Below, piece after piece: positions 1-41,809 of a DNA stretch of 41,809 bases; within the stretch, counting starts at the first letter, position 1, and every line of letters starts with the position of its first letter. The notes under the pieces were generated by a model that worked only from the letters and a program-made list of their open reading frames with translations, searched no databases and was not told the origin of the DNA. Origin of the DNA: an uncultured Saprospiraceae bacterium (GTDB lineage Bacteria; Bacteroidota; Bacteroidia; Chitinophagales; Saprospiraceae); contig CAJQRD010000036.1 of the NCBI GenBank assembly GCA_905480605.1, positions 1-41,809 on the forward strand, written 5' to 3'. The translations under genes were made by a program, and so were the position numbers.

Positions 1-2222
1 ATGGTGTTACCTCAGTGACAAATCCTAGTATGATAGATGGTTTAATAGTCGGAACATATTCCGTAGTTGTGACAGACGCCAATGGTTGTCAGGCAGATGG
101 ATCTGTTATGGTTAGTGGATTAGGATGTTTTTTAATGATAACGCCTTCAATTTTAGACGTCAGCTGTTATGGAGAATCTACAGGTGAAGTATTGTTGAAT
201 GCAACCGGAATATCTTCTGGAGTTACATTCAATTGGTCTAACGGTGCAACGACATCTTCTATACTTGGAGTTCCAGCAGGAAGTTATGATGTGACAATAA
301 CTGAAAATGCTTCATGTATGGAAGTATTGACAGGACTGATAGTCGGTCAGCCTGATAGTTTGCAATCGGCAGTTACTTTATTGGTTAATCCTGAATGTTC
401 AAATACAAACAATGGAAAAATTAATTTGGCTATTGCAGGTGGAGTTGAAGGATATGATTTATTATGGTCCAATGGTTTGACTAACGATACTATAATCGTA
501 GGTCTAGACACTATGATTAATTTACCAGATACACTGACACAATTAAGTGTAGGAACTTATGCGTATACATTAACTGATAACAATGGTTGTACAGTTTTGG
601 ATTCTGTTATTTTAAACAATTCAGATATACTTCCTCCTACTGTTTTACTACAACAAGGAACAATTGTTTTGAATGATTCTGGTGAAGCAGAGTTAGCTGA
701 TTTTTCATTGGTTGATGCAGGCACTTTTGATAATTGTGAACTGGGTGAAATTCAGTTTAGTACAGGAGCTTTTACTTGTGATGACATTGGAATTCAAACA
801 TATGATGTTGTAGTTTTTGATACAAATGGCAATAGTTCTTCAGGTGAGGCGTCTATCGTTGTTTTAGAAATGACACCACCTGTAATAGATTGTTCTGGTT
901 CAGCTGTTGTTACAAGCTCATGTGGAACTGTTGATTATCCAACACCTAGTGCAACTGATAACTGTGATGTTCCAACTGTTGCTCTTATAAATGGCTTGGC
1001 TTCGGGATCTTTATTTCCCGTAGGAGTTACAAATGTAACTTATAGCGCCACTGATGAATGTGGAAACTCAAGCTCATGTAGTTTTGAAGTAACGGTAGTC
1101 GATGACTTGGCTGCAACGTTCACTATTGTTGATGCGTCATGTTCCGGTGGTATGGGATCTATAAGTCCTGATATATCAGGAGGTACACCACCTTATACTG
1201 TTGATCCAACTGATTTAACAAATCTTGATGCTGGAAATTATAATGTAGTTATTACTGATTCTAATGGTTGTGCCTATATGGAAACAGTTTCTGTTGGCCA
1301 GTCAAATAATAATTTAGAAACAATTATAGCAACAACGGATGTGTTTTGTAATGGAGATACTGATGGATCTGTATCAATAGAAGTTGAAGGCGGTAGTGGA
1401 GATTATAGCATTGATTTCACGTCAGGCGCTGATCCAAGTGCTTTGGCAGCGGGTTTATACGAAGTTGTAATAACAGATAATTCTAATGGTTGTCAATTGG
1501 TTGAAGCGTTTGAAATTACAGAACCAGAACTAATTGAGGTTGTTATGCTTGAGGTAGAACGTGATCCTTGCACAGGTGTTTTAGGTAATATTGATATAAG
1601 TGTAAGTGGAGGTGTTGAGCCATTTATGGTAGAAGGAGATACTTTGGGGAATATTTTTATTCTTACAATAACAGATGCAAATGGTTGTACAATCACAGAG
1701 AACATTGAGCAAATGTTAATCAGTGAAATCTTGATATTAGAAAGTGCAGATATTATTGATTCTGATGCTACGAATAATGGATCGATTGATCTAACAGTAA
1801 GTGGAGGAATAGCACCTTATGTTTATTCTTGGGTAGATTCAAGTGGAAATGTCATCTCAACAAATGAAGACCTTAGTGATCTTCCAGTAGGGGATTACAC
1901 CGTAATGGTGACAGATGCAAATGGATGTATAGTTACGAATACTTATACCATAGATATGGTAAGTTCAATTGTTGATTTGGACAAGGCGAATGAAAAAGTA
2001 ATACTCTATCCAAACCCTAGTTCTGATAATGTTACAGTTGAGTTTATCGAAACAGTACCAACAGTGTTATCTATTATTGATGCAAAAGGAAGAGTAGTTC
2101 AAAATGTTTTGAATTTGAATTCTAGACAAAAGTTGAATGTGACAGATTTTACATCTGGAATATATATTATAAGATTGCAATATGAAAACTTTGTGATCGT
2201 AAAACCATTTTTCAAGATGTAG
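1..2222 (+). CDS. Large T9SS-exported adhesin-like protein, 3' part (5' end outside window)
   Basis: The reading frame is open to the first base of the window (codons start at base 3), so this is the C-terminal ~740 residues of a longer surface or secreted protein. Repeated modules of about 70-80 residues end in motifs such as GTYSVVVTDANGC and GNYNVVITDSNGC, typical of SprB-type gliding/adhesin repeats. A HYR-like module with DNC...YSATDECGNSSSC lies around residues 290-365. The last ~75 residues (YPNPSSDNVTVEF ... GIYIIRL) form a type A T9SS sorting domain, so export through the outer membrane is expected. The ligand is unknown. The stop is followed by a good rho-independent terminator. SprB and HYR assignments are by motif; adhesion itself is inferred from the family. 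Confidence 0.85.
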   Translation, partial: GVTSVTNPSMIDGLIVGTYSVVVTDANGCQADGSVMVSGLGCFLMITPSILDVSCYGESTGEVLLNATGISSGVTFNWSNGATTSSILGVPAGSYDVTITENASCMEVLTGLIVGQPDSLQSAVTLLVNPECSNTNNGKINLAIAGGVEGYDLLWSNGLTNDTIIVGLDTMINLPDTLTQLSVGTYAYTLTDNNGCTVLDSVILNNSDILPPTVLLQQGTIVLNDSGEAELADFSLVDAGTFDNCELGEIQFSTGAFTCDDIGIQTYDVVVFDTNGNSSSGEASIVVLEMTPPVIDCSGSAVVTSSCGTVDYPTPSATDNCDVPTVALINGLASGSLFPVGVTNVTYSATDECGNSSSCSFEVTVVDDLAATFTIVDASCSGGMGSISPDISGGTPPYTVDPTDLTNLDAGNYNVVITDSNGCAYMETVSVGQSNNNLETIIATTDVFCNGDTDGSVSIEVEGGSGDYSIDFTSGADPSALAAGLYEVVITDNSNGCQLVEAFEITEPELIEVVMLEVERDPCTGVLGNIDISVSGGVEPFMVEGDTLGNIFILTITDANGCTITENIEQMLISEILILESADIIDSDATNNGSIDLTVSGGIAPYVYSWVDSSGNVISTNEDLSDLPVGDYTVMVTDANGCIVTNTYTIDMVSSIVDLDKANEKVILYPNPSSDNVTVEFIETVPTVLSIIDAKGRVVQNVLNLNSRQKLNVTDFTSGIYIIRLQYENFVIVKPFFKM

Positions 2223-2286
2223 TGATTTACACATACACATTTGATTATTTATTGAATCCTCGTAAAATAGGTTGACATTTTAAATG

Positions 2287-2322
2287 AAAAAAGGCAATCA
2301 ATTAATTTTGATTGCCTTTTTT
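2287..2322 (+). terminator. Rho-independent terminator after the adhesin gene
   Basis: An A-run, the arm AAGGCAATCAA, a short loop, the arm TTGATTGCCTT and a T-run follow the adhesin stop at 2222 by about 65 bases. The A/T-flanked stem could work in either direction, but no minus-strand gene ends close by: pckA ends at 2623. Confidence 0.85.
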
Positions 2323-2344
2323 GTGGTAAATATGATGGACTCTC

Positions 2345-2383
2345 TGCCAGAGAGGGGGTCTCTGCAAGAGGGTACCCTCTTGC
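2345..2383. repeat. Short GC-rich palindromic repeat, copy 1
   Basis: The segment CTGCCAGAGAGGGG...TCTCTGCAAGAGGGTAC is repeated with few changes at 2476-2514. Its right part (2364-2383) is a perfect 20-bp palindrome built on GCAAGAGGGT and its complement, and CTCTGCCAGAG at the left can fold as well. It is much more GC-rich than the surrounding DNA, like REP/ERIC-type intergenic palindromes. Confidence 0.7.
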
Positions 2384-2475
2384 TCATAAAATATTAATAT
2401 TCCAAAGATTATGTAGTGAATTTTTAGGTAAGGGTTGCCATATCGTTAATGAAAGCAAGGATTTAATTAACCTCC

Positions 2476-2514
2476 CTGCCAGAGAGGGGTCTCTGAAAGA
2501 GGGTACTCCCTTGC
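2476..2514. repeat. Short GC-rich palindromic repeat, copy 2
   Basis: Second, slightly diverged copy of the 2345-2383 unit, in the same orientation and about 130 bases downstream. The 20-bp palindrome is degraded here (GAAAGAGGGTACTCCCTTGC), so only one of the two copies keeps a perfect hairpin. The remaining DNA between the adhesin and pckA (2222-2623) shows no gene. Confidence 0.65.
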
Positions 2515-2622
2515 AAATGGTGAAGTCATTTTTTTCAATTCAGTGTATAAAAAAATGACAACACCGAAGTATTGCCATTTTAAGTATACTGATTATTACT
2601 CAAAAACAAATTGCTAGTTTGT

Positions 2623-4245
2623 TCAACCAACAAAAGTCATCTCATGTATTGGGGCCGAGTTACGAATGTTTTGAGAGACTTGATCTTCAAACTTCTCAAA
2701 GTTTTTATTAAATAAATTAGCTAATTCGATTCTTTTTTCATCGTAATCTTCTTTATCTGCCCAAGAGTTACGAGGGTGAAGCAAATCACCAGGTATTTCA
2801 TCACAGAAACTTGGAATGGCTAAATCAAACACATCAAAATTAGTGAATGATACATCGTCAAGATCTCCATCCAACACTGAAGTTATTAATTTTCTTGTAT
2901 GCTTAAGAGAAATTCTGTTTCCAACTCCATAAGGACCACCAGTCCAACCTGTGTTAACCAACCAAATGTTTACACCATGCTTTTCTATTTTTTTCCCTAA
3001 AAGTTGAGCATATTGATTTGGGTGAAGAGGTAAAAATGGAGCTCCAAAACAAGCACTAAAAGTTGCCAAAGGCTCAACTATACCATCTTCAGTACCAGCA
3101 ATTTTTGCGGTGTATCCAGAAATGAAATAAAACATTGCTTGTTCTACCGTTAATTTAGACAATGGAGGCAATATTCCAAAAGCATCACAAGTCAAGAAAA
3201 ATATATTCTTAGGGTGTGGTGCAAGTGTTGGTTTGTAATGATTCTTTATATGATGAATAGGATATGACACACGCGTATTTTGTGTTACACTAGTATCTTC
3301 ATAATTAGGTCTGCAAGTGCCTTCAAAGAATTTAATATTTTCTAGAATGGCTCCAGGTTTGATTGCATTATAAATATCTGGTTCATTTTCTTTTGTTAGG
3401 TTGATGCACTTCGCATAGCAACCACCTTCAAAATTAAATAACCCATCATCTGACCAACCATGTTCGTCATCACCAATTAGTTTTCTTTGAGGGTCAGCAG
3501 ACAATGTAGTCTTTCCTGTTCCGCTCAATCCAAAAAATACTGCCGCATCTTTGTTCTCACCTACATTTGCTGAGCAATGCATTGATAAGACATCATAATG
3601 ATGTGGTAAATTAAAATTTAATACGGAGAACATTCCTTTTTTAATTTCACCTGTATATCCTGATCCTCCAACAAGAATTGTTTTCTTTTCAAAATTAATT
3701 ATTGAAAAATTTGCAGCCCTAGTACCATCAACAGAAGGATCTGCTTTAAATCCAGGTGCAACATAAACAGCCCATTCAGGAGAAAATGTAGTTAATTCTT
3801 CCTTTTTTAATCTGACAAACATATTGTGCACAAAATTAGCACTGTAAGAATGTTCAGAAAAGACACGAACTTTTAACTGATAACTCTCATCGTTACACAC
3901 AGCAGCATCTTTGATAAAAATGTCTTTGCCTTTAAAATATTGTGTAATTTTTTCAAATAAGATGTCAAATTTGTCGCTGTCATATGGCTGGTTTATATCA
4001 TTCCAGTCAACGGCGGTTTCAGTTACACTATCCTTAACGATAAATCTATCTAATGGCGACCTTCCTGTAAATCGTCCAGTTTTAATAGTTAGAGTTCCGT
4101 TTTGTGTTAAGGTGCCTTGATTACGGCGGAGAGTGTCCTCAATAAGCTCGTTTGGCTTGAGATTCCAGTAAGCAGTTTTAATCTCACTTAGATTGTGATC
4201 ACTTAAATTGGCGTTTGGGTTTTTGACGCCGATAACTTTCATCAT
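2623..4245 (-). CDS. pckA: Phosphoenolpyruvate carboxykinase (ATP)
   Basis: Converts oxaloacetate plus ATP to PEP, CO2 and ADP in the cytosol, the first committed step of gluconeogenesis. The 540 residues match the usual length of the ATP-dependent family. Visible motifs are GRSPLDRF (about 61-68), the kinase-1 P-loop GLSGTGKTTLSADP (239-252) and the metal-binding IGDDEHGW just after it. The protein starts MMKV, so either of two adjacent ATGs could be used. It is transcribed away from the Crp/Fnr-type regulator at 4575. The shared upstream region holds a 21-bp direct repeat, which suggests, without proof, control by that or another regulator. A gluconeogenic role fits the amino-acid-degrading genes elsewhere in the window. 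Confidence 0.97.
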   Translation of the reverse strand: MMKVIGVKNPNANLSDHNLSEIKTAYWNLKPNELIEDTLRRNQGTLTQNGTLTIKTGRFTGRSPLDRFIVKDSVTETAVDWNDINQPYDSDKFDILFEKITQYFKGKDIFIKDAAVCNDESYQLKVRVFSEHSYSANFVHNMFVRLKKEELTTFSPEWAVYVAPGFKADPSVDGTRAANFSIINFEKKTILVGGSGYTGEIKKGMFSVLNFNLPHHYDVLSMHCSANVGENKDAAVFFGLSGTGKTTLSADPQRKLIGDDEHGWSDDGLFNFEGGCYAKCINLTKENEPDIYNAIKPGAILENIKFFEGTCRPNYEDTSVTQNTRVSYPIHHIKNHYKPTLAPHPKNIFFLTCDAFGILPPLSKLTVEQAMFYFISGYTAKIAGTEDGIVEPLATFSACFGAPFLPLHPNQYAQLLGKKIEKHGVNIWLVNTGWTGGPYGVGNRISLKHTRKLITSVLDGDLDDVSFTNFDVFDLAIPSFCDEIPGDLLHPRNSWADKEDYDEKRIELANLFNKNFEKFEDQVSQNIRNSAPIHEMTFVG

Positions 4246-4304
4246 CTGGTAAATGTTTTAGTTAGAATCATGGTACAAAGAAAGAGAGACAATTATTATT
4301 TCAT

Positions 4305-4325
4305 AGTGTCAATTATACGTAAAGT
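4305..4325. repeat. 21-bp direct repeat upstream of pckA, copy 1
   Basis: The unit begins AGTGTCAATTATACG and ends TAAAGT; it is identical to 4351-4371. On the minus strand (pckA sense) each copy contains TATAATTGACA. It lies 60 bases upstream of the pckA start and could be a regulator-binding site or a duplicated promoter element. Confidence 0.6.
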
Positions 4326-4350
4326 ACCTGCTTAATCATTACATAATCTA

Positions 4351-4371
4351 AGTGTCAATTATACGTAAAGT
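4351..4371. repeat. 21-bp direct repeat upstream of pckA, copy 2
   Basis: Exact second copy of the 4305-4325 unit, with its start 46 bases further on, between pckA and the divergent Crp/Fnr-type gene. The rest of this ~330-base spacer (4246-4574) shows no gene. Confidence 0.6.
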
Positions 4372-4574
4372 CTATGTTTATTGGTCCTGGACAGTAAGCA
4401 GATAAACGGTTAACGCAAGTGTTAAATAAATGTTAAGAAAAACTAAGATTGCTTAAGTTTTCAAAGTCAATCATAAAGACAACTGAGATATTTGTAAATA
4501 AATTTCCTATTATTTTTAAACCACAGTAGGGGTATTTGGTTTGAGGATCATCTTAACAAATAAATACAATACTT

Positions 4575-5264
4575 ATGTTGCATTCATCCAAATTTTTGAT
4601 TTTAAGAGATTTAGAGATTTTTAATTCTTTCTCAGACATTCAAATTGAGCAATTGAGTAATCAAGTTTTGTTTGAAAAATGTCCTAAGGGTAAATTTCTA
4701 TTCCAAGTTGGTGACGCTATGTCTTATGTTTATATCATTCACAAAGGTGCTGTCAAAGTAGGCATGAATACCAGCAATGATAAAATCCTTATTAAAGAGA
4801 TAGCTTATAAAGATGAGTTTGTGGGAGAAAACATCTTACCAGGCCATTCAGAAAGAAGATTATTTGCACATGCAGTAAAAGATACTGAGGTTTTCAAAAT
4901 ACCAACAAGCTATTTCAAATCAATGCTAGAAAGGAATCCTAACCTTTGCCAAAACTTAACCCAAATACTTATTAAGAAAATGTCATCCTTGGAAACAAGA
5001 ATGAGCAATTTCGTATTCAAAAAAGCACAAAGCAGAATTGTTGACTTTTTGAAGGAATTGGCAGTAACCAATGGGTTGAAAATAGGAATGGACGAAATAC
5101 TAGTCAATCATGGTCTTTCTCATAAGGAAATTGCCAATATCACAGATACTTCACGTCAAACAGTCGCTAGGGTCTTAGGGGACCTGAAACGACAAAATAT
5201 CATCCATTTTAGTCCACGAAAACCACACAAAATATTAATACGTAACATGGTTAATTTAGCTTAA
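4575..5264 (+). CDS. Crp/Fnr-family transcriptional regulator
   Basis: A 229-residue cytosolic DNA-binding protein. An N-terminal cyclic-nucleotide-binding-type beta-roll (about 15-130; KGKFLFQVGDAMSYVYIIHKGAVKV) is followed by a dimerisation helix and a Crp-type winged helix-turn-helix (about 160-215) whose recognition region reads GLSHKEIANITDTSRQTVARVL. The cysteine set of an Fnr Fe-S cluster is absent, since only two scattered Cys are seen, so it is not an oxygen-sensing Fnr of the usual kind. The effector is unknown. It is divergent from pckA, and the 21-bp repeats between them make pckA a candidate target (inference). Confidence 0.9.
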   Translation: MLHSSKFLILRDLEIFNSFSDIQIEQLSNQVLFEKCPKGKFLFQVGDAMSYVYIIHKGAVKVGMNTSNDKILIKEIAYKDEFVGENILPGHSERRLFAHAVKDTEVFKIPTSYFKSMLERNPNLCQNLTQILIKKMSSLETRMSNFVFKKAQSRIVDFLKELAVTNGLKIGMDEILVNHGLSHKEIANITDTSRQTVARVLGDLKRQNIIHFSPRKPHKILIRNMVNLA

Positions 5265-5486
5265 TATCGACATCAGCATTTCTCAGAGGTTTTCATTTCG
5301 GTAAATTACTTAATGTCATCTTTGGAACAGTGTTATTACAGCATTTAAGTTCTAAAAAATTATCTTTACTTTGTATTCGTGTTTTAACTCTTTACATTAT
5401 TTGCCCTTTAACTAAGGAACAGACTAATCTTGATTTTTAAAACGTATTAATAAGAGATCTCATAAACGGGATTGTAAAAAGTGATT

Positions 5487-6314
5487 ATGGATTTTAATTT
5501 AGAAAAAGATATTGTATTTTTTGATATTGAGGCAACAGGATTAAATGTTATAAAGGATAGAATTATCCAATTGGCATTAATTAAATACACAAAAGAAAAA
5601 CCACAAGGTGAAGAATTGACCTTGATGATTAATCCTGGTCCTGTATTGATCTCAGAAGAGGCTTTTAATGTACATGGAATATCTGCACAGATGGTTGCAA
5701 ACAAACCAACTTTCGATCAAGTTGCAGATACAGTTTGGGATTTTATTGGAGATGCTGATTTGGGAGGTTATAATTCAGATCGATTTGACATTCCAATGTT
5801 AATGGAGGAATTTGCACGTGCTGGAAAAGAATTAAGCCTCGAGAATCGACGGACTATAGATGTGCAAAAAATATTTTATAAAATGGAGCCAAGAACGCTG
5901 TCTGCTGCTTATAAAGTTTATTGTAACAAGGAAATTGAAAATGCACACGATGCATTGGAAGATGTCCGTGCTACAGTAGAGGTTCTTAAAGGGCAGATTA
6001 AGCGTTATGAAAATGTCGATTGGGTCGATGGAGATGGTTTCACACATACTGCACCAATCAAAAATGATATGACAGCTATTGCTGCTTTTACAAATGACAA
6101 ACGGACAGTTGATGTGACTCAAAGGTTTAAGTACAATAAAAATGGTGAAATCGTTTTTAATTTTGGGAAATACAATGGTCAAATTGCTGCAGAGGTATTA
6201 ACAAGAGACAAGCAATATTACCATTGGATAATGGATAAAGACTTCTCTGCTCAAGTAAAGCAAATTGTAAAGAAAATCGTAAAAGAGCATGGAGGGAAAA
6301 AACAGTCTTCATAA
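5487..6314 (+). CDS. 3'-5' exonuclease of the DnaQ/DEDDh family
   Basis: 275 residues from the ATG at 5487; an in-frame GTG six bases upstream is less likely. Exonuclease motif I is FFDIEATG (D13, E15), motif II lies around YNSDRFDIPML, and motif III is HDALEDVRATVEVL, which has the DEDDh pattern. This is the DNA polymerase III epsilon-like fold, acting on DNA or RNA 3' ends. A C-terminal module (about 220-270: FNFGKYNGQIAAEVL...YYHWIMDKDF) resembles the small domain appended to many stand-alone Bacteroidota exonucleases. It is too divergent and too long to call as the replicative epsilon subunit. The last 26 bases overlap the next gene, so the two may be co-transcribed. Confidence 0.88.
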   Translation: MDFNLEKDIVFFDIEATGLNVIKDRIIQLALIKYTKEKPQGEELTLMINPGPVLISEEAFNVHGISAQMVANKPTFDQVADTVWDFIGDADLGGYNSDRFDIPMLMEEFARAGKELSLENRRTIDVQKIFYKMEPRTLSAAYKVYCNKEIENAHDALEDVRATVEVLKGQIKRYENVDWVDGDGFTHTAPIKNDMTAIAAFTNDKRTVDVTQRFKYNKNGEIVFNFGKYNGQIAAEVLTRDKQYYHWIMDKDFSAQVKQIVKKIVKEHGGKKQSS

Positions 6315-7077
6315 ATTCTTATTTTTATTTTCACTTCTTTTCATACTTTTTGCTTGTGAGCAAACAGAAGATGGGTGCCTAGATTTGCTATCCTCCAATT
6401 ATGGTTTTGATGCGGTAAGTGAATGTGAGGAATGCTGTGAATATCCAGACTTTAAGATTGGTTTAGGTATTATAAATGATACCATAGAGAATGCTCTAAA
6501 TGATACAATAGTTCTAAGTGGTGGCGATACTTTAATATTTAAAAATATTGAATTGTTGTTCTCTGAAATAGAAATTGAAGGTATAAATGATACTTATAAA
6601 ATTCTTGATTCAATCGAGGTAAATGATCTATACATCAAAGACGATTATGTTTACTTTCAAAGCCCATCTACGAAGATTGTTGGTCAAACACGTTTGGAAG
6701 ATACAATTAAAACAGTGTCCGTTCATTTGGGTTTTAATGAAACAACTGTGTCGACATATAAGCCATTTGAAAATATAGACAACACCAGTCAATTAGACTT
6801 AGCATTAGACAGTTTGTATTTTGATGATGAAGAAATATTCTACTTCAGTAGAATTCAAATTGAGTTGGCTGACAGTATAAGAGAATTGAATTTGAAAAAT
6901 TTGGATGTCAAGCTTGATTTTGAGTTGGATAAATTTGTTGATGCTGGTTCTGATTGGATAATTTCGTTTAATTTAGATCTTAATAAATTGCGTGATGGTA
7001 TCACCTCTGATATGACCAATGAATTGCTGATTGAGACATTTGAGCAAAATTTTATATCATCTTTGAGCATTAAATAA
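6289..7077 (+). CDS. Lipoprotein, probable MbnP-like partner of the cytochrome c peroxidase
   Basis: 262 residues with a hydrophobic leader and lipobox LFAC (Cys23), so it should be lipid-anchored. A Cys-rich segment follows (GCLDLL...SECEECCEYP, about 29-52), then a beta-rich domain without enzymatic motifs. The layout (lipoprotein, C-rich leader, beta domain, then a di-heme peroxidase gene 44 bases downstream) fits the MbnP family. In methanotrophs MbnP binds copper after its partner peroxidase MbnH oxidises a tryptophan to kynurenine. Only a single Trp is visible here (SDWIISF near residue 224), so whether it is modified is unknown. The start overlaps the exonuclease gene by 26 bases. The MbnP assignment rests on context and overall pattern. 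Confidence 0.55.
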   Translation: MEGKNSLHKFLFLFSLLFILFACEQTEDGCLDLLSSNYGFDAVSECEECCEYPDFKIGLGIINDTIENALNDTIVLSGGDTLIFKNIELLFSEIEIEGINDTYKILDSIEVNDLYIKDDYVYFQSPSTKIVGQTRLEDTIKTVSVHLGFNETTVSTYKPFENIDNTSQLDLALDSLYFDDEEIFYFSRIQIELADSIRELNLKNLDVKLDFELDKFVDAGSDWIISFNLDLNKLRDGITSDMTNELLIETFEQNFISSLSIK

Positions 7078-7120
7078 AAACTTTTTGATTTTTAATCACG
7101 TTTAACGTAAAAAGATTACA

Positions 7121-8227
7121 GTGAGATTTCTTGGCATAGCTTTTTTAATGATAATTGGTTTGATCGTGGTATCATGTAGTATTGACGAACCCGTTATTGA
7201 ACCTATGCCAGTAGATCTGACATCTATTCCTTACAACCCTATAGAATATATTATTTTACCGCCTGATTCATTTCCAATCTTTGAGCAGCCTACTAATAAT
7301 ATAATGACATTCGATGGTGTACAGCTGGGACGAGCATTATTCTATGACCCAATATTGAGTAAGGATAGCACAATGTCTTGTGCATCATGTCATTTGCCGA
7401 ATGGAAGTTTTACTGATAATTTGAAGGTAAGTCTTGGAGTTGAAGACATTGCTGGAACGCGAAGTTCAATGGCATTGTTAAATGTAGGTTATTATTACAA
7501 TGGTCTTTTTTGGGATGGACGGGCAAGAACTCTTGAAGAACAAGCACTTTTACCAGTTGAAGATCCAATAGAGCAAAATGCGACTTGGCCAGAGGTAATA
7601 TCAAAACTCAAGAAAAGTGAAGTTTACCCTGAGTTATTTCGAAAGTCGTTTGGAATTCCAAACACGAATGGCATCACTAAGGAAAATGCAGCCAAAGCAA
7701 TAGCACAATTTGAAAGAAGTTTGGTGTCATCAGGTAATAGCAAGTACGATAAAGCTGTAATGGGTCGATATATTTATACTGATCAAGAATTATTGGGTTT
7801 TAAAATATTTTTTGATGCAGATCCTCTAATCCCTGATGGAGAATGTTTTCATTGTCATAGTGCTCCACTTTTGACCAATAACGAGTATATGAATAATGGG
7901 ATTACAGAAGCCTTAGAATTCGAAGATTTTAGGGACTTAGGATTGGGTGCTATCAGTGGAGAGCGTATTGAAAATGGAAAATTTAGGGTGCCAACCTTGA
8001 GAAATATAGAGTTTTCAGCTCCTTATATGCATGATGGTCAATTTGAAACATTGGAAGAAGTTATTGATCATTACAATTCAGGAGGTAAAGAATCAATTGG
8101 CAAAGATGCACTTTTACAACCTTTAGGATTAACCGAAGAACACCAAGCTGCATTAATTGCATTTTTAAAGACACTTAATGATGTCGATTTTATGAATGAT
8201 CCAGGTTACCAAGATCCTAACGGTTAA
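7121..8227 (+). CDS. Di-heme cytochrome c peroxidase (MauG/MbnH/CcpA superfamily), lipoprotein
   Basis: 368 residues starting at a GTG. The signal peptide ends in lipobox VVSC (Cys19), pointing to a periplasmic, membrane-anchored enzyme. Two covalent heme sites are visible: CASCH at 87-91 and CFHCH at 242-246. A late YMHDGQFETLEEVIDHYNSGG-type segment is typical of bacterial di-heme peroxidases. Such enzymes reduce H2O2 or, in the MauG/MbnH branch, oxidise tryptophan residues of a partner protein. The MbnP-like lipoprotein just upstream makes the latter worth testing. Family membership is certain; substrate is not. Confidence 0.93.
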   Translation: MRFLGIAFLMIIGLIVVSCSIDEPVIEPMPVDLTSIPYNPIEYIILPPDSFPIFEQPTNNIMTFDGVQLGRALFYDPILSKDSTMSCASCHLPNGSFTDNLKVSLGVEDIAGTRSSMALLNVGYYYNGLFWDGRARTLEEQALLPVEDPIEQNATWPEVISKLKKSEVYPELFRKSFGIPNTNGITKENAAKAIAQFERSLVSSGNSKYDKAVMGRYIYTDQELLGFKIFFDADPLIPDGECFHCHSAPLLTNNEYMNNGITEALEFEDFRDLGLGAISGERIENGKFRVPTLRNIEFSAPYMHDGQFETLEEVIDHYNSGGKESIGKDALLQPLGLTEEHQAALIAFLKTLNDVDFMNDPGYQDPNG

Positions 8228-8304
8228 TTTTAAGAAAAGTCTAATTGCTTTAACAATTCTGCTGTTTATGACGACAAATTTATGTCGTTTATAGATTTTT
8301 TTAC

Positions 8305-10785
8305 ATGTTTTTTTCTGCTTGTTATAAATTAGGAAAAAAACAAAATAATATAATCAGGAAAATTCTACCTCTTACTTTTTTTACATTTATTTCTATTGTT
8401 GCATTTGGGCAATTAAATGTTGAACTGCTTTCTCAAGTTGATTATCCTAATGACACCGGTAACGATGTTTGGGGATATGTTGACAGTGATGGTAGTGAAT
8501 ATGGCATTTTTGGTACTGTCGAGGGTGTTTCAGTTGTTAATATTACTGACCCATCAAATCCAGAACAAGTTGACTTTATTAATCAACAAAGATCCACTTG
8601 GAGAGATATAAAAACATGGGGTGATTATGCTTATGTTACTTCCGATCAAGGAGGAACTACTGATGGCTTATTAATCATTGATATGGCGAATCTTCCCGAC
8701 TCGATTTCATATAGAAACTATAACATGGCAATCCCAGGAGAAGGGGTTATCAATACTTGTCACAATCTATATATCGATGAAAGTGGCTTTTTATATTTAG
8801 CAGGATGTTCAAGTTTGAATGCTGGTGGGTTGATTATATTGGATGTTGCAACTACCCCTGGAGATCCAATTTTTGTTGCAAATGGAAATCCAGAATACTC
8901 TCATGATGTTTATGTTCGTGATAATAGAGCGTACAGTTCAGAGATTAATATTGGGTTCTTTTCAATATACGATGTGAGTAATAAAGATTCCATTGTTCAA
9001 TTGGCAACTCAATCAACACCGTTCAATTTTACACACAATACTTGGCTGTCTGATGATAGTAATATATTATTTACTACAGATGAATTGGCAAATGCTCCTG
9101 TAGCATCTTATGATGTTTCAGATTTAGATAATATCAAACTATTAGATGAATTTAGACCTTTAAAAACTGTTGGTGATGGAGTGATTCCGCACAATGTTCA
9201 TGTGTACGAAAATTGGTTGGTTATTTCATATTATTCGGATGGGTGTGTCATTGTAGATGCTACCAAGCCTGATAATTTGGTGGAAGTTGGCAATTGGGAT
9301 ACTTTTCTTGGAGGGCAAACTGGCTTTAATGGTGCCTGGGGGGCTTATCCCTTTTTTCCTTCTGGAAATATAATTGTTGGAGACATGGGAAGTCCTGATG
9401 AAAATGGAAGCCCTGCAGCTAAATTATTCATTCTTGGACCTGATTATACAAGAGCAGGTTATTTAGAAGGTAGTGTCAGTGAAGCTGGATCTGGAATTAT
9501 GATAAATGGTGCAAAAGTTTCTATTGGGTCCATTGATTTAAAAGAGAATACTGATGCAAGTGGAGAGTACAAAACAGGAACACCAATTGAAGGTGACTAT
9601 ATGGTAACTGCTTCTGCATTTGGTTATATCTCAGAAACTAAAATGGTAACCATTGTAAACGGAGAAGTTTCGATAGCTGATTTTGAATTGGCAAGCGCAC
9701 CAAGAGTAACAGCAAGTATAACTGTTAATGATGCGACTAATGGTCAATCTTTAGAAAATATCAAAGTTAATCTTTCCATTAATGGATTTGACGGAAACTA
9801 TGTGACAGATGTTGCCGGTAATATCACAATTGATGATTTGATTGCTTCTGGTGACTATGTAGTAGTTGCTGGGGGATGGGGTTACAAATATGAGTTTACA
9901 ACTGTTGATATTTTAGATGATACAAATGTAAACGAGATAAACATAGAACTTGAATTAGGATATGAAGATAATTTTGACCTTGATTTAGGATGGACAGTTG
10001 AAAGTATTGCCGCTCAAGGAGATTGGGAAAGAGCTTTACCATATGGTATAAGCCCTCCAGGTGCACCAGTTGAAATCGCTCCTGGTCACGATGCTGATGA
10101 TGAAGGAGATTTTTGTTTTGTGACTGGTAATGCAAATGATTTAGTGGCTGGATTATTGTTTGGTGAAACTACCTTGACATCCCCTGTGTTTGACGCTACC
10201 ACTATGTTAGAACCTGTATTAAGTTATGATACATGGTTTTGGGCTTCAACCCAAAATGGACAACCTGCAAAAGAGCCATTTGAAATTTACTTAGAAAATG
10301 GAATCGATACAATACGTCTTGATTCTCTAGAATTTGATTTGTTTGGAATTTTCACAGGGACGGCAACTCAAGATTGGCAAGCTACAGATAGCCTTAAGAT
10401 TAGCGACTATTTAGCGCCAACTGATCAAATGAGATTAATTGTAAATGTTTCGCAGTCTGGTGGAAATGCAGTAGATGCAGGCTTTGATGCTTTCCAAATA
10501 TTTGATGCTGGTGTTTCACCAACAATTGATTTGGTAAAGGATATTGATATTAAAATGTATCCAAATCCAAGTCAGAATGCTTTTTATATTGATGTACCAG
10601 AAGCATTCAGAAATAATGATTCAAGATTAGAAGTGATATCTATTGATGGTAAAGTAATTATGACCGTTGAAGGGAATAATTCTAGTGTATTGAGAATCGG
10701 TGAGGCTCTATCTAGTGGCGTTTATTTTGTGCAATTTGCAAACAGTCAAATAAGATCAAAAGCGGAAAAAATAATTAAGATTTAA
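8305..10785 (+). CDS. Secreted choice-of-anchor B family protein with T9SS sorting domain
   Basis: 826 residues. The signal-like segment is LPLTFFTFISIVAFGQ (about 23-38). Residues ~40-390 form an LVIVD/choice-of-anchor B beta-propeller-like region (WGYVDSDGSEYGIFGT, GVSVVNITDPSNPEQV, HNVHVYENWLVISYYSDG). Two carboxypeptidase-regulatory-like beta sandwiches follow (about 390-550), then a jelly-roll-like segment with GDWERALPYG. The last ~75 residues (MYPNPSQNAFYIDV ... SGVYFVQF) are a type A T9SS sorting signal. Cell-surface or secreted location is expected; molecular function is unknown. It follows the peroxidase gene by 77 bases and ends at a strong terminator, so it may belong to the same unit. 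Confidence 0.85.
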   Translation: MFFSACYKLGKKQNNIIRKILPLTFFTFISIVAFGQLNVELLSQVDYPNDTGNDVWGYVDSDGSEYGIFGTVEGVSVVNITDPSNPEQVDFINQQRSTWRDIKTWGDYAYVTSDQGGTTDGLLIIDMANLPDSISYRNYNMAIPGEGVINTCHNLYIDESGFLYLAGCSSLNAGGLIILDVATTPGDPIFVANGNPEYSHDVYVRDNRAYSSEINIGFFSIYDVSNKDSIVQLATQSTPFNFTHNTWLSDDSNILFTTDELANAPVASYDVSDLDNIKLLDEFRPLKTVGDGVIPHNVHVYENWLVISYYSDGCVIVDATKPDNLVEVGNWDTFLGGQTGFNGAWGAYPFFPSGNIIVGDMGSPDENGSPAAKLFILGPDYTRAGYLEGSVSEAGSGIMINGAKVSIGSIDLKENTDASGEYKTGTPIEGDYMVTASAFGYISETKMVTIVNGEVSIADFELASAPRVTASITVNDATNGQSLENIKVNLSINGFDGNYVTDVAGNITIDDLIASGDYVVVAGGWGYKYEFTTVDILDDTNVNEINIELELGYEDNFDLDLGWTVESIAAQGDWERALPYGISPPGAPVEIAPGHDADDEGDFCFVTGNANDLVAGLLFGETTLTSPVFDATTMLEPVLSYDTWFWASTQNGQPAKEPFEIYLENGIDTIRLDSLEFDLFGIFTGTATQDWQATDSLKISDYLAPTDQMRLIVNVSQSGGNAVDAGFDAFQIFDAGVSPTIDLVKDIDIKMYPNPSQNAFYIDVPEAFRNNDSRLEVISIDGKVIMTVEGNNSSVLRIGEALSSGVYFVQFANSQIRSKAEKIIKI

Positions 10786-10810
10786 GAATTGGTTTTTTAT
10801 TATAATGTTA

Positions 10811-10848
10811 GACGTCCTATTGTTTCTTGCGATAGGGCGTCTTTTTTT
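10811..10848 (+). terminator. Rho-independent terminator after the choice-of-anchor B gene
   Basis: The arm GACGTCCTAT, an 11-base loop and the arm ATAGGGCGTC (one G-U pair) are followed by a run of seven T. It lies 26 bases after the stop at 10785 and ahead of the convergent minus-strand gene ending at 10902. Confidence 0.88.
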
Positions 10849-10901
10849 ATAGAAATTTTGCATGTCTTTATTGTATATGATATGGTGCGATCACTCTGGG
10901 G

Positions 10902-12167
10902 TCAATTTGATTCGATGTTCAGAAATCTTAATTTGGGCTTAAGCAATTTCCAATAAACGAACGAAGCATAAATTATCAGCATGGGCTCTAAGGTTATGAC
11001 TCTAAACCTTTGTTGTGGATAAAAAACTAAAAATATTATTGCAATAGTTATGATCAAACTAATAGGTAGGACATGCTGCCAAAAATCTCTTTTTACTGCA
11101 TGCCATAAAGTTATATACGCTGGAATATAAATGAGCATTCCAATTATGAGAGACAAAAACCAAGTCGAAAATTTATAGATTCTAAAATCTAGCCCTGGTA
11201 ATATAAATCTTATAAGACCATTGAGTTTTAGTTTTATAAACTTAATTGGATTTTCTTTTATCCATGAGAATGCGACTTTTTGACGCGCCCTATTTCTTTC
11301 ATAAATCGGCAGTGCATTGATATTTCCAAACCCCTCAGTTATATAGGGTTGGTGAAATATCAAATCTAAGTCACATGTTTTTTGTTGATTTGTTCTAAAG
11401 AATTTAAAACCTGAATTTAAACAAGGGTAAGTTTCGTCTGAATAACCAGCGACAAGTAATGAGTTGCTTCCATAACTCGAAAAACTATAAACCCCATGTA
11501 ATTTTTTATTAACCAAGCCATGTGGAATAGTTGAAATTAATATTACAATTACAAACAAGACAGTTTTTGAAAATTTAATTCTTATCAAAAGAATACCTAG
11601 TAATATTGGTAACAATACTGTGATATGTGACTTCGTAAGAAAAGCAAGTGCAAAAAAAACAGATGCTAAAATTGTACTTTTAACAGTATGCGTATTTAGA
11701 AGTTCTAAAAAATGAAAGCAAAATATAATGAAAAATGATTGGAAGAGCGTTTCTTGTGTTAAAGTGAAGTTGTACCATAATGTCATTGGATATATGATGA
11801 AAATTAATGCAGAAATTATAGCAACCTCTGTAGATTTAAAAATTAAATATGCTGTTTTATAAATGTATACACTACTTAGTGATACAAGTAAAAACTGGCT
11901 ACTAACCGCAAGCAATTCCCAGTTTTCAACAGCAACCCATTTGCATAAAACTAGAAAATAAGGATACAAAGGAGCAACAATAAAGGCCACAATATCAAGA
12001 TCAAAATTTCCTTCTAAAATTCTATCACTGAGCATGTCATACCTGGTAGAATCTCCAAATAATTCAAAATTATTATAACCTGAAATCAACTTGAAAAGCA
12101 ATCGACTCAAAAGGCAGATAAGGAAGATGCTAAGGTATAAGTACTTATGTTGATAATTTTTTATCAT
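10902..12167 (-). CDS. Polytopic membrane glycosyltransferase (GT39/ArnT-like)
   Basis: 421 residues with about ten hydrophobic segments spread over the whole length. After the first segment a periplasmic loop carries ELFGDSTRYDMLSDRILEG. This acidic-residue loop is the pattern of dolichyl/undecaprenyl-phosphate-mannose type glycosyltransferases (PMT_2/ArnT superfamily), which move a sugar from a lipid carrier at the inner membrane. Acceptor and sugar cannot be told. It stands alone, convergent with the choice-of-anchor B gene and divergent from the kynurenine cluster, with a ~90-base intergenic region containing the palindromic operator candidate. Confidence 0.75.
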   Translation of the reverse strand: MIKNYQHKYLYLSIFLICLLSRLLFKLISGYNNFELFGDSTRYDMLSDRILEGNFDLDIVAFIVAPLYPYFLVLCKWVAVENWELLAVSSQFLLVSLSSVYIYKTAYLIFKSTEVAIISALIFIIYPMTLWYNFTLTQETLFQSFFIIFCFHFLELLNTHTVKSTILASVFFALAFLTKSHITVLLPILLGILLIRIKFSKTVLFVIVILISTIPHGLVNKKLHGVYSFSSYGSNSLLVAGYSDETYPCLNSGFKFFRTNQQKTCDLDLIFHQPYITEGFGNINALPIYERNRARQKVAFSWIKENPIKFIKLKLNGLIRFILPGLDFRIYKFSTWFLSLIIGMLIYIPAYITLWHAVKRDFWQHVLPISLIITIAIIFLVFYPQQRFRVITLEPMLIIYASFVYWKLLKPKLRFLNIESN

Positions 12168-12227
12168 CTAAAACAATTATAAGATAAAATCTTTAATTAA
12201 TTTTATAACTTGCATAATATGAATCAC

Positions 12228-12246
12228 TGTTTCACATAGTGAAACA
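12228..12246. promoter_or_regulatory. 19-bp palindromic operator candidate for the IclR regulator
   Basis: TGTTTCACATAGTGAAACA has perfect 8-bp arms around a 3-bp spacer. It ends 13 bases before the ATG of the first gene of the tryptophan catabolic operon, which also encodes an IclR-family regulator. No second copy was seen by eye in the window. A GTG inside the palindrome is an unlikely start codon. Confidence 0.6.
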
Positions 12247-12259
12247 CTTAAATTTTAAT

Positions 12260-13021
12260 ATGAATTATAATTTATTAGCAGAAACCTTGGATAAAGCAGC
12301 ATTGTATGCTGAGCCCACAGCGCAAATTAGTGCAACTGAAAACATTAACTTAGATGAAGCTTATGCTATTCAAAGCATCTCAATGGCTAAAAGATATATC
12401 AGAGGTGAAAAGCTAGTTGGTATCAAACTTGGATTTACAAGTAAGGCCAAAATGGAGCAAATGGGTGTGCATGATATGATATGGGGAAGGTTAACTGATC
12501 GCATGGCTTACATGAAAGATGAGGAGTTAGATATGTCAACATTCATCCATCCACGGGCTGAGCCAGAGATTGCCTTTAGATTATCTAAAGATGTTGATGT
12601 TATTCTAAATAAAGACAATGCATTTGATTACATTGATGGAGTAGCCGTAGCTATTGAAATAATAGATTCTCGATATGAAAATTTTAAATTTTCTCTAGAG
12701 GATGTTGTAGCAGATAATTGTTCATCATCTGGATTTATTATTGGCGAGTGGGTAAAACCACAAGAGGTAAACAATTTAGAAATGAGTTTGTCTTTGGATG
12801 GTGAAGTTGTACAAGCAGGAAATTCAAACGCAATCCTAGGTGATCCAATGGAATCTTTGTTTGCCGCGTCGAGATTAGCAATGGAAAACGGTGAAAATCT
12901 TCTTGAAGGTTATGTTGTATTGGCAGGTGCCGCAACTCCTGCAATGTATATTAAACCTGGACAAACTATATCGGCTATTGCTGATGGGTTAGGTGATGTT
13001 TCTTTAAAAGTGTCTAAATAG
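12260..13021 (+). CDS. 2-oxo-3-hexenedioate (4-oxalocrotonate) decarboxylase-like protein of the FAH/hydratase-decarboxylase family
   Basis: 253 residues from the ATG at 12260. An in-frame GTG at 12239 lies inside the palindromic operator and is disfavoured. Visible family features are the KLGFTSKAKMEQMGVHDMIWGRLTDRM segment, the metal-site region HPRAEPEIAF and ALEIIDSRYENFKF-like spacing before DNCSSSGFIIG. The segment with MIWGRLTDRM resembles decarboxylases such as NbaG/AmnE/DmpH more than the sister hydratases. In the meta-cleavage route this enzyme decarboxylates 4-oxalocrotonate to 2-oxopent-4-enoate. It is the first gene of the catabolic cluster and its stop codon overlaps the start of the IclR gene by one base. 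The hydratase activity of the same fold cannot be excluded. Confidence 0.82.
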   Translation: MNYNLLAETLDKAALYAEPTAQISATENINLDEAYAIQSISMAKRYIRGEKLVGIKLGFTSKAKMEQMGVHDMIWGRLTDRMAYMKDEELDMSTFIHPRAEPEIAFRLSKDVDVILNKDNAFDYIDGVAVAIEIIDSRYENFKFSLEDVVADNCSSSGFIIGEWVKPQEVNNLEMSLSLDGEVVQAGNSNAILGDPMESLFAASRLAMENGENLLEGYVVLAGAATPAMYIKPGQTISAIADGLGDVSLKVSK

Positions 13022-13800
13022 TGTCAACAATAACGAGCAATCGACCACAGAACGGAAGCTTGGTGAAAGCTTTTGCTCTACTTGAGTTTTTTTCAAATCA
13101 GAAAAAACAATGGGGTGTTCGTGAATTATCACGTCATATTGGTGCCAATGAAAGCACCACCTATCGAATGATGGCAACATTGGAATCATTGGATATACTT
13201 TATAAAAATCCAGAAACTGAAAAGTACGCACTAGGTCTTAAGCTTTACGAACTTGGGAATAGGGTAGATATTAATGCTTCATTTATACATTTAACACATC
13301 CTGAATTAGAACGTGTAGCTTTGGAAATTGAAGAAACAGTCCATTTAGGAATTTTAAGAAATAACAAAGTGCTAATGGTGGATAAAGTAGAAAGCTCCAT
13401 GGGCTTGAGACTTGATTCATCAGTTGGGCAAATGAGTCCTATTCATTGTACAGGTATAGGTAAAGTTCTTGTTGCTTTTGGTGATAATATGATTACCTCT
13501 TTTTTAAAATCTTATGATTATGTTCGTTTTACAGAGAAAACAATAATCAACAAAGCAGATTTTGATAAGGAATTACGAAAGATAAAAAAACAATTTTACG
13601 CAATTGATGATCAAGAATTTGAACAAGGATTGATTTGTGTTGCTGTTCCTGTTTTTAATAAAAAAAATGACTTGGTGGCATCTTTAAGTGCTGCGGGTCC
13701 ATCAGTAAGATTTAAAAAAGATTCATTGTTGGAATATGTATCTATTTTAACAAAAGGCGCCAACGCCATTCAACAAAATATTGGAAATTATAAAATTTAA
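13021..13800 (+). CDS. IclR-family transcriptional regulator of the kynurenine cluster
   Basis: 259 residues starting with a GTG that overlaps the preceding TAG by one base, indicating translational coupling. The N-terminal winged helix (about 10-75) includes WGVRELSRHIGANESTTYRMMATLESLDIL. The C-terminal IclR effector domain (about 85-255) has GLRLDSSVGQMSPIHCTGIGKVLVAF and AVPVFNKKNDLVASLSAAGPS. IclR proteins of this type usually respond to an aromatic metabolite and bind palindromes in the promoters they control. The 19-bp palindrome at 12228-12246 is the natural candidate, which would give autoregulation. Ligand unknown; a kynurenine-pathway intermediate is inferred from context. Confidence 0.93.
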   Translation: MSTITSNRPQNGSLVKAFALLEFFSNQKKQWGVRELSRHIGANESTTYRMMATLESLDILYKNPETEKYALGLKLYELGNRVDINASFIHLTHPELERVALEIEETVHLGILRNNKVLMVDKVESSMGLRLDSSVGQMSPIHCTGIGKVLVAFGDNMITSFLKSYDYVRFTEKTIINKADFDKELRKIKKQFYAIDDQEFEQGLICVAVPVFNKKNDLVASLSAAGPSVRFKKDSLLEYVSILTKGANAIQQNIGNYKI

Positions 13801-13807
13801 TTAGGTC

Positions 13808-14914
13808 ATGGCCACTAACGAAGGAAAATATTCAACTGTTCATTATAGAAATTACTTGAAGTTAGATAAAATATTATCTGCTCAAAATTTAAGAAGTGAA
13901 GTTCAGGAAGAGAATGCCGCACATGATGAAATGTTATTCATAATTGTTCACCAAACATATGAGCTTTGGTTTAAACAAATCATTCACGAACTGCAATCTG
14001 TTGTTAAGCTTTTTACAATGGAAAAAGTTGATGAAAAAACAATTGGAAATTCAATCATAAGACTGGAACGTGTAGTGGATATTCAAAAGATCTTGATTGA
14101 TCAGATTGGGATAATGGAAACAATGACTCCTCTTGATTTTTTAGATTTCCGAAAGTACCTTTTCCCAGCCTCGGGATTCCAAAGCTTTCAGTTTCGAAAA
14201 ATCGAAAATTTGTTGGGCTTAGAAACGCCTCAGAGAATGACCTATAATGGTTGTCCATACAGCAGTGTGTTCAGTCCCGAAAAGGAAGAAGAGTTAATGC
14301 AACTAGAGAAAGATACATCCTTGTTTGAAGCTATGGAAGGCTGGTTGGAACGAACACCGTTTTTAAAGCTGGGATCCTTTAATTTTTTAGAGGAGTATAA
14401 AAAGGCAGTTGGAAGAATGCTTGATACAGAGAAAAAGGCCATAAAATCCTCTGAGTATTTAACAGAGCATGAAGTGGAAATGCGAATCAAGATGCTAGAA
14501 GGCACAGACAATTATTTTGGAGTGGTCCTTGACAAAGAAAAATATCTGAAGATGCAAGAGACAGGTGAAATTCGAATGAGTTATGAAGCTACAATTTCTG
14601 CATTGTTTATAAATCTATATCGAGATGAACCAATTTTGCATCTACCATATAAATTGTTGATGTGTATGATAGAAATTGATGACGCTTTGACAACGTGGCG
14701 TTATAGACATGCACAAATGGTACTTAGAATGCTGGGCAACAAAATGGGAACAGGTGGATCTTCTGGCCATACTTACTTGAATGCAACAGCACAAAAACAT
14801 ATGATCTTTAAAGATTTACATAATATATCAACATTGCTGATTCCGAGATCAGAAATCCCTAAGTTGCCAGAGTCTTTAGAAAAGCAATTGAGTTATTACT
14901 ATACAAATCAATAA
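13808..14914 (+). CDS. kynA: Tryptophan 2,3-dioxygenase
   Basis: Heme enzyme that opens the indole ring of L-Trp to N-formylkynurenine, the first and usually limiting step of the kynurenine pathway. The active-site helix HDEMLFIIVHQTYELWFKQ contains the distal His48; RYRHAQMVLRMLGNKMGTGGSSG carries the likely proximal heme ligand His301 and the conserved GTGGSSG loop. At 368 residues it is longer than the ~280-residue proteobacterial enzymes and closer to the longer eukaryote-like form. It starts 7 bases after the IclR gene and ends 11 bases before the dehydrogenase, as expected for an operon. Confidence 0.97.
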   Translation: MATNEGKYSTVHYRNYLKLDKILSAQNLRSEVQEENAAHDEMLFIIVHQTYELWFKQIIHELQSVVKLFTMEKVDEKTIGNSIIRLERVVDIQKILIDQIGIMETMTPLDFLDFRKYLFPASGFQSFQFRKIENLLGLETPQRMTYNGCPYSSVFSPEKEEELMQLEKDTSLFEAMEGWLERTPFLKLGSFNFLEEYKKAVGRMLDTEKKAIKSSEYLTEHEVEMRIKMLEGTDNYFGVVLDKEKYLKMQETGEIRMSYEATISALFINLYRDEPILHLPYKLLMCMIEIDDALTTWRYRHAQMVLRMLGNKMGTGGSSGHTYLNATAQKHMIFKDLHNISTLLIPRSEIPKLPESLEKQLSYYYTNQ

Positions 14915-14925
14915 ACAGTTATATA

Positions 14926-16362
14926 ATGGTCGAAATATTTAATTATATAAATGGAGAACATCTAAAGAGTACTTCTAATGAAAGTATGGATGTAATCAAT
15001 CCCTCAACTGGTGAAGTATATGCGCAAGTAGCCAATTCAAATTCAACAGATGTTGACAATGCATATGCTGCAGCAAATGCGGCTTTCGAAGGTTGGTCAA
15101 ATACATCAATAACTGAGCGTTCTCGTATCTTAATACGGATTGCAGATTTGATTGAAAGTCAATTGGATACGTTGGCAATGGCGGAAAGTGTTGATAATGG
15201 AAAACCATTATGGCTTGCCAAGAAAGTGGATATTCCGCGTGCGTCTTCTAATTTTAGATTTTTTGGAAATGCCATCACGCAATTTGCATCGGAATCTCAT
15301 AGCAACCCCAATTCAATAAACTACACAGTGAGAAGTCCACTCGGCGTTGTGGCTTGTATCTCTCCATGGAATCTTCCTTTGTATTTATTTACATGGAAAA
15401 TAGCACCAGCTTTGGCTGCAGGTAATACTGTAATTGCAAAACCATCTGAGGTCACACCCATGACTGCTTATTTGCTTACTAAGATTTGTGATGAGGCAGG
15501 ATTACCAAAGGGTGTTTTGAATGTTATTCATGGTCAAGGGCACAGATCTGGAGATGCAATAAGTAATCATAAAGGAATCAAAGCAATTTCATTTACGGGT
15601 AGTACAAAAGTAGGAGCACATATTGCGAGTATAGCTGCACCGAAATTTAAAAAATTGTCATTGGAATTAGGAGGCAAAAATCCAAATATAATCTTTGCTG
15701 ATTGTGATTATGATAAAATGTTGAAAGTCACAGTCAATTCTTCATTTGCAAACCAAGGTCAAATTTGTTTGTGTGGGTCAAGAATCCTAGTAGAACGAAA
15801 GTTGTATGATAAATTTAGAAGTGATTTTGTAGTCAAAGTAAAGCATTTAAAAGTAGGAAATCCTCTTGCTGAAGATACTAAAGTTGGAGCTTTAGTATCA
15901 AAGGCTCATTTTGAGAAAGTTCAGTCATATATCGAACTGGCAAAAGAAGAAGGCGGGAAAATATTGTGTGGCGGAAATGTAGTAAAACCTGAAGGACTAG
16001 AAAATGGATATTATATTGAACCGACTGTGATTGTAGACCTTCCTTATAATTGTCGTACTAATACTGAAGAAATTTTTGGTCCGGTTGTTACAATCACTCC
16101 TTTTGACACAGAAGAGGAAGCTATTCAAATGGCAAATTGCACTGACTACGGATTGTCTTGCACTCTGTGGACAACAGACTTAAATAAAACGCAAAGAGTT
16201 TCTAAAAATGTTGATGTAGGAATAGTATGGGTCAATACATGGTTGAATCGTGATTTACGTACACCATTTGGTGGAGTAAAAAATTCGGGTGTTGGTAGAG
16301 AAGGTGGTTTTGAAGCATTAAAGTTTTTTACTGAGCCTAAAAATATTTGCATAGAGTTTTAG
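14926..16362 (+). CDS. Aldehyde dehydrogenase, probable 2-aminomuconate 6-semialdehyde dehydrogenase
   Basis: 478 residues, full-length ALDH superfamily. Visible motifs are SPWNLPLY, the NAD-binding SFTGSTKVG, the general-base region LELGGKNP and the nucleophile in NQGQICLCGSR (Cys281), with a C-terminal PFGGVKNSGVGREGG. Such enzymes oxidise an aldehyde with NAD(P)+. Within this cluster the best role is oxidation of 2-aminomuconate semialdehyde (from ACMSD) to 2-aminomuconate, like NbaE/AmnC. Substrate assignment is by context. It sits 11 bases after tryptophan dioxygenase; the 380-base gap that follows is out of keeping with the otherwise tight cluster. Confidence 0.88.
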   Translation: MVEIFNYINGEHLKSTSNESMDVINPSTGEVYAQVANSNSTDVDNAYAAANAAFEGWSNTSITERSRILIRIADLIESQLDTLAMAESVDNGKPLWLAKKVDIPRASSNFRFFGNAITQFASESHSNPNSINYTVRSPLGVVACISPWNLPLYLFTWKIAPALAAGNTVIAKPSEVTPMTAYLLTKICDEAGLPKGVLNVIHGQGHRSGDAISNHKGIKAISFTGSTKVGAHIASIAAPKFKKLSLELGGKNPNIIFADCDYDKMLKVTVNSSFANQGQICLCGSRILVERKLYDKFRSDFVVKVKHLKVGNPLAEDTKVGALVSKAHFEKVQSYIELAKEEGGKILCGGNVVKPEGLENGYYIEPTVIVDLPYNCRTNTEEIFGPVVTITPFDTEEEAIQMANCTDYGLSCTLWTTDLNKTQRVSKNVDVGIVWVNTWLNRDLRTPFGGVKNSGVGREGGFEALKFFTEPKNICIEF

Positions 16363-16407
16363 AATTTATTTTTAATAATTCTAATTTTATAATAGATAAT
16401 TAATAAT

Positions 16408-16420
16408 AATAAACGCACAT
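16408..16420 (+). repeat. 13-bp direct repeat, left copy (matches the start of the next gene)
   Basis: AATAAACGCACAT is identical to 16747-16759, which encodes residues 3-6 of the ACMSD-like protein. Read in register, the left copy (ATA ATA ATA AAC GCA CAT) resembles a decayed start of that gene. This is compatible with an insertion between two copies of a duplicated target, or with a partial duplication. Confidence 0.55.
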
Positions 16421-16546
16421 AGGATTGATATCAATTTTTTAAATAATCAAATTTGTGATATTATAGCGGCATTATGAATTTTAGGTGGAAAAAATTTAAA
16501 ATCTGTTAAAAAACGATGGCATGTTTGAGCTGAAAGCGAGTTTGCA

Positions 16547-16657
16547 CTTGTTTAGGATTTTAAAGTTTTGGAACCGTTAAGAAATATAGACAGCCTAGAC
16601 TTTTTTGTTTCGTTTTTGTGTCATGACAAAAATGAAAGCCGTGCCGGCGAGGCAAAG
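16547..16657 (+). repeat. 111-bp dispersed repeat, copy 1
   Basis: It runs from CTTGTTTAGGATTTT to GGCGAGGCAAAG and aligns without gaps to 22876-22986; I count about 98 of 111 identical bases. Shorter shared blocks (TGAATTTTAGGT at 16475, TGAGCTGAAAGC at 16526) precede it in the same order as in the other copy. It lies about 85 bases upstream of the ACMSD-like gene, in the same orientation. The rest of 16363-16741 is AT-rich with no gene. Confidence 0.85.
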
Positions 16658-16741
16658 GAAGAGTATTGAATTTATTATGAATTGTATTTAATATTTAATT
16701 AAAATAGTTCAATGAAAATACACTATTAAGATAAATAAATA

Positions 16742-17806
16742 ATGAGAATAAACGCACATTCACATCTGTTGCCTTATCCAGAACAGATTCCTCAATTCAT
16801 GAAGGACAAAGAAATTTTCTGGATTGATGATTCCCGAAAGTTTATGTATTCAAAAAATTGGAAACGGCCAGTTACTGATCCCAGTTTCTTTTTGAATGAG
16901 AAAATGGAATGGATGGAACGCAATAATATTGATCATGCTGTTGTTCTCAACCTTTCTCAACTCTATGGCAATGGTTTGCGCCAAGAAGAAATGAAGCAAG
17001 TGCTAAGGTTTCAGAATGATTTCAATGCAGAAGTACAACACAATCATCCAGATAAATTTACAACGGGATTTGTTGTGCACGCAGGGTTTGTAAAAAGTGC
17101 ATTGTGGGAAATGGAAAGATGTGTTGAGAAATTGGGGTTACGTGTTTTATGTTTGCCTACACATTATATGGATTCAGTTGGAACTTGGAGAACAATTTTT
17201 GATGAAGAAACTGAACCCATTTTTGAATTGGCGAATAAGTATAAACTGGCTGTAGAAATTCATCCATACGATGGAGAGAAGTTTATAAAATTAGAAAACA
17301 CGGCTTGGCGTTTCCATTTGGTTTGGATGTTAGCTCAATGTGCAGATTCATATCATTTTTTTACATTAAATGCATACCAAGAAAAATATCAAGACATGAG
17401 AGTTTGTTTTGCTCATGGTGGTCAATTGGCACAAATTAGTTTGGGCCGGAGAATCCAAGGGTTTGATGGTCGTCCAGATCTATTTAAAGGCAAATCACAT
17501 CCTAGAAAAGCAATTGGACATTCAAACATATTTTTTGATACACTTGTTCATGACACTGACTCCTTAGAATTGATGGTAAGAAGGAACGGTACCGATCAAA
17601 TAGTTATGGGTTTAGATGATCCTTACCCACTAGGTGAAATGGAAAGTGAATCACAGTCTTCTTATCCAGGAAAATTACTGGACTTGGCAATGGAACGCGA
17701 TATTATTAATAAGGATCAGTACCAAGATATTTGGGAAACAAATGTGATGCGTTGGTTAGGAGATGAACAATCAGCAAAAATTAAGAAAGCGGTAAATGGG
17801 AAATAA
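16742..17806 (+). CDS. Amidohydrolase-2 family decarboxylase, probable ACMSD
   Basis: 354 residues of the TIM-barrel amidohydrolase-2 family, to which 2-amino-3-carboxymuconate-6-semialdehyde decarboxylase (ACMSD, NbaD) belongs. Metal and catalytic residues line up: HSH at 6-8, EIHPYD (His174), FAHGG (His225) and GLDDPYPLGEME (Asp292/293). ACMSD removes CO2 from the product of 3-hydroxyanthranilate ring opening. The gene is somewhat longer than classical ACMSDs (~330-340) and is assigned mainly by motif order and by its place between the semialdehyde dehydrogenase and kynureninase. It overlaps kynureninase by 11 bases. A 13-bp piece of its 5' end is repeated 340 bases upstream. Confidence 0.85.
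   Translation: MRINAHSHLLPYPEQIPQFMKDKEIFWIDDSRKFMYSKNWKRPVTDPSFFLNEKMEWMERNNIDHAVVLNLSQLYGNGLRQEEMKQVLRFQNDFNAEVQHNHPDKFTTGFVVHAGFVKSALWEMERCVEKLGLRVLCLPTHYMDSVGTWRTIFDEETEPIFELANKYKLAVEIHPYDGEKFIKLENTAWRFHLVWMLAQCADSYHFFTLNAYQEKYQDMRVCFAHGGQLAQISLGRRIQGFDGRPDLFKGKSHPRKAIGHSNIFFDTLVHDTDSLELMVRRNGTDQIVMGLDDPYPLGEMESESQSSYPGKLLDLAMERDIINKDQYQDIWETNVMRWLGDEQSAKIKKAVNGK
16747..16759 (+). repeat. 13-bp direct repeat, right copy
   Basis: Second copy of AATAAACGCACAT, inside codons 2-6 of the ACMSD-like gene. Together with 16408-16420 it brackets a 326-base segment holding the dispersed repeat. Confidence 0.55.
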
Positions 17807-19076
17807 ATACAATTTTGAGAATACAGTTGATTTTGCTAAACGGCAAGATTCACAAGATGAATTGAAGGAATTTAGGAATAGATTTCATCATCCAATTGAT
17901 GATAAGGGCCACCAGCATATATACTTATGTGGAAATTCACTTGGCTTGCAACCTAAGTCCACTGAATCCAAGATTCAACAAGAACTTTTAGATTGGAAAA
18001 AGTATGGAGTTGAAGGACATTTTAATGCTAAGAACCCTTGGATGCCTTATCACGAGTTCTTGACGGAAGCTATGGCAGAAGTGGTAGGTGCTAAAAAGGA
18101 TGAAGTAGTCGTGATGAATACACTGACAGTCAATTTGCATTTGATGTTGGTTTCATTTTATAAGCCGACCAAAACGAGATATAAAATATTGATTGAGTCG
18201 GATGCTTTTCCATCTGATAAATACGCGGTACAATCGCAAATCAAATGGCATGGTTACGATGAGAAAGATGCATTGATTGAGTTAAAGCCAAGAGAAGGTG
18301 AAGTTTGCTTGAGGCATGAAGATATTGTAGAGTATGTGCTTGAACATGGGGATGAGATTGCTATGATAATGTTGGGCAATACGAATTATTATACAGGACA
18401 GTTTTTTGATATGAAATCCATTACAGAAGTGGGGCATCAAAAAGGTTGTGTTGTTGGATTTGATTGTGCACATGGCGCAGGGAATGTAGAATTGAATTTA
18501 CATGATTGCGGAGCAGACTTTGCAGTATGGTGCAGTTATAAATATTTAAATTCTGGACCTGGAAGTTTGGGAGGTTGCTTCGTGCACGAACGCCATATAA
18601 AAGATAGGAATATTCCAAAATTAGCAGGATGGTGGGGACACAATAAAGATACCAGGTTTGGTATGCGCGATGGCTTCGATCCTATCCCTACTGTTGAGTC
18701 TTGGCAGTTGAGTAATCCACCAATATTATCAATGGCAGCTGTGTGGGCATCTCTGGAAATTTTCCAGGAGGCCGGAATGTCAAACCTAAGAAAGAAGGCC
18801 AAACGAATGACAAGTTACTTAGAGTTTCTTGTAAATGATTTGGGTAACGAGTCTATTTGTATTATAACTCCAGACAATGAAAACGAAAGAGGAAGTCAAT
18901 TGTCTATTCAGGTAAAGAATGCAGATCGAAAGTTGTATGATAAAATCACAGCGGATGGCGTTATTGCTGATTGGCGTGAGCCAGATGTAATACGGATTGC
19001 TCCAACGGCATTGTATAATAATTACGAAGATTGTTGGAGGTTCGTTGAGTGTTTGAGAAAGGGTTTAGATGGGTGA
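17796..19076 (+). CDS. kynU: Kynureninase
   Basis: PLP-dependent cytosolic enzyme that cleaves 3-hydroxykynurenine (or kynurenine) to 3-hydroxyanthranilate (or anthranilate) plus alanine. It has 426 residues, the normal length. The N-terminal YLCGNSLGLQPKST motif, the PLP-pocket region GFDCAHGAGNVELNLHDCGADFAVW and the Schiff-base lysine in SYKYLNSGPG (Lys249) are all present, with GWWGH soon after. It starts with an ATG 11 bases inside the preceding gene, so the two are translationally coupled. KMO lies 684 bases downstream, separated by a four-helix-bundle gene and repeats that look inserted. Confidence 0.97.
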   Translation: MGNKYNFENTVDFAKRQDSQDELKEFRNRFHHPIDDKGHQHIYLCGNSLGLQPKSTESKIQQELLDWKKYGVEGHFNAKNPWMPYHEFLTEAMAEVVGAKKDEVVVMNTLTVNLHLMLVSFYKPTKTRYKILIESDAFPSDKYAVQSQIKWHGYDEKDALIELKPREGEVCLRHEDIVEYVLEHGDEIAMIMLGNTNYYTGQFFDMKSITEVGHQKGCVVGFDCAHGAGNVELNLHDCGADFAVWCSYKYLNSGPGSLGGCFVHERHIKDRNIPKLAGWWGHNKDTRFGMRDGFDPIPTVESWQLSNPPILSMAAVWASLEIFQEAGMSNLRKKAKRMTSYLEFLVNDLGNESICIITPDNENERGSQLSIQVKNADRKLYDKITADGVIADWREPDVIRIAPTALYNNYEDCWRFVECLRKGLDG

Positions 19077-19138
19077 AAGTAGATAGGCAGGTGACAGGAG
19101 CGAGATAAGAGGAGCCAGCTAGAAGTGATTGATTGTGG

Positions 19139-19158
19139 TTAACGGTTTACGGATAACG
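19139..19158 (-). repeat. Inverted piece of the CCGTAAA-type repeat, upstream of the four-helix-bundle gene
   Basis: GGTTTACGG within 19144-19152 is the reverse complement of the unit of the 19650-19760 array; surrounding bases (TTAACGG, GGATAACG) look like degenerate units. A purine-rich stretch (GACAGGAGCGAGATAAGAGGAG, 19092-19113) precedes it. The four-helix-bundle gene thus has TTTACGG-type sequence on both sides, in opposite orientation. Confidence 0.4.
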
Positions 19159-19258
19159 ATTGTTTGGTATTTTTTAAGCGTTCAGTTTTTTTTGAAATAT
19201 AATTTCGACCTATTGTTTACTTTTTAGTGAAAAAATCATTTAAAGTAAAGATGAGTAT

Positions 19259-19621
19259 ATGTCTAAGTTTAAAGAATTAAGAATTTGGCAAGAAAGTATG
19301 ATTTTAGCAGAAATGGTTTATCGTATTATAAAGAATTCAAATTTTAATAATGATTATCGAATGATGGATCAATTACATGGATCTTCTATATGTGTTCCAT
19401 CTAATATCGCAGAGGGCGAAGAGTGTGGTTATATGAAAAATCAAATAAAATATCTGAACATAGCAAAGGGTAGTGCGGCAGAATTAGTCACACAATTAAT
19501 ATTGTCCCAAAGAGTCGGTTATATTAAGGAAAGTGAACTCATTTTACTTGAAAATAAAGCACATAAAATTATTGCTTCAATTAAGAGGTATATTCATGTA
19601 AAAAAGAGACAAGTGGGTTGA
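19259..19621 (+). CDS. Four-helix-bundle protein (S23/Avd-like, 23S rRNA intervening-sequence family)
   Basis: 120 residues with the family hallmarks: FKELRIWQESMILAEMVYRI at the start, the central SICVPSNIAEG loop, then KYLNIAKGSAAELVTQL and a basic C-terminus (KRYIHVKKRQVG). Relatives form positively charged pentameric four-helix barrels. Some are encoded in 23S rRNA intervening sequences and one (Avd) is the accessory protein of diversity-generating retroelements. No rRNA or reverse transcriptase is nearby. The gene sits between kynU and kmo with repeats on both sides, so it is probably a recent insertion into the operon (inference). Function unknown; nucleic acid binding is likely. Confidence 0.88.
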   Translation: MSKFKELRIWQESMILAEMVYRIIKNSNFNNDYRMMDQLHGSSICVPSNIAEGEECGYMKNQIKYLNIAKGSAAELVTQLILSQRVGYIKESELILLENKAHKIIASIKRYIHVKKRQVG

Positions 19622-19649
19622 ACCTATACAAGCTGTTTTTTATTTATAA

Positions 19650-19760
19650 CCGTAAACCGTAAACCGTAAACCGTAAACCGTAAACCGTAAACCGTAAAAC
19701 AGCAAACCGTAAACCGTAAACCGTAAAACCGTAAAACCGTATAACCGTAAAACCGTAGAA
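19650..19760 (+). repeat. CCGTAAA tandem array abutting the kmo start codon
   Basis: Seven perfect CCGTAAA units (19650-19698), a short interruption (ACAGCAAA), two more 7-base units, then mostly 8-base variants (CCGTAAAA, CCGTATAA, CCGTAGAA) up to base 19760; kmo begins at 19761. About 14 units in all. The array fills the whole leader and ribosome-binding region of kmo. Open frames through it on the other strand are repeat artefacts. Confidence 0.93.
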
Positions 19761-21122
19761 ATGAAAACAATAATAGTAGGCGCAGGACTTTGTGGATCAT
19801 TGCTCGCTGTAAGATTGGCGCAGAGAGGACATAATGTAGTGATGTATGAGAAAAGGGATGATATGCGCAAAGCAAGTAATGATTCAGGAAGATCAATTAA
19901 TTTGGCGTTATCTGCGCGTGGGTTGATGGCACTTGAGCGTGTTGGATTAAAGAAGACAATTGTGGAAGATTGCATTCCAATGAAAGGTCGTTTGATTCAC
20001 CCATTAGGAGGAGATACTTTCTTGTCACCATATAGTGGCAGAGATGAAGATTATATAAACTCAGTTTCTCGTTCAGGGTTGAACATCTTATTGTTGAATG
20101 AGGCTGAAAAGTTAAGTAACGTTGAAATTAAATTTGACTATAATGTTACAGATGTTGACTTATCGAAAGCCCATATTAAAGGAATTGACATGGGTGGAAA
20201 TGAATTTACCGATGATGCAGATTTGGTAATTGGCACAGATGGGGCAGGATCAGTTGTTCGAAGATCAATGATGTCTCAAACCACTAAATTATTGTTTAAT
20301 TATTCGCAAGATTTTTTGCGTCATGGTTATAAGGAGTTGAGTATTTTGCCTGCTGATGGTGGAGCATTCAAAATTGAAAAAAATGTATTGCATATTTGGC
20401 CAAGAGGGCATTTTATGATAATAGCATTACCAAATCTGGATGGCAGTTTCACTTTGACAATGTTTCATCCCTATGAAGGCGAAACAGGATTCAATACTTT
20501 GGATACGAAAGATAAGGTCAAGGCAATGTTTGAAAAATACTACAGTGATTTGCTGCCTTTTATTCCTCACTATCTTGATGAATATTTTGAAAATGCAGTG
20601 GGTACATTAGGAACAATAAAAGCGTATCCTTGGCAAGCTTATGGAAAGACATTAATTATGGGAGATGCGGCGCATGCTATCGTACCATTTTATGGTCAAG
20701 GAATGAATGCATCATTCGAAGATGTAAGAGTATTTGATGATATGCTGGATCTTTACGGTGATGACTATGAAAAAGTATTATTTAATTTTCAAGAATCCAG
20801 AAAGGAGAATGCAGATGCCATTGCTGATTTGGCAATTGACAATTTTTATGAAATGAGAGATCATGTAGACGATAAAGCATTTATGTTGAAGCGTAAATTG
20901 GAAATGCAACTTGAACAAAATTACAGTGATTACTATTCTAAATATTCATTGGTCACTTTTCGTCCTGAATTGGATTATAACACTGCTATGCTTTTAGGTC
21001 GGCAACAAGATAAGTTGTTGCTGGGTATAGTAGAAAAAGAAAGCAGTGATTGGAACCTAGCTGATGTTATGTCTCAAATTAAAAACCTTCATACAAATTT
21101 TAACAATGAGTCTAGAAAGTAA
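19761..21122 (+). CDS. kmo: Kynurenine 3-monooxygenase
   Basis: FAD-dependent aromatic hydroxylase that converts L-kynurenine to 3-hydroxykynurenine with NADPH and O2. It has 453 residues. The N-terminal dinucleotide fold IIVGAGLCGSLLAVRLAQRGH (GxGxxG at 7-12) is followed by SGRSINLALSARGLMALERVGL, a signature of KMO, and the second FAD motif MGDAAHAIVPFYGQGMNASFEDV lies near residue 300. The ATG directly follows a tandem-repeat array, so its translation initiation region is made of repeats, unlike any other gene here. Its last 17 bases overlap the deaminase gene. Confidence 0.96.
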   Translation: MKTIIVGAGLCGSLLAVRLAQRGHNVVMYEKRDDMRKASNDSGRSINLALSARGLMALERVGLKKTIVEDCIPMKGRLIHPLGGDTFLSPYSGRDEDYINSVSRSGLNILLLNEAEKLSNVEIKFDYNVTDVDLSKAHIKGIDMGGNEFTDDADLVIGTDGAGSVVRRSMMSQTTKLLFNYSQDFLRHGYKELSILPADGGAFKIEKNVLHIWPRGHFMIIALPNLDGSFTLTMFHPYEGETGFNTLDTKDKVKAMFEKYYSDLLPFIPHYLDEYFENAVGTLGTIKAYPWQAYGKTLIMGDAAHAIVPFYGQGMNASFEDVRVFDDMLDLYGDDYEKVLFNFQESRKENADAIADLAIDNFYEMRDHVDDKAFMLKRKLEMQLEQNYSDYYSKYSLVTFRPELDYNTAMLLGRQQDKLLLGIVEKESSDWNLADVMSQIKNLHTNFNNESRK

Positions 21123-21522
21123 AGTACTAAAAGATCGTGCTCAGCCATTGGGAATGTATCCTCACGTTAAGCGCGTAGGTGATTTTATTTATGTGTCAGG
21201 AACTAGCAGCAGAAGGAGTGATAATACTCACGTGGGAGCAGAACTTCAAGATGATGGCAACTATAAACTTGACATAGAAAAACAAACCGCTGCTGTAATA
21301 GATAACATTCAAGTGCTTTTAAAAAGTATCGGAGCTGACCTTAGTGACTTAATAGATATGGGTGTTTACCTTGTGGATATGAAAGACTTCAAAGGTTATA
21401 ATAAAGCATATGCAAAATATTTTGATCATACTGGTCCAACACGTACTACAGTCGCTGTTTCAGAATTACCTCATCCTAATTTATTGATTGAGATTAAGGC
21501 GATTGCTTACAAGCCGGTTTAA
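21106..21522 (+). CDS. RidA/YjgF-family protein, probable 2-aminomuconate deaminase
   Basis: 138 residues from the ATG at 21106, which overlaps kmo by 17 bases. An in-frame ATG at 21064 would add an unrelated-looking leader. The sequence PLGMYPHVKRVGDFIYVSGTSSRRSDNT at the start and GPTRTTVAVSELPHPNLLIEIKAIAYKP at the end are RidA-fold motifs with the conserved Arg and terminal Glu. The PHVKR...SGTSSRRPDN-type start is typical of 2-aminomuconate deaminases (NbaF/AmnD), which release ammonia from 2-aminomuconate to give 4-oxalocrotonate. Context fully agrees: the dehydrogenase upstream makes its substrate and the decarboxylase at 12260 uses its product. Confidence 0.88.
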   Translation: MSLESKVLKDRAQPLGMYPHVKRVGDFIYVSGTSSRRSDNTHVGAELQDDGNYKLDIEKQTAAVIDNIQVLLKSIGADLSDLIDMGVYLVDMKDFKGYNKAYAKYFDHTGPTRTTVAVSELPHPNLLIEIKAIAYKPV

Positions 21523-21544
21523 TTCACTCTATATTGTTGTTACA

Positions 21545-21571
21545 TTATCATTGATAAATTCACAATGATAA
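21545..21571. promoter_or_regulatory. Inverted repeat between the deaminase and methyltransferase genes
   Basis: TTATCATTG and CAATGATAA form a perfect 9-bp stem around a 9-base loop, 23 bases after the deaminase stop and 22 bases before the methyltransferase start. There is no T-run, so it may be an operator or mRNA stem rather than a classical terminator. Confidence 0.45.
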
Positions 21572-21593
21572 AAGAATATCAAGGACAAAAAAT

Positions 21594-22541
21594 ATGCGTA
21601 TAAACAAATATATATACTCCTTTAGATATGACAATACAGAAAGTGCGTTATGTAAGCTTGAATCGAAATGTATTTTCAATAAGGAGGAAAAGAATAAACT
21701 GCTTTTTTCGGATAAAAAAACAGATCCCTCAAACAGTGCTTTCATTAAAAGCAGGCTTGATGTTATTTCATTTGCTAAGGATTATTCCACGCTAATAAAT
21801 GAAATCAAAAAAGAAAGTATACGCATTGAAGGTTTCAAGGTTGAATATTTAGTTTTTGATGGTGATACAACTGGATATGCTGAGCGGCTTGAAAAGTTAA
21901 AGGATATAGGCTTCAGCATTGAAGGCATTCCTGATTATTATAACCCAACAAAAATTTATGCTTTATGCTGTTACGAGGGTACTTGGTGTTTTGGTGTTTT
22001 GATAAAAAATAATTTTGCTTGGTTTAATCACAAACAAAAACCAAGCTCATACAGTAACTCAATAAGTATAAATATAGCCAAAGCTCTTGTAAATATCGCA
22101 GCAACTACAAACAATGATGTAAAGTTATTAGATGCATGTTGTGGAGTTGGTACAATTATGCTAGAAGCCTGTTTTGCAGGAAAAAAAATTGAAGGCTGTG
22201 ATATTAACAAGAAGATTTGTAATAATGCACGAAAAAATCTCTCTCATTTCAACTATATTGCAAACGTATATCACTCCGATATAAAAGACATTAGTAAACG
22301 GTATGACGCTGCGATTATTGACCTGCCATACAACTTGTATAGCAATGCAACTGATAATGATATCATACATGTTATTGAGTCAACAGCAAAAATTACAGAT
22401 CGACTGGTTATTGTATCTATTGCAGATATTACAAACTTAATCCTCAACACTGGATTCAAAATATCGGATTATTGCAGTGTGTATAAAAGAGGAAAGAAAA
22501 GTTTTGCTAGAAAAATATGGGTTTGTGAAATGATAAGATAG
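21594..22541 (+). CDS. SAM-dependent RNA methyltransferase-like protein (TRM11/TrmG10 type)
   Basis: 315 residues. The C-terminal half (about 175-310) is a Rossmann methyltransferase: SAM motif LLDACCGVGTIMLEACFAGKKIEGCDIN, then YDAAIIDLPYNLYSN, a D-x-PY catalytic motif as in N2-guanine tRNA methyltransferases. The N-terminal half (YIYSFRYDNTESALCKLE ... FEGFKVEYLVFDGD-like) is consistent with a small RNA-binding part in the place of THUMP. The most similar architecture I know of is the TRM11/UPF0020 group found in archaea and some bacteria. Substrate unknown. It follows the deaminase by 71 bases, but a role in tryptophan breakdown is not suggested. Confidence 0.72.
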   Translation: MRINKYIYSFRYDNTESALCKLESKCIFNKEEKNKLLFSDKKTDPSNSAFIKSRLDVISFAKDYSTLINEIKKESIRIEGFKVEYLVFDGDTTGYAERLEKLKDIGFSIEGIPDYYNPTKIYALCCYEGTWCFGVLIKNNFAWFNHKQKPSSYSNSISINIAKALVNIAATTNNDVKLLDACCGVGTIMLEACFAGKKIEGCDINKKICNNARKNLSHFNYIANVYHSDIKDISKRYDAAIIDLPYNLYSNATDNDIIHVIESTAKITDRLVIVSIADITNLILNTGFKISDYCSVYKRGKKSFARKIWVCEMIR

Positions 22542-22607
22542 ATAGGAAAAGCTTCATTCAATGGATAAGCGTTCAATTCGATCAAGCAATTTGGGTTTTT
22601 AGTATTA

Positions 22608-22629
22608 TCAGTCTAAATATTTAGACTGA
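22608..22629. promoter_or_regulatory. Perfect 22-bp palindrome
   Basis: TCAGTCTAAAT followed directly by its reverse complement. It lies 67 bases after the methyltransferase stop. Without a loop or T-run it is more likely a protein-binding site or cruciform than a terminator; no target gene is obvious. Confidence 0.5.
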
Positions 22630-22715
22630 ATAGCGCATTTAATTTGCACTTAAAAACATAAGATGAGTTACTATATTTTATGAATGAGCTTGAATTGACC
22701 TTCTGAATTTTAGGT

Positions 22716-22874
22716 ATGAATGAATGATCTCGAAAAAGTGAAGTACGACAGTGCTTCAAATGAATGAACCACGAAAGTGGTTGTTGAGCTGAAAGCTAGC
22801 CACCCATCCGCTATCACGTTTCATACACTTTGAGTTTTACCGAACTCGACTGCAAGCGCAGATCGTTCATTCAT
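22716..22874 (+). ncRNA. Candidate structured RNA or leader element upstream of saccharopine dehydrogenase
   Basis: A 14-bp closing stem pairs ATGAATGAATGATC (22716-22729) with GATCGTTCATTCAT (22861-22874), with one G-U. Inside are a 7-bp hairpin with GACA loop (22740-22757), a 6-bp hairpin AACCAC-GAAA-GTGGTT (22767-22782), AGCT-GAA-AGCT (22787-22797), GAGTT/AACTC (22832-22847) and CTGC-AAGC-GCAG (22850-22861). A competing 10-bp pairing joins 22760-22769 with 22865-22874. No open frame fits. The RNA is inferred from hand-folding only; strand is given by the downstream gene. Confidence 0.4.
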
Positions 22875-22875
22875 G

Positions 22876-22986
22876 CTTGTTTAGGTTTTTAAATCTTTGG
22901 AACCGTTAAGAAATACAGATAGCCTTGATTTTTTTGTTTAGTTTTTGTATCAAGACAAAAATGAAAGCCCTGCCGGCTAGACAAAG
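22876..22986 (+). repeat. 111-bp dispersed repeat, copy 2
   Basis: Gapless match to 16547-16657 (about 98 of 111 bases by hand count), in the same orientation and again upstream of a plus-strand amino-acid catabolic gene. It starts two bases after the closing stem of the candidate structured RNA. The remaining DNA to the saccharopine dehydrogenase start (22987-23146) is AT-rich without recognisable features. Confidence 0.85.
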
Positions 22987-23146
22987 TATAAATAAATGAT
23001 TTACAAGAGTTTATAATTACAATTTTGATAAAATAGTGCATTCTAAATGCGCTCGTATGTTTGAGAATATAAAGAAACGATATATTTATTCGATATTACG
23101 AACTCGCCTAACTACATTTGGTCCAAATTAACATAAGATATTATAA

Positions 23147-24520
23147 ATGAGAAACATTTTAATTATTGGCGCAGGACGTTCTGCTACATCATTAATAAAA
23201 TATTTGTTAGATAAATCAGAAAGTGAAGATCTATTCATTACAATTGGTGATTTAACTGAAGAAAGTGCTCAAAAATTTACTGTAGGACACCCAAATGCAA
23301 AAGGCATCAAACTTGATGTTTTTGATGCTAAACAAAGAAGTGAATCAATTGAATCAGCTGACCTTGTCATCTCTATGCTACCTGCTAGGTTTCATATTGA
23401 AGTGGCAAAAGATTGCATTTTATACAAGAAGCATTTAGTTACGGCCTCTTATGTCAGTGATGAGATGCAAGCTTTGGATACAGATGCTAAAGCGAACGGC
23501 TTAGTATTTATGAATGAGATTGGAGTTGATCCAGGTATTGATCATATGAGTGCTATGCAAGTTATAGATCGGATTAGAGATGCTGGAGGAAAAATGTTGA
23601 TGTTTGAATCCTTTACTGGAGGATTAATTGCGCCGGAAAGTGATGATAATCTATGGAATTATAAATTTACATGGAATCCAAGAAATGTTGTTCTTGCCGG
23701 ACAAGGAGGACCAGCTGAATTTATTCAAGAGGGGACAACCAAATATATTCCCTACCATCGACTTTTCAGAAGGACTGAGTTTCTAAATGTAGAAGGATAT
23801 GGTCAATTTGAAGCATTAGCCAATAGGAATTCATTAAAATACCGAAGTATATATGGTCTAGAGGATGTCCTTACCCTGTACAGAGGAACGATGCGTCGAG
23901 TTGGATTTAGTAAGGCTTGGAATATGTTTGTGCAACTTGGTTTGACAGATGATTCTTATAAAATTAATAATTCCGAAAACTTGAGCTATAGAGATTTTAT
24001 CAATCTTTTCTTGCCTTATTCTCCGACAGATTCGGTAGAGTTAAAAACCAGATATGCATTGAAAATTGATCAAGACGATTTGATGTGGTATAAATTATTA
24101 GAGTTAGATATTTTTAGCAATGATAAAAAAATTGATATTAAGAATGCCACTCCCGCTCAAGCTCTTCAGAAAATATTAATGGATAAGTGGACTTTGAAAC
24201 CTGACGATAAAGACATGATCGTTATGTATCACAAGTTTGGCTATGAATTGAAGGGACAAAAACACCAAATTGACAGTAAAATGGTATTGATCGGAGAAGA
24301 TCAAACATATACTGCAATGGCGGCAACTGTGGGCCTTCCAGTAGCAATTGCAGCTATTAAGATTCTAAATAAAGAAATAATAACACCAGGTGTTCAAAGA
24401 CCATTAAGCAAAGAAGTTTATACGCCTATATTGAAAGAGTTAGAAGAGTACGGTATCCACTTTAAAGAAGAACAAGTCGAGTACCTGGGGTATAATCCAG
24501 TTGGAGGTGTAAGTGGGTAA
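23147..24520 (+). CDS. Saccharopine dehydrogenase (L-glutamate-forming type)
   Basis: 457 residues with an N-terminal NAD(P)-binding fold (ILIIGAGRSATSLIKYLL, residues 4-21) and a long substrate domain containing MNEIGVDPGIDHMSAMQVIDRI and the C-terminal AATVGLPVAIAAIKIL. This arrangement matches LYS9-like saccharopine dehydrogenase and the SDH half of the lysine-degrading bifunctional enzyme. It probably splits saccharopine to glutamate and 2-aminoadipate semialdehyde during lysine catabolism. The partner lysine-ketoglutarate reductase is not in the window. It stands alone behind a 600-base leader with the dispersed repeat and a candidate structured RNA. Direction of the reaction is inferred. 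Confidence 0.88.
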   Translation: MRNILIIGAGRSATSLIKYLLDKSESEDLFITIGDLTEESAQKFTVGHPNAKGIKLDVFDAKQRSESIESADLVISMLPARFHIEVAKDCILYKKHLVTASYVSDEMQALDTDAKANGLVFMNEIGVDPGIDHMSAMQVIDRIRDAGGKMLMFESFTGGLIAPESDDNLWNYKFTWNPRNVVLAGQGGPAEFIQEGTTKYIPYHRLFRRTEFLNVEGYGQFEALANRNSLKYRSIYGLEDVLTLYRGTMRRVGFSKAWNMFVQLGLTDDSYKINNSENLSYRDFINLFLPYSPTDSVELKTRYALKIDQDDLMWYKLLELDIFSNDKKIDIKNATPAQALQKILMDKWTLKPDDKDMIVMYHKFGYELKGQKHQIDSKMVLIGEDQTYTAMAATVGLPVAIAAIKILNKEIITPGVQRPLSKEVYTPILKELEEYGIHFKEEQVEYLGYNPVGGVSG

Positions 24521-24653
24521 TAAGTTAGAAGTTAATAATGTAGATTGATTAAGTACAAACTCTGTTTCAATATTAAACCTTGGCTTTGATAAATCGTCAA
24601 TACTTATTGAATTCAGCGTTGATTAGTATAAAAATAAATATAGAGATTCTTAA

Positions 24654-25172
24654 ATGCAAATCTTAAAAACCCATTACCATCCAGAAGTAAAAAACTTAAA
24701 AGATAAATCTATTTTTACGCGATTAGCCACAAGAGGAATAACGATTCAGGACAGCAGTATTTTACTGCTTTATACAGAAAGATATGATGATTTCAGCCTT
24801 CCTGGCGGAGGTCTAGACTCGAACGAAGATAAGATAGAAGGTATGGTGCGGGAGTTAAGTGAAGAAACAGGAGCTAAAAATATTAGAAACATAAAGCCAT
24901 TTGGCGCTTATGAAGAGTTCAGACTTTGGCATAAACCAGACTATGACATTCAGCATATGATTTCCTATTGCTACACATGTGACATTAACAAAGAGCTTGG
25001 TGCCCCAAAGATGGAGTCTTATGAAATAAATAATGGAATGAAAGCTATGTGGGTAAATATTCATGAAGCTATAAGCCATAATTCAGTAACAATATCTACA
25101 AGTGAAAAAAAAGGGTTGTCTATTGAACGGGAAACATTTTTATTGAAACTAATAGCTGAAAATTTTATTTAA
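24654..25172 (+). CDS. Nudix hydrolase
   Basis: 172 residues with one complete Nudix box (about 52-74): G-x5-E-x7-RELSEETG. The glycine-rich lead-in FSLPGGGL is present too. These cytosolic enzymes hydrolyse nucleoside diphosphates linked to another group, using the box glutamates to hold Mg2+. The substrate cannot be deduced. It is a single gene 133 bases downstream of saccharopine dehydrogenase. Confidence 0.92.
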   Translation: MQILKTHYHPEVKNLKDKSIFTRLATRGITIQDSSILLLYTERYDDFSLPGGGLDSNEDKIEGMVRELSEETGAKNIRNIKPFGAYEEFRLWHKPDYDIQHMISYCYTCDINKELGAPKMESYEINNGMKAMWVNIHEAISHNSVTISTSEKKGLSIERETFLLKLIAENFI

Positions 25173-25351
25173 AATCTGTTCAAATCTTATTTTGATACTG
25201 TGTTGATACTCTCAAAAGTATGTTTGTTAAAACATTCAAAGTAATCTCTGCATTGGAAAATATTAATTTTTTAATGGTATTGGTTAAATTGATTATATCA
25301 ATTAACTTATCCTTGTCGCAAAGAAGATGTCATTGATCGAAATGATATCGG

Positions 25352-25375
25352 AATTATTGTGGATCCACAATAATT
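25352..25375. promoter_or_regulatory. Perfect 24-bp palindrome upstream of the Tricorn-like protease
   Basis: AATTATTGTGGA is followed directly by its reverse complement, centred on a GGATCC. It ends 46 bases before the protease ATG. A looser hairpin (GTTAAATTGAT / ATCAATTAAC, 25283-25306) lies 45 bases further upstream. Probable operator or leader hairpin; nothing else is seen in 25173-25421. Confidence 0.5.
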
Positions 25376-25421
25376 GCATTAGTTTAGCTATGTAACCTAA
25401 ATTATAACCAATACCTCCAAC

Positions 25422-28400
25422 ATGAAAGCCACATTAAAAATTATTATTGTTCTATTATTACTTATTTCGTTTGAGTCTTTTGGACAAGGAACTAGACTAC
25501 TCAGACAACCAGCATTAAGCGATAACCACATTGCGTTTTCCTATGCATCAGACATTTGGGTTGCCAATAGAGATGGGAGTGATGTCAAAAGAATAACAAG
25601 CACCCAAGCCATGGAAAGGCATCCTCACATTTCACCTGATGGAAAGACAATCGCATTTACATCTAATAGATCGGGAAACAGTGCGGTATACATTGTGCCT
25701 ATCGAGGGAGGAACTCCTAAGCAACTTACATGGTTACCTGGAGGAGCTGATGTTAGAGACTGGACGAATGATGGATCATCGGTCTTATTTTCCTCTGCTA
25801 GAGGTGTTGCGCCATCAAGGCATAATTTCTTATGGACGGTTTCAAAAGATGGCGGGCCTGCAAGTAAAGTAACTTCACAATGGGGCTTCGATGCTGAATA
25901 TTCACCAGATGGAGAGAGCCTCATTTTAGATAAAAATACAAGATGGGATGTTGAGTGGAGAATGTACCGAGGCGGTCAAAATACGCCATTGATTGTACTT
26001 AACCTTGCAGATGATTCTGAAATTCTTGTTCCAAATGAACTAACAACAGACATACAACCTGTATGGAGTAAAGATGGAATATTCTTCATATCTGATCGTG
26101 ATGGCTGCGCAAATATTTGGAAATTTGATGTTGCTACTCAATCACTAACTCAAGTAACAAAATTCACGGGATCTGATATTAAGACTTTGGCAGGTCACGA
26201 TGGAACTCTCATTTTTGAACGAGATGGGTTATTACATTTGCTTGATACCGCAACGCGTGTAGTTACAGATGTCGAAATAAATATAATCGGTGATTTTCCA
26301 TGGGCTGAAACAAAATGGGAGGATATAAGTAAAAGTGTTGGATCGGTTTCTTTATCAGCAACAGGTAAGAGATTGGTGATGGAATCAAGAGGGGAGATAT
26401 TTACAGTACCTGCGAAGGATGGTGCACCTAGAAACCTAACCAAATCATCAGGTGTCGCTGATCGAAGACCATTATGGTCACCCAATGGAGATCAAATTGC
26501 ATACTTTTCTGATAAAGGTGGAAAAGGATATGCGCTCATACTTCAGGATCAATCAGGAATGAAGGAACCCGTTAGAATCGATATTGGAAAATCAAAATTG
26601 GGTTGGGAAGCAACCTGGAGTCCAGATGGTGAACGGATAGCTTTCGTAGATGATGATACCTGGATTCAAATTGTTAATTTAAAAACCAAGTCTGTGAAAG
26701 CCATCGGTCATGCAGGTGTTAATCTTGACCGAGGAAACATGAATCTCGCTTGGGCACCAGATTCTAAATGGTTGGCTTATAATATATCTGATAAAAATAA
26801 TCTTAGAAAAATAATGGTCTGGCAAGTTGGTACAACAGCACCAAAAAGAATAACTGATGAATTTGCTGATGCAGTATATCCTACTTGGGATAGAGATGGC
26901 AAACACATGTATTTTGCTGCGAGTACGGATGTAGGTCTAGGATCTGGATGGGCGAATACAAGTGCGATGCAATCCGATCCTGAATATGCTACTTATGTTA
27001 TGAATCTCACTTCAGATACAGCTTCACCATTTGAACCGAAGAGTGATGAAGAAGTTGTAAAAGAAGAAGAAAAAGATAAAAAAGATAAAAAGAAAGATAA
27101 AAAGAATAGCAAAGATAAAGGCAAAGATAAAAAGAAGGAGAAAAAAGAAGAGGAAGAAAAGGTAGTAGTAGTCAAGGTTGATTTTGAAAACCTTACGCGA
27201 CGAATTATGCCATTGCCATTGGACGAGGGTAATATTGTGCAATTGATAGCCGGACCCGAAGGTTCAGTTTTTATTGCTGAACGTAAGCCAGGCAGTCGAG
27301 CACTCACCATCCATAAATTTAGTTTGGAAGATGGAGAAGTAAAAGAGTTCATCGATGGAGCTGGTAGTTTATCTACCTCTAGCGATGGCAAAAAACTACT
27401 CTCTCGAATTAAAGGCTCATGGACCATAATGGATGCCAGTGGAAAAAGTGGTAAAGGAGGAGAAACGGTGAAGGTCAATCTAAAAATGAATCTTGATAGA
27501 GGTGAAGAATGGAAACAGATATTCGAAGAGACATGGAGGTATGAAAAAGACTACTTCTATGATCCAAACATGCATGGCAGAGATTGGGATGTTGTATATG
27601 AAAGATATGCACCCCTTGTTCCTTACGTTAAACATAGAGCAGATTTAAATTATATTTTAGATCAGGTAAATGGAGAACTTTCTGTTGGACATAGTTTTGT
27701 TGGAGGAGGCGATTATCCTGATGTGGGCGATAGCAATATGGGACTTCTCGGAGCCGATTTAATAGCAGATAAAAGCCACTGGAAAATTGAAAGAATATAT
27801 ACAACAGAAGCATGGAATCCTGGTTTATCTGGACCTCTTGACAGACCTGGCACAAAAATAAAAAATGGCTATTACCTTGTTGGAGTGAATGGTGAAGAAA
27901 TTAAATCATCAGATAATCCTTACCGTTTTTTCGAAGGAACTGGAGGTCAGCAGACAATCATACATGTGAATGACAAACCTTCATTTGAAGATTCTTGGCA
28001 AGAGACTATAGAACCCATAAGATCAGATAATGGATTGAGAACACGTGCCTGGGTTGAGGATAATAGGCGATTGGTTGATTCTTTATCTAACGGAAAGTTA
28101 GCTTATATCTGGGTACCTAATACAGGCGGCAGAGGTATCGTATCCTTTAATAGATACTTCTTTGCTCAGCAAGACAAACTTGGTGCAGTGATAGATGAAA
28201 GATTCAATGGTGGAGGTTCATTAGATGATTACATGGTAGATAATATGACTAGAAAAATCAGAGCAGCAATTACCAATGAAGTACCGAATGGTGTTCCTAT
28301 GAAATTGCCTGCTGGAATATTGGGACCAAAAGTATTATTGATAAATGAAATGGCTGGATCTGGCGGTGACTTTTTTCCCTGGGTATTCCGTCAGCAAAAA

Positions 28401-28709
28401 GCTGGGCAACTTATTGGAAGAACCACTTGGGGAGGATTGGTCAAATCTTCTACGCACTACCGGATGATAGATGGAGGTCGCGTAACTTGTCCTGATAATG
28501 CCATCTTCGATCCAGTAAATAATGAATGGGTAGGTGAAAATAAAGGTATAGCACCAGATATTTTTGTGCGTCAGGATGCTAAGTCTCTTTCTGAAGGAAG
28601 AGATCCACAATTGGAAAGAGCAGTGTTGGAAGTATTGAAAGCAGTGGAGAAAGAAGGTGTGAAGGCTATAACACCACCTCCGTTTTCTAAGCCAGCGATT
28701 GGTGGATAG
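25422..28709 (+). CDS. Tricorn-like S41 family protease with beta-propeller
   Basis: 1095 residues, with a signal peptide (MKATLKIIIVLLLLISFESFGQ), so periplasmic or exported. Residues ~25-540 carry WD40/TolB-type propeller blades (HPHISPDGKTIAFTSNRSG, WSPDGERIAFVDDD). A lysine/glutamate low-complexity linker (about 543-585) follows, then a second beta region, a C1 helical part (WRYEKDYFYDPNMHGRDWDVVYERY), a PDZ-like domain (about 765-850) and the S41 tail-specific protease domain. The nucleophile is in EMAGSGGDFFPW (Ser980) and the oxyanion region in DERFNGGGSLDDYM. Tricorn homologues degrade peptides released by other proteases; exact targets are unknown. The K/E linker is unusual in composition. 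Confidence 0.93.
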   Translation: MKATLKIIIVLLLLISFESFGQGTRLLRQPALSDNHIAFSYASDIWVANRDGSDVKRITSTQAMERHPHISPDGKTIAFTSNRSGNSAVYIVPIEGGTPKQLTWLPGGADVRDWTNDGSSVLFSSARGVAPSRHNFLWTVSKDGGPASKVTSQWGFDAEYSPDGESLILDKNTRWDVEWRMYRGGQNTPLIVLNLADDSEILVPNELTTDIQPVWSKDGIFFISDRDGCANIWKFDVATQSLTQVTKFTGSDIKTLAGHDGTLIFERDGLLHLLDTATRVVTDVEINIIGDFPWAETKWEDISKSVGSVSLSATGKRLVMESRGEIFTVPAKDGAPRNLTKSSGVADRRPLWSPNGDQIAYFSDKGGKGYALILQDQSGMKEPVRIDIGKSKLGWEATWSPDGERIAFVDDDTWIQIVNLKTKSVKAIGHAGVNLDRGNMNLAWAPDSKWLAYNISDKNNLRKIMVWQVGTTAPKRITDEFADAVYPTWDRDGKHMYFAASTDVGLGSGWANTSAMQSDPEYATYVMNLTSDTASPFEPKSDEEVVKEEEKDKKDKKKDKKNSKDKGKDKKKEKKEEEEKVVVVKVDFENLTRRIMPLPLDEGNIVQLIAGPEGSVFIAERKPGSRALTIHKFSLEDGEVKEFIDGAGSLSTSSDGKKLLSRIKGSWTIMDASGKSGKGGETVKVNLKMNLDRGEEWKQIFEETWRYEKDYFYDPNMHGRDWDVVYERYAPLVPYVKHRADLNYILDQVNGELSVGHSFVGGGDYPDVGDSNMGLLGADLIADKSHWKIERIYTTEAWNPGLSGPLDRPGTKIKNGYYLVGVNGEEIKSSDNPYRFFEGTGGQQTIIHVNDKPSFEDSWQETIEPIRSDNGLRTRAWVEDNRRLVDSLSNGKLAYIWVPNTGGRGIVSFNRYFFAQQDKLGAVIDERFNGGGSLDDYMVDNMTRKIRAAITNEVPNGVPMKLPAGILGPKVLLINEMAGSGGDFFPWVFRQQKAGQLIGRTTWGGLVKSSTHYRMIDGGRVTCPDNAIFDPVNNEWVGENKGIAPDIFVRQDAKSLSEGRDPQLERAVLEVLKAVEKEGVKAITPPPFSKPAIGG

Positions 28710-28858
28710 ATTAGTATAAGCTTTGGTGTAATTAATAAATTTGATTTGCCTAACGAATTGATATCTAACTGATTTTTGAAGAATAGAAAAGTGGTTAGAT
28801 AGACCTTTGTATATCGAAGCATCTTTTATTTTTTTGCATTAAAACCAATTGGTATAAA

Positions 28859-29455
28859 ATGATAAAATTCTTTAGAAAAATTCGACACAAGTTGCTTTCT
28901 GAAAACAAGTTCAGTAAATATATAATTTATGCAATAGGAGAGATTGTACTTGTAGTTTTCGGGATATTGATAGCATTACAATTGAACACAGCGAAAGAAG
29001 AGCGGAATAATTCTCGAATAGAGATCGGCTATCTTAATGGTATATTAAATAATATCAATCAAGATGTTTATGATTTGAATGATTTAGTTGAAAAAGATAC
29101 TATTCAAGTTGAAGCTTATACTTTGTTATTAAAGGCATTTACGGATAAAAGTATAAATAAAAATTCACCTGAGTTTATTGGAGCAATTGGAAAGTCTTAT
29201 GTAAATCATGGATTCAAAGGAAATAGCATTGTTTTTGAAGATATGAAGTCGTCCGGAAAGATCAATTTTATTAAATCTGATGTACTCCGTTTTTCAATAT
29301 TAGAATACTATAATGCCAGTCAAAAATTAGTGGAATCTCAAAGCAATATTAACAACCGGATAATTGCATCGCTTAAAAATGAGGCATTTCCTGATCGTAT
29401 TGACATGAACTCATTAGTAGAAAACTTTATGGTACCCAATAAGTGGCGTTCATAA
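28859..29455 (+). CDS. DUF6090 family membrane protein, N-terminal part of a gene split by a stop codon
   Basis: 198 residues. The start MIKFFRKIRHKLL...KFSKYIIYAIGEIVLVVFGILIALQLNTAKEER is characteristic of DUF6090 proteins: one transmembrane helix near the N-terminus, then a soluble helical part. The reading frame is ended by TAA at 29453-29455, and the same frame continues without a break for another ~190 codons. The part after the stop (LDGLDLSFFDYDINNPEVKHFANRI) looks like the ordinary continuation of the family. The unbroken gene would be 392 residues with a C-terminal ankyrin region. Either a recent nonsense mutation, a sequencing error, or readthrough. Confidence 0.75.
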   Translation: MIKFFRKIRHKLLSENKFSKYIIYAIGEIVLVVFGILIALQLNTAKEERNNSRIEIGYLNGILNNINQDVYDLNDLVEKDTIQVEAYTLLLKAFTDKSINKNSPEFIGAIGKSYVNHGFKGNSIVFEDMKSSGKINFIKSDVLRFSILEYYNASQKLVESQSNINNRIIASLKNEAFPDRIDMNSLVENFMVPNKWRS

Positions 29456-29464
29456 CTTGATGGT

Positions 29465-30037
29465 TTGGATTTATCCTTTTTTGATTATGATATTAATAAT
29501 CCAGAAGTAAAGCATTTTGCTAATCGAATCTCTATACTGAAAGGTTATGCCTTAGCTAGTTTGAGTGAAAATAATCAGTTGCTTGTAAAAGCCAATCGGT
29601 TACTAGGAAAAATTGTAGAGTATTTATCTAATGAAACAGTTGATGGAAAAAGCTACTTGTCTAAAGAAGTACTTAATGCTATTAAAGATGAGAACATAGA
29701 TAAATTAAAAAGGATAGTTCTAAAATCTTCTCTTAATAATTGTTATGAAACTGCATTTGATATGAGCAACTTAATTGTGGTTTCAATATATGAAAACTCT
29801 TTAAAATCATTAATCTATTTTGTAAAAAGTGGAGCAGATATTGAACACATATGCGCAAATAAAACCCCATTGATGTATGCGGCCAAACTTGGAAAATTAG
29901 AAATGCTAAAATATTTAATTGAGCAAGGTGCTAATATTAATGCCGTATCAACAAAAGGTAAAACAGCTTTAAGTTATTCTATAGAATATAAACGTCCTGA
30001 AATTGAAGCGTATTTAAAATCTCAAGGTGATAGTTAA
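29465..30037 (+). pseudogene. Ankyrin-containing C-terminal part of the split DUF6090 gene
   Basis: Same frame as the gene ending at 29455. A TTG at 29465 could start a 190-residue product, but no good ATG is present near the break, so this is more likely the detached 3' half. The first ~80 residues continue the DUF6090 helical region (LSFFDYDINNPEVKHFANRISILKGYA). Residues ~95-190 form ankyrin repeats (NKTPLMYAAKLGKLEMLKYLIEQGANINAVSTKGKTAL). Ankyrin repeats usually mediate protein contacts. The fusion of DUF6090 with ankyrins was not known to me as a common architecture. Confidence 0.65.
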
Positions 30038-30227
30038 ATAGCGATAGGCTAACAATGAGTAATTTGATTGCTCGCTTTGTAAACTAGGAGTATTCTATAG
30101 TTACGATAAGGCTTCCGTTGTTCCTTTAGATCGTTTTTTTAGATCTCTTCATTTTTACGAAATAATAGAATAATTTATCTGAAAAGATAATTACATTTAC
30201 AAAACCTAACAATTAAAAATAAAGTAA

Positions 30228-31922
30228 ATGAGACCTACAGGTGAATCACACAGTTTTTCAGATATTGAAATTGCTCAAGATTGCGATATGTTACATATTC
30301 GACAAATAGCTGAACAGCTAAATGTTGATGAAGATAATATTGAAATGTATGGCAAATACAAAGCAAAATTACCACTTGATTTATTGAATGAGTCTAAGAT
30401 AAAATCTTCTAATCTGATTCTTGTCACTGCGATGACACCTACTCCTGCTGGAGAAGGGAAAACAACTACATCAATTGGTTTATCTGAAGGTTTGAACAAG
30501 CTAAATAAAAAAACAGTAGTGGTCTTACGTGAACCGTCTTTAGGTCCAGTTTTCGGTATCAAAGGTGGTGCTGCTGGTGGTGGCTTCGCTCAGGTTGTAC
30601 CAATGGAAGATATCAATCTTCATTTTACAGGCGACTTCAGTGCTGTTGAAAAAGCAAATAATTTATTGTCTGCTTTGATAGATAATAATATACAAAGCAA
30701 AACAAAAAATTTAAATATTGATCCTCGTACAATTGTATGGAAACGTGTGATGGATATGAATGATCGTTCTCTTCGTGATATCACAATTGGATTAGGAGGT
30801 ACTGCAAATGGAATACCAAGACAAGATGGTTTTAATATTACTCCTGCATCTGAAGTGATGGCAATTTTATGCATGGCTGAAAATTTTGCAGATCTTAAGA
30901 CACGATTGGGGAAAATATTTATTGGCTACACATTTACAAAAGAACCAATTTACGCATCGGACTTGAAAGCTGAAAATGCAATGGCAATTTTATTGAAGGA
31001 TGCTGTCAAGCCTAATTTGGTACAAACGCTAGAAAATAATCCTGCTATAATCCATGGTGGACCTTTCGCCAATATTGCTCAAGGGACTAATACAATAATT
31101 GCCACAAAGATGGGAATGTCTTTGGCAGAGTATGTTGTGACAGAAGCTGGATTTGGGGCAGATTTAGGGGCAGAGAAGTTTTTAGATATCAAATGTGTTT
31201 CTGCAGGTCTAAAACCTAAAGGACTTGTACTTGTGGCGACGATAAGAGCATTGCGTCATCATGGAGGTGCAACAAAAGATCAATACAACGAAAAAAGTAC
31301 ATCACGTGTAGAAGCAGGTTTCGCAAACCTTAAGAAGCATATTGAGAATTGTAAGAAATTTGGTTTGACACCCGTTGTTGCTATTAATGCTTTCCCTACC
31401 GATTCTACTGAAGAGATTGATCTTGTTCAAAGTATGTGTGCAGAAATGGATGTTAAAGCTGTTGTCGCAAAAGGTTGGGCAAAAGGTGGTGAGGGAATGA
31501 CAGACTTGGCACAAGCAGTTATTGAGGAGGTAGAATCTGGAAAAAACAGCTTTAAAGCTCTTTATGATTGGGACCTTTCTATCAAAGAAAAAATCGATAT
31601 TATTGCCAAGGAGATTTATGGGGCTGACAATGTAGTTTATTCGAAACAAGCAGCAATTGATTTAAGAAAAATACTCAAATTAGGTTTGGATAAGCTTCCT
31701 GTTTGCATGGCGAAAACACAAAAGTCATTGTCTGATAATCCGAAATTATTAGGAGAGCCTACTGGATTTGATGTCACAATTCGTGAATTTGAATATGCTG
31801 TAGGAGCTGGATTTGTTGTTCCAATTTTAGGTAATATGATGAGGATGCCTGGACTTCCAGCAACACCTGCTTCAGAGCAGATGGAGATTGATGACAATGG
31901 TGTTATATCTGGTCTATCATAA
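30228..31922 (+). CDS. fhs: Formate--tetrahydrofolate ligase
   Basis: Cytosolic enzyme that joins formate to tetrahydrofolate with ATP, giving 10-formyl-THF for purine and one-carbon metabolism. 564 residues, typical length. The P-loop TPTPAGEGKTTTSIGL lies near residue 70, followed by LREPSLGPVFGIKGGAAGGGFAQVVPMEDINLHFTGD and EAGFGADLGAEKF, all strongly conserved. It is intact although both neighbours carry disabling mutations. Released formate from kynurenine formation could feed it, but that link is inference only. Confidence 0.97.
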   Translation: MRPTGESHSFSDIEIAQDCDMLHIRQIAEQLNVDEDNIEMYGKYKAKLPLDLLNESKIKSSNLILVTAMTPTPAGEGKTTTSIGLSEGLNKLNKKTVVVLREPSLGPVFGIKGGAAGGGFAQVVPMEDINLHFTGDFSAVEKANNLLSALIDNNIQSKTKNLNIDPRTIVWKRVMDMNDRSLRDITIGLGGTANGIPRQDGFNITPASEVMAILCMAENFADLKTRLGKIFIGYTFTKEPIYASDLKAENAMAILLKDAVKPNLVQTLENNPAIIHGGPFANIAQGTNTIIATKMGMSLAEYVVTEAGFGADLGAEKFLDIKCVSAGLKPKGLVLVATIRALRHHGGATKDQYNEKSTSRVEAGFANLKKHIENCKKFGLTPVVAINAFPTDSTEEIDLVQSMCAEMDVKAVVAKGWAKGGEGMTDLAQAVIEEVESGKNSFKALYDWDLSIKEKIDIIAKEIYGADNVVYSKQAAIDLRKILKLGLDKLPVCMAKTQKSLSDNPKLLGEPTGFDVTIREFEYAVGAGFVVPILGNMMRMPGLPATPASEQMEIDDNGVISGLS

Positions 31923-31937
31923 AGTAAAATAATAATT

Positions 31938-32375
31938 ATGCTTTCAAAAGTATTTATAAACAGTGTTTTACTTTTGATTTCATTTTCTATTGCTGCGCAA
32001 AAAAAAATGTGGAAGGAATATGAAAGTATGCCAAAACCGGTCATCAATAATGCAGTGACAAGTGCGACTGTAAATGGTGCGCCTTTTATTTATTCTTTTT
32101 CGGGATTAGGTCAAAGTAAAGATTGTGGGAAAAACCACATTTGGTCATTTCGGTTTGATACAAGTGCAAAATCTTGGGAAGTTATTGTGGATTTACATGA
32201 TCCAAAAAGTGGTAAAATTGCAGCCGCTGCAAGTACGGTGAAAAATAAAATTTATATCATTGGTGGTTATCATGTTTCTAATAGTTGTAATGAGAGATCA
32301 TCTAAGAAGGCAAGCATCTATGACCCAGAAGCGAATACGTATTTCGCAGATGGTGCTGATATTCAAAGGCGATAA
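31938..32375 (+). pseudogene. Kelch-repeat secreted protein, 5' fragment of a degraded gene
   Basis: Signal peptide (MLSKVFINSVLLLISFSIAAQ) followed by kelch blades: GAPFIYSFSGLGQSKDCGKNHIWSFRFDTSAKSWEVI, then KIYIIGGYHVSNSCNERSSKKASIYDPEANTYF. The frame stops at 32373-32375, but the next frame continues the same protein (NDHVQAVYHDSLIYVIKG) without a gap, so a frameshift occurred at about 32370. It begins 16 bases after fhs. Confidence 0.8.
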
Positions 32376-32887
32376 ATGATCATGTACAAGCCGTTTACCA
32401 TGACAGTTTAATTTATGTGATAAAAGGATAGAGCATTGCAACCAATGTGGTTGATGTTCAAATATACAATCCAAGAACTGATGTTTGGATGGAGGGAACT
32501 CCAGCGTCTAATGATTCAGAGTGGTTTGTTTTTGGTGCATCTGGAACCATCGTAGGGGATAGAATCTATTATCTCGGTGGGGCAAAATATACTTGCGTCA
32601 CCAATACTTGTTTTGAGCCTTCATAGATTTTATGAAAGAGATATATCAATCCAACAGACCCAACTGATATTACATGGACATCGGTCGATTCGCCACAAGC
32701 AAAAGGTTACAGAATGGGAGCTCTTGTTTTTGAAGACATCCCTTATTGGTTTGGTGGATCTGAATTTACTTATAATTTTGATGGTATTGACTATGACGGG
32801 TAAGGAAGAGTTTCACCTTTGGATAGATTGTTATATTTAAGAGATAATAAAGCTGTTGTAACCCCACGGTGGGTTCCCAGATTATGA
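32375..32887 (+). pseudogene. Kelch-repeat gene remnant, 3' part with several stops
   Basis: A single frame carries kelch-like sequence across in-frame stops at 32429 (TAG), 32624 (TAG), 32633 (TGA) and 32801 (TAA), ending at 32887. Between them the text reads DVQIYNPRTDVWMEGTP, GDRIYYLGGAKYTC, NPTDPTDITWTSVDSP and PYWFGGSEFTYNFDGIDYDG. Several stops fall where tryptophan would fit (TGG changed by one G-to-A), which marks old decay rather than a single error. No product is expected. Confidence 0.8.
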
Positions 32888-33012
32888 TTATCGTCATCAC
32901 TAGTTGAAATGTTTTTTTAGTACCGTTTTAGATCCCTCAAATTTTATAATTTTCCATGCATGAAGCTATTTTTAATTTATCTTTGCAAATCACTTTAACC
33001 AAATGATTAAAA

Positions 33013-35232
33013 TTGTTAAGATTTCTATTTACACTTCTTTTTTTATCTTCTATTTTTGCTCCTTCTTTTACACAAGAAAGGCCTAAAGTAGGTTTGGTTC
33101 TCTCTGGAGGTGCAGCCCATGGATTGGCCCATATCGGTGTGATTAAATATTTAGAAGAATTAGGAATCAAAATAGACTATATAACCGGTACAAGTATGGG
33201 AGCTGTAATTGGTGGTTTAAGTGCTATGGGTTTTGATTCTGATCAAATTAGAGATGTTGCAGGAAGTCAAAACTGGAGACTCCTGATGAGTAATAAAACG
33301 CCTTTATATGAGGTTGCTCCAATTGAAAAAGCCCACCATGAACGCATCCCGTTATCTATTTATTGGAAGGACGATTCATTTAAATTGCCTCAAGGAATTA
33401 TTAGAGGACAGAAATTGGATATTATATTATCAAACATTTACGCTCCGGCATATCAGACAAAATCTTTTTCTGATTTTCATAAACCATTTAAGTGTGTGGC
33501 CATCGATATTGAAGATGGATCAATTAAAGTTTTTGAAGATGGATATTTAGGTGATGCTGTTAGAGCAAGTATGTCTATTCCTACAGTTTTTCCTCCTTCG
33601 AATATTAATGACCGTTTGTATGTTGATGGCGGGTTGATTCGAAATTTTCCAGTTGAAGAATGTCTTGCAATGGGTGCCGATTATATAATAGGTGTTTATG
33701 TAGGTAGTGAGAAGAAAAAAAAGAAAGATTTAAAATCTATGCTGGATGTCTTAAAGCAAAGTGCTGCAATGGCAAGTATGCTTGATTCTGAAGGACAATC
33801 TAAATTAGCTGATATCATCATTCATCCCGATGTGAAAGATATGGGGACATTCGATTTTGATAATTTTGATGAGTTTATTGAAAAAGGTTATGATGCAGCG
33901 AGAGATTATGATGATGAATTAAAGAAATTGGCAAATAGGCTTAGGACATTTCCACAGGTACTAAAAAACGATAGGATAGAATACCCATTGAAAATTAAAG
34001 TTGATGAATTAAATATCACTGAAACTGACCCAGTATTGCGAAAAATGATTTCTAATAAATTGGGATTCTCACCTGGACATTTTATAACTCTTAAAGAATT
34101 GGAAGAAAGTCTTTCTTTAATTTATGGTACAAAAAATTTCTCAAAGGCTAATTATTCATTTGATTACACAGGAGAGAAGCCTTGCTTGAAAGTTATTACT
34201 GAAGATGTAGAGCCTTATAGCGTTGGGATTAGCTTAAACAGATTTAAACATTACAATGCTTCTTTTATTATAAATGCAGAAGCTAGAAACTTATTTGGTA
34301 AGCCTTCTAACTTTAGAATAGATGCGCGTATTTCTGAAAACCCAGGATTGCAAGCAGAGTATTATGTCAGAATTCCTAAAGTACCAAGCTTTTTAGTGAG
34401 GTTGTCGGGTAAGTATGAAAGGTATATTTTGCCGATTTACCGGGGGAAAGTTGTAGATCGGTTATACAACACAAGAGAGGGGAGAGCAAAAATGGAATTG
34501 CTCTATGAGTCAGAGAATGCTTTGTTGGTTTCAGCTTCGTTAGATTATCGTTTTGATGGGTTATTGTCTGAAGTTTTTAAGGCAAATGATTTTAATAAAT
34601 ATAAAACGAATAAGATTAATGCCAGTTTAGGTTTTGAGTACAACACCTTAGATAGTAAAGTATTTCCCGAAACGGGACTGAGTATAGAAACAACAGCTGG
34701 TCATATTTTTAATAATAAATTGGTTAGAGAAAATCAATCTGAAACGACTACTTTTTTAAATTTCCAGGAAGATAAAAACTATGCATATGCTCAAGTGGCA
34801 TTCAAAGCTTTTTTGCATTCATCTACATTGATATGTTCAGAATTTTATGTGAATGCGAGATATGCAAATGGCAAGTCTTTTTTAGATTCGTATAGAATTG
34901 GCGGCCCGATACAGTCAAAAGGCAGAACTTTTGGATTTGTTGGAGTAGACGATTCGGAACTCTTAGTCGATAATCATATAGCTCTTAAGTATGGTTTGCG
35001 ATTGCATGCTTCGGAAGTGATATACATTACCCCAGTAGTTCAATATATTTATGGACGAAACTTATTGTCCTATGCATTTGATGAAGTTGATTATGAAGTA
35101 TCTCTCCTTTCATTTGGTGTAGTCTTAGGGATTAATAGCCCAATAGGACCTTTGACTTTTGATCTGGGATATTCTGGATTAAGAGACCGTCTTGTTGTAA
35201 ATCTTGGAATAGGATTTAGGCACATATTTTAA
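33013..35232 (+). CDS. Patatin-like phospholipase with C-terminal outer-membrane barrel (PlpD-like)
   Basis: 739 residues: signal peptide (LLRFLFTLLFLSSIFAPSFTQ), then a patatin domain (~25-225) with oxyanion loop SGGAAHGLAHIGV, nucleophile elbow GTSMGA (Ser61) and the dyad aspartate in DGGLIRNFPVEE (Asp205). A POTRA-like part (~320-390) and a BamA/surface-antigen barrel follow to the C-terminus (FGVVLGINSPIGPLTFDLGYSG...IGFRHIF). This matches type V-d patatin autotransporters, which anchor in the outer membrane and hydrolyse phospholipids. The only usable start in frame is TTG 33013. An ATG at 33003 is one base out of frame; losing one A of the A4 run would give MIKLLRFLF. Confidence 0.9.
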   Translation: MLRFLFTLLFLSSIFAPSFTQERPKVGLVLSGGAAHGLAHIGVIKYLEELGIKIDYITGTSMGAVIGGLSAMGFDSDQIRDVAGSQNWRLLMSNKTPLYEVAPIEKAHHERIPLSIYWKDDSFKLPQGIIRGQKLDIILSNIYAPAYQTKSFSDFHKPFKCVAIDIEDGSIKVFEDGYLGDAVRASMSIPTVFPPSNINDRLYVDGGLIRNFPVEECLAMGADYIIGVYVGSEKKKKKDLKSMLDVLKQSAAMASMLDSEGQSKLADIIIHPDVKDMGTFDFDNFDEFIEKGYDAARDYDDELKKLANRLRTFPQVLKNDRIEYPLKIKVDELNITETDPVLRKMISNKLGFSPGHFITLKELEESLSLIYGTKNFSKANYSFDYTGEKPCLKVITEDVEPYSVGISLNRFKHYNASFIINAEARNLFGKPSNFRIDARISENPGLQAEYYVRIPKVPSFLVRLSGKYERYILPIYRGKVVDRLYNTREGRAKMELLYESENALLVSASLDYRFDGLLSEVFKANDFNKYKTNKINASLGFEYNTLDSKVFPETGLSIETTAGHIFNNKLVRENQSETTTFLNFQEDKNYAYAQVAFKAFLHSSTLICSEFYVNARYANGKSFLDSYRIGGPIQSKGRTFGFVGVDDSELLVDNHIALKYGLRLHASEVIYITPVVQYIYGRNLLSYAFDEVDYEVSLLSFGVVLGINSPIGPLTFDLGYSGLRDRLVVNLGIGFRHIF

Positions 35233-35243
35233 TCTAATTATAA

Positions 35244-35295
35244 ATTGATCTTCTTCTTTGTGAACTTTCTTTTCTCCTTTGTGAATCTCTGTGAG
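35244..35295. repeat. Short degenerate CTTTGTGAA repeat
   Basis: CTTTGTGAA occurs twice (around 35256 and 35276) followed by CTCTGTGAGAG, a ~10-base degenerate tandem motif in the leader of the next gene. Function unknown. Confidence 0.35.
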
Positions 35296-35346
35296 AGAAA
35301 AAGAAAAGTACACTAAACAAAACCCAATAACAAACGTTTCCATGAC

Positions 35347-36360
35347 ATGAGATTTTCAATGTTTATTTTTTTCTTATTTAGCTCTAGCTTTCTTTCTGCC
35401 CAAGAAAAAGCACCAAGACTGCAATACAATATAATTGTTAAAAGCGAACCCAAAGAAGTCAACATCAATACTTTATATGAAATTGAAAATCTAGATGATG
35501 AGTCAAAAAGTAAATCTCTAGAATCTATTCAAGAATTAACAGCATTTTTATTTAGTGATTTGGCAAAATTACCGAAGCAGAAAAGACAAGTTCTATTTTA
35601 TGTGCATGGTATGTGGGGAGGTAAAAAGTTTGCCTTTGATCGTACATACAAAATGATTGAGAATTTGTATTTGGATAATCCTAACTCTGATATAGGTAGA
35701 ATAGTTTCCATTAAATGGCCAGGAAATAAAATGGAATATAAAGTCAACAAAAAGAAATTATATGCAATAGATCATGATGTAACAAATACCTTTCTTGAAT
35801 TTTTTAATAGTTATTATACTTTTAGATTTTTGAACAGATTAAATGATGTAAATCTCGATATGATTGCCCATTCTTTAGGTACCGAATTGATCAAAGAAGT
35901 TATCTGTCAATTACCAAGTGAAAACTTTAATGAACCAATACTTGATCAATTGATTTTGGCATCACCTGATTTGGATACTGATGTTTTTGAAAAAGAAACT
36001 TGTTTTGGAAGGCAATTAAAGATGATCAATCAAACAACAGTTTACTTTAGTGACAGAGACCTAACTTTAAATGTCTCAAATAATTTAAATGATCTGGATA
36101 GATTGGGAAGAGCTGGACCTACTGAAGATTCTTCAATTCCAGATAATGTTACTTTTATTGAGGTGACTGATATTAAAGATGAAACCAATTTTGGTGATTT
36201 GATGACTGGCCATTCATCATTTAGAGCTTCACCAGTTATCGCAAAAGATATTTTAAGTGTGCTTACTTGTAATCACAAGTTGAGATATGCCAATAGAGTT
36301 TCTACAAACAAAAACCAAAACATATTTAAACTTGAATTACCAAGTGAAAAAGGAACGTAG
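35347..36360 (+). CDS. Exported alpha/beta hydrolase (DUF900-like)
   Basis: 337 residues with a signal peptide (MRFSMFIFFLFSSSFLSAQ). The core has VLFYVHGMWGGKKFAFDRTYKM (oxyanion-hole strand, as in DUF900 esterases) and the nucleophile motif DMIAHSLGTELIKEV, with an Asp-containing strand (LILASPDLDTDVF) after it. Expected to be a serine esterase or lipase in the periplasm or outside the cell. Substrate unknown. It lies downstream of the patatin gene and runs convergent with the next hydrolase. Confidence 0.75.
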   Translation: MRFSMFIFFLFSSSFLSAQEKAPRLQYNIIVKSEPKEVNINTLYEIENLDDESKSKSLESIQELTAFLFSDLAKLPKQKRQVLFYVHGMWGGKKFAFDRTYKMIENLYLDNPNSDIGRIVSIKWPGNKMEYKVNKKKLYAIDHDVTNTFLEFFNSYYTFRFLNRLNDVNLDMIAHSLGTELIKEVICQLPSENFNEPILDQLILASPDLDTDVFEKETCFGRQLKMINQTTVYFSDRDLTLNVSNNLNDLDRLGRAGPTEDSSIPDNVTFIEVTDIKDETNFGDLMTGHSSFRASPVIAKDILSVLTCNHKLRYANRVSTNKNQNIFKLELPSEKGT

Positions 36361-36372
36361 TTTAAAATAAGA

Positions 36373-37365
36373 TTATTCCCCTAAAATTGATTTGTCCGTA
36401 AATTTGAAAATAGCATTTTGAACATCCTCCCAAGCATTGTTCATATAACTCGAACTGATCACATGCCCACGGGCTGTTGCAAATGGGATTATAGTGACTT
36501 TTTCTTTTGGTGTTGAGATAGTTTTACCCATTTTATCCAGAGCGTTTATTGATATTACCTTATCCCTTTTTTCTTCATTTTTATAGTAATACCCAATGAA
36601 GACAGGTTGTGTTATTTTTCTAAAAACATCATCTGTCATGGTTTGATTTAGAAGATCCCTAATGGCAACATGAGCTTCAATTCTATTTTTTGTAGTCCAG
36701 TATTTATTTATTATTTCATTACCTTGCCATTGACGGTAATTGCCATTCATCATTTGTTTGAATAGTTGTTTGCCCCAAGGCCTTACCAACAGTTGAGAAT
36801 TTGTATCAAATATATCAATGTTAGGAGAAGTCATAATCAAAGCTGAAATATCTGGATCATTTGCCGCAAGGTAAGTTGCCAATGTTGCACCAGTTGAAGT
36901 AGAAATAACAATCAGCTTTTCACCAATAGCTTTGCCAATTGCGATGGCCTCCTTGGCAGACTCTAACCAATCTTTGGGTGTAAGATTTATAAATGCATCA
37001 ACGTCATTAATACCATGTAGATGTAATCTTGGCAAGTAGGTATTACTCTGGTATCTCTCCGCAAAATTTTCTAAAATGGGGTAGGCTTCACCATGTGAGG
37101 CAGAAAATCCATGAAGGTAAACAACACTGTAGGCTGTTTTCTGCAAACTGTCCTTCCAGATAAATTGTGATTGGTTATCAGGTTTGATGTTAGAGATTTT
37201 GTCCTCCTTGTTATCAACATATGATTGTACTTCTTCAAAATTGAAAGTTTGAGAATATGGTGCATTATTTACTTTCTCGAAAGATGTAGTTGGGCCAAGA
37301 GCATATGTTAAAGAAACAATGACAAGTAAGACCAATAAAATTTTCAAAACACGCTTCATATTCAA
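36373..37365 (-). CDS. Alpha/beta hydrolase with N-terminal membrane anchor or signal
   Basis: 330 residues. A hydrophobic N-terminus (VLKILLVLLVIVSLTYALG) points to export or membrane anchoring. The hydrolase core shows VVYLHGFSASHGEAYPI (HG oxyanion motif), nucleophile elbow VISTSTGATLATY and a late GHVISSSYMN with the probable catalytic His. The reading MNMK gives two possible starts six bases apart. Carboxylesterase-like; substrate unknown. It is convergent with the DUF900-like gene, their stops 12 bases apart. Confidence 0.8.
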   Translation of the reverse strand: MNMKRVLKILLVLLVIVSLTYALGPTTSFEKVNNAPYSQTFNFEEVQSYVDNKEDKISNIKPDNQSQFIWKDSLQKTAYSVVYLHGFSASHGEAYPILENFAERYQSNTYLPRLHLHGINDVDAFINLTPKDWLESAKEAIAIGKAIGEKLIVISTSTGATLATYLAANDPDISALIMTSPNIDIFDTNSQLLVRPWGKQLFKQMMNGNYRQWQGNEIINKYWTTKNRIEAHVAIRDLLNQTMTDDVFRKITQPVFIGYYYKNEEKRDKVISINALDKMGKTISTPKEKVTIIPFATARGHVISSSYMNNAWEDVQNAIFKFTDKSILGE

Positions 37366-37448
37366 ATTTTACACAATTTAATTATTAAATAATTTTAAAC
37401 CTAGCTGATCGGTGATATGCATCATATTTAATTACTTAAAAAAACCAC

Positions 37449-37456
37449 TATATTTG
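37449..37456 (+). promoter_or_regulatory. Bacteroidota-type -7 element upstream of the C1 peptidase
   Basis: TATATTTG fits the TAnnTTTG consensus of the main Bacteroidota sigma factor, 21 bases before the ATG at 37478. A clear TTG -33 element is not seen, so this is tentative. Confidence 0.35.
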
Positions 37457-37477
37457 AATTAAATATATAATATAACT

Positions 37478-38575
37478 ATGAAGCTTTTAAATATAATCTG
37501 TTTGTTGTTGTTTACCTTGGGCTTAACCGCTCAATATGACTTTACACACACCAAAGACATCAATTGTACACCTGTAAAAAGTCAAGCCAGAACAGGAACG
37601 TGTTGGTCTTTTGCAACTTCTTCTTTCATTGAATCAGAGTTGATAAGAATGGGGCATTCGGATGCCAATCTATCTGAAATGTTTGTTGTTAGGAATATTT
37701 ATAAAGATAAAGCGAGGAATTATGTTTTGAGACAAGGCAAAGCAAATTTTTCACAAGGAAGTTTGTCGCATGATCTTATTAGAATAATGAAGTCTGGAGG
37801 TGTTATGCCCGAGTCTGTTTATTCAGGATTATTAAAAGGTGAGGAGAAACATGATCATGGTGAAATGGAAGCTGGTCTTAAAGGGTTTTTGGATGGTATC
37901 TTAACAAGAAAAACATTAAGTAAAAAATGGCAACCTGCATTTGCTTCAATATTAGATGCTTATATCGGTGAGGCGCCAGAAAAATTCATGTACAATGGAA
38001 AGGAACACACGCCAATGTCATTAGCAGCCGACTTGGGATTGGATTCGGGGAAGTATGTAAGTTTGACTTCTTTTACACATCACCCATATAATGAATCATT
38101 TATCTTGGAAATTCCTGATAACTATTCAAATGGGAGTTTTTACAATGTTCCTTTAAATGAGATGATGTCCACAATTGACAATTCATTGGGTGAGGGTTAT
38201 TCTATTGCTTGGGATGGCGATGTTAGTGAAAAAGGATTTGATGCCAAAAAAGGAATTGCGGTTTTACCTACTGACGAGAAAAGAAAAGACTTGTTTACAA
38301 TGCCTGGTGAAGAGATCAAAGTAACAGCTCAGAATAGACAAGATAATTTTGAGAGTTATTCTACAACTGATGATCATTTGATGCATATTATTGGAAAGGC
38401 AAAAGATCAAAACGGAACTGAGTATTATATTATTAAAAACAGTTGGGGAGAAATAAGCCCATTCAAAGGATACTTATATATGTCAAGAGCGTATGTTGAA
38501 ATGAAAACTGTTGCGATTATGGTTAATCAAGATGTGCTTTCAAAAAAGATCAAAGATAATATGACTGAGGATTAA
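37478..38575 (+). CDS. C1-family cysteine peptidase (bleomycin hydrolase/aminopeptidase C-like)
   Basis: 365 residues with a short signal peptide (LLNIICLLLFTLGLTAQ). The papain-like catalytic set is complete: Cys42 in VKSQARTGTCWSFATSSF, His303 in DHLMHIIGKA and Asn in YIIKNSWGE. An inserted helical region (residues ~95-190) and SEMFVVRNIYKDKARNY place it in the bleomycin hydrolase branch, whose members act as aminopeptidases. Unlike the cytosolic relatives it appears exported. A bidirectional terminator follows the stop. Confidence 0.92.
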   Translation: MKLLNIICLLLFTLGLTAQYDFTHTKDINCTPVKSQARTGTCWSFATSSFIESELIRMGHSDANLSEMFVVRNIYKDKARNYVLRQGKANFSQGSLSHDLIRIMKSGGVMPESVYSGLLKGEEKHDHGEMEAGLKGFLDGILTRKTLSKKWQPAFASILDAYIGEAPEKFMYNGKEHTPMSLAADLGLDSGKYVSLTSFTHHPYNESFILEIPDNYSNGSFYNVPLNEMMSTIDNSLGEGYSIAWDGDVSEKGFDAKKGIAVLPTDEKRKDLFTMPGEEIKVTAQNRQDNFESYSTTDDHLMHIIGKAKDQNGTEYYIIKNSWGEISPFKGYLYMSRAYVEMKTVAIMVNQDVLSKKIKDNMTED

Positions 38576-38600
38576 GTTATTTCAAAAAAACTAATAACAA

Positions 38601-38640
38601 AAAAAGCCACGATCATATTTCTTGATTCGTGGCTTTTTTT
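38601..38640. terminator. Bidirectional rho-independent terminator
   Basis: AAAAAGCCACGA, a 14-base loop and TCGTGGCTTTTTTT. The A-run and T-run on both sides allow it to end the peptidase gene on the plus strand and the esterase gene (stop at 38658) on the minus strand. Confidence 0.88.
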
Positions 38641-38657
38641 TCTCAATTTAAAAGTTG

Positions 38658-39623
38658 TTACTCGATAAGTATTTTGGAACTGACCCTATTTCCACTTTTG
38701 CTTTTAGCAGTTAAAATTATCATTCCTTTTGTGTCTTGTGACAAATTTATTGATGAACCTTCAATATCATATCTTAATTTTTTACCAGCTAAATCTGTAA
38801 TCTGAATAGTTGATAATACTATTTCATTTGCATTCGAAATATTGAATTTGCCTTGAGATGGGTTTGGACTGGCCAAAAGTTGAGAAGTTAAATTTATATC
38901 TTGAATTGAAGAAGTACCACAATTGTTATTTTTTATCCATTGAAATGCTTCACTCAATATTTGATTCCTATTTGGAAAATCTATTGTATGACCAACACCA
39001 GACATTAGTCTCGTTTCTGTACAAGCGTTGTTATCGTTTAAACCATTTAATAAAGGGGTATATCTAGTTGAAACGGCATCTTGTGATCCATGTACCAAAT
39101 AGAAGTTTTCATCTTTAGCGTTGGCAATGATATCAGAGACTTCTCCAAATTGAACCGCAGCTCCAATTACGATGTATCCTGCAAACTGATCAGTTCTTCT
39201 TAATCCATAAGTATAAGTTGTCTTGCCTCCCCAAGAAAATCCCATGATATATTTTTCACCTTGATTGATGTTGTACCAAGCAGCAACGGAGTCTAGTAAA
39301 ACTGTTGTAAATGAAGTGTCTATTGCGTCATCTATTTTACCGTCAGGACCTCCATCAGGACAAACAAGAATAAGATCATTAGATTCAGCAAAATTAATTA
39401 GCGTATCTCTCCAAGCTTCACCATCCCAACGACTTGTGTTTAAGGGATGTAAGCCGAGCATCAATTGATGAGGTGTGCCTTCGTCATAACCTGAAGGTAT
39501 ATATAGTGAGTACTTCTTATTGGTTACTGTTTCAAAATCGAATCCACCATCAATAATTTCCTGCCCTTGAATCGAGTATCCACAAAGCAGAATTAAACAA
39601 CATAATATATTTCTAATTTTCAT
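38658..39623 (-). CDS. Secreted esterase/PHB depolymerase-like hydrolase with T9SS sorting domain
   Basis: 321 residues: signal peptide (ILCCLILLCGYSIQGQ), then an alpha/beta hydrolase of the feruloyl esterase/PHB depolymerase type with YSLYIPSGYDEGTPHQLMLGLHP, DSVAAWYNINQGEKYIMGFSWGGKTTY (nucleophile Ser in GFSWGG), HGSQDAV and catalytic-His region SGVGHTIDF. The last ~75 residues (LLASPNPSQGKFNISNANEIV ... KGMIILTAKS) are a type A T9SS sorting domain. So it is a secreted carbohydrate- or polyester-ester hydrolase; the exact substrate is not visible. Confidence 0.88.
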   Translation of the reverse strand: MKIRNILCCLILLCGYSIQGQEIIDGGFDFETVTNKKYSLYIPSGYDEGTPHQLMLGLHPLNTSRWDGEAWRDTLINFAESNDLILVCPDGGPDGKIDDAIDTSFTTVLLDSVAAWYNINQGEKYIMGFSWGGKTTYTYGLRRTDQFAGYIVIGAAVQFGEVSDIIANAKDENFYLVHGSQDAVSTRYTPLLNGLNDNNACTETRLMSGVGHTIDFPNRNQILSEAFQWIKNNNCGTSSIQDINLTSQLLASPNPSQGKFNISNANEIVLSTIQITDLAGKKLRYDIEGSSINLSQDTKGMIILTAKSKSGNRVSSKILIE

Positions 39624-39750
39624 GAATATTTTTTGTAATCAATTTTAAAAGCTATTATTCTCTAATCCTTAATTTTAATTCACAGAAGTTTTGAAAAAAC
39701 GTAGGTGAACATAATTCATAATCATTCATTATCTAAATATCAATCATTAA

Positions 39751-40593
39751 TTATAATTCACGCACCCAAATATTACGGAACCGGACCTTATCTCCATGAT
39801 CTTGTAATACCAAAGGCATTTTTTCTGGATGCTGAATATACTTAGGTTCACCAATATAGAATGTCGGGCCACTTACTTCAACGTTGTTTTGTACCAATAC
39901 GCCATTCATAAATACTGTAAAAGTGGCTTTTTTAGTGACACCACCTTTTTTGTCAAATTGAGGCGCATTAAAAACAATGTCATAGGATTGCCATTCACCA
40001 GGAGGTTTGTTGGCATTTACAAGGGGAATGTGTTGCTTGTAAACTGAACCAGCTTGTCCATTGGGGTAAGTTTTATTTTCATATGAATTTAGAACTTGAA
40101 TTTCATAAAGACCCATAAAAAAGACACCACTGTTACTGTAAAGTTGTCCCTCTTTTCCGAGATCAACTGGTGGGAGCCATTCAATATGCAATTGTACAGA
40201 TCCAAACTTTTGCTTGGTTGCGAGATTACCTCTGCCAGGAACCACTTCGATAGCTCCAGATTTTATATGCCATTCAGGTTTAGTACCAGGGAAGTTTTCA
40301 TTAATGTTGTTCAGTACATGACCTTCAGTATCTTGAAATTTAGCTCCCCAATAATATTTTGGTTTTTGCCAATTAGATAAATTATTTCCGTCAAACAAAA
40401 CAATGGCATCCGAAGGTGCCATTGAATTTGTCATTCCTGGTGTTACTTTGTCTGGTATGGGAGTCCACACTTCTGAGGCTTCCCAAGGCTTTGTTGTTTG
40501 TAAAGCATTCCAATCGATTTCTTGAATCGGATATTTTTGAGCATTAATATTAATAAAAATAAAAACAGAAACAAGTGTAATTAACGGCTTCAT
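39751..40593 (-). CDS. DUF1080 (3-keto-disaccharide hydrolase) domain protein
   Basis: 280 residues with a signal peptide (LITLVSVFIFININAQ). The body is a concanavalin-like jelly roll: IVLFDGNNLSNWQKP at the start, GSVQLHIEWLPP, NSGVFFMGLYEIQVLNSY, GEWQSYDIVFNAP and the closing VRFRNIWVREL are all DUF1080 hallmarks. Some members hydrolyse 3-keto-glycosides made by sugar dehydrogenases. No such dehydrogenase is nearby, so the substrate is open. Periplasmic or surface location expected. Confidence 0.9.
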   Translation of the reverse strand: MKPLITLVSVFIFININAQKYPIQEIDWNALQTTKPWEASEVWTPIPDKVTPGMTNSMAPSDAIVLFDGNNLSNWQKPKYYWGAKFQDTEGHVLNNINENFPGTKPEWHIKSGAIEVVPGRGNLATKQKFGSVQLHIEWLPPVDLGKEGQLYSNSGVFFMGLYEIQVLNSYENKTYPNGQAGSVYKQHIPLVNANKPPGEWQSYDIVFNAPQFDKKGGVTKKATFTVFMNGVLVQNNVEVSGPTFYIGEPKYIQHPEKMPLVLQDHGDKVRFRNIWVREL

Positions 40594-40641
40594 ATATTGT
40601 ATGATTTAATTTTAATCTTAAGAATTGTTTTCAAATCACTT

Positions 40642-41052
40642 CTAAGTCCAGATGTTTTCTTTTCTATACACTGTGCCTTTAAACAGCGCAACAACTTTCT
40701 CATTTTGATTTGTTACAGTGACTTCGAAAATAGCTAGAGTATTAGAAATGTTTTTTTGTGAGGCATGAGCAATTAAAGTATCACCTTTAAACACAGGTCT
40801 GGTATGCGATATTGATGTTTCAATTGATACAGCATGTCTTCCAAGGCTGTTTGATGCAAAAGCAAAAGCGCTATCAGCAAAAGCAAATGTTACACCTCCA
40901 TGAGCAACATCAAAACCATTGGTCATTTCTTGTCTGACTTCCATTTTTATCCTGCAGAATCCAAGTCCAACATCAATGAAAGAAATACCAAGCCACTTGC
41001 TGTAATCATCATTAGTGTACATTTTATTGACGATTTCTTTAGGGCTTAACAT
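40642..41052 (-). CDS. PaaI-family hotdog thioesterase
   Basis: 136 residues, a single hotdog fold. The active-site segment is TNGFDVAHGGVTFAFADSAFAFASNS, where the Asn/His-Gly-Gly and Asp/Ser match PaaI (hydroxyphenylacetyl-CoA thioesterase) closely. It ends with VALFKGTVYRK. Such cytosolic enzymes free CoA from aromatic or acyl-CoA esters. The phenylacetate genes themselves are not in the window, so the paaI role is possible but unproven. It lies 14 bases downstream of ribBA on the minus strand, hence probably in the same operon. Confidence 0.85.
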   Translation of the reverse strand: MLSPKEIVNKMYTNDDYSKWLGISFIDVGLGFCRIKMEVRQEMTNGFDVAHGGVTFAFADSAFAFASNSLGRHAVSIETSISHTRPVFKGDTLIAHASQKNISNTLAIFEVTVTNQNEKVVALFKGTVYRKENIWT

Positions 41053-41066
41053 ACTTTTTATTTTTT

Positions 41067-41809
41067 TTATTGAAAAGGAACATTTTCAACAACTTCCAAA
41101 TCGTATCCTATAAGACCAACTCTTTTTCTTGGTCTGTTTGTTAAAAGTCTTAGTTTGCGAACACCCAAATCATTTAAAATCTGTGCTCCAATTCCTAAAT
41201 CTCGTTGTTGAATAGTCTTTGTTTGTGCGGGTAGTGGATCAATTTTCTCTCCTCTTTCTTTTTGATCCTGCATTGTTTTTAAAGTACTGATAATAGGGTT
41301 GTCTTCTTCCTTTTGTCTCAAATACAAAAGGATCCCTTTGCCTTCATTGGCAATGATTTCTAAAGTCTTGTGAATTTTTTTACCATATCCTAGAAGCAAA
41401 GATCCCAAAATATCTCCTGTATTTGTAGAAGAATGAACACGTGTTAAAATAGCTTCATTCTCACCCCATTCTCCTTTTATAAAAGCCAAGTGGGTCAATT
41501 GTGATGACTTCTCTTCATAAGCAATTACTGTAAAAGGCCCAAATTCAGTTTCAAATTCAACTTCAATTTTTTTAGAGACCAATCTTTCGGTTTCCATTCT
41601 ATAGGCTACCAAGTCCTTAATACTAATAAGCTTAAGGTCTAATTTTTCTTTCAATGCCATCAATTCTGGCAACCTAGCCATTGTGCCATCTTCATTCAAT
41701 ATCTCTACTAAGGTACCAGCAGGATATAGACCAGCCATTCTTGATAAGTCAACAGCAGCTTCAGTATGCCCTGTCCTTCTTAGAACTCCGCCATCTGCTG
41801 CAATTAAAG
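41067..41809 (-). CDS. ribBA: RibBA-type protein: DHBP synthase plus degenerate GTP cyclohydrolase II (5' end outside window)
   Basis: The frame continues through the right edge of the window (LIAADGGVLRRTGHTEAAVDLSRMAGLYPAGTL), so the N-terminal part is missing. That part is 3,4-dihydroxy-2-butanone 4-phosphate synthase (RibB), a riboflavin precursor step. The C-terminal ~170 residues align with GTP cyclohydrolase II, but the Zn-binding cysteines are gone: the usual HSECLTGD...RCDCG reads HSSTNTGD...LLGYG, and the EGRGIG loop region is changed as well. The arginine in QQRDLGIGAQILNDLGVRKLRLLTNRP remains. The RibA half is therefore probably inactive, as in RibBX-type proteins, and a separate GTP cyclohydrolase II would be needed elsewhere. 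Confidence 0.88.
   Translation of the reverse strand, partial: LIAADGGVLRRTGHTEAAVDLSRMAGLYPAGTLVEILNEDGTMARLPELMALKEKLDLKLISIKDLVAYRMETERLVSKKIEVEFETEFGPFTVIAYEEKSSQLTHLAFIKGEWGENEAILTRVHSSTNTGDILGSLLLGYGKKIHKTLEIIANEGKGILLYLRQKEEDNPIISTLKTMQDQKERGEKIDPLPAQTKTIQQRDLGIGAQILNDLGVRKLRLLTNRPRKRVGLIGYDLEVVENVPFQ

What the first reader, a model, noticed from the sequence alone, without database searches (positions are those of the whole stretch)
19077..19760. Four-helix-bundle gene plus TTTACGG/CCGTAAA repeats inserted in the kynurenine operon
All other junctions of the cluster are overlaps or gaps of 7-11 bases, except this 684-base gap and the 380-base gap at 16363. The gap holds an S23/Avd-like gene, a tandem CCGTAAA array to its right and an inverted, degenerate TTTACGG piece to its left, after a purine-rich stretch. 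Relatives of this protein travel in rRNA intervening sequences or serve retroelements. The gene and flanking repeats may form an undescribed mobile or repeat-associated unit.
Basis: partly seen in the sequence, partly recalled or inferred. Interest (0 to 1): 0.72.

Follow-up and report, generated by a model that had tools for sequence, protein, structure and literature searches.

The report
S23 gene cassette with repeat arms
A small gene of the S23 four-helix-bundle family, flanked by mirrored arrays of seven-base repeats, sits between two genes of a tryptophan-breakdown operon; the same arrangement with other repeat sequences recurs in many bacterial phyla, which suggests a widespread cassette related to the intervening sequences known from ribosomal RNA genes.

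Summary
Between kynU and kmo lies a 684-nt insert with an S23 gene (TIGR02436/PF05635), about 15 AACCGTA heptamers to its right and a short degenerate inverted counterpart to its left. Eight same-genus relatives with kynU beside kmo lack the gene. Other S23 genes do not share this repeat sequence, but they share the architecture. Of 138 S23 loci from the genus, the family and many phyla, 98 have left and right flanks matching as inverted repeats above score 23 and 78 above 30.64 (95th and 99th percentiles of mismatched pairs in the many-phyla set); the window scores 30. Of 30 ParE-family control loci, 1 and 0 do. Arms are mostly 7-nt tandem repeats, differ between loci, and are usually G-rich left of the gene. 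The protein is under purifying selection. A different genus carries another S23 lineage at the same junction, pointing to recurrent insertion. A published rRNA intervening sequence (Coxiella) holds the same parts: S23 ORF, terminal inverted repeats, heptamers. I read this as an intervening-sequence-like cassette living in mRNA operons; transcript excision and the origin of the arms are inferred. Ten searches of open-access papers found no description of it.

The parts
19077..19136 (+). purine-rich left margin after the kynU stop codon, possibly a decayed array
   Evidence: 72% purine; the nearest relative has 12 nt between kynU stop and kmo start
19137..19161 (+). left arm, degenerate TTTACGG-type heptamers
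   Evidence: TRF 19137-19158 period 7, 3.1 copies; 25-nt match to the reverse complement of the right arm
19259..19621 (+). S23 / 23S_rRNA_IVP four-helix-bundle gene, 120 aa, calculated pI 9.4
   Evidence: TIGR02436 3.1e-26, PF05635 6.1e-28; family profile matches PDB 2gsc (3.9e-34) and 2rld (1e-29); pI
19648..19757 (+). right arm, about 15 copies of AACCGTA (CCGTAAA), some 8-nt units
   Evidence: TRF score 161; period-7 identity 90% over 60 nt
17796..19076 (+). kynU (kynureninase), gene to the left
   Evidence: TIGR01814 1.3e-136
19761..21122 (+). kmo-like FAD monooxygenase, gene to the right; starts 4 nt after the array

Best explanation
It is one member of a widespread class of small cassettes: an S23/IVP gene between two mirrored arms of short tandem repeats, found mostly between co-directional genes of operons. 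Shown: the anatomy, its recurrence in Bacteroidota, Cyanobacteria and other phyla, arms whose sequence differs between loci yet matches within a locus, purifying selection on the protein, and two S23 lineages that do not group together at the same kynU-kmo junction. Inferred: in the polycistronic transcript the arms pair into a stem with the S23 ORF in the loop; the stem is cut by a double-strand RNase, as reported for rRNA intervening sequences, so that the neighbouring genes stay translatable; the basic S23 protein binds this RNA; the arms turn over by repeat slippage and one arm is re-copied or selected to match the other. rRNA intervening sequences with S23 ORFs would be the same cassette lodged in rRNA.
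For: Inverted flanks: of 138 S23 loci (141 located, 3 dropped for short flanks) 98 score above 23 and 78 above 30.64, the 95th and 99th percentiles of mismatched pairs in the many-phyla set; there 59 and 47 of 80 pass; in genus plus family 39 of 58 pass their own 95th (24.05) and 14 of 58 their own 99th (43.2). Controls: 0 of 30 ParE-family loci above 30.64, 1 above 23; 7 of 286 other ORFs in the S23 loci above 30.64, all seven 42-283 nt from a cassette. Best period of 156 arms: 7 in 62, 14 in 38, 8 in 20, other in 7, none in 29; left arm G>C in 75, C>G in 10, equal in 3 of 88. Cyanobacteria: 13 of 27 non-redundant loci above 30.64. No S23 gene at the kynU-kmo junction of 8 relatives. L083 of another genus has an S23 gene between kynureninase and the kmo-like gene, 39% identical; one clade with the window's rejected, AU p = 0.008, quick tree. 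L011 and L063, close kin next to the same gene, have arms that match within (50, 36) but not across (17, 19). dN/dS 0.07-0.25 in the 4 of 8 pairs where dS could be computed. Co-directional genes on both sides in 83 of 121. No rRNA model hit in 79 of the 80 GTDB loci. PMC4990558 (passages): 23S IVS with S23p ORF, 28-bp terminal inverted repeats, heptameric repeats, RNase III cleavage in vitro.
Against: Arm mismatches show no excess of G-U-compatible over A-C-type changes (94 against 91), so no sign of selection at the RNA level. 51 of 138 loci show neither inverted nor direct flanking repeats at the thresholds used, and 9 only direct ones. The window's own inverted match is moderate and its full-length fold pairs left and right flanks by 27 bases only. 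38 of 121 loci lack co-directional genes on both sides. In several same-site groups arms match as well or better across copies, or hardly at all within one. PMC4990558 concludes that S23p is probably not made in Coxiella and that its ORF is decaying. Inverted heptamer pairs occur at 70 places in one Xanthomonas in a paper without mention of S23, which also finds only a few such pairs in Nostoc (PMC4692102, passages). No transcript, RNase or mobility data were available.
Confidence: 0.45

Rival explanations
1. Operon-control module: arms and S23 protein tune the ratio of upstream to downstream gene products, and the cassette is kept by host benefit rather than as a selfish element.
For: Kin of one lineage at the same site in several species (forward HpaE-HpaD group) with purifying selection; frequent position between co-directional genes.
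Against: Eight relatives have no such gene at the kynU-kmo junction; sites belong to unrelated pathways (phenylacetate, homoprotocatechuate, beta-oxidation, dTDP-sugar) and cas6-cas4; some copies ride in ISL3-type transposons.
Confidence: 0.25
2. Passive repeats: intergenic DNA of these genomes gathers heptamer arrays by polymerase slippage and hairpin copying, and S23 genes merely tolerate or prefer such DNA; the arms do nothing for the cassette.
For: The CCGTAAA-type repeat stands at four further places of the own genome without a flanked S23 gene; no G-U excess; 24 of 138 loci have directly repeated flanks, 9 of them only direct; heptamer arrays without mention of S23 are published (PMC4679880, PMC4692102).
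Against: Flanks are inverted repeats around S23 genes and not around 30 ParE-family genes of the same family's genomes; left arm is G-rich relative to gene direction in 75 of 85 non-tied loci; L011 and L063 arms differ yet each matches itself.
Confidence: 0.22
3. Retroelement part: the S23 protein is an Avd-like helper of a reverse transcriptase encoded elsewhere, and the arms are products of reverse transcription.
For: PF05635 resembles Avd (PMC10053308, passages); the own genome has five PF00078 matches.
Against: 7 of 14 genus genomes carry S23 matches and no PF00078 match at 1e-8, among them G008 with six S23 genes (draft genomes, so some may be missed).
Confidence: 0.05

Closest known systems
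23S rRNA intervening sequence (IVS) with S23p ORF, as in Coxiella and Leptospira (PMC4990558, passages read)
   Same: S23-family ORF between terminal inverted repeats; heptameric tandem repeats before the ORF that vary in copy number among strains
   Different: Known ones lie inside rRNA genes and are cut by RNase III; here the cassette lies between protein genes (no rRNA model hit in 79 of 80 GTDB loci) and processing is untested
Heptamer repeats: TAACTGA repeats (PMC4679880) and GGGAATC / GGGGA(C/T)T repeats of Xanthomonas and Nostoc (PMC4692102); STRR of cyanobacteria (name recalled)
   Same: Intergenic 7-nt tandem arrays in Cyanobacteria, Bacteroidetes and others, some as inverted pairs
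   Different: A term search of both texts finds no S23 or helix bundle; here the arrays are mirrored around an S23 gene and the unit differs from locus to locus
23S_rRNA_IVP genes in cas loci (PMC3936711, passages)
   Same: S23-family gene among operon genes, often by cas4 or cas6, as in L114 here
   Different: The passage read reports no flanking repeats
Avd of diversity-generating retroelements
   Same: Resemblance of PF05635 to Avd (PMC10053308, passages)
   Different: No reverse transcriptase gene next to the window's gene

Membership tests
TIGR02436 / PF05635 S23 (IVP) proteins | profile match over the family cut-off | tested here: met
   91.7 bits against 24; 97.6 against 33.8
rRNA intervening sequence | insertion inside an rRNA gene | tested here: not met
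   lies between kynU and kmo; no Rfam match in the window
rRNA intervening sequence | terminal inverted repeats around an S23 ORF | tested here: met
   25-nt match above the 95th but below the 99th percentile of mismatched pairs; duplex -30.2 kcal/mol, z -4.2
rRNA intervening sequence | excision from the transcript by RNase III | not testable with these tools
   needs RNA data
Diversity-generating retroelement accessory (Avd) | reverse transcriptase next to the gene | tested here: not met
   neighbours are kynU and the kmo-like gene; the five RT matches of the genome lie on other contigs
IS element / transposon | own transposase | tested here: not met
   no other + strand ORF of 80 aa or more inside 19077-19760; but S23 genes beside ISL3-type transposases exist in Calothrix
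IS element / transposon | target-site duplication | tested here: inconclusive
   the nearest empty site is 79% identical at the kmo protein, too far to read a junction

The most novel reading that the evidence does not exclude
S23 cassettes are a class of mobile element of their own, of which rRNA intervening sequences are the known corner; the S23 protein takes part in making, extending or matching the inverted heptamer arms at the break in the target. The heptamer arrays scattered through cyanobacterial and Bacteroidota genomes would then be, in part, remains or by-products of S23 cassettes. On both sides the G-rich strand runs 5' to 3' toward the gene, as repeats added to two open DNA ends would.
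Probability: 0.2. Interest if true: 0.92.

Novelty: new variant of a known kind. Interest (0 to 1): 0.78.

Why it matters
The functionality and origin of rRNA intervening sequences and their S23 proteins (PMC4990558) and the spread of heptamer arrays in cyanobacteria and Bacteroidetes (PMC4679880) are called open in the passages read. An arrangement that ties the two together, outside rRNA and in many phyla, gives a concrete object to test: cut the arms, follow the transcript, follow new insertions. It would also give a context to many small 'four helix bundle protein' genes inside operons.

Tried and rejected
That CCGTAAA itself is the travelling signature: rejected, since the four other places with this repeat have no flanked S23 gene and other S23 genes have other units. 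That inverted arms are ordinary for small genes: not borne out by the ParE control. RNA-level selection seen through G-U wobble: no signal. A conserved motif before the ORF: GTTTAC occurs in the 90 nt before 11 of 141 genes against 2.8 expected from shuffles, 8 of the 11 in the genus-plus-family set; too weak to build on. A reverse transcriptase partner: not supported. Phage carriage: no match in 50,697 phage records. Simple flipping of one cassette at the HpaE-HpaD site: forward and inverted copies lie in different parts of the tree, so separate insertion fits better; the inverted pair itself is not shown to be a clade (p = 0.46). The FadB-like/thiolase site as one old insertion: disfavoured, p = 0.027; the rfb site p = 0.067 and the paaA group p = 0.21 are not decided (quick tree, and in the scripts the first of these was labelled acylCoADH). 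Literature: ten searches of the held open-access library brought up no paper describing S23 genes with inverted tandem-repeat arms in operons; most subscription papers and preprints are not held.

Full report
What is there. The window's kynurenine cluster is tightly packed except for two places. Between kynU (17796-19076) and the kmo-like gene (19761-21122) lie 684 nt that hold one gene, 19259-19621, of the S23 / 23S-rRNA-IVP / 'four helix bundle protein' family; the family profile matches the solved proteins 2gsc and 2rld. To the right, 19648-19757 is an array of about 15 heptamers AACCGTA; to the left, 19137-19161 is a short, degenerate, inverted counterpart, preceded by a purine-rich stretch.

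Is it an insert? I searched 14 genomes of the genus with the kmo protein; 11 matched, the window's own among them. Of the ten other full-length loci, eight (L043, L045, L046, L047, L049, L050, L051, L052) carry kynU beside kmo, and none has an S23 match (tblastn 1e-8); seven have short junctions and L049 has a gap of about 420 nt with a piece resembling a dispersed repeat of the window. The two others (L044, L048) showed no kynU match in the stretch fetched.

Not the repeat sequence but the architecture recurs. The own genome has four S23 matches. The other three have repeats nearby with other units: TGAATTA/TAATTCA at L037 (inverted score 50), a CAATG-type unit at L038 (52), and CCATAAT on one side of the decayed gene in L039 (17, not above chance). 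Conversely, ACCGTAAACCGT occurs at five places in the genome and only the window's place flanks an S23 gene; the place on contig C3 is about 3 kb from one. In the genus 12 of 14 genomes, and in a draw of the family 53 of 61, have S23 matches. Printing the flanks of the genus copies showed mirrored arrays repeatedly, with differing units.

Measurement. I scored the local match between 200 nt left of the gene and the reverse complement of 200 nt right of it, and compared this with left and right flanks taken from different loci. Genus plus family: 58 loci (61 fetched, 3 dropped for short flanks), median 32.5 against 17 for mismatched pairs, 39 above the 95th (24.05) and 14 above the 99th percentile (43.2); direct matches 17 and 12. 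Eighty loci from many phyla, the best of 548 confirmed relatives in one capped scan of the GTDB collection, chosen by likeness to the window's protein: 59 above the 95th (23) and 47 above the 99th percentile (30.64); direct 17 and 12. Together 98 of 138 exceed 23 and 78 exceed 30.64; the window's own locus scores 30. Classes at 30.64 (inverted) and 25 (direct): inverted only 63, both 15, direct only 9, neither 51. Controls: of the 30 ParE-family loci returned from the same draw of family genomes none exceeds 30.64 and 1 exceeds 23, against 31 and 39 of 58 S23 genes. Among 286 other ORFs of 120 aa or more in the S23 loci 7 exceed 30.64 and 22 exceed 23; the 7 lie 42-283 nt from a cassette. Cyanobacteria, from eight plasmid loci and three genomes: 38 loci, 1 with a short flank, 10 near-duplicates, 27 left, of which 16 exceed 23 and 13 exceed 30.64; for example GGGAACA left and TGTTCCC right in Nostoc.

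Copies in transposons. Calothrix PCC 7103 has five copies over 99% identical and two at about 83% of a unit in which an S23 gene follows ISL3-type transposase pieces, with a common right end; L249 follows a full ISL3 transposase. The seven were counted once.

Properties of the arms. Of 156 arms of at least 22 nt (88 loci scoring 28 or more) the best period is 7 in 62, 14 in 38, 8 in 20, another in 7, none in 29. The left arm has more G than C in 75 loci, fewer in 10, equal in 3. Mismatches between the arms do not favour G-U-compatible changes (94 against 91). Of 121 loci with both neighbours found 83 lie between co-directional genes; median distances are 87 and 74 nt. None of 79 of the 80 GTDB loci (L143 was not submitted), nor the window, hits an rRNA model; stretches masked in that collection could hide some.

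Same sites. Comparing both neighbour proteins showed shared sites: kynU-kmo (window, L083 of another genus), HpaE-HpaD (L059, L070, L079 forward, L063 inverted), paaA-paaB (L057, L061), FadB-like/thiolase (L054, L055, L082, L091, L110), dTDP-glucose dehydratase/RfbA (L066, L071, L080); names. L062, L068, L075 and L011 were put with these sites from one side only, the other being a contig end or another gene. L083's protein is 39% identical to the window's, and a quick tree of 59 proteins rejects holding the two together (AU p = 0.008; the window's branch is long). At HpaE-HpaD the forward copies (with L067 and L074) and the inverted copies lie in different parts of the tree.

Arms at the same sites. 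With 160-nt flanks, L012 scores 30 and L083 39 with themselves, 16-19 across; L011 50 and L063 36, across 17-19; L082 35 and L110 44, across 13-14. Only L011/L063 are likely to be one inherited insertion, so only they speak for re-matching after divergence. Against this, in the forward HpaE-HpaD group some cross matches are as high or higher (L062 with L070, 49), L061 matches L057 at 41 and itself at 30, L054 scores 10 and L091 18 with themselves, and the rfb copies score 19-25.

Selection. In eight same-site pairs pN is 0.12-0.34 and pS 0.66-0.93; dN/dS is 0.07-0.25 in the four pairs where dS could be computed (1.6-3.7, near saturation).

Reading. The nearest known thing is the rRNA intervening sequence with an S23 ORF. 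In the Coxiella paper (PMC4990558, passages) the element has 28-bp terminal inverted repeats, tandem heptamers before the ORF that vary in copy number among strains, and is cut by RNase III in vitro; the authors think its S23p is probably not made there. These are the same parts. I take the window's insert as a cassette of that kind placed in an mRNA operon: the arms pair in the transcript, the stem is cut, the neighbours stay translatable, and the basic protein (median pI 8.9 of 138, window 9.4) binds the RNA. Only the anatomy, the recurrence and the selection are shown; pairing in vivo, cutting, binding and movement are inferred. The missing G-U signal and the 51 of 138 loci without repeats stand against a universal RNA role.

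Prior work seen. PMC4679880 (abstract, section 10, passages) describes TAACTGA heptamers in Beggiatoaceae, Cyanobacteria and Bacteroidetes, possibly moved horizontally with 'no mechanism' evident; a term search finds no S23 or helix bundle in it. PMC4692102 (passages) describes heptamers in Xanthomonas and Nostoc, 70 inverted pairs in one Xanthomonas and only a few in Nostoc, likewise without S23. PMC3936711 (passages) found 18 IVP genes in cas loci, often by cas4 or cas6, as in L114. PMC10053308 (passages) notes the Avd resemblance; PMC11270868 (passages) IVP ORFs in rRNA inserts of CPR bacteria; PMC10910872 and PMC5041132 (passages) add nothing on arms. The ten searches brought up no report of the arrangement described here.

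Retroelement idea. Reverse transcriptase (PF00078, 1e-8) is matched in 5 of 14 genus genomes; 7 genomes have S23 matches and none. Phage records gave no match.

Noticed in passing
window 16363-16741, core 16601-16632; also 22930-22961: The other long gap of the cluster holds a dispersed repeat (TTTTTTGTTTCG...GACAAAAA): 7 copies in the own genome within 3 mismatches, two of them in this window, and copies in 5 of 13 relatives. A similar piece lies in the kynU-kmo gap of L049.
   Followed up: partly
window 19216-19249: Before the S23 gene TTTACTTTTT and AAAGTAAA form a small inverted repeat; a similar GTTTAC box stands before several other S23 genes, mostly of the family.
   Followed up: partly
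L015:4117-4249, L040:1954-1998, L041:2232-2390: TTTACGG-type arrays between genes without an S23 gene; L041 shows a partly inverted continuation. Could be solo arms.
   Followed up: no
L038:1437-1710: Tandem array of a roughly 24-nt unit that contains TTTACG, on a contig that also has an S23 gene about 3 kb away.
   Followed up: no
L230, L232, L235, L238, L241, L244, L247: In Calothrix PCC 7103 an S23 gene is carried next to ISL3-type transposase pieces in seven copies, five over 99% identical and two at about 83%.
   Followed up: partly
L077: In another genus member an S23 gene stands between tryptophan 2,3-dioxygenase and the amidohydrolase (73% identical to the window's 16742-17806), so this cluster was hit at another junction too.
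   Followed up: partly
L067, L074: These S23 genes group with the forward HpaE-HpaD copies in the tree; L074 follows an HpaD-like gene, so kin seem to sit at neighbouring junctions of one operon.
   Followed up: no
L114: S23 gene between cas6 and cas4 on a Pseudanabaena plasmid, with long AAAAGCT and AAAAGCC arrays on its two sides.
   Followed up: partly
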